From NCBI GenBank assembly GCA_030625765.1, contig DAOUQG010000006.1, forward strand, positions 1 to 33,775: DNA of 33,775 nt, written 5' to 3'. Position 1 is the stretch's first letter, and each line of letters opens with the position of its first letter. The notes beneath the pieces were generated by a model, which was not told the origin of the DNA, did not search any database, and saw only the letters and a program-made list of their open reading frames with translations. The translations under genes were made by a program, and so were the position numbers. This DNA is from Thermohalobacteraceae bacterium. GTDB taxonomy: Bacteria; Bacillota; Clostridia; Tissierellales; VENL01. Shown here in pieces: positions 1-33,775 of this stretch.

Positions 1-291
1 GCTAAAAAGACAAGTGATTTGATTCCCATGTGCCATAATATATTTTTGACTGGTGCTGATATAAGCTATGAAATCGATGAGCCTTCGAGTTCAATTCATA
101 TTACTGCAACGGTAAAAACAGTTGGCAAAACAGGTGTAGAAATGGAAGCTCTTAGTGCCGTTTCTATTGCTGCTCTTACTATATATGATATGTGTAAGGC
201 AGTTGATAAGGATATGGTTATAAGTGATATTAGGCTGATTGAAAAAATGGGTGGCAAGAGTGGTCACTATATAAGAAAAGGGGAGAAATAA
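1..291 (+). CDS. moaC: Cyclic pyranopterin monophosphate synthase MoaC, C-terminal part (5' end outside window)
   Basis: Frame open from base 1 ([18 protein letters not shown]...[29 protein letters not shown]...KMGGKSGHY), characteristic MoaC C-terminus. Confidence 0.93.
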
Positions 292-292
292 T

Positions 293-736
293 ATGATAAA
301 AGGAAAAATTATAGCTATTAACATTAGTGAGAAAAAGGGTGTGCCAAAGACTTCTATTCAAGAAGGTATGTTTCTTGAGAATCATGGGCTAGAAGGCGAT
401 GCACATGCTGGAAAATGGCATAGACAAGTAAGCTTACTAGCTAATGAAAGTGTTGACACAATGAGAGATCTTGGAGTTAAAGGGCTATGCTCAGGGAAAT
501 TTGCTGAAAATATTACGACTGAAGGTATTTTGTTATGGAAAATTCCTGTTGGAACAAAATTAAAGATTGGAGACACAATCCAAGAAGTAAGTCAAATCGG
601 TAAAGAATGCCACGATGGTTGTGCTATTAAGAAACAAGTAGGACAATGCATCATGCCGACACAAGGGATATTTACTAGAGTGCTTAAGAGTGGTAAGGTT
701 AAAGTTGGAGATGTGATAGAAGCTATAGAGGAATAG
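293..736 (+). CDS. MOSC domain-containing protein
   Basis: ENHGLEGDAHAGKWHRQVSLL...KIGDTIQEVSQIGKECHDGCAI, MOSC signature; adjacent to moaC. Confidence 0.9.
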   Translation: MIKGKIIAINISEKKGVPKTSIQEGMFLENHGLEGDAHAGKWHRQVSLLANESVDTMRDLGVKGLCSGKFAENITTEGILLWKIPVGTKLKIGDTIQEVSQIGKECHDGCAIKKQVGQCIMPTQGIFTRVLKSGKVKVGDVIEAIEE

Positions 737-746
737 AAAATGGGAT

Positions 747-786
747 GTCAGGTTGCATAATATTTATGTAACCTGATATTTTTATA
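747..786 (+). terminator. Rho-independent terminator after MOSC gene
   Basis: TCAGGTTGCA...TGTAACCTGA stem followed by T-rich tract. Confidence 0.75.
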
Positions 787-979
787 TGTAGTAGTTTTTT
801 AATTATGTTATAAGCTTAAATGCACCTATTATGCTAAAAAAGTCCTTATTATAGATGAAAAGATAGAGGATTTTAAGAGTTTAAAATAGAATATGATAAA
901 GGGACGTCAGACTGAGTAAAACCGTGCTATGAAAGCACCATATAATATATTGTTTTATATATTAATTAGGAGAGATACA

Positions 980-1642
980 ATGAAATTAAGATATCGTTGT
1001 TTAATATTAGTCCATGATGATACTGTTGTTAAAAGTACACCAAATATACATTATCCATCTTTTATAGAAGCTTTAGAAGTGCTACGACCAGATGTTCAAT
1101 TAACACTTGAAGAGTTTGTCTCTTATTGTTTTAGTCCTGGGTTTACAGAACTATGCAAGGATGTTCTTAATTTTAATGAAGAAGAACAAGCTTATCAGCA
1201 AAAAATATGGAAAAATTACACGAAATCAAAATCACCTGATTTTTATGAAGGTTTTCCAGAACTAATTAGAGAATATAAGTCATTAGGTGGAATAATAACT
1301 GTTGTTTCACATTCAGAAAGAGAACAAATAGAAAGAGATTATAAAGTAAATTGTAATCTCATACCTGATTTAGTTTTTGGCTGGGAGTTACTAGAACATC
1401 AAAGAAAACCTAACCCTTACCCAATTATTGAAATAATGAAGAGATATAATTTATCTGAATCAGAAGTAGTAGTTGTTGATGATTTAAAACCAGGCTTAGT
1501 AATGGCAAAAAGCTGTAACATACCATTTATTGGAGCTGGTTGGTCGAAAAAAAGTGATGAAATAATTAATTATATGAAAGCTAATTCTGATTATTATTTT
1601 TCATCAGTTAAAGCATTAAAAGATTTTATTATTACAGAGTAA
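980..1642 (+). CDS. HAD-superfamily hydrolase-like protein (motif I nucleophile substituted)
   Basis: RBS aggagagatacaATG; VHDDTVV motif I position, VVSHSERE motif II, KPNPYPIIE and VVVDDLKPGLVMAKSCNIPFIGAGW late motifs. Confidence 0.8.
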   Translation: MKLRYRCLILVHDDTVVKSTPNIHYPSFIEALEVLRPDVQLTLEEFVSYCFSPGFTELCKDVLNFNEEEQAYQQKIWKNYTKSKSPDFYEGFPELIREYKSLGGIITVVSHSEREQIERDYKVNCNLIPDLVFGWELLEHQRKPNPYPIIEIMKRYNLSESEVVVVDDLKPGLVMAKSCNIPFIGAGWSKKSDEIINYMKANSDYYFSSVKALKDFIITE

Positions 1643-1696
1643 TTAATATAATTCTGTTTTATTTTTTTTCTGATATTAAATGTCAAGACCATAAAA

Positions 1697-1832
1697 TGTC
1701 AAGGGGTCGGAGTTGTTGGCAACATGCTTTAATGAGGTACTTTCGAAACTAAAAAAGGTTAAACTTATTGATTTAATAAGTTGTTTTTGACTATAAAAAT
1801 TAATAATTAATAAAACTTGTGAAAAAGTGAAA
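1697..1832. repeat. Intergenic repeat family copy 1 (3' truncated), 5' TIR TGTCAAGGGGTCGGAGTTGTTGGCAAC
   Basis: Shares the 5' TIR and the core 'aaaaaaggttaaa...actaataattaataaaac' with copies near 8.2, 11.4 and 21.3 kb. Confidence 0.75.
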
Positions 1833-1869
1833 TGATAATAGCTTTCATTATGCCATTTACACTTAACTC

Positions 1870-1915
1870 GAAACAAATTTAAGATGGAGAAAAAACCCCA
1901 TCTTAAATTTGTTTC
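1870..1915. repeat. Perfect 18-bp inverted repeat (hairpin)
   Basis: GAAACAAATTTAAGATGG / CCATCTTAAATTTGTTTC with 10-nt loop; no T tract immediately 3' on the + strand. Confidence 0.85.
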
Positions 1916-2115
1916 ACTTTATTATTCATGGGTTAAAAGAAATAATGACAATGAATTATATATTAACTACTACGTTGATACTGTAGGAAGAAATAAATCT
2001 GAATTTTCTTCATAGACTATTGAAACAAGCGAAATATCCAATAATAAACAAAGAAGATAACTGTAAAGATAATATGCTATAATAATGTTATAAAATGAAA
2101 GTAAGGGTGATATGT

Positions 2116-2625
2116 ATGCAAATAAAGAAAGAATTAGAAGAAAGAATATATGAGATGGAAAAAGTAGCTAGGATATTTAATATAGAACCCTTCGATATGT
2201 ATTTTTTGGGAGGGTCTGCATGTATACTAGGTGGATACAGTGATAGAGCAACAAGAGATTTTGACTTTCTAGATCTAAACTATTCTGCTAAATTAGGTAA
2301 AGTATTTATTCATTTAAGGGATTTTGATATGCTGGAATATGAGAGTACATTAATATCACCTAAATACAAAGAAAGAGCAATAAAATTAGGACAATTCAAA
2401 TATTTGAGCATTTATGTTTTATCAGTTGAAGATATAATTGTAAGTAAAATCATAAGGCTGCAGGAAAAAGATTTACAAGATATAGATATTCTTATCAAGA
2501 GAGCGGACAAAATGTTAATTAATCAAATTATTGATGAAGTAATAAATAGAAATGACTTATTTGAAACTAAAAAAATAGGATTCATAGAAAAACTGTATTT
2601 ATTTAAGGAGCGATATAATGTATAG
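2116..2625 (+). CDS. Nucleotidyltransferase-fold protein (DUF6036 / AbiEii-like), candidate toxin
   Basis: FLGGSACILGGYSDRATRDFDFLDL (GGSA...TRDFDFLD) and YVLSVEDIIVSKIIRLQEKDLQDIDIL; RBS gtaagggtgat upstream of the ATG at 2116. Confidence 0.72.
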   Translation: MQIKKELEERIYEMEKVARIFNIEPFDMYFLGGSACILGGYSDRATRDFDFLDLNYSAKLGKVFIHLRDFDMLEYESTLISPKYKERAIKLGQFKYLSIYVLSVEDIIVSKIIRLQEKDLQDIDILIKRADKMLINQIIDEVINRNDLFETKKIGFIEKLYLFKERYNV

Positions 2626-2962
2626 GATAGTTTGTGAAAGCTATATAAATTATATGAACGATTTTAAAGAAAAGGATAAAGATAATTACCGTTATCAAGT
2701 TATGCTACCATTAGGTTTAATAATGGATCTAGAGCAGTATAAAAAAGAAAAAGCAAAAGAGACATTAAGATATAAAAAATTGGAAGATTTTATTTGGTAT
2801 GTAAAAAAATACATTCACAATTATCAGTGCTTTAAAGCTTTTTTATGGATTTTAGAATCAAGAGGAATTAAAGGTCAATATTATGGAGTATCAACTGAAG
2901 AAGAATTAATAGAACAAATAAAAACAACAAAAATGTTTTTAAAATTATCGTATTGGAATTAA
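2618..2962 (+). CDS. Small hypothetical protein, translationally overlapped partner of the nucleotidyltransferase
   Basis: 114-aa ORF overlapping the upstream gene by 8 bp; ggagcgataatATG RBS; no family recognised. Confidence 0.7.
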   Translation: MYRIVCESYINYMNDFKEKDKDNYRYQVMLPLGLIMDLEQYKKEKAKETLRYKKLEDFIWYVKKYIHNYQCFKAFLWILESRGIKGQYYGVSTEEELIEQIKTTKMFLKLSYWN

Positions 2963-3028
2963 GGAATGTTGTTATAAAGGAGGTCAGGTCTGACAAATTG
3001 ACAAACTAATGGTGAAAAGTCAATTTGT

Positions 3029-3263
3029 ATGGTTTAGTTATAGGTAACCCAATTAGATGGGCAATGACATTATTAATAAAACTATATAAGATGCTTTTAA
3101 TGAAGCAGAAAAACTTGCGATAAAGGGCAAAGAGATAACACCATTCCTACTTGATAAAATAAAGATCATACCTTCTGGAAATAGTCTTGAATCAAATATT
3201 CTGCTTGTATACAATAATGCAATGATAGGATCTAAGCTAGCTTTAGAGTTGTCAAAATCATAA
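3029..3263 (+). pseudogene. Decayed 3' fragment of a pseudouridine-5'-phosphate glycosidase gene
   Basis: Close nucleotide match to 6789-7033 of psuG (e.g. 'ataaagggcaaagagataacaccattcctacttgataaaataaag'), with frame-disrupting deletion. Confidence 0.92.
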
Positions 3264-3455
3264 TTGAATCCCTTTCCATTGTAGTATCACAACTATGCTA
3301 TTTGCTAAAATCATGAAAGTATAATTTTATATCCAATAGCTGAGAATATTTATGAAGACAGTATTCTTATTAACTCAATAATGACTAAAAGGAGCACAAA
3401 AAAACTAAAGTGTTCTATTTACAAGATAATTTGATGGAGAATTGGAGGACTATTG

Positions 3456-4676
3456 GTGAAAAAAACAATCAAACAAAGTGATATGAAATGTAGACAAAGA
3501 TGGTTATATGTATTCTTAGGAATCATAATCATGATGTGCATAGGTACTGTATATTCATGGAGTGTTTTTAGAATCTCTATTGAAAAGATTTTTGATATCG
3601 GAGCCGCTCAAAGTGGTTTTCCGTATATGATTTCTTTAGCTTTTTATGCTCTTCTAATGCTTTTAACAGGTAAATATTTAGACAAATATAACCCTAAATT
3701 AATAGTTCTAATAGGTAGTCTGCTTGTGGGATTAGGCTGGATATTATCTGGATTTGCTAAAAATATATATGTTCTAACCGTTACTTATGGAATCATTTCA
3801 GGTTCTGGGGTGGGTATAGTTTATGGCGTTCCAATGACGGTAGTTGCTAAATGGTTTCCAGAGAAGAAAGGTTTTATTGTAGGTCTTGTATTGATAGGAT
3901 TTGGGCTGTCACCATTTATTACAGCACCAATTGCGGGGTACTTAATAAAAAATTATGGAGTTATGAAATCGTTTCAGATTTTAGGGGCAGCTTTTATTGT
4001 GATAATCCCATTACTCTCATATCCATTTAGTTATCCTTCTGAAGATAATTATAAATATTCAAAAACGACCTCTAACACAACCATAAAAACGCATGATATA
4101 AATACTTCGGATATGATTAAGTCTGAAAGCTTTAAGGGCCTGTATTTAAGTTTTATGATTGGAACTATGATTGGATTAATGTTAATTGGTATGACAAGTA
4201 GTGTTGGAATTGAATTAATAAATCTTTCTCCTAATAAAGTTGTTTTATTAATGTCTTTATTTGCAGTTTTTAATGGCATAGGCAGACCTATATTTGGGTG
4301 GCTTACTGATAAGTTCTCTCATAAAAAAGCAATGTTAATTTCTTTTGGACTAATTATTATGGCTGCATTTTTAATGTTAATAGCAAATAATGGGAGTGTG
4401 GGTTTGTATAGTATAGCTTTCTCAATATTTTGGTTTAATCTAGGAGGATGGTTAGCCATTGCTCCAACTTCAACGCTTGCTTTATACGGGACAAAGCACT
4501 ATAGTCAAAATTATGGAGTTGTTTTTACTGCCTATGGAATTGGAGCTATTATTGGTGTGGTTGCTTCTGGATTGATAAAGGATGTATTTGGAAATTATTA
4601 TTCAGTTTTTTATTTTATAATAGGTTTATGTGTTTTAGGCATATTATCATCGCAAAAACTGATAAAAACTAGATAA
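3456..4676 (+). CDS. MFS transporter, OFA (oxalate/formate antiporter)-like
   Basis: 12-TM-like hydrophobic profile; 'QRWLYVFLGIIIMMCIGTVYSWSVFR', 'VVAKWFPEKKGFIVGLVLIGFGLSPFI'; GTG start with tggaggact RBS. Confidence 0.85.
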   Translation: MKKTIKQSDMKCRQRWLYVFLGIIIMMCIGTVYSWSVFRISIEKIFDIGAAQSGFPYMISLAFYALLMLLTGKYLDKYNPKLIVLIGSLLVGLGWILSGFAKNIYVLTVTYGIISGSGVGIVYGVPMTVVAKWFPEKKGFIVGLVLIGFGLSPFITAPIAGYLIKNYGVMKSFQILGAAFIVIIPLLSYPFSYPSEDNYKYSKTTSNTTIKTHDINTSDMIKSESFKGLYLSFMIGTMIGLMLIGMTSSVGIELINLSPNKVVLLMSLFAVFNGIGRPIFGWLTDKFSHKKAMLISFGLIIMAAFLMLIANNGSVGLYSIAFSIFWFNLGGWLAIAPTSTLALYGTKHYSQNYGVVFTAYGIGAIIGVVASGLIKDVFGNYYSVFYFIIGLCVLGILSSQKLIKTR

Positions 4677-5021
4677 AATACAAATACATTTTATGTCATT
4701 ATTCAACTACCTCTCTGCCAGAAATCATTCCAATATGATACTTATTCATAAGAATCTCCTTTCAAATAATTTTTTTAAAAACAAACGATTTTATAAAGAG
4801 TGAAATGCCTTACTGCTACATTTTACTATATATATAACCGTAATAACATTGATTTATAAACCTGAAACATTGTGATGGATCTATTGTATTGAATATAATC
4901 GAATAGATAATATTTTGAGAATATTTAGTAAATGTAAATCAATGTTGCTTAAAGAACAAATAAATGATAACATAATAAACAAATGATTAATTAATAAGCA
5001 TAAGTTTATAGATGAAATTAG

Positions 5022-6119
5022 GTGAGTATTTTGACAAACAGAGAAAAAGAAATATTAGATATTATAAGGAAAAATCCTTTGGTTTCCCAACAAGAGATTG
5101 CTGAAATTCTAGGAATTGCTCGTTCATCTGCAGCAGTTCATATTACAAACCTTATGAAAAAAGGGTATATAAAGGGCAAAGGATATATATTAAAAGAGAA
5201 AGATTATGTAACAGTTATTGGAGGAGCGAATATTGACCTAATTGGATTTCCTGTAGGAAAGCTTAATCTTTACGATTCAAATCCTGGGAAGATAAAAATT
5301 TCATTAGGTGGTGTAGGCAGGAATATTTCAGAAAATCTTGCTAAGATAGGTATAGATACAAAGCTAATTACTGCCATAGGAGATGATTTGTATGGGAGAA
5401 AAATCTTGAATGAATGTAAATTGTCAGGAATTGATATGGAGAATTCATTAATACTTAAAAACAATTCTTCATCAACATATCTTTCTGTTTTAGATGAAAA
5501 CAGAGACATGAAGGTTGCTATATCACATATGGATATTATAGATGAATTAAGTATAGACTTCATGAGGCAGAAATCATCAGTTATAAAAAATTCCAAATGT
5601 GTGGTAGTAGATACTAACATAAAAAAAGAAGTTCTAGAGTATTTGGTTACTAATTTCAAGGAAGTGGATTTTTTCTTAGATACTGTATCTACGGTAAAGG
5701 CAAAAAAGGTAAAAGATTTTGTTGGTGCATTTCATACTATAAAGCCAAATAAAATTGAGGCACATGAGCTGACAGGAATAAATATTGATTGTGAAAAAGA
5801 TGCTAGAAAAGTCATAAACTACTTTTTAGAATCTGGTGTTCAAAGAGTATTTATAACTCTTGGCAAGGATGGAGTATATTATGGTGATAATCAAGTCATA
5901 GGTTATTTACCTTCTAGAGATATTAAAATAGTTAACGCAAATGGAGCTGGAGATGCCTTCACTGCAGGACTTGTATATAGCTATCTAAATAATTTTGATA
6001 TTATAAAAAGTGCAAGGATTTCAATTGTTGCGGCAATCATTGCACTGAGTCATGAAAATACAATCAATCCTAATATGTCTGTAAAAAGAATAGAAGAAAT
6101 AATTAAGGAGATGGAATAA
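5022..6119 (+). CDS. psuK: PfkB-family sugar kinase with N-terminal winged HTH, likely pseudouridine kinase
   Basis: LTNREKEILDIIRKNPLVSQQEIAEILGIARSSAAVHI wHTH; GGANIDLIG and NANGAGDAFTAGL PfkB motifs; overlaps psuG. Confidence 0.87.
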   Translation: MSILTNREKEILDIIRKNPLVSQQEIAEILGIARSSAAVHITNLMKKGYIKGKGYILKEKDYVTVIGGANIDLIGFPVGKLNLYDSNPGKIKISLGGVGRNISENLAKIGIDTKLITAIGDDLYGRKILNECKLSGIDMENSLILKNNSSSTYLSVLDENRDMKVAISHMDIIDELSIDFMRQKSSVIKNSKCVVVDTNIKKEVLEYLVTNFKEVDFFLDTVSTVKAKKVKDFVGAFHTIKPNKIEAHELTGINIDCEKDARKVINYFLESGVQRVFITLGKDGVYYGDNQVIGYLPSRDIKIVNANGAGDAFTAGLVYSYLNNFDIIKSARISIVAAIIALSHENTINPNMSVKRIEEIIKEME

Positions 6120-7033
6120 TGCTTGAGAGATATTTAGAAATACATCCTGAAGTTGATAAGGCACTTAAAGAGAATAGACCAGTGGTTGCATTGGAATCAA
6201 CCATAATTTCTCATGGCATGCCTTACCCTCAAAATGTAGAAACTGCCATAAAGGTTGAAGCTATAATAAGACAAAATGGAGCTGTACCTGCTACTATAGG
6301 AATTATCAATGGAAAATTAAAGGTTGGGTTAAATTCTGAAGAAATAGAACACATGGCAAAAAGTAAGGATGTCATAAAGGTGAGTAGAAGAGATATTCCC
6401 TTTGTTATATCTAAGAAGCTTGATGGAGCAACAACTGTAGCTGGAACTATGATAATTGCTAATCTAGTAGGTATAAAGGTTTTTGCAACAGGTGGTATTG
6501 GTGGAGTTCACAGAGGTGCCGAAAATACCTTCGATATATCTGCTGACCTTAAGGAACTTGCAAATACAAATGTAGCAGTTGTATGTGCAGGTGCGAAGTC
6601 AATATTGGATATTGGACTTACATTAGAATATCTTGAGACCCATGGTGTTCCTGTTGTTGGATATGGAACTGAAGAGTTTCCTGCATTCTATACAAGAAGA
6701 AGTGGTTTCAAGGTAGATTACAAAGTAGACTCTCCTAAGGAATTGGCAGCTGCTATAAAAGCAAAGTGGGATTTAAACCTTGAGGGAGGGCTGGTTATAG
6801 GCAACCCAATTCCAAAAGAATATGAGATGGACTATGACATTATTAATAAAGCTATAGAAGATGCTTTGCATGAGTCAGAAAAACTTGAGATAAAGGGTAA
6901 AGAGATAACACCATTCCTCCTTGATAAAATAAAGAGTATAACTTCTGGAAAGAGCCTTGAATCAAACATTCAACTTGTGTACAATAATGCAATGATAGGA
7001 GCTAAGATAGCTTTAGAGTTATCAAAATTATAA
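6119..7033 (+). CDS. psuG: Pseudouridine-5'-phosphate glycosidase
   Basis: ALESTIISHGMPYPQN, GKLKVGL, GATTVAGTM, FATGGIGGVHRGAE, VCAGAKSILDIGLTLEYLETHGVPVVGY. Confidence 0.96.
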   Translation: MLERYLEIHPEVDKALKENRPVVALESTIISHGMPYPQNVETAIKVEAIIRQNGAVPATIGIINGKLKVGLNSEEIEHMAKSKDVIKVSRRDIPFVISKKLDGATTVAGTMIIANLVGIKVFATGGIGGVHRGAENTFDISADLKELANTNVAVVCAGAKSILDIGLTLEYLETHGVPVVGYGTEEFPAFYTRRSGFKVDYKVDSPKELAAAIKAKWDLNLEGGLVIGNPIPKEYEMDYDIINKAIEDALHESEKLEIKGKEITPFLLDKIKSITSGKSLESNIQLVYNNAMIGAKIALELSKL

Positions 7034-7059
7034 TCAAATTGCTTTAAGTACTAGAACCT

Positions 7060-7098
7060 AAATATCGCCCATTTATTTAGAAATTGGCGATATTTTTA
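7060..7098 (+). terminator. Terminator after psuG
   Basis: AAATATCGCC...GGCGATATTTTT. Confidence 0.8.
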
Positions 7099-7109
7099 AG
7101 ATCAATTTT

Positions 7110-7241
7110 TGACAAGGGGACGGTTCGAGACTGCTGAAAAAGTACCTTTTTTGAAAAACCAACCTAGTAAAAATGTGGGATTGAGTGTCTAAAAATCAAA
7201 AAAATATGACTTTTTCAGTGGTCTCAATTGTTCCTGTGACA
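7110..7241. mobile_element. Small palindromic element (nested inverted repeats)
   Basis: Outer arms gacaaggggacggttcgagac / gtctcaattgttcctgtgac and inner arms tgctgaaaaagtac / gactttttcagtg. Confidence 0.65.
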
Positions 7242-7379
7242 AAGTAAGGTAAAACAATACAATCGCATAGTTGTTTAAGTTCATTGAGCTTTTAAATATA
7301 TGCTCCTATATTTGTATGTATTTTATATAAGTAGTTACACAAAATAATATTAGACTATTATATAGGTGGTGAATTTATT

Positions 7380-7598
7380 ATGAGTAGAAATGGACCTGTT
7401 GATCCAAATGCAAGAACTGCTTTAAATAGATTGAAATATGAGATAGCTAATGAATTAGGAGTACCACACAATATGACTGAAAACCCAAATGCTTACACTC
7501 CAGGTCAAGATATATATCTTGCAGGAAATGTTGGGGGACAAATGACAAGAAGATTAATTGAAATGGGAGAAAAAATGTTAATTAATAAAGATGAGTAA
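7380..7598 (+). CDS. Alpha/beta-type small acid-soluble spore protein
   Basis: NARTALNRLKYEIANELGVP...GNVGGQMTRRLIEMGEKML. Confidence 0.97.
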   Translation: MSRNGPVDPNARTALNRLKYEIANELGVPHNMTENPNAYTPGQDIYLAGNVGGQMTRRLIEMGEKMLINKDE

Positions 7599-7631
7599 AA
7601 AAGCTTAAGGTTAAACCTTAGGCTTTTTTGT
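7597..7631 (+). terminator. Terminator after SASP gene
   Basis: AAAAAAGCTTAAGGTT / AACCTTAGGCTTTTTT. Confidence 0.85.
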
Positions 7632-7810
7632 ATCTACTTCTTACTAATAATAAGCAGTTCTCGTCATAAAAATATATTTTATAATATTATCATATAGGTT
7701 GATGCAAAGTGTACTATAATAGTCATATACATAGCAGTAATGTATATCTTTAAAAAGGATATTTGATAATATAACAAAAATATAAGCTAAAGCTATTATT
7801 TTTCACTTAG

Positions 7811-8035
7811 TTATTTCTTTGGATTAATCAATTGATTTTCAGCCATTTCAATTAATCGTTTAGTCATATGTCCTCCCAATGAACCTCCAAGTTTTCCATT
7901 GCTTCGAGAGGTGATATTACCTTTATCTTCATTTGATTCATTCTTTATACCAAGTTCATTAGCAATTTCTATTTTCATTTGGGTTAGAGCTTCTCTTGCA
8001 TTAGGGTTAACAGGTTTTCTTGACATAAATCTCAC
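7811..8035 (-). CDS. Alpha/beta-type small acid-soluble spore protein
   Basis: NPNAREALTQMKIEIANELGI...GGSLGGHMTKRLIEMAENQLI. Confidence 0.96.
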   Translation of the reverse strand: MRFMSRKPVNPNAREALTQMKIEIANELGIKNESNEDKGNITSRSNGKLGGSLGGHMTKRLIEMAENQLINPKK

Positions 8036-8180
8036 CTCTTTTCTTAAATTATATTTTCATTAATAGTTTATAAGTGTAAATTTTCACTATAATTGATTCT
8101 TGTTTTATTTTGCCTTAATTTAAAATAAGAATACTAGGAAAGTTAGGGAAAAGTTTTAATGAGTTGGGCTTTGATTAGTG

Positions 8181-8455
8181 TGTCAATGAGTCTCAGTTGT
8201 TTATAACATACTCTAATGATGAACTTTTCAAAGCTAAAAAAGGTTAAACCATAGATCTAAAAAGTATTTTTGTCTCATAAAAACTAATAATTAATAAAAC
8301 ATGTGGGAAAACAGGACTAGGATAAAAAGAACCTATATGCTAATAAGGATGGGAATGACGGTAAGAAAGAAGGTTAACTCTACTACATATTGAAATATAC
8401 AAAAAAAGTACAAGCCATAATAATGAGATTGCCAACAACCCCGACCCTACGACAC
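8181..8455. repeat. Intergenic repeat family copy 2
   Basis: 5' tgtcaatgagtctcagttgtttataac, 3' gattgccaacaaccccgaccctacgacac; core shared with copies 1, 3 and 4. Confidence 0.75.
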
Positions 8456-8934
8456 ATTTGAATATAAAATCATTATTAGACTACCTATAAGGAATTAAAC
8501 TGAGAATACTAAATACAACAGAAAATTGGATAGTACTTTCTTGCTTTTGAAAAATATTTTTCCCGTTTAGATAGTGAGAAGTATTTTGAGAACTATGATA
8601 ATGATATTTTATATGAATGGTTTTAGAGGTTTTTTGTTCTATTATGTAAGGAGTAAAATATAAAACTAATAACAATTTGAAATAAGCTGTCTTAATTGAT
8701 ATAATTTATTGTATTAAGTAATGTAGGATGGTGGAATATTTGGAAGCATGTGCCTATTTTTGCAAAAACATTGATAAACACCAAAAACAGGCGATTTTGA
8801 ATAGAGAAAGAATACTTTTTATGATTGGGAAACTATTAAGAAACTTATAAGAAAGTAATTTAACAGAACCTAGGTTTTTATGAATCCCTTAATATTCGAA
8901 AAGAGCACAAAAAATATTTTTGAAAGGTGATATT

Positions 8935-9753
8935 ATGAGTATTTATAGTGTAGTAAATATCGATGTTGTTGGATCAAGAAAATTAAAAGACAGAGGTGAG
9001 AAACAGGAAATAATAAAGTGTTATATTGAGAAGGTGGAAAAGGAATTTGAAAAGCTTCTAGTAGCACCTATCACTTGGACATTAGGTGATGAATGGCAAA
9101 TAGTATTAAACAAACCTTCTAAGAGTTACTATGTTATAGAAAGATTCCAAAAACTATTGAAAAGCGACGGCATTGATATTTATGCAGGAATAGGAATTGG
9201 TAAGCTACAAACAAATATCTATAAAGATACTAGACTTATGGATGGAGAATGTTTTATCAGAGCTAGACAAGCATTAGAGATTGCTAAAAAAAAGAATAGA
9301 TTTTATAATGACAAGATAAATAGTAAGGAAAATAATATTTATTTTGATGCTAAGGAAATTAAATTAAGCTCTATATATGAACATTTATATAAGTCAAGTC
9401 TTATGGATGTTGCAGCTACATCCTGTAAACAAACTAATTTAATAGATATAGACATGAACAAAGATGTCTTTGAAAACAACTTATTTTTAAATAATATAAT
9501 AAACACGCTAATTGAAAATAATGAGGTTTTGAAAAGCAGGATTACGAAAAAACAAACAGAGATTATAGAACTCTATGAGGACGTTGGTTCATATAGCAAT
9601 ATAATAAGCAAGAATAAAAACATTTCCAAATCTAGTATAAGTCAAAAGTTAAATGATTCAAATTACTTTGTTATTGAAAATAATAGATTTATGATTGCAT
9701 TACTTTTGAACTTTTACAGTAAAATTTGCGGGGGTAATATAAATGAATTTTAG
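8935..9753 (+). CDS. SatD-family protein with C-terminal HTH-like region
   Basis: VVNIDVVGSRKLKDR, WTLGDEWQ, IYAGIGIGKL, GECFIRARQALEIAK; C-terminal ITKKQTEIIELYEDVGSYSNIISKNKNISKSSISQKL resembles an HTH; aaaggtgat RBS before ATG 8935. Confidence 0.75.
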   Translation: MSIYSVVNIDVVGSRKLKDRGEKQEIIKCYIEKVEKEFEKLLVAPITWTLGDEWQIVLNKPSKSYYVIERFQKLLKSDGIDIYAGIGIGKLQTNIYKDTRLMDGECFIRARQALEIAKKKNRFYNDKINSKENNIYFDAKEIKLSSIYEHLYKSSLMDVAATSCKQTNLIDIDMNKDVFENNLFLNNIINTLIENNEVLKSRITKKQTEIIELYEDVGSYSNIISKNKNISKSSISQKLNDSNYFVIENNRFMIALLLNFYSKICGGNINEF

Positions 9754-10579
9754 AGTTTTATTATTTCTTGTTATTGGACACTTACTTAGTGATTTTATTT
9801 TCCAAAATAGTTCTATACTTAAAAAGAGATTTAGCGAAAATAAGAAGGAAATTATAGTTGGAAATTTACTTCATTGTTTAATACATTTTAGTTGTTCAGT
9901 GATATTAACACTATATTTTGTAATAGAAGGGCATTTAACATTGTTAGTTTATTTGATAAGTTTAATCCTTATAGCATGTGGACATTTTATTATTGACGTT
10001 TTAAAATCATTATTGATTTTGGGTTGGCCATCTATTCAAAACAATATTTATATATTTATATCGGACCAACTTTTACATATTCTTACAATAACATTGATTG
10101 TAATTGTTTATAATCCAAGTATAAACTTATCAAAAGCATTTTCTTTTATTAAAGATTATCCAAATAATATTGAGATATTTGATAGGTGGTTAATATTGAT
10201 TATTATCTTTTTTGCCTGCACTAGTGGTGTTGGAATTTTTATCAAAAAATTTATTACATATATAAATCTTAAGAAGTATAAGAAGTTTATTGACAAAGGA
10301 AATAGAATAATAGAAAAGAATTACGATGATCTAGGTATTTATAATGGAGGATATATAATAGGTATATTAGAAAGAATTCTTATATTATTAGGTATGGCGA
10401 TTGGACAACCTGGGATAATAGGGTTTGTACTTACAGCTAAATCAATTGCTAGATTCAAGAAATTAGATGATAGTAGGTTTTCTGAATATTTTATAGTAGG
10501 AACTTTTATTAGCTTTATTTGTGCAATAATAGGTGGTATATTTATAAGCTCACTACAAGTAATTCCAATCATCATATAA
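9743..10579 (+). CDS. DUF3307-like integral membrane protein
   Basis: LFLVIGHLLSDFIFQNSSILKKR...HCLIHFS N-terminus plus multiple hydrophobic segments; overlaps the SatD gene by 11 bp. Confidence 0.75.
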   Translation: MNFRVLLFLVIGHLLSDFIFQNSSILKKRFSENKKEIIVGNLLHCLIHFSCSVILTLYFVIEGHLTLLVYLISLILIACGHFIIDVLKSLLILGWPSIQNNIYIFISDQLLHILTITLIVIVYNPSINLSKAFSFIKDYPNNIEIFDRWLILIIIFFACTSGVGIFIKKFITYINLKKYKKFIDKGNRIIEKNYDDLGIYNGGYIIGILERILILLGMAIGQPGIIGFVLTAKSIARFKKLDDSRFSEYFIVGTFISFICAIIGGIFISSLQVIPIII

Positions 10580-10951
10580 AATAATTAAAGGCAGTTGTTT
10601 GTCTTTTGCTAGCTTTATAGCTTCTCTTGCCCTATAAAATGAAGGTCCATCCAATTGATTTACAGTTAGTTCAAAATCATTTATAGTGATCTCACCGATA
10701 CCAATACCAGTATAAAATTTGATTTCTGGCAAAGTATTTCTAAAAAACTTAATAACTTTTAAATAATCGCAGGGGTATTTTAGAAGTCCTTGCCATTCAT
10801 CACCAATGGTTATTAAAAATGGTGATGCAATAACATCTTTAAAATGTTCATTGGTTTGTTTTAGCATATCTATAATTTTATACTGTATCTTGTCACGGTT
10901 TTTTAATTTTCTTGAAGATCTTACATCACAAACTATAGTACAATAAATCAT
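10553..10951 (-). CDS. Short SatD-like protein (no HTH region), convergent with the DUF3307-like gene
   Basis: TIVCDVRSSRKLKNRDK, ITIGDEWQG, YTGIGIGEI, GPSFYRAREAIKLAKDKQ; clear paralogue of the N-terminal half of 8935-9753. Confidence 0.75.
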   Translation of the reverse strand: MIYCTIVCDVRSSRKLKNRDKIQYKIIDMLKQTNEHFKDVIASPFLITIGDEWQGLLKYPCDYLKVIKFFRNTLPEIKFYTGIGIGEITINDFELTVNQLDGPSFYRAREAIKLAKDKQLPLIILYDDWNYL

Positions 10952-11194
10952 GACTACCTCCTAGTTGATATAGTTAAGCTTAAAACATAACTTACCTACA
11001 GTTCATATTTAAACATTAACTATAAAACAGTTTAGATTCAAACCTAAACTTTGATTTTTGTTTATGGATTATTTGAATATAGTATTTGTTGAGTACAGAC
11101 AAAAAATAATATTAATATTCTATAGAAGCATATTTTATAATATGAGAATTTAAATAAGTTGTGAGTTAATCTAACAAGTTTTTTAAATCATAAA

Positions 11195-11300
11195 TGACAA
11201 AGGGACGTTTCGTTTGACATATAAGTAGTTAATAATAAACAAAATTATGACAAAGGGACGTTTCGTTTGACATATAAGTAGTTGATAATAAACAAAATTC
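11195..11300. repeat. Two tandem copies of a 53-bp unit beginning TGACAAAGGGACGTTTCGTTTGACATATAAGTAG
   Basis: Unit starts at 11195 and 11248, almost identical. Confidence 0.9.
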
Positions 11301-11311
11301 GGGTTATAAAT

Positions 11312-11407
11312 ATGGCAAGAAAAAAGAGAAAAAGAAGTGAGACAGGAATCTATCATATAATGTTAAGAGGAATAGATGTATATGCGTCAAGGGACCCGAG
11401 TTATTGA
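11312..11407 (+). pseudogene. Truncated Y1/IS200-like (REP-associated) transposase N-terminus
   Basis: MARKKRKRSETGIYHIMLRGIDVYASRDPSY*: MARKxR..TGIYHIMLRGI matches the N-terminus of REP-associated tyrosine transposases, then stops at the repeat junction. Confidence 0.8.
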
Positions 11408-11597
11408 CAACATTTTTTTGATGAGTAACTTTTAGAGTAAAAAAGGTTAAATCAATGATTCACCAACATCTAGTTCTTTTTTACTGTAAAAACTTATAAT
11501 TAATAAATCACGTGGAAAAACAGGACTGAGTTGAAAAGGACTTACACTGTAATAAGGAATACAAAGTTGTCAATAACACCGACATTGTCCTTGAGAC
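11386..11597. repeat. Intergenic repeat family copy 3
   Basis: Arms gtcaaggg..gagttattgacaac / gttgtcaataacaccgac...ccttgagac; shared core. Confidence 0.8.
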
Positions 11598-11665
11598 ATG
11601 GCATTTTATACCTTAGGATACATTAGTCAGTTTGAAAAATTCATAATTGGAGTAAATAAATCATT

Positions 11666-11711
11666 AAAAAATACCTCACATGTTTTATTGAACTGTGTGA
11701 GGTATTTTTTA
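11666..11711. terminator. Bidirectional-type terminator hairpin
   Basis: AAAAAATACCTCACA...TGTGAGGTATTTTTT. Confidence 0.8.
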
Positions 11712-11825
11712 CATGTTTAAAGATTCAGAGGTTTGGCAGGAATTGTGTCAGATTTTGTTGAATATTATCAAAAAAGTGATTATAAAATCATGAAAACACG
11801 CAAACTACAAAATCTACCAAAAACA

Positions 11826-11841
11826 TGGCACAAATGTTGCA
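11826..11841 (+). promoter_or_regulatory. Sigma-54 (-24/-12) promoter for the LevR-type regulator
   Basis: TGGCAC-AAATG-TTGCA, consensus -24/-12 elements with exact N5 spacing, about 26 nt upstream of the ATG at 11867. Confidence 0.85.
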
Positions 11842-11866
11842 CAAATTGTTAGTGAGGGGTGAAGAA

Positions 11867-14839
11867 ATGAAAGACCGTTTAGTTAAATTGATTGAATCTG
11901 AAGATAAAAAAAACTCTTATACCGATGATCAATTAGCCAAGATGTTAGGTGTACGAAGAGATGTCGTCACAGTTTTAAGGAGTGAATTGAACATTTTGAA
12001 TTCTAGGGAGAGATGCAAGCCCTTTTTAGTAAAGGAAATTAAAGAAATAATTTCTGAAAAACCTAAGATATCAAGCCGAGAACTTACAGAATCCATAAAA
12101 AGGAGGGGCTTTAATGTTTCAAGATATCTTGTATCTGAGATAAGAAAAGAAATTAAAGAAAAAATGCCTAAAATGAGTTTGACAAAAAGCCATACTAAGT
12201 CTTCAGATGATATAAATATTACAATCACTACTAATGGACAAAATATACTGAATAAGCAGCATACTATAACATCAGCATTTAAAAGGATTATTGGATTTGA
12301 TGGTAGTTTGAAGCCTCAAATTCAGCAGGCAAAAGCAGCAATATTGTATCCTCCCCACGGCCTTCATACTTTGATTTTTGGCTCTACCGGGGTAGGAAAA
12401 AGCAACCTAGCTGAAGCTATGTATGATTATGCTTTAGAAGTTGGTGTTCTTCCGCCTGCGGGACCTTTTGTTATTTTCAACTGCGCAGATTATGCTGAAA
12501 ATTCTCAGTTTCTTCTATCACAGCTTTTTGGGCATGTAAAAGGAGCTTACACCGGTGCTGAAAAGGCGAAAGAGGGTTTAGTGGAAAAAGCGAACGGAGG
12601 AATACTTTTTTTAGACGAAGTTCATCGCCTGCCTCCCGAGGGTCAGGAACTGCTGTATTTCTTGATGGATAAAGGGAAATTCCGGCGCATGGGAGAAACG
12701 GAGATTGATCGTACTGCTCAAGTCTTAATCATTGCTGCCACTACAGAAGATATAGAATCATCGCTTTTATTAACTTTTCGACGAAGAATACCTATGATTA
12801 TTGAGCTTTCACCTTTATCAGCGAGACCTCTTGATGAGAGGTATCAAATAATAAGGACTTTCTTTAATAAAGAATCGAACAGAATAGGGGTCAAGATAAA
12901 GGTAATACAAGAGACTTTGAGAGCTCTTTTGCTATATGATTGTCCAGGTAACATTGGTCAGCTCAAAAGTGATATTCAAGTCGCCTGTGCTCGGGGGTTT
13001 TTAACTTATGTAGGAGGTCATAAAGAATATATAGAAGTTGATTTGATTGACCTACCGGTTCACGTTCGAAGAAGATTATTAAAAATACAAGATCGTAAAC
13101 CTGAGGTTGAAAGTTTTATTAAAACAGACTTGATAGCAAGACCTGGTCAAATAGATACTAAATTCGAACTTAAAGAAGATCTCTATACATTGCCGCAAGA
13201 AATTTATCAACATATCGAGGAAAGATATGAGGAGCTTGAGCTGCAGGGCTTAAATCAGGATATGATAAATCGGGTAGTCGGAGGAGAACTTGAAATTAAG
13301 TTTCAGCAATTGATAAATCAAGTAGAAACAAGTCATCAAACACTGCCCAAACAAGATTTGGCAGGAATAGTGGGGCAGAATATTGTTGACATAGTAGAAA
13401 AGGTGATAAAAATAGCAGAAAAAAGGATGGGAGAAATAGATAATCATCTTTTCTACTGTTTTGTGATACATTTAAGTGCAACTTTAGAGAGAATTCAACA
13501 AGGCAAACCCATAGTGAACCCACACTTAGAAAAGATAATGAGTGAATATAAACTGGAATATAATGTAGCCAAAGAAATGGTCAAATATATTGAAGTACAA
13601 TTAGGTTACAAAATACCCCAAGATGAAATAGGATTTATTGCAATGTATCTTAGAACAAAAACGAGACCTCTGGATGTAAAACAGGGAAGGGTTGGAGTTG
13701 TGGTACTTTCTCACGGAAGAGTGGCCCAAGGTATGGCCGAAGTAGCAAACCGACTACTAGGTGTAAATCATGCTGTAGGGATAGAAATGTCTCTGGATGA
13801 AAGACCAGAATCAACTCTCCAGAGAACTACCGATGTTGTAAATGAAATAAATGAAGGGAAAGGTGTACTGCTCCTTGTGGATATGGGTTCACTAATAACT
13901 TTTGGCGAGATTATTACTAGAAAAACAGGTATTCCCACAAAAACCGTGGGTCGTGTGGATACAGTTATGGTATTGGAAGCAGTAAGGAAGGCCCTCTTAC
14001 CCGATACTAACTTGGATGAAATTGTGGCAAGTATAGATAAACACAAGGTTGGACTTGGAAGACTCGCACCTCTTATAGTATCAGAAAATAAAGATAAAAA
14101 GATTATTATAACTCTATGCATTACTGGTGAAGGAACAGCTTTAAGAGTAAAAAAACTTATCGAAAATATGATACCAGATATTCATAAAAAAGCTGAAATT
14201 ATTCCGATTGGTGTTGTTGGTGATGAAGAGTTATCGCTGAAAATAGATGAAATTAAGAAGAAAGGTTCTGTTGTAGCAATTGTAGGAACTATAAAACCAA
14301 AAGATAATTCTATACCGTTTATTTCATTGGAAAAAATAATAAATGGGGAAGCAGTAGAAAAATTACAAAACATACTTGATATAGGGTTAACTTTAAAAGA
14401 ATCCATGAAAAAAGGCTTTTTGGAATCACCACTGACTAAAGTGATTTATGATGAACTTATAATTGTTGAGCCGAATTATCAAACAAAGAGCGATGTTATA
14501 GAAGGTCTTGGCGGACTTCTAATAAAAAAGGGGTTTGTAAAGGAAGAATTTTTGTTTGATGTTTACAAAAGAGAGGTTATGGCTCCAACATTAATAGATG
14601 ACATTGCTGTTCCTCACGGAGACCCGAAGAATGTGATAAAATCCGCCATTGCAGTGGCTGTGTTAAAGAAACCTTTGGAGTGGTCGCCAGGAATTGTGGT
14701 GGAAAATGTTTTCATGATGGCATTGAAAGAAGATTCAGAAGATATTGTTAGAAATTTTTATAGTTTAGTAAAAAAAACTGACTTCTTGGTAAAGTTGAAG
14801 AAATCCCACAATTCGCTTGAAGTTAAAGCATTATTTTAG
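11867..14839 (+). CDS. LevR-type sigma-54-dependent transcriptional activator with PRD and PTS EII-like domains
   Basis: FGSTGVGKSNLAEAMY Walker A, GHVKGAYTGA loop, ILFLDEVHRLP; PRD region; VVVLSHGRVAQGMAEVANRLLG (EIIA-Man-like); C-terminal EIIA-like DDIAVPHGDP; gaggggtgaagaaATG RBS. Confidence 0.92.
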   Translation: MKDRLVKLIESEDKKNSYTDDQLAKMLGVRRDVVTVLRSELNILNSRERCKPFLVKEIKEIISEKPKISSRELTESIKRRGFNVSRYLVSEIRKEIKEKMPKMSLTKSHTKSSDDINITITTNGQNILNKQHTITSAFKRIIGFDGSLKPQIQQAKAAILYPPHGLHTLIFGSTGVGKSNLAEAMYDYALEVGVLPPAGPFVIFNCADYAENSQFLLSQLFGHVKGAYTGAEKAKEGLVEKANGGILFLDEVHRLPPEGQELLYFLMDKGKFRRMGETEIDRTAQVLIIAATTEDIESSLLLTFRRRIPMIIELSPLSARPLDERYQIIRTFFNKESNRIGVKIKVIQETLRALLLYDCPGNIGQLKSDIQVACARGFLTYVGGHKEYIEVDLIDLPVHVRRRLLKIQDRKPEVESFIKTDLIARPGQIDTKFELKEDLYTLPQEIYQHIEERYEELELQGLNQDMINRVVGGELEIKFQQLINQVETSHQTLPKQDLAGIVGQNIVDIVEKVIKIAEKRMGEIDNHLFYCFVIHLSATLERIQQGKPIVNPHLEKIMSEYKLEYNVAKEMVKYIEVQLGYKIPQDEIGFIAMYLRTKTRPLDVKQGRVGVVVLSHGRVAQGMAEVANRLLGVNHAVGIEMSLDERPESTLQRTTDVVNEINEGKGVLLLVDMGSLITFGEIITRKTGIPTKTVGRVDTVMVLEAVRKALLPDTNLDEIVASIDKHKVGLGRLAPLIVSENKDKKIIITLCITGEGTALRVKKLIENMIPDIHKKAEIIPIGVVGDEELSLKIDEIKKKGSVVAIVGTIKPKDNSIPFISLEKIINGEAVEKLQNILDIGLTLKESMKKGFLESPLTKVIYDELIIVEPNYQTKSDVIEGLGGLLIKKGFVKEEFLFDVYKREVMAPTLIDDIAVPHGDPKNVIKSAIAVAVLKKPLEWSPGIVVENVFMMALKEDSEDIVRNFYSLVKKTDFLVKLKKSHNSLEVKALF

Positions 14840-15162
14840 AGATATTTCTATCATATCACTAAAAATGCCGGAAATGTTGGAATGGAACTTGCAATTATTT
14901 TCTAATGAGACAGCAGATAATGGAACAAGTAAAAGTCTATTAGAAAAGACTAGCTATTAAATGTAGGATTATTCTCTTTAACATAGCCTTCAAAACTATT
15001 AGTATAATAAGTTAAAATAGAGAATTTGTCTATAAGTAGCATTCATATGGATTTCTTCTTACTTATTAATATATTAACAGATATATTAAATAAATAGAGG
15101 GGAAAATCCTATGAAATAGATTAATAATAGTAGTTTTTTCAATAGGCACAGGTTTTTGCAAT

Positions 15163-15290
15163 GGACTATATACATTTAGAAAGGAGGGTTATTTATAATT
15201 ATTATCGTGTAAACAATTATTGATTGATATTTTTAATTCATTATTTACACAAGGTATATACATTTAGAAAGGGGAGTTATATAATTATGA
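15163..15290 (+). repeat. Imperfect direct duplication of a leader/RBS segment upstream of the EIIC gene
   Basis: 'tatatacatttagaaaggagggttatttataattat' at ~15167 and 'tatatacatttagaaaggggagttatataattat' at ~15255. Confidence 0.8.
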
Positions 15291-16702
15291 GTCAAACAAT
15301 TATTAATGTTTTTAAATGGGTATTTGCACAAGGAGCTCCAGTTATAGTTCCAATATCAGTGTTAATTCTTGGATTGGTATTTCGCGCACCAAAGAAAGGA
15401 ATTTTTGCAGGTGCATTACGTATGGGGGTTGGGTTTACAGCTCTATTCGCTCTTGTAGGTATCATATTCTCAGCTCTAGGACCAGCAGCAAATGAAATGG
15501 CTGCACGCTTTGGTCTTAGCTTTTCTGTTACTGACCTTGGATGGCCAACTCAATCTGGTATTGTGTTTGCAATTCCTTGGTCTATGGCTGCTATCGCAGT
15601 ATTTATTGTCTTAAATTCAATTTTGGTTGCTACTGGTATTGTAAATACACTTAATGTGGATTTCAATAACCATTGGATTTTTGTATTTTATATGGGGGCT
15701 ACTTTATATATTACAGGCAGTTGGGTCTTCACAATTTTGGTTGGATTAATCTTTTGGTTTGTATCTCTAAAAATGGCAGATTGGCTTTATCCTATGATAG
15801 ATGCATATTATGATATGCCAATGGAAGGCATTACTATAACACATGCTTATTCTATACTTTGGGCTCCAATTGGCTTCTTGTTAGATAAATTGTGGGATTC
15901 TATTCCGGTTATTCGTGATATTCAATGGGACCATGAGTCTATCAAAGAAAAATGGGGATTCTTTGGTGAACCTGTCTTTATGGGTTGGTTAATTGGTTTA
16001 TTTGTTGGTGTGATTGCTTACTTTGACTGGCCGCCTACAGGTGCTCAAATAAGTTCTGCTTTGAGTCTTGCGTTTACTGTTTCATTCTTTATGCTTCTTC
16101 TTCCAAGAGCAGCTGAGCTTATTGTGGCAGGTATGGCTCCGTTATCAGATGCTGTTCGTATATTCGTTACCAAGAGGATGCCTGGACGAAAATTCCACTT
16201 AGGTCTTGACGCTGCAGTATTAGTAGGAGCACCTGAGCATGTGGCTATTGGGGTTCTAACTACACCTATTGCATTTTTGATAGCATTTCTACTTCCAGGG
16301 AACAAAATGCTGCCTTTGGGAGATGTTGCAGGATTGTTTATTTTCATATGTGTGTTTATAACAAATACAAATCGTGGAAACATATTCCGTGGATTGCTTA
16401 ATAGTGCGTTAATATTAATACCTGTATCTTTCTGGATTGGTTCAGCTATGTCTCCAGCTAATATGGTAATGGCAAATAGTACTGGTTTTGCTTTACCAGA
16501 AGGGGCAGGATTGATTTCTTCACTTTGTGTTGGTACTACTCCATTTGGATTTGCTCTTTATAAAGTAAGTGAATTCTTTACTGGCATTGGATCATTTAAA
16601 GATCTTGTGATAGGAATATCTATTATTGCTGTATTTGCTTTTGTTTGGTATCTAATGCGTAATAGACCAAAGGAATATGCAAAAGAATTGCTTGGAGAAT
16701 AA
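15287..16702 (+). CDS. PTS galactitol-family EIIC component
   Basis: GAPVIVPISVLILGLVFRAPKKGIFAGALRMGVGFTAL, ADWLYPMIDAYYDMPMEGITITHAYS; polytopic; RBS aaaggggagtt before ATG 15287. Confidence 0.9.
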   Translation: MSQTIINVFKWVFAQGAPVIVPISVLILGLVFRAPKKGIFAGALRMGVGFTALFALVGIIFSALGPAANEMAARFGLSFSVTDLGWPTQSGIVFAIPWSMAAIAVFIVLNSILVATGIVNTLNVDFNNHWIFVFYMGATLYITGSWVFTILVGLIFWFVSLKMADWLYPMIDAYYDMPMEGITITHAYSILWAPIGFLLDKLWDSIPVIRDIQWDHESIKEKWGFFGEPVFMGWLIGLFVGVIAYFDWPPTGAQISSALSLAFTVSFFMLLLPRAAELIVAGMAPLSDAVRIFVTKRMPGRKFHLGLDAAVLVGAPEHVAIGVLTTPIAFLIAFLLPGNKMLPLGDVAGLFIFICVFITNTNRGNIFRGLLNSALILIPVSFWIGSAMSPANMVMANSTGFALPEGAGLISSLCVGTTPFGFALYKVSEFFTGIGSFKDLVIGISIIAVFAFVWYLMRNRPKEYAKELLGE

Positions 16703-16776
16703 TAAGAAGAGTAAATTTTATAAAAATGTATTATAAGTCAAGAAATATCTTTTATTTTTAGATTAAGAGGGAGTTG

Positions 16777-17106
16777 ATGAAAACAATGATTAGAAGAAAT
16801 AAATCGAAAGAAAAAAAAGATAAAAAAAGGATAATGTTAGTTTGTGGTTCGGGCATGGTATCTAGTACATTAGTATACCCTATGGTAGAAGAAATTCTAA
16901 AAGAAGGCGGCTATCGTTTTGAAATTATTAAAGGTGGTTTTAATGATATAAAAAATCATGCTAGCATTAATTTGATATTGACCACTGTATCACCATTACC
17001 AAAAGAAGTGGTTGAAATGGGCATTCCTGTTGTGGTAGTAACATCTCTATTTAGAGGTGATAAAGAATCAGTTCGAGAAAACATATATACAGAATTAAAA
17101 AAATAG
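16777..17106 (+). CDS. PTS galactitol-type EIIB component
   Basis: RIMLVCGSGMVSSTLVYPMVEEIL (phospho-Cys loop). Confidence 0.88.
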   Translation: MKTMIRRNKSKEKKDKKRIMLVCGSGMVSSTLVYPMVEEILKEGGYRFEIIKGGFNDIKNHASINLILTTVSPLPKEVVEMGIPVVVVTSLFRGDKESVRENIYTELKK

Positions 17107-17335
17107 TCTAATTAATAGCTTAATTGAGTTGTGCCTTTTGCTTTAATTTAATTGCAACAAACCTAAAGAGTAAGTTTTTTATAAGAATAATGGCAAAGTC
17201 ACGTAATATCTGGTATTTCTCTAAAATGAATGAGAATATGCAGTAATACGAGTTTTATATGAAAATAAAAGTGACTATATTTATCCGTTGGGAAAATTCC
17301 AGCAAAGAAATTTATCTTAATATATGTAAGAGGAT

Positions 17336-17818
17336 GTGATAAAAATTAAAAATATATCAATAACGGATATTATTGAACCAGATGTTATCCAGTTAAATGT
17401 GTCTGCTGCTAATCGTGATGAGGCTATCTATAAGGCTGGCTACTTGTTAGTAAAGAAAGGAATAGTTGAAGAACGATATATTGACGCTATGCTCAAAGCA
17501 TGCAATGATTTAGGTCCTTATATTGTTCTTGTTCCAGGGGTAGCTATTCCTCATGCTCGTCCAGAAGCTGGAGCTAAGGGATTAGGTATTTCAATTATTA
17601 CGCTCAAAGAAGCAATACCTTTTGGTAACGAAGAGAATGATCCTGTTCATACAGTAATTGCATTAGCTTCAGATGACAATAAAAATCATATTGGCTTGCT
17701 AACTAGCCTTTCCAATTTCTTAATGGATAATGAAAAGGTAAATAAAATGCATGCTGCAAAAACCACTGAAGAAGTAATATCCTTACTACTAGAAAATAAT
17801 GTACAAAAAACCTGTTGA
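17336..17818 (+). CDS. PTS EIIA component (fructose/mannitol/galactitol type)
   Basis: YIVLVPGVAIPHARPEAGAKGLGISIITLKEAIPFGNEENDPVHTVIALAS; GTG start. Confidence 0.93.
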   Translation: MIKIKNISITDIIEPDVIQLNVSAANRDEAIYKAGYLLVKKGIVEERYIDAMLKACNDLGPYIVLVPGVAIPHARPEAGAKGLGISIITLKEAIPFGNEENDPVHTVIALASDDNKNHIGLLTSLSNFLMDNEKVNKMHAAKTTEEVISLLLENNVQKTC

Positions 17819-17883
17819 TAATTTGGCTATTTAAGGAAGATAATTGAAATAATTGTAGCATTACTTATTAAGGAGGAAAATTA

Positions 17884-18567
17884 ATGAAACCTGAATTATT
17901 AGTCATGTTGGTGAAAAATGATAGAACAGTAGAAAATGCAATTGAAATATTTAATAAAGCAAAGCATCTTCCAGTTTCGCATTGGGGTTTTAAGGATGTT
18001 GGTTTGAAAAAAGATCAAATGATTGAGCTTGTAAAAGAAATGAAAGATGCAGGGAAGACAACATATCTTGAAATCATGAGTTCCGATGAAGAAGGGGGAT
18101 TACAAAGCGCTCAACTTGCAATAGATTGTGGTTTTGATGTGGCTATAGGTACAGTATATTCCGATTCAATAAATTCTCTTCTTAGAAATTCAAGTACAAA
18201 ATATTATCCTTTTACAGGAAAACTTGAAGGTCACCCTGCCACTTTAGTTGGAAGTGTTGATGAGATTATTAATCATGGGAAAATGATGCAATCTAAAGGA
18301 GTTGACGGCTTAACTTTACCTACATATCGTTTTGTAGGAAATCATAAAGAATTGATTGATGCAATTGCTAAAGAAATCGAAATTCCAATTATTTCTGCAG
18401 GGAGTATTAACTCTTTAGAACGAGTTGATGAGTTGAGTCAAGCTGGTATTTGGGGTGTTACAATCGGGAGTGGTTTCTTTAATAAGAACTTTTTACCTGA
18501 AGGTACATTCAATGAAAATATTGAAGCTGTTGTAGAATGGATTAGTAACTCTAACAAATCTAAATAA
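17884..18567 (+). CDS. TIM-barrel protein (HisA/HisF/NanE-like phosphosugar-binding fold) in the PTS operon
   Basis: Alternating beta/alpha pattern, C-terminal IPIISAGSINSLERVDELSQAGIWGVTIGSGFF phosphate-binding motif; aaggaggaaaattaATG RBS. Confidence 0.65.
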   Translation: MKPELLVMLVKNDRTVENAIEIFNKAKHLPVSHWGFKDVGLKKDQMIELVKEMKDAGKTTYLEIMSSDEEGGLQSAQLAIDCGFDVAIGTVYSDSINSLLRNSSTKYYPFTGKLEGHPATLVGSVDEIINHGKMMQSKGVDGLTLPTYRFVGNHKELIDAIAKEIEIPIISAGSINSLERVDELSQAGIWGVTIGSGFFNKNFLPEGTFNENIEAVVEWISNSNKSK

Positions 18568-18785
18568 CTTTAGAAATATTTCTTGAGAGTAACTTATAAA
18601 TGCAAAAAAATTGATAGGAAAAAGATAAACTGAAGTAAAATAAAACTTTTTGACCTATCTAAGTCAAATTGGGGTAACGTGCTGACTTAGGAAATAACAG
18701 ATGAACAACAGGTACCTGTTGGCAATATAGCGCACAAGTTTTACAATACAACGTTAATGCTTACATTTTTGTCATTACAGGCAAC

Positions 18786-18830
18786 AATCTAACAGCCACC
18801 GCTTTTGATGTGAAAGCGACGGCTGTTTTT
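18786..18830 (+). terminator. Strong terminator after the PTS operon
   Basis: AACAGCCaCCGCTTT / AAAGCGaCGGCTGTTTTT. Confidence 0.85.
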
Positions 18831-18966
18831 GTAAAAAGCTTATGATTGGTGAACAGAGATAATTGAAATAGAATGCAGTACGTACAATAATAGCTTTCTA
18901 ATTAAAGATTTTCAAAGTTAAATAATTTCATTAGCATTAAAAAAATATTAATAGGAGGAATGCAGA

Positions 18967-19230
18967 ATGTACAAGGTAGAAGTAGAATTAAAAAATGAAA
19001 CAGGCTTACACGCAAGACCAGCAAGCTTATTTGTAAAAGAAGCAAGCAAATTTTTATCAGATGTAAAAATAATAAAGGATGAAAAAAAATATATCGCAAA
19101 AAGTATAGTGGGAATATTAAGCATGGGAGCAGTAAAAGGAACTAAACTAACAATAGTAGCAGAAGGAGAAGACGAAAAAGAAGCAGTAGAAGCACTAAAA
19201 GCATTGGTAGATACTAACTTTGGAGAATAA
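18967..19230 (+). CDS. ptsH: Phosphocarrier protein HPr
   Basis: TGLHARPASLFVKEA (active His) and KSIVGILSMGA (regulatory Ser). Confidence 0.97.
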   Translation: MYKVEVELKNETGLHARPASLFVKEASKFLSDVKIIKDEKKYIAKSIVGILSMGAVKGTKLTIVAEGEDEKEAVEALKALVDTNFGE

Positions 19231-19242
19231 GGAGTGGAGTTT

Positions 19243-20964
19243 ATGGTGTTAAAAGGAATAGGTGCATCACCAGGAATAGCCATAGGCAAAGTACTATTAA
19301 AGAAAGACCCAGAGCTAAAAATAGAAAAAAGAGTTAAAGATAATACAGAGGAAGAAATAATAAGGCTAAAAAAAGCAAAAGAAAAAAGTAAAAAACAAAT
19401 AAATGAACTATATGAACATACACTAAATACGATAGGAGAAGAAGAAGCAAAGATATTCGAAGCTCATGGAATGATATTAGATGACCCAGAATTTTTTGGA
19501 CAAGTAGAAGAGAAAATTAAAACAGAAAAAGTAAACGTAGAATATGCCTTAAAAGAAGTAACAGACATTATCGTAAAGGTATTCGAAAATATGGACAATG
19601 AATATATGAAAGAAAGAGCAGCAGATATAAAAGATGTATCAAATAGAGTAATAAGAATATTACTAGGAGTAGAGATAACAGACATCTCTAAGCTAGAAGA
19701 AGAAGTAATAATAGTAGCAGAAGACCTAACACCATCAGACACAGCACAAATTGACAAAGAAAAAGTACTAGGATTCATAACAGAAATAGGAGGAAAAACA
19801 GCACACTCGGCAATAATGGCAAGGACTCTAGAGATACCAGCAGTAGTAGGAGTAGAAGGAATAACAAGCAAAGTAGAAGATGGAGATATAGTAATATTTG
19901 ATGGAGATGAAGGGGAAGTAATTATAAGACCAGAAGAAAAAAAATTAGAAGAATATAAGAACAAAAAAGAAAAATTCGAAAGCTTCAGAAAGAGACTAGA
20001 AGAACTAAAAGGAGCAAAAAGTGTAACAAAGGATGGGATAGAAGTAGAGTTAGTAGCAAACATAGGAACACCAAAAGACGTAGACGGGATACTAAGAAAC
20101 GACGCAGTAGGAGTAGGATTATACAGAACAGAGTTTTTATACATGGATAGAGACCAATTACCAACAGAAGAAGAGCAATTTGAAGCATACAAAGAAGTAG
20201 CAGAAAGACTAGAAGGAAAACCAGTAGTAATAAGAACATTAGACATAGGAGGGGACAAAGAACTACCATACTTAGAACTACCAAAGGAAATGAATCCTTT
20301 CCTAGGCTACAGAGCAATAAGATTATGTTTAGACAGGACAGATATTTTTAAACCACAGCTAAGAGCATTACTAAGAGCAAGTACACATGGAGACATAAAA
20401 ATAATGTTTCCAATGATATCAAGCATAGAAGAACTAAGACAGGCAAAAGCAGTACTAGAAGAAGTAAAAGAAGACTTAAGAAAAGAAAACATAAAATTCA
20501 ACGAAGAAATAGAAGTAGGAATAATGGTAGAAATACCAGCAGTAGCAGTATTATCAGACCAATTTGCAAAAGAAGTAGACTTCTTTAGTATAGGAACAAA
20601 TGACCTAATCCAGTACACAACAGCAGTAGATAGAGGAAACAGACAAATTTCTCATCTATACAATCAGTTCCACCCAGCACTATTAACACTAGTAAAAACA
20701 GTAATAGAAAATGGACATAAAGCAGGAATATGGGTAGGAATGTGTGGAGAAGTAGCAGGAGATCCAAAGCTAATACCAATACTAATAGGAATGGGATTAG
20801 AGGAGTTTAGTATGAGCCCAATATCAATTCTAAAGGCAAGATGGATAATAAAGAATATTACACAACAAGAAATGAAAGAGATGGCAGAAAAGGTAATAAA
20901 CCTACCAACAGCCGAAGAAGTAGAAAAGTTCATAGATGATAATATTAAAATTGATTATATATAA
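19243..20964 (+). CDS. ptsI: Phosphoenolpyruvate-protein phosphotransferase (enzyme I)
   Basis: GIGASPGIAIGKVL, GGKTAHSAIMARTLEIPAVVG, GLYRTEFLYMDRDQLPTEEEQ, FFSIGTNDLIQYTTAVDRGN. Confidence 0.98.
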   Translation: MVLKGIGASPGIAIGKVLLKKDPELKIEKRVKDNTEEEIIRLKKAKEKSKKQINELYEHTLNTIGEEEAKIFEAHGMILDDPEFFGQVEEKIKTEKVNVEYALKEVTDIIVKVFENMDNEYMKERAADIKDVSNRVIRILLGVEITDISKLEEEVIIVAEDLTPSDTAQIDKEKVLGFITEIGGKTAHSAIMARTLEIPAVVGVEGITSKVEDGDIVIFDGDEGEVIIRPEEKKLEEYKNKKEKFESFRKRLEELKGAKSVTKDGIEVELVANIGTPKDVDGILRNDAVGVGLYRTEFLYMDRDQLPTEEEQFEAYKEVAERLEGKPVVIRTLDIGGDKELPYLELPKEMNPFLGYRAIRLCLDRTDIFKPQLRALLRASTHGDIKIMFPMISSIEELRQAKAVLEEVKEDLRKENIKFNEEIEVGIMVEIPAVAVLSDQFAKEVDFFSIGTNDLIQYTTAVDRGNRQISHLYNQFHPALLTLVKTVIENGHKAGIWVGMCGEVAGDPKLIPILIGMGLEEFSMSPISILKARWIIKNITQQEMKEMAEKVINLPTAEEVEKFIDDNIKIDYI

Positions 20965-21032
20965 ATAATAATAATCTCTTATTATGTATTGTGTTCTCAC
21001 CGTCTTCACCAGAGTTAAAAGCATAGATTCGT

Positions 21033-21081
21033 GAAATAAAGCATAAGTTTGACTGTTTGGCAAATTTATGCTTTATTTTTC
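21033..21081 (+). terminator. Terminator after ptsI
   Basis: GAAATAAAGCATAAGTTTG...CAAATTTATGCTTTATTTTTC. Confidence 0.85.
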
Positions 21082-21101
21082 AGCAAATATATTGTTGGTA
21101 T

Positions 21102-21265
21102 TGACAAAGGGACGTTTCGTGACAAAGGGACGTTTCGTTTGACATATAAGTAATCGATGATAGACTAAATTCAGATAATAAACATGTCAATATAAAAGAG
21201 AAAAAGAAGTGAGACATGAATCTATTACATAATGTTAAGAGGAATAGATGGTCACAGCCTCAAAG
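21102..21265. mobile_element. Degenerate Y1-transposase-type element remnant
   Basis: 18-bp duplication tgacaaagggacgtttcg x2, tttgacatataagta..., then frameshifted copy of 'aaaagagaaaaagaagtgagac..gaatctat..cataatgttaagaggaatagatg'. Confidence 0.75.
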
Positions 21266-21474
21266 CGTCTGCGTAGCTGACAACATACTCTAATGATGAA
21301 CTTTCCAAAGCAAAAAAAGGTAAAATCATATATCTAAAAAGTACTTTTAGCTCATAAAAACTAATAATTAATAAAACGTGTGGAAAAACAGAATTAGGAT
21401 AAAAACAACCTATATACTAATAAAGAATGATAATGATGTCTAAAAAGATGTCAACAACTCCGACCCTACGACAT
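21258..21474. repeat. Intergenic repeat family copy 4
   Basis: Arms gtagctgacaac / gatgtcaacaactccgaccctacgaca; core 'ctcataaaaactaataattaataaaacgtgtggaaaaacag' nearly identical to copy 2. Confidence 0.8.
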
Positions 21475-21553
21475 GCTCAAACATACAAAAAAGGTACAAG
21501 CTATAATATTGCCTGGGAAAATTTGATATGATATTATAAACATATAAGAAAAA

Positions 21554-21571
21554 AATGAACGGAGGTTCACT
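21554..21571. promoter_or_regulatory. Candidate TetR-family operator upstream of the regulator
   Basis: ATGAACGGAGGTTCACT, similar half-sites to the palindrome at 22184. Confidence 0.5.
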
Positions 21572-21574
21572 ATT

Positions 21575-22168
21575 ATGCAGGTATTAAAAGACGAGATTAG
21601 AGATAGTATTTATCAATCTGCATTGAAGGAATTTAGAAAAAAAGGGTATGAGAAGACTTCTATGAGAGCTATTGCTCAAAATGCTGGAATAGCAGTAGGC
21701 AACATGTATAGGTATTTTAAAAATAAAGAAGATTTATTTTGTGCAGTTATTAGTCCTGCATATAATAAATTAGTAAATTTTATAACTATGTTAGAAATTC
21801 CAGAAAATACGAATCGTGAAATATTGAACATGTATCTGAAGGAACAGGTAAGTAAGTTTGTTAAAATATATTTAGAGAACAAGAATGAACTCATGATAAT
21901 AATAGATGGAAGTAAAGGTACTAAGTATGAATATGCTATACAAGAAATAATAAAACTAGTTGAAAATATCGTTTATAAAATGGTAATAATAAGTAATAAT
22001 GAAGGAGATATGATTTTAAATGACGAGGTTTTCCCACATATTTTATCTACTACAGTAATTGAAGGTGTAATATTAATTTTGAAGAATTACGAAGAAAAAG
22101 AAAAAGTTAATAGTATGGTTGAGAAATTTATTAGTATAATATTCAAAGATTTTCACGAAAGAATATAA
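21575..22168 (+). CDS. TetR/AcrR family transcriptional regulator
   Basis: RDSIYQSALKEFRKKGYEKTSMRAIAQNAGIAVGNMYRYFKNKEDLFCAV. Confidence 0.95.
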   Translation: MQVLKDEIRDSIYQSALKEFRKKGYEKTSMRAIAQNAGIAVGNMYRYFKNKEDLFCAVISPAYNKLVNFITMLEIPENTNREILNMYLKEQVSKFVKIYLENKNELMIIIDGSKGTKYEYAIQEIIKLVENIVYKMVIISNNEGDMILNDEVFPHILSTTVIEGVILILKNYEEKEKVNSMVEKFISIIFKDFHERI

Positions 22169-22183
22169 TTTTTTTAAACGAAA

Positions 22184-22203
22184 AATGAACGAATGTTCAT
22201 TGT
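22184..22203. promoter_or_regulatory. Candidate TetR-family operator upstream of the efflux genes
   Basis: AATGAACGAATGTTCATT near-perfect palindrome between tetR and the RND adaptor gene. Confidence 0.65.
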
Positions 22204-22296
22204 TAAAATTAATACTGGAGACCATATCGGAATAAAAAAGTTCATTTACATACATAGATTTACTTAAAAGAATTTTGAAATGATAGGAGGGTAATC

Positions 22297-22944
22297 ATGA
22301 AAAAGAAAGCATGCATCATACTTGTAGGGTTATTAATTCTACTGTTCACATCATGCATAAGTGAAGATTTAAACTCTAATGATAGTAAAAATTTAAAACC
22401 TGTTAAAGTGATGACTATATATGAGGAAACTATTGAAAAATCTCTTGATTACTTAGGTATAGTTGTATTGAGCGAATCTAATAATTCTGAAATGGGAAGC
22501 CCAATGAAAAAGGTTATTAAGGTAGGATTAACATCTAAGGATATTTCTAAGATTAGCTTTGAAAGCAAAGTAAATGTTAAGGTTGATGAAGATTATATTA
22601 TAGGAAAAATTACAAACATATCACAAACTCCAAACCATCAAACTGGGACATTTGATATCGAAATAACTATAGATAATAACCCGCTTGAATTTGGATCGAT
22701 TGTAAAAGTTGAGATTATTAATGAAAGCGAGACTGGGGTGTGGATACCCATAACTTCAATAATGATAGATGATAAAGATTATGTATACGTTGCCCACAAT
22801 GATAAAGTTGAAAGGCGGAATATAACCATCGGAGATATACAAGGAAGCAAAATAAAGGTTGATGGATTAGCAGAAGGTGACAAATTAGTGATAGGAAATG
22901 CAAAACGAATTAATGTTGACGACATTGTAAAATGTATAGATTAG
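22297..22944 (+). CDS. Lipoprotein, minimal RND/HlyD-type membrane fusion protein
   Basis: Lipobox-like LLFTSCIS; VKVDEDYIIGKITNISQTPNHQTGTFDIEI and VWIPITSIMIDDKDYVYVAHNDKVERRNITIG adaptor motifs. Confidence 0.82.
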   Translation: MKKKACIILVGLLILLFTSCISEDLNSNDSKNLKPVKVMTIYEETIEKSLDYLGIVVLSESNNSEMGSPMKKVIKVGLTSKDISKISFESKVNVKVDEDYIIGKITNISQTPNHQTGTFDIEITIDNNPLEFGSIVKVEIINESETGVWIPITSIMIDDKDYVYVAHNDKVERRNITIGDIQGSKIKVDGLAEGDKLVIGNAKRINVDDIVKCID

Positions 22945-22959
22945 GTAGGAGGTGAATCT

Positions 22960-25900
22960 ATGAAAAAAGGTATGATTAATGCAGCAATAAAAAATAGAAA
23001 GATTACAATTTTTACAATTATAGTCATTGCAATATCAGGATTGTTTAGTTATTACATAACACCTAAGCAGGAGGTTCCTGACATAAATGCCCCCGTTGCC
23101 ATAGTAACAACAATTTATCCTGGAGCATCTCCTGAGGATGTAGAGAAATTGGTAACAGCTAAAATAGAAAATGAAGTAGCAAATCTGAACGGATATGACT
23201 ACTCTTTTTCATATTCATATAATAGTATATCAATTGTATGTGTAAGACTAGATTATGGAACTGATGTTAAATCAGCATGGTCTGATCTTAGAAAACAAAT
23301 GGAGGATATCCAAGATAAGTTACCAAAAGAATGCTACAAAATAGATATCAATACAAATGTTGTAGAAACAGCAGGAATCATTGTTAGCCTCTCAGGTGAC
23401 AACTATTCTTATGAAAAGTTAACAAGTTACGCTGAAAATCTAAAGAAAGAGCTTTCAAAAATTGAGGGGATATCAAGATTTGATATTGATGGAGAGCAAG
23501 ACAAAGAAATCACTATTGAAATGAATATAGATAAGCTGAATTTTTACAAATTATCATTAAACGATATTGTAAATATTATCAAGTCACAAAACATAGAAAT
23601 TCCAAGTGGAACTATTGATGATGGCAAATCAAAAATTAATGTAAAATCAACAGGAACATTTACATCAATAGATGAAATAAGTGATGTTGTTATAGCGGTA
23701 TCAGATACAGATGGTACATTAGTTAGGTTAAGTGATATTGCAGATATAAGATACAGTTTAAAGAAATCAAATTATAAAGTAAAGCATAAAAATAAGAATG
23801 CTATTCTATTGACTGGATACTTTAAAGCTGATAGAAATATTTTAATCATTGGAAAAGATGTAGAAAAAAGACTTGACGAGCTTAAAAAACAGCTTCCAAA
23901 TGATATTAATGTTGAAAATGTACTATTTCAACCAGATGACGTACGTAAATCAGTTAATGATTTTATTATGAACTTAATAGAAGGGATTGTTTTTGTTGTT
24001 ATAGTAGTCTTTATTGGAATGGGTTTTAGAAATGCTGTAATAGTGTCCACAGCAATACCAATTTCAATATTATCAACAATTATCTGTATGAATTTATTGG
24101 GAATAAAGATACATCAGATTTCTATCTCATCTTTGATTGTAGCTTTAGGTATGCTTGTAGATAACGCAATAGTTGTGAGTGATGCAATACAAAATAGGAT
24201 AGACAATGATGAGGAAAAAATTTCAGCTTGTGTCAATGGAGTTAAAGAGGTAGCTATTCCTATACTAACATCTACACTTACGACTATAGGTGCTTTTACT
24301 CCGTTGTTATTATTATCATCAATAGCAGGGGAGTATATGTCAAGTTTACCAAAGATAATTATAATAGCTCTAACATCATCTTATTTAGTTGCAATATTTA
24401 TTACACCAACTATGGCATATATCTTTTTTAAGAAAAGTAAGAATAGAGATAAAAAATCAAAAACACGAAGATTTTTTGATTTTATGCTATCTCAAGGGCT
24501 GAAAAAAAAGAAAATAGTAATGTTTTTTATTATTATAGTTGTTGGTGCGACATCATTAATTTTTGGTAGGTTAGGACTTCAATTTTTCCCTAAGGCAGAC
24601 AAAGACGTTATTTATATAGATATAAGAACCGAACAAAATATTGACTTATATAATACGGAAGAACTAGTAAGTAAAGTATCGGAAATTTTAGATAACCAGC
24701 CAGAGATCATTAGCTATACTGCTGCAATAGGAAGTAGTTTGCCTAAGTTTTACAACACGGTTTTACATACAGCAAAATCTCCAGATGTAGCACAAATAAT
24801 AGTTAAATTAGATTTGGAAAAAAGCGATAGATTTATGAAAAACAGTGAAATTACAGATCATCTACAGGAAATATTCAATTCAGAGCTAATAGGTGGAACA
24901 GCAACTGTAAAACAATTAGAAATAGGGGAACCTATTGGGTCGCCAATTAGAGTAAGAATAACTGGGAATAGCTTTGAAAGACTAGGAGAAGTAAGTAAAG
25001 AAATACAAAATTATTTAGAAGATATTGATGGTACATTAAACGTAGAGAATGATTTTAGTGATAAGATTTATGAGTATAGTATTGATGTAGATTCTGATAT
25101 GGCAAGTTATTATGGTATATCTAAATACGATATTCAAAATGAAATGAGTATTGCCTTGAGAGGAAGAAAAGCATCTGTATTTAGAGAGAATGGAAAGGAA
25201 AGAGATATTATTGTAAAGGGTAATATTAGTTCAAAAGAGGAGCTGGAAAATCTAGCGATTAAATCTTCTTACACAAATAATAAAATAGTATTGAAGGCAA
25301 TATCAGATACAGTTTTAAGAGCTCAAATTCCAGTTATTAAAAAGTATGATAGAGATTTCGCTGTTATGGTTACTTGTGATGTAAAATCAGGTTATAGTCC
25401 TACAGATATTCAAAATGAATTAAACAACAAATTAGATAATATTGATATGACAGGTGTAAAAACAATTTTCGATGGTGAAAAGGAAAAAATAGCAGAAAAC
25501 TTTGGAAGTGTGGGAAATTCTGCAATATTTGCAGTTCTACTGATATATGTAATATTGCTAATACAATTCAAATCTTTTGTTCAACCTCTTATAATACTTT
25601 TAACGATACCATTGTCAGGTATAGGCTCAATATTTGGATTATATTTATTTAAACAGCCACTCTCGTTTACTGCGTTACTTGGAATGGTAAGCTTAATGGG
25701 TATAGTTGTAAATAATGCTATAGTGTTGCTGGATTATATTAATAATGCGAGAAATAACAGGAAATCCATAGATGAAGCATGCCTAGAAGCAACTAACAAG
25801 AGATTTAGGCCTATAATTCTAAGTACTACTACTACAGTTATAGGACTGACACCTTTAGCCTTCTCTGGGAGTGAAATATTTAGACCTATGGCAATATCAC

Positions 25901-26016
25901 TTATGTCAGGGTTGTTGGTTTCCACACTATTGACTCTAGTGATTATTCCAATAGTATATAGTATAGTAGAATCCCAATTTGAAAAGCATAGGGTAAGATA
26001 TAATAAAAATATCTAA
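22960..26016 (+). CDS. RND-family efflux transporter permease (AcrB/HAE1-like)
   Basis: 1018 aa; PGASPEDVEKLVTAKIENEV, GMLVDNAIVVSDAI, GMVSLMGIVVNNAIVLLDYINNAR. Confidence 0.96.
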   Translation: MKKGMINAAIKNRKITIFTIIVIAISGLFSYYITPKQEVPDINAPVAIVTTIYPGASPEDVEKLVTAKIENEVANLNGYDYSFSYSYNSISIVCVRLDYGTDVKSAWSDLRKQMEDIQDKLPKECYKIDINTNVVETAGIIVSLSGDNYSYEKLTSYAENLKKELSKIEGISRFDIDGEQDKEITIEMNIDKLNFYKLSLNDIVNIIKSQNIEIPSGTIDDGKSKINVKSTGTFTSIDEISDVVIAVSDTDGTLVRLSDIADIRYSLKKSNYKVKHKNKNAILLTGYFKADRNILIIGKDVEKRLDELKKQLPNDINVENVLFQPDDVRKSVNDFIMNLIEGIVFVVIVVFIGMGFRNAVIVSTAIPISILSTIICMNLLGIKIHQISISSLIVALGMLVDNAIVVSDAIQNRIDNDEEKISACVNGVKEVAIPILTSTLTTIGAFTPLLLLSSIAGEYMSSLPKIIIIALTSSYLVAIFITPTMAYIFFKKSKNRDKKSKTRRFFDFMLSQGLKKKKIVMFFIIIVVGATSLIFGRLGLQFFPKADKDVIYIDIRTEQNIDLYNTEELVSKVSEILDNQPEIISYTAAIGSSLPKFYNTVLHTAKSPDVAQIIVKLDLEKSDRFMKNSEITDHLQEIFNSELIGGTATVKQLEIGEPIGSPIRVRITGNSFERLGEVSKEIQNYLEDIDGTLNVENDFSDKIYEYSIDVDSDMASYYGISKYDIQNEMSIALRGRKASVFRENGKERDIIVKGNISSKEELENLAIKSSYTNNKIVLKAISDTVLRAQIPVIKKYDRDFAVMVTCDVKSGYSPTDIQNELNNKLDNIDMTGVKTIFDGEKEKIAENFGSVGNSAIFAVLLIYVILLIQFKSFVQPLIILLTIPLSGIGSIFGLYLFKQPLSFTALLGMVSLMGIVVNNAIVLLDYINNARNNRKSIDEACLEATNKRFRPIILSTTTTVIGLTPLAFSGSEIFRPMAISLMSGLLVSTLLTLVIIPIVYSIVESQFEKHRVRYNKNI

Positions 26017-26027
26017 ACTATAATTAT

Positions 26028-26058
26028 AAGATGTTCAGAATATGAGCATCTTTTTTTA
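26028..26058 (+). terminator. Terminator after the RND gene
   Basis: AGATGTTC-agaatat-GAGCATCTTTTTTT. Confidence 0.85.
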
Positions 26059-26130
26059 TTAGTAAATTTTAAAGGATATTAGTTAATAATGAAGAACTCC
26101 TATAAAGAAAACTTGTGAGGAGGCTAGAAA

Positions 26131-26952
26131 ATGAAAAGAAAAGATGTTGTTTTGGTTATAGGTATTATAATACTAATATTTTTAAATTTCAGGACAAATA
26201 GTAATTTAGAAAAAATGAAAAAAGATTTAACTAGGGATATAAATGATGCGAGTAGACTGATAGATGAGCTTAGAAGAAATATTAACTATGATATTAACGA
26301 AATGATGCAGGAGCAAGAATGGATAATAAACAAAGATTATAAAATACTCGATATTGATAAAAATTTTGAAAATGCAAAGGTACTTATTAATTGGAGTTTA
26401 AGAGAAAATTATAAAGACGCACAAGTAAGTATAGTCTATGGAGAAAAAGTAGAAGGTACAGATGATGTAGCTGAATGGAAAAAGAAAGAAGCAACTAAGC
26501 TGAATGGTCTAAATTACCAAGTTGAATTAGATTTATCACCAAAAAATAATTATGCATTTATTATCGAGTCAGATAGCGATGAGCAAATAAAAAATGATAA
26601 TCTTATGGATTTGGATTTAGGTTTTAGGGTTAACAATAGAGTGTATATAAGGGAGAGCGGATGGGGATATGGTCCTTCGAATAAAGAACTTGAATGGGAT
26701 GTAACGATAGAAAATGATTACTTAGGAGTAGAGGGATTAAAAGTTAAATCTATAAAAGCTAATATATATATTAATGATGAATTAATTGAAACAAAAGAAA
26801 TATTTTCAGAGTTAGATATCAAAGATGATAAGCAAAAAGAATATATTACGTATAGCCAAAAGAATATTAAGGATGATAACGATAAATTTATTGTTGAATT
26901 TGATATAGAAGATAGACTAGGAAATATATATAAATTGAGAAATGAGCATTAA
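26131..26952 (+). CDS. Hypothetical membrane-anchored protein
   Basis: N-terminal TM (VVLVIGIIILIFLNF), coiled-coil-like stretch, then likely beta-rich extracytoplasmic region; gaggaggctagaaaATG RBS. Confidence 0.75.
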   Translation: MKRKDVVLVIGIIILIFLNFRTNSNLEKMKKDLTRDINDASRLIDELRRNINYDINEMMQEQEWIINKDYKILDIDKNFENAKVLINWSLRENYKDAQVSIVYGEKVEGTDDVAEWKKKEATKLNGLNYQVELDLSPKNNYAFIIESDSDEQIKNDNLMDLDLGFRVNNRVYIRESGWGYGPSNKELEWDVTIENDYLGVEGLKVKSIKANIYINDELIETKEIFSELDIKDDKQKEYITYSQKNIKDDNDKFIVEFDIEDRLGNIYKLRNEH

Positions 26953-27042
26953 GAAAAAAGTGAAATAATATCTAATTGTAATAATAAAATAAATAATATA
27001 TACTTATAGTTGATTGATGTAAGCTATATACGAGGTGATGAA

Positions 27043-27885
27043 ATGATAAACGAAGCAATATTAGATTATTATATTTTAAATGGAGTATTATATCCAAATA
27101 ATAAGTGTGAAGTTGATAAAATCACAGCCCCTTCTATTTATGAGGTTATTAGAATAATAGATGGAGTTCCACTATTTAAAGAAGAACATTTAGAAAGAAT
27201 GAGAAAATCAGCAAAACTATTGGGATATCAAATGATTAAGACAGACAGAGAGATATCAGATGAAATAAATAGGCTAATAAGAGCAAATAAGTGTTTGAAT
27301 TTGAATATAAAGCTAATTTGTAGTAACCTTGACGAAGATAATCAGACTTTTTTAATGTATTTTATAGAAAGTCATTATCCACAAAAGATGATATACGAAA
27401 ATGGAATCAATACTATATTATTTAACTCAGAGAGAAAAAACCCTAATGTGAAGCTTAGAAATGTAGACTTAAGAAGTATGATAAATAGTGAGTTGAAAAG
27501 AGAAGATGCTTATGAAGCATTATTAGTAAATGAAAACGAAAATATTACAGAGGGTAGCCGGTCAAATATTTTTTTTGTAAAAGATGATAAGGTTTACACT
27601 GCGCCATCTGGAGAAGTTTTGCTGGGTGTAACTAGAAATAAGATTTTAAATGCATGTGAGAGTTTAGCCATTAAGGTTTTTGAAGATCATATTCATATTA
27701 ATCAACTAGATGAATTTGATGGAGCGTTTATGACAGGAACATCTGTTGATGTATTACCTATAACTACTATTGATAATAGTAGATTTGATTCAGTAAATAA
27801 TAACATTATAATAAATATCAGTAAGGAATATTTGAAGTATGTGAAAGAGTATATAGAAGCAAGAAAAGATCAACTGGAGGGATAA
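27043..27885 (+). CDS. Class IV (BCAT/ADCL-fold) PLP aminotransferase
   Basis: ALLVNENENITEGSRSNIFFVKDDKVYTAPSGEVLLGVTRNKIL; RBS gaggtgatgaaATG. Confidence 0.9.
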   Translation: MINEAILDYYILNGVLYPNNKCEVDKITAPSIYEVIRIIDGVPLFKEEHLERMRKSAKLLGYQMIKTDREISDEINRLIRANKCLNLNIKLICSNLDEDNQTFLMYFIESHYPQKMIYENGINTILFNSERKNPNVKLRNVDLRSMINSELKREDAYEALLVNENENITEGSRSNIFFVKDDKVYTAPSGEVLLGVTRNKILNACESLAIKVFEDHIHINQLDEFDGAFMTGTSVDVLPITTIDNSRFDSVNNNIIINISKEYLKYVKEYIEARKDQLEG

Positions 27886-27888
27886 AAC

Positions 27889-28299
27889 ATGCTTAAAGAA
27901 TTACTTAGCAAAAAATATATTGAAGAACCTCAGTTAAATTGTGCACAAAAAATACTATATTCTTCAAATGATGCTTATAATCTAGGATTAGATAGTGAAG
28001 CCTTGAAGTTGGTTGCAGGTTTTGGCGGAGGAATGGCAATTGAAAGTGTTTGTGGAGCTTTGACTGGAGGAATAATGGTTTTAGGTAAGCTTTTTCATCC
28101 AAGTAATGTAGAAGAGAAAGAGAGACTTGCTCAAATAACTAAAGATTTTTTTGAGGTATATAAGAATGAAATGGGAGAAATAAATTGCGCTCCACTAAAA
28201 GATAAATATAGAACCGAAGAAACTAAGTGCAATGACGTAATTATTAAGGCTGCAGAAGTGTTAGAAACAATAATAGAAAAAAATAGAAAAAATATATAA
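27889..28299 (+). CDS. C_GCAxxG_C_C family (putative redox) protein
   Basis: LNCAQKIL...GFGGGMAIESVCGALTGGIMVLG...INCAPLKDKYRTEETKCNDVI. Confidence 0.9.
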   Translation: MLKELLSKKYIEEPQLNCAQKILYSSNDAYNLGLDSEALKLVAGFGGGMAIESVCGALTGGIMVLGKLFHPSNVEEKERLAQITKDFFEVYKNEMGEINCAPLKDKYRTEETKCNDVIIKAAEVLETIIEKNRKNI

Positions 28300-28315
28300 A
28301 AATTTTAAAAAAGTA

Positions 28316-28344
28316 TTGCATAAAAAAATTAAAGGTGTTATAAT
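28316..28344 (+). promoter_or_regulatory. Near-consensus sigma-A promoter for the micro-ORF region
   Basis: TTGCAT - 17 nt - TATAAT, just downstream of the preceding stop codon. Confidence 0.8.
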
Positions 28345-28399
28345 GATAGCTGTTAGCAATAAAAGGAAAAAACACATTATAAAAAGGAGGCTGTACAGA

Positions 28400-28486
28400 A
28401 TGATTTTATTTGGAAATGATAAAGTCTTTAAAACAATTAAATTTAATGAAACAAGTTACAGCCTGAGATTAGGTTTTTGCATATAA
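28400..28486 (+). CDS. 28-aa micro-ORF: MILFGNDKVFKTIKFNETSYSLRLGFCI
   Basis: Complete ATG-TAA frame behind aaaaaggaggctgtacagaATG RBS and a strong promoter. Confidence 0.6.
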   Translation: MILFGNDKVFKTIKFNETSYSLRLGFCI

Positions 28487-28555
28487 TTTAGATAATAGCT
28501 TTTTTATAAGTTTTTATAAATGTTAGTTATGTTTGAATTTAATTATAGAAATCTT

Positions 28556-28585
28556 GTCGCAGGCTGTGGAGTCTGCGACTTTTAT
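28556..28585 (+). terminator. CGCAG-stem hairpin 1
   Basis: GTCGCAG-gctgtggagt-CTGCGACTTTTAT. Confidence 0.7.
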
Positions 28586-28695
28586 ATTTTGATATAAATC
28601 AACAGGTGATTATCTTATACATATTTCAAACAGGTTCTAATATAGATTATAAGACAGGTTAAATGTGTGTATTTAGAATAATTATTTGAATAAGT

Positions 28696-28720
28696 CGCAG
28701 GTATTTTACCTGCGTTTTTT
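28696..28720 (+). terminator. CGCAG-stem hairpin 2 (terminator-like)
   Basis: CGCAGGTA-ttt-TACCTGCGTTTTTT. Confidence 0.85.
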
Positions 28721-28783
28721 ATGTCATAAAGTATAAATAGCCATTTGTTAATAGGGTATGTCATGTTTAATTAACGATATGAT

Positions 28784-28818
28784 AAAACGCAGACTAAAGA
28801 AGTTTGCGTTTTTTATTT
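28784..28818 (+). terminator. CGCAG-stem hairpin 3 (terminator-like)
   Basis: AAAACGCAGACT-aaaga-AGTTTGCGTTTTTTATTTT. Confidence 0.8.
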
Positions 28819-28849
28819 TAATAAAAAAGTTTAAAAGGAGGTGAGAAAT

Positions 28850-28951
28850 ATGCTATTAATATTTGATGCTAATGTTCAAGTTGTTAATTTTAAGTCTCAA
28901 AAAAGAGATATAGGTTTAGAAGAGTACAGAAGACATGAATACAGAAAGTAA
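28850..28951 (+). CDS. Micro-ORF array member A: MLLIFDANVQVVNFKSQKRDIGLEEYRRHEYRK
   Basis: aaaaggaggtgagaaatATG; shared QKRDxGLEEYxxxEYRK motif. Confidence 0.8.
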   Translation: MLLIFDANVQVVNFKSQKRDIGLEEYRRHEYRK

Positions 28952-28989
28952 GTGTGAAGTAGAAAATAGAATTTGAGGAGGTGAGAGAT

Positions 28990-29100
28990 ATGCTATACAC
29001 ATTTAATGAAATAAAGAATAAGTTAAAGTTTGAAAGTCAAAAAAAGGACAATGGGCTAGAAATATATCGCAAGCTTGAGTATCGTAGAGACATAAAATAA
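28990..29100 (+). CDS. Micro-ORF array member B: MLYTFNEIKNKLKFESQKKDNGLEIYRKLEYRRDIK
   Basis: gaggaggtgagagatATG; shared motif SQKKDNGLEIYRKLEYRR. Confidence 0.8.
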   Translation: MLYTFNEIKNKLKFESQKKDNGLEIYRKLEYRRDIK

Positions 29101-29123
29101 GTAAGTCAGTAAGAGGTGATAAT

Positions 29124-29225
29124 ATGACATTAACATACCAAGATATGATGAAAAAAATGGGTCTAAAAGGACAAAAAAGAGATGTAGGATTAGAAGAATA
29201 TGTAAACACAGGTCACAGGAGGTGA
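29124..29225 (+). CDS. Micro-ORF array member C: MTLTYQDMMKKMGLKGQKRDVGLEEYVNTGHRR
   Basis: aagaggtgataatATG; QKRDVGLEEY; final codons AGG AGG TGA double as the RBS of member D. Confidence 0.8.
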   Translation: MTLTYQDMMKKMGLKGQKRDVGLEEYVNTGHRR

Positions 29226-29230
29226 TGAAA

Positions 29231-29335
29231 ATGATGCAGCTATTTGAAACTAGTATAGAGAGTATAAGATTAACAGAACAAAAGAGAGATAGAGGATTAG
29301 AAGAGTACTTAAAGATGGAATATAAAAGGATATAA
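29231..29335 (+). CDS. Micro-ORF array member D: MMQLFETSIESIRLTEQKRDRGLEEYLKMEYKRI
   Basis: aggaggtgatgaaaATG; QKRDRGLEEYLKMEYKR. Confidence 0.8.
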   Translation: MMQLFETSIESIRLTEQKRDRGLEEYLKMEYKRI

Positions 29336-29371
29336 ATGAACAACAAAATAAATGTTTAAAGGAGAATAAAA

Positions 29372-29458
29372 ATGTATGATGTAATAGAAGGATATGATTT
29401 GATGAAAGGTTTAGGACTTGAACAGTTTATAAGATTGGAATTTAGGCATTACACATAA
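29372..29458 (+). CDS. Micro-ORF array member E (divergent): MYDVIEGYDLMKGLGLEQFIRLEFRHYT
   Basis: aaaggagaataaaaATG; GLGLEQFIRLEFR aligns with xGLEEYxxxEYR. Confidence 0.7.
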   Translation: MYDVIEGYDLMKGLGLEQFIRLEFRHYT

Positions 29459-29490
29459 CAAAGCTCTAAAACATAAACATGAGTTAAATA

Positions 29491-29546
29491 ACTGATTGCA
29501 TTTACTTTGTTTGGTTCATGCAAGGAACATAGCAAATGCAATCAGT
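29491..29546. repeat. Long 21-bp-stem hairpin (19/21 paired) closing the micro-ORF region
   Basis: ACTGATTGCATTTACTTTGTT / AACATAGCAAATGCAATCAGT. Confidence 0.85.
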
Positions 29547-29653
29547 CTTATCTATAATTTTCAAATCTAATATTAATAGGTTATCAAAGGATTTAAAATC
29601 GTAATTAGATTAATATAAAAATATAGTTCAAATAGATTTTAGGAGTTGATTTT

Positions 29654-30574
29654 ATGGAAGAAATTTTTAGAAAATACAATGATTGTGAGCATTATTTAAA
29701 GATAAGAGATTTTATAGTATCTACATACAAAATATTTAATAGACCTTATAACTGGTTGATTGAGCGATGGAATTTTTGTCGTCATTATGTTGTTGTTATG
29801 CATTCAAATACTAAGGAATGGGAAGATACAATTGGTATTTGGGAAGATATTAATGGAAACATTTTAGCAGTTGTTCACTCCGAAGGCGAGGAGAGTGGAG
29901 AAGTCTTTTTTGAGGTTGGAACAACTAATATCACAAAAGATTTATTAGAAGAAATGTTCGAGTTTGCTGAAAACAACCTTTCTATCAAGAAAAATTGCAA
30001 GCAATTTATCCAATTGCGTATACCAGACTGTGATAAACAACGTGAGCATATTGCAGCAAGCAGAGGATATGAAAAGCTATCTTGGAGTGAAACTACTTCA
30101 GTAATTTCTATTGAGGATAGACAAGAAGGGAGATTGCCCAAGGGTTTTACTATAAAAGAAGGATCTGATTTAAGTGATGAAGTAAAGGGAGAAGCACATG
30201 CTAAGGCATTTGGGTATTTTGATAATAAAGAGCATGCAGAAAAATCACCCTCAGCGTATAACTTGATAAAAAAAGCACCAGATTATAGATCGGATTTAGA
30301 TCTTTATGTTATTTCTGAATCAGGCGAAGTGGCTTCATTCTGTACTATGTGGTTTGATGAAACTAATAAAATTGGAATTCTTGAGCCTGTTGGGACTAAT
30401 CCAAATTATAGAAAAATGGGGTTAGGGCGAGCTGTTATTGGAGAGGCACTTAGACGAATTGCATTAGAGGGTGCAACAAAAGCTTATGTTGGTTCAGCAC
30501 AGGATTTCTATACTTCAATAGGGTTTCAAAAAGAATATAAGTATAATGTATGGGAAAAGGTTTTGAATGAATAA
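29654..30574 (+). CDS. GNAT family N-acetyltransferase
   Basis: GILEPVGTNPNYRKMGLGRAVIGEALRRIALEGATKAYVGSAQDFYTSIGF. Confidence 0.9.
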   Translation: MEEIFRKYNDCEHYLKIRDFIVSTYKIFNRPYNWLIERWNFCRHYVVVMHSNTKEWEDTIGIWEDINGNILAVVHSEGEESGEVFFEVGTTNITKDLLEEMFEFAENNLSIKKNCKQFIQLRIPDCDKQREHIAASRGYEKLSWSETTSVISIEDRQEGRLPKGFTIKEGSDLSDEVKGEAHAKAFGYFDNKEHAEKSPSAYNLIKKAPDYRSDLDLYVISESGEVASFCTMWFDETNKIGILEPVGTNPNYRKMGLGRAVIGEALRRIALEGATKAYVGSAQDFYTSIGFQKEYKYNVWEKVLNE

Positions 30575-30713
30575 GGATAAAGTAAAGTTAATATATAGTT
30601 TAGTGATATAACATATAAATTCATCAAAGAAGATGAGAACAAAGATTATTGTTTTGTCACACATACAACTATATGTAAAAAATAAAAAAATCATATTTAA
30701 GGAGGAACAAATA

Positions 30714-31826
30714 ATGGCTGATTTAAGAGTAAAAAAACTAGCAAACCTTTTAGTAAATTATTCATTAAAAATTAAGAAGGGTGATTATTTATTAATTGAA
30801 GGCTTCGATATATGTAGTCCTTTAATAAAAGAGGTATATAGGGAAGCAATGAGAAATGGAGCAAACGTTGAAACCGATATTCGTTTAGAAGGATTAAGTG
30901 AGGTTTTTTATAAGGAAGCAAATGATGAACAATTAGAGTTTGTAAGCCCATATTTGAAATTCTCCACTGAAAAATATGATTCTGTATTAACTTTGTGGGG
31001 TGGATATAACGAGAAAGCTTTATCAAATATTGATCCTGATAAGATGAAGATAAGAAGAGCAGCAATGAGAGAGATAAGTGTAAGATTTGGAGAGAGAATA
31101 GCGAAAGGTGAACTTAGATGGTGCGGAACTCAATTTCCTACTCATTCAAGTGCTCAGGAAGGTAATATGAGTTTAGAGGAATATGAGGATTTTGTTTATG
31201 ATTCAATGCTATTAAATAAAGATAACCCAACAGCAGAATGGGAAAAGATATCTAAAGAGCAAGAAAAAATCTGTAAATACTTAGATACAAAGAAAACATT
31301 ACATATAAAATCAAAGGATACTGATTTAAGAATGAGCATTGAAGGTAGAAAATGGATAAATTGTGATGGGAAAGAAAATTTCCCAGATGGAGAAGTGTTC
31401 ACTACTCCTATAGAAGATTCTGTAGAAGGATATATAAGATACACTTTTCCAGCAATATATGGTGGAAGAGAAGTAGAAGATATAACGTTAGAATTTAAAA
31501 AAGGTAAGGTAGTAAAAGCTAGTGCAGCTAAAGGAGAGGATTTCTTGATAGCAATGCTTGACACTGATGAAGGATCAAGACGTCTTGGAGAAATAGCTAT
31601 CGGTACAAATTATGGAATACAAAAATTTACAAAGAATATCCTATTTGATGAGAAAATCGGAGGAACAGTTCATGCTGCAATAGGTGATGGACCAAAGGAA
31701 ACTGGCTCACAAAATGAATCAGGAGTTCATTGGGATATGATATGTGATATGAAAAATGGCGGAGAAATATATGCAGATAGTGAGTTGATTTACAAGGATG
31801 GAAAGTTTGTAATTGATTTTAAATAA
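30714..31826 (+). CDS. M29-family aminopeptidase (PepS/AmpS-like)
   Basis: RWCGTQFPTHSSAQEGNMSLEEYEDFVY, EDSVEGYIRYTFPAIYGGREVEDI, GTVHAAIGDG...SGVHWDMICDM; aaggaggaacaaataATG RBS. Confidence 0.93.
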   Translation: MADLRVKKLANLLVNYSLKIKKGDYLLIEGFDICSPLIKEVYREAMRNGANVETDIRLEGLSEVFYKEANDEQLEFVSPYLKFSTEKYDSVLTLWGGYNEKALSNIDPDKMKIRRAAMREISVRFGERIAKGELRWCGTQFPTHSSAQEGNMSLEEYEDFVYDSMLLNKDNPTAEWEKISKEQEKICKYLDTKKTLHIKSKDTDLRMSIEGRKWINCDGKENFPDGEVFTTPIEDSVEGYIRYTFPAIYGGREVEDITLEFKKGKVVKASAAKGEDFLIAMLDTDEGSRRLGEIAIGTNYGIQKFTKNILFDEKIGGTVHAAIGDGPKETGSQNESGVHWDMICDMKNGGEIYADSELIYKDGKFVIDFK

Positions 31827-31856
31827 ACTCCGTCAATATTAAAGGGGGAGGACTTG

Positions 31857-33775
31857 ATGGGAAATATAAAAATAGTTGAATATAACAATTCATATGCTAA
31901 ATCAATAGCAAAAATGTGGGATATGAGTGGAGATAGCTGGGGTGGTGGAAATGCAGCACCTACAGAAGCAGATATAATCGAGGAACATGAAAATACTGAT
32001 AATTTGAATATTTACTTAGCTCTTGATGATGAAGAGGTTGTAGGTTACTGTTCATTTGCAGAATACAAATTCGATAAAGGAGCATTATATATTCCGTTGC
32101 TTAACGTAAGACCTGATTATCATGGCAAGAAAGTTGGAAAAAAGCTAGTTTTAAAAGCTGTGAAAAGGACAATTGAGTTAGGCTGGCCAAGGTTAGATTT
32201 ATTTACTTGGCCTGGAAACACTAAAGCAGTTCCTTTATATAAAAAGACTGGCTTCTTTTGGGAAAAAAGGGATGATACAACTCATCTCATGAACTTTATA
32301 CCAACAGTATTAAACACAGAGGCTTTAAAGGAATACTTTGAAGATATAGATTGGTATAAGGATAGCATTAGACCCATAGAGATAAAGCCCGATGGTGATG
32401 AAGAAAGGGATTATGTAAATTATGAATATTTATGGGAAAAAGATGATAAGAGGGTAAGGGTAGAATTTGAAAGAACAGGAAGAGGAATAAGACTTATAGA
32501 AACAAATGATTATTTGATTGAAGCAATAGTGGAGGATCATAAGCTTATTTTTGGAAATGAGTATAATGTTGAATACCATATGGTTAATAAGACAGGTAAG
32601 CCCCTTGATGTTACTATCGAAGGCTTAGATGACAAAAACATAAAATTCTCAATGGAAGAATCAATCAGTGTACAATCACAACATACAATAAGTGGTATAT
32701 TTGAAGTCGAAGCGGTTGAAGAAGAGCAAAATTATTTTAGAACCCATCCAGCGGTAACTGCTGAAGTAACAATTAACGGCAAAAAGGTAGTATTGAAGAT
32801 AGGAATTGAACCATTATTCCCAGCTAAAATAAGCATATCTACACAGGATAATGAGAAGTATGTAGGTGTTAAATCTGAATGCTTCTTAAACCTTCAAAAC
32901 AACTTTAATGAGGACGTTGTATTTAAATTAACTTTACCTAAGTCTAGTGATATAGAATTTTCAAACAATGATTTTGAAATTAGTATGAAGGCCAAGGAGA
33001 GAAAATCAATTTCAATTCCTTATATTCTTAACAATGCATGTCTGTATAGTACCAAGGCTCAAATTAAAGCAATAACAAAAGATAATTCTATAACTTTCAC
33101 AAGGCAGCTAACGGGAATATTTAGAGGAAATGCTGGTAGCTTTGGAGGAGAAACCGAGGATTACTGGGTTATATGTAATGGGAAATATACATTGACATTA
33201 AGTAAATTTGATAATGATGTAGAATTTAAAACTTTTACAAAAAACATTTTTGACTTGTTTTTAATGAATCCTAAGCTGGGAATGCCATTATCGGGAGAAT
33301 TTTCTAAGAAAAAGCCTCAAGCAGTGGAATACATTGTTGAGGATGGTGACATAACCCTAAAGGCTGTATACAACTCGTCAGACTTTAAGAACATTGAATT
33401 AGCTGCAATTTTTACGTTATCTGCAAATGGTATTATAAAACATTATTATGAGGTTACTAATTTTGCAGATAGCAAAACTGAAAAAGAAATATGGGTAAGG
33501 AAATGCTTTTATCATAATCTTGCCAATGCGTTTATCCCATATCAGAATGAAATAATTCATAATGCTGGTTCTCATGCTCCAGTTATAGATTTTTGGGATA
33601 GCAGTAGGTTTTCAGAGAATTGGATATTCTCGAAGGACGGAGATTTATCTAGAGGTGTTTGCTGGTCTGAAAAAAGTAAATTTAAGCTTATCGGATGGCA
33701 TGTGGCTGTAGATGATAATGTTGGCTTTATAGATAGTAAACAAACAATTGTTACAGAGCCTATGTATATAGCCAT
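31857..33775 (+). CDS. GNAT acetyltransferase with long C-terminal beta-rich extension (3' end outside window)
   Basis: Frame open from ATG 31857 to window end; LLNVRPDYHGKKVGKKLVLKAVKRTIELGWPRLDLFTWPGNTKAVPLYKKTGF GNAT core then >400 aa extension. Confidence 0.85.
   Translation, partial: MGNIKIVEYNNSYAKSIAKMWDMSGDSWGGGNAAPTEADIIEEHENTDNLNIYLALDDEEVVGYCSFAEYKFDKGALYIPLLNVRPDYHGKKVGKKLVLKAVKRTIELGWPRLDLFTWPGNTKAVPLYKKTGFFWEKRDDTTHLMNFIPTVLNTEALKEYFEDIDWYKDSIRPIEIKPDGDEERDYVNYEYLWEKDDKRVRVEFERTGRGIRLIETNDYLIEAIVEDHKLIFGNEYNVEYHMVNKTGKPLDVTIEGLDDKNIKFSMEESISVQSQHTISGIFEVEAVEEEQNYFRTHPAVTAEVTINGKKVVLKIGIEPLFPAKISISTQDNEKYVGVKSECFLNLQNNFNEDVVFKLTLPKSSDIEFSNNDFEISMKAKERKSISIPYILNNACLYSTKAQIKAITKDNSITFTRQLTGIFRGNAGSFGGETEDYWVICNGKYTLTLSKFDNDVEFKTFTKNIFDLFLMNPKLGMPLSGEFSKKKPQAVEYIVEDGDITLKAVYNSSDFKNIELAAIFTLSANGIIKHYYEVTNFADSKTEKEIWVRKCFYHNLANAFIPYQNEIIHNAGSHAPVIDFWDSSRFSENWIFSKDGDLSRGVCWSEKSKFKLIGWHVAVDDNVGFIDSKQTIVTEPMYIA

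Follow-up and report, generated by a model that had tools for sequence, protein, structure and literature searches.

Tandem microprotein genes downstream of a probable ribosome-mediated transcription attenuator in Tissierellales

The window (the whole 33,775-nucleotide stretch analysed, from a Thermohalobacteraceae bacterium of the order Tissierellales) carries five consecutive micro-ORFs on the + strand. They lie at 28850-28951 (33 aa), 28990-29100 (36 aa), 29124-29225 (33 aa), 29231-29335 (34 aa), and 29372-29458 (28 aa), and each has its own ribosome-binding site (RBS): AGGAGG upstream of micro-ORFs 1, 2, and 4, GAGG upstream of micro-ORF 3, and AGGAG upstream of micro-ORF 5. The core QKRDxGLEEYxxxEYRR is common to micro-ORFs 1-4, and the divergent micro-ORF 5, which ends in Thr, belongs to a last-position subtype. 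The initial annotation had described these five ORFs of 28-36 aa with their RBSs and C-terminal motif, and all of them were found at these positions. Its remark that the peptides contain no Cys holds for the five in the window but not for the family, in which 8 of 51 members have Cys. The last codons of micro-ORF 3, AGG AGG (Arg-Arg), double as the Shine-Dalgarno sequence of micro-ORF 4 (29204-29231), and the same arrangement occurs in a related array (L038, about 8065). Downstream of the array, a 12-bp hairpin was read directly from the + strand at 29492-29545; it was picked up by neither terminator scan and is possibly a weak terminator or a stabiliser of the RNA end. Because it has no clear T-run, the GNAT gene at 29654 may receive read-through. 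A second array, with two copies, is present elsewhere in the same genome (G000:C131:863-1056). Apart from the array, the window contains two similar proteins (..DVVGSRKLKDRGEK.. and ..DVRSSRKLKNRDK..), encoded on opposite strands at 8920-9753 and 10553-10951 and flanking a membrane protein gene; by eye they resemble SatD-type proteins.

Related arrays are found mainly within the order of the window's genome. Built from the window's five peptides alone, an HMM detected arrays in other Tissierellales families and, within the window's own family, five tandem copies in a second genome (G002, best E 4.7e-13). Wider genome searches were based on a 51-member alignment; within the order, 28 of the 250 genomes searched match this profile, the weakest matches probably by chance. 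In a class sample of 312 genomes, one genome matched beyond the window's own, and a phylum sample of 399 genomes gave no convincing member. Members were counted in 12 family-level groups, 11 inside Tissierellales and one outside, a count that takes in two arrays found through their attenuators (L135 and L136). A degenerate DNA pattern matched five stretches, of which four contained family members. The peptides of the family, about 30 aa long (median 30), carry the motif K-x-D-x-G-L-x-E-Y-x-K-L-E-Y-R-R near the C-terminus and occur in up to six or seven tandem copies per array. In several families the final copy often represents a separate subtype with the ending ..ESxTxT or ..DNT, so positions within arrays look orthologous. 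At three loci from three families (L047, L054, and L110), a micro-ORF ending in ..YLYGGDFxW overlaps the RBS of a family member, and the two are possibly translationally coupled. A class IV aminotransferase gene lies upstream of eight arrays; a functional link was considered, and the association was read as conserved gene order.

Substitution patterns indicate that the reading frames are what is conserved. Over eleven pairs (nine between genomes and two within one genome), pN/pS was 0.23 in frame, compared with 1.56 and 1.81 in the other two frames, and codon choice beneath the motif varies freely among synonyms, which is not the pattern of conserved nucleotides. Judged by these comparisons, the micro-ORFs are translated genes under selection. 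The initial annotation had argued for selected, translated peptides from their repeated duplication, and both the synonymous bias, confined to the coding frame, and the recurrence of arrays in other genomes and families of the order bear this out. AlphaFold predicted two helices (residues 2-16 and 21-32) with a mean pLDDT of 75 and a pTM of 0.29, values at which details of the fold are uncertain. Searches of Pfam, NCBIfam, PHROGs, and PDB with the peptides gave nothing significant (four weak PHROG matches had E above 0.008), and no Pfam family, Bac_small_yrzI (PF09501) included, matched any of the 51 members. A tblastn search of phages and plasmids with the family gave no match, and a literature search found nothing on it. 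The earlier proposal of a multi-copy family of cytosolic peptides outside any named family is thus upheld, and the libraries searched returned no characterised small-protein family; its example of adaptors that bind one shared target is conjectural. Being two-helix, signal-less, and mildly basic, the peptides most likely act inside the cell.

Upstream of the array lies a probable transcription attenuator (28386-28812) that was absent from the initial annotation. All of its elements are on the + strand. An extended -10 promoter element, TGTTATAAT, was read directly at 28336-28344, with a weak -35 (TTGCAT) at 28316; it is tentative because it falls below the consensus-scan threshold. The leader ORF, MILFGNDKVFKTIKFNETSYSLRLGFCI, occupies 28400-28486 and has its own RBS (AGGAGG), which lies in segment A (GGAGGCTGT, 28386-28394). 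Within the leader ORF, segment B (ACAGCCTGAGATTAGG, 28458-28473) has two alternative pairing partners: segment A and segment C, the 5' arm of the first terminator. Terminator scans placed three terminators between the leader and the array: T1 at 28556-28579, T2 at 28696-28714 with the same CGCAGG core as T1, and T3 at 28784-28812 with the same core (CGCAG). Shuffled sequences gave 0.1 terminators, compared with the three in this region. The locus has a short upstream ORF with its own RBS, intrinsic termination sites ahead of the regulated genes, and mutually exclusive, co-varying anti-antiterminator (A:B) and antiterminator (B:C) pairings. These features are shared with ribosome-mediated attenuators of the bmrB and rli80 type, which are further marked by induction by ribosome-targeting drugs that depends on leader translation. 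Rfam searches under gathering and E-value thresholds matched no family to the leader.

The alternative pairings recur among related loci. The A:B duplex in the window has a predicted energy of -13.3 kcal/mol, and over 23 loci the own-locus mean was -14.0 for both A:B and B:C. Permuted loci averaged -11.3 (A:B) and -10.2 (B:C), and none of 20000 permutations was as good; the 23 loci are non-redundant but related by descent, and permutation removes this kinship only in part. Compensating changes were observed from TCGCAGG/CCTGCGA to TTGCAGG/CCTGCAA in one array attenuator (L040) and to CCATAGG/CCTATG at exporter loci. Among 29 leaders compared, the position of the ORF and its B segment are conserved and the peptide is not; B sits in differing reading frames, indicating that the RNA rather than the leader peptide is conserved. 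Among these attenuators, as many as four terminators with similar arms stand in tandem. Segment B pairs with later terminators at -13 to -16 kcal/mol in three of them (L049, L041, and L050); in the window its pairings with T2 (-11.4) and T3 (-3.5) are weaker. Stepwise strand exchange along the tandem terminators is a possible feature of the switch. From these sequence features, an attenuator switch at the array is probable and well supported.

The same switch is shared by other arrays and by other types of cargo. The leader/terminator layout was also found before eight arrays (L038, L039, L041, L043, L046, L048, L049, and L050), the attenuator lies inside two (L040 and L051), and a more divergent form occurs at L047, L054, and L110. 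About seven arrays have plain promoters instead. An exact leader pattern occurred only at arrays in 250 genomes of the order, except for one coding-looking match, and in 399 genomes of the phylum it gave six matches away from arrays, also coding-looking. Far greater sensitivity came from a covariance model (R1) that was trained on nine leaders and applied to 60 relatives. It placed the attenuator before most arrays and revealed two arrays missed by the peptide HMM (L135 and L136, in family f10), for which that HMM afterwards gave supporting E-values of about 2e-4 and 1e-6. Elsewhere in the order, R1 found the attenuator before 14 heterodimeric multidrug ABC exporter pairs, which are orthologous to the pair at L138 (57-79% identity) and resemble multidrug ABC exporters of solved structure. 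The genome of the window itself has an attenuator (L134, G000:C248, 2668-2820) before an MFS efflux-type transporter gene at 2991. Another (L148, G028:C10, 1656-1823), whose stem has co-varied to GACTGT/ACAGTC, precedes a gene at 2058 for an HflX GTPase (TIGR03156 at 2.4e-127) with an extra N-terminal region. The model also placed the attenuator before a GNAT protein (L137), and in G001 the orthologous attenuator stands directly before a GNAT gene with no array, indicating that its cargo can change. A protein longer than 1000 aa whose N-terminus is a GNAT domain recurs next to the array locus (in the window at 31854-33775) and once lies directly behind an attenuator (L137, 1890-5003). About 75-413 bases past a weaker attenuator match (L153, G045:C58), there are three RBS-equipped micro-ORFs unrelated to the family, perhaps another microprotein cargo. 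Short ORFs before the first ABC gene at L149 and L152 (ending in KKGFKEYG and KKREGKEYG) were considered as relics of the family and were rejected since they gave no score.

Taken as one operon, the locus would encode conserved two-helix cytosolic microproteins with a role in translation stress, controlled by ribosome-mediated attenuation; we regard this overall reading as reasonably probable. When the leader is translated normally, the ribosome would cover segment B, T1 would form, and transcription would stop. With no ribosomes present, segment A would hold B and T1 would form again. A ribosome stalled early in the leader by a translation inhibitor would cover A, leaving B to pair with the 5' arm of T1; B may then pair with T2 and beyond in turn, so that polymerase reads into the array. 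The microproteins would thus be produced during translation stress, as part of a tolerance regulon, and would help survival by binding a cytosolic target, with a ribosome- or RNA-associated one as the first guess. Several points count against this reading: a single antiterminator has more difficulty in overcoming three terminators in a row, about seven arrays do without the switch, the G001 switch has a GNAT gene but no array behind it, and the GNAT gene at 29654 may be on the transcript of the window array. Induction by ribosome stalling is what we infer from this arrangement. Because the arrays share their attenuator with drug exporters and HflX, they would answer translation stress (guilt by regulation), and a stress role of the microproteins is likely. 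That their target is the ribosome itself is a guess, and a rather tentative one. Leaders of this kind mediate induction of bmrCD and hflXr by lincomycin or erythromycin (PMC4191407, PMC6310831).

Other explanations differ in what they take the peptides to be. The micro-ORFs could themselves act as additional leader ORFs that regulate whichever gene comes next (GNAT, M29 aminopeptidase, or rRNA methyltransferase), with the peptides as by-products, since same-strand downstream genes are close in several loci, no clear terminator follows the window array, and the G001 attenuator directly precedes a GNAT gene. The next gene varies among loci, however, and is convergent at L037, L039, L045, L050, and L052, with or without an attenuator. 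Terminators follow the array at L037, L039, L045, L046, L048, L050, L052, and L056, and the smallest operon (L109) has just two micro-ORFs between its promoter and a terminator-like hairpin. The convergent genes, the 3' terminators, and the L109 operon indicate that the peptides are the end product; conservation of their sequence with free synonymous change also makes a leader function unlikely. Leaderless secreted or membrane-active peptides, exported by nearby ABC systems in the manner of phenol-soluble modulins, are a further candidate. Like the array, the psm-alpha operon of staphylococci is a tandem series of paralogous micro-ORFs that each have an RBS and encode no signal peptide; its products are membrane-active, amphipathic, and served by a dedicated exporter. 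Members of the array family also have an amphipathic N-terminal stretch, and ABC genes lie near four arrays (L042, L044, L047, and L053). On the other hand, what is conserved in the peptides is a C-terminal helix rich in charge, the mean net charge of members is only +1.6, an adjacent exporter is absent from most arrays, that of the window among them, and no exporter is a consistent neighbour; psm-alpha has neither the motif nor the attenuator. Secretion is accordingly quite improbable.

Membership in, or derivation from, the DUF1127/YjiS small stress proteins, which bind sensor kinases or RNA, is suggested by small size, several copies per genome, a short D-x-G-L motif, and a profile score above all 100 column-shuffled controls. 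Against it, none of the 51 members gave a Pfam match at E 0.5 or reached the PF06568 gathering score of 23.3 bits, hhalign gave a probability of 0.6-2% over 4-8 columns, and PF06568 was not found in the window's genome. We consider such a relationship very doubtful; homology was rejected on the Pfam and hhalign results. By analogy, DUF1127 proteins are still the closest functional counterpart. The Sinorhizobium meliloti gene duf1127_1 is controlled by a uORF that senses translation and contains a structure pairing with an RBS, so that a small-protein gene is likewise switched by translation status through pairing of an RBS within the leader (PMC12218461). That system differs in being Rho-dependent, where the window's uses intrinsic terminators, and in controlling a single gene in Proteobacteria, whose product is not detectably homologous to the peptides. 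In Agrobacterium tumefaciens, DUF1127 members bind PhoR (PMC12501420).

Characterised attenuators provide closer parallels for the switch. The bmrBCD locus of Bacillus subtilis, with its BmrB leader, has a short translated leader ORF, a terminator, an antiterminator, an anti-antiterminator, and intrinsic termination (PMC4191407), and its cargo is an ABC exporter pair, as at the 14 loci in relatives. The window attenuator differs in its microprotein-array cargo, its tandem terminators (up to four in attenuators of this type), and its leader peptide. Ribosome-dependent attenuation also controls rli80-hflXr in Listeria, with an HflX cargo as at L148 (PMC6310831). The array attenuator lacks the RLR-type 14-aa leader of that system, which in turn has no microproteins.

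Known translation-stress genes under attenuator control encode pumps, ABC-F proteins, methylases, or HflX. Here an attenuator of the same kind probably governs a family unmatched in the searched libraries and too small for gene callers, whose multi-copy arrays are spread through a Bacillota order. More speculatively, the array may represent a new class of antibiotic-response effectors: helical hairpins of about 30 aa, produced upon ribosome stalling, that would act on the translation apparatus or on some other common target by binding it and would make cells more tolerant of ribosome-targeting drugs. Tandem duplication would have diversified their N-termini, and the terminators would form a walking attenuator disarmed serially by one leader strand. 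If the proposed regulation is confirmed, it would extend the response to such drugs by a layer of small proteins, offer a direct route to induce and catch the peptides, and allow the RNA model to find the regulon in unannotated genomes.
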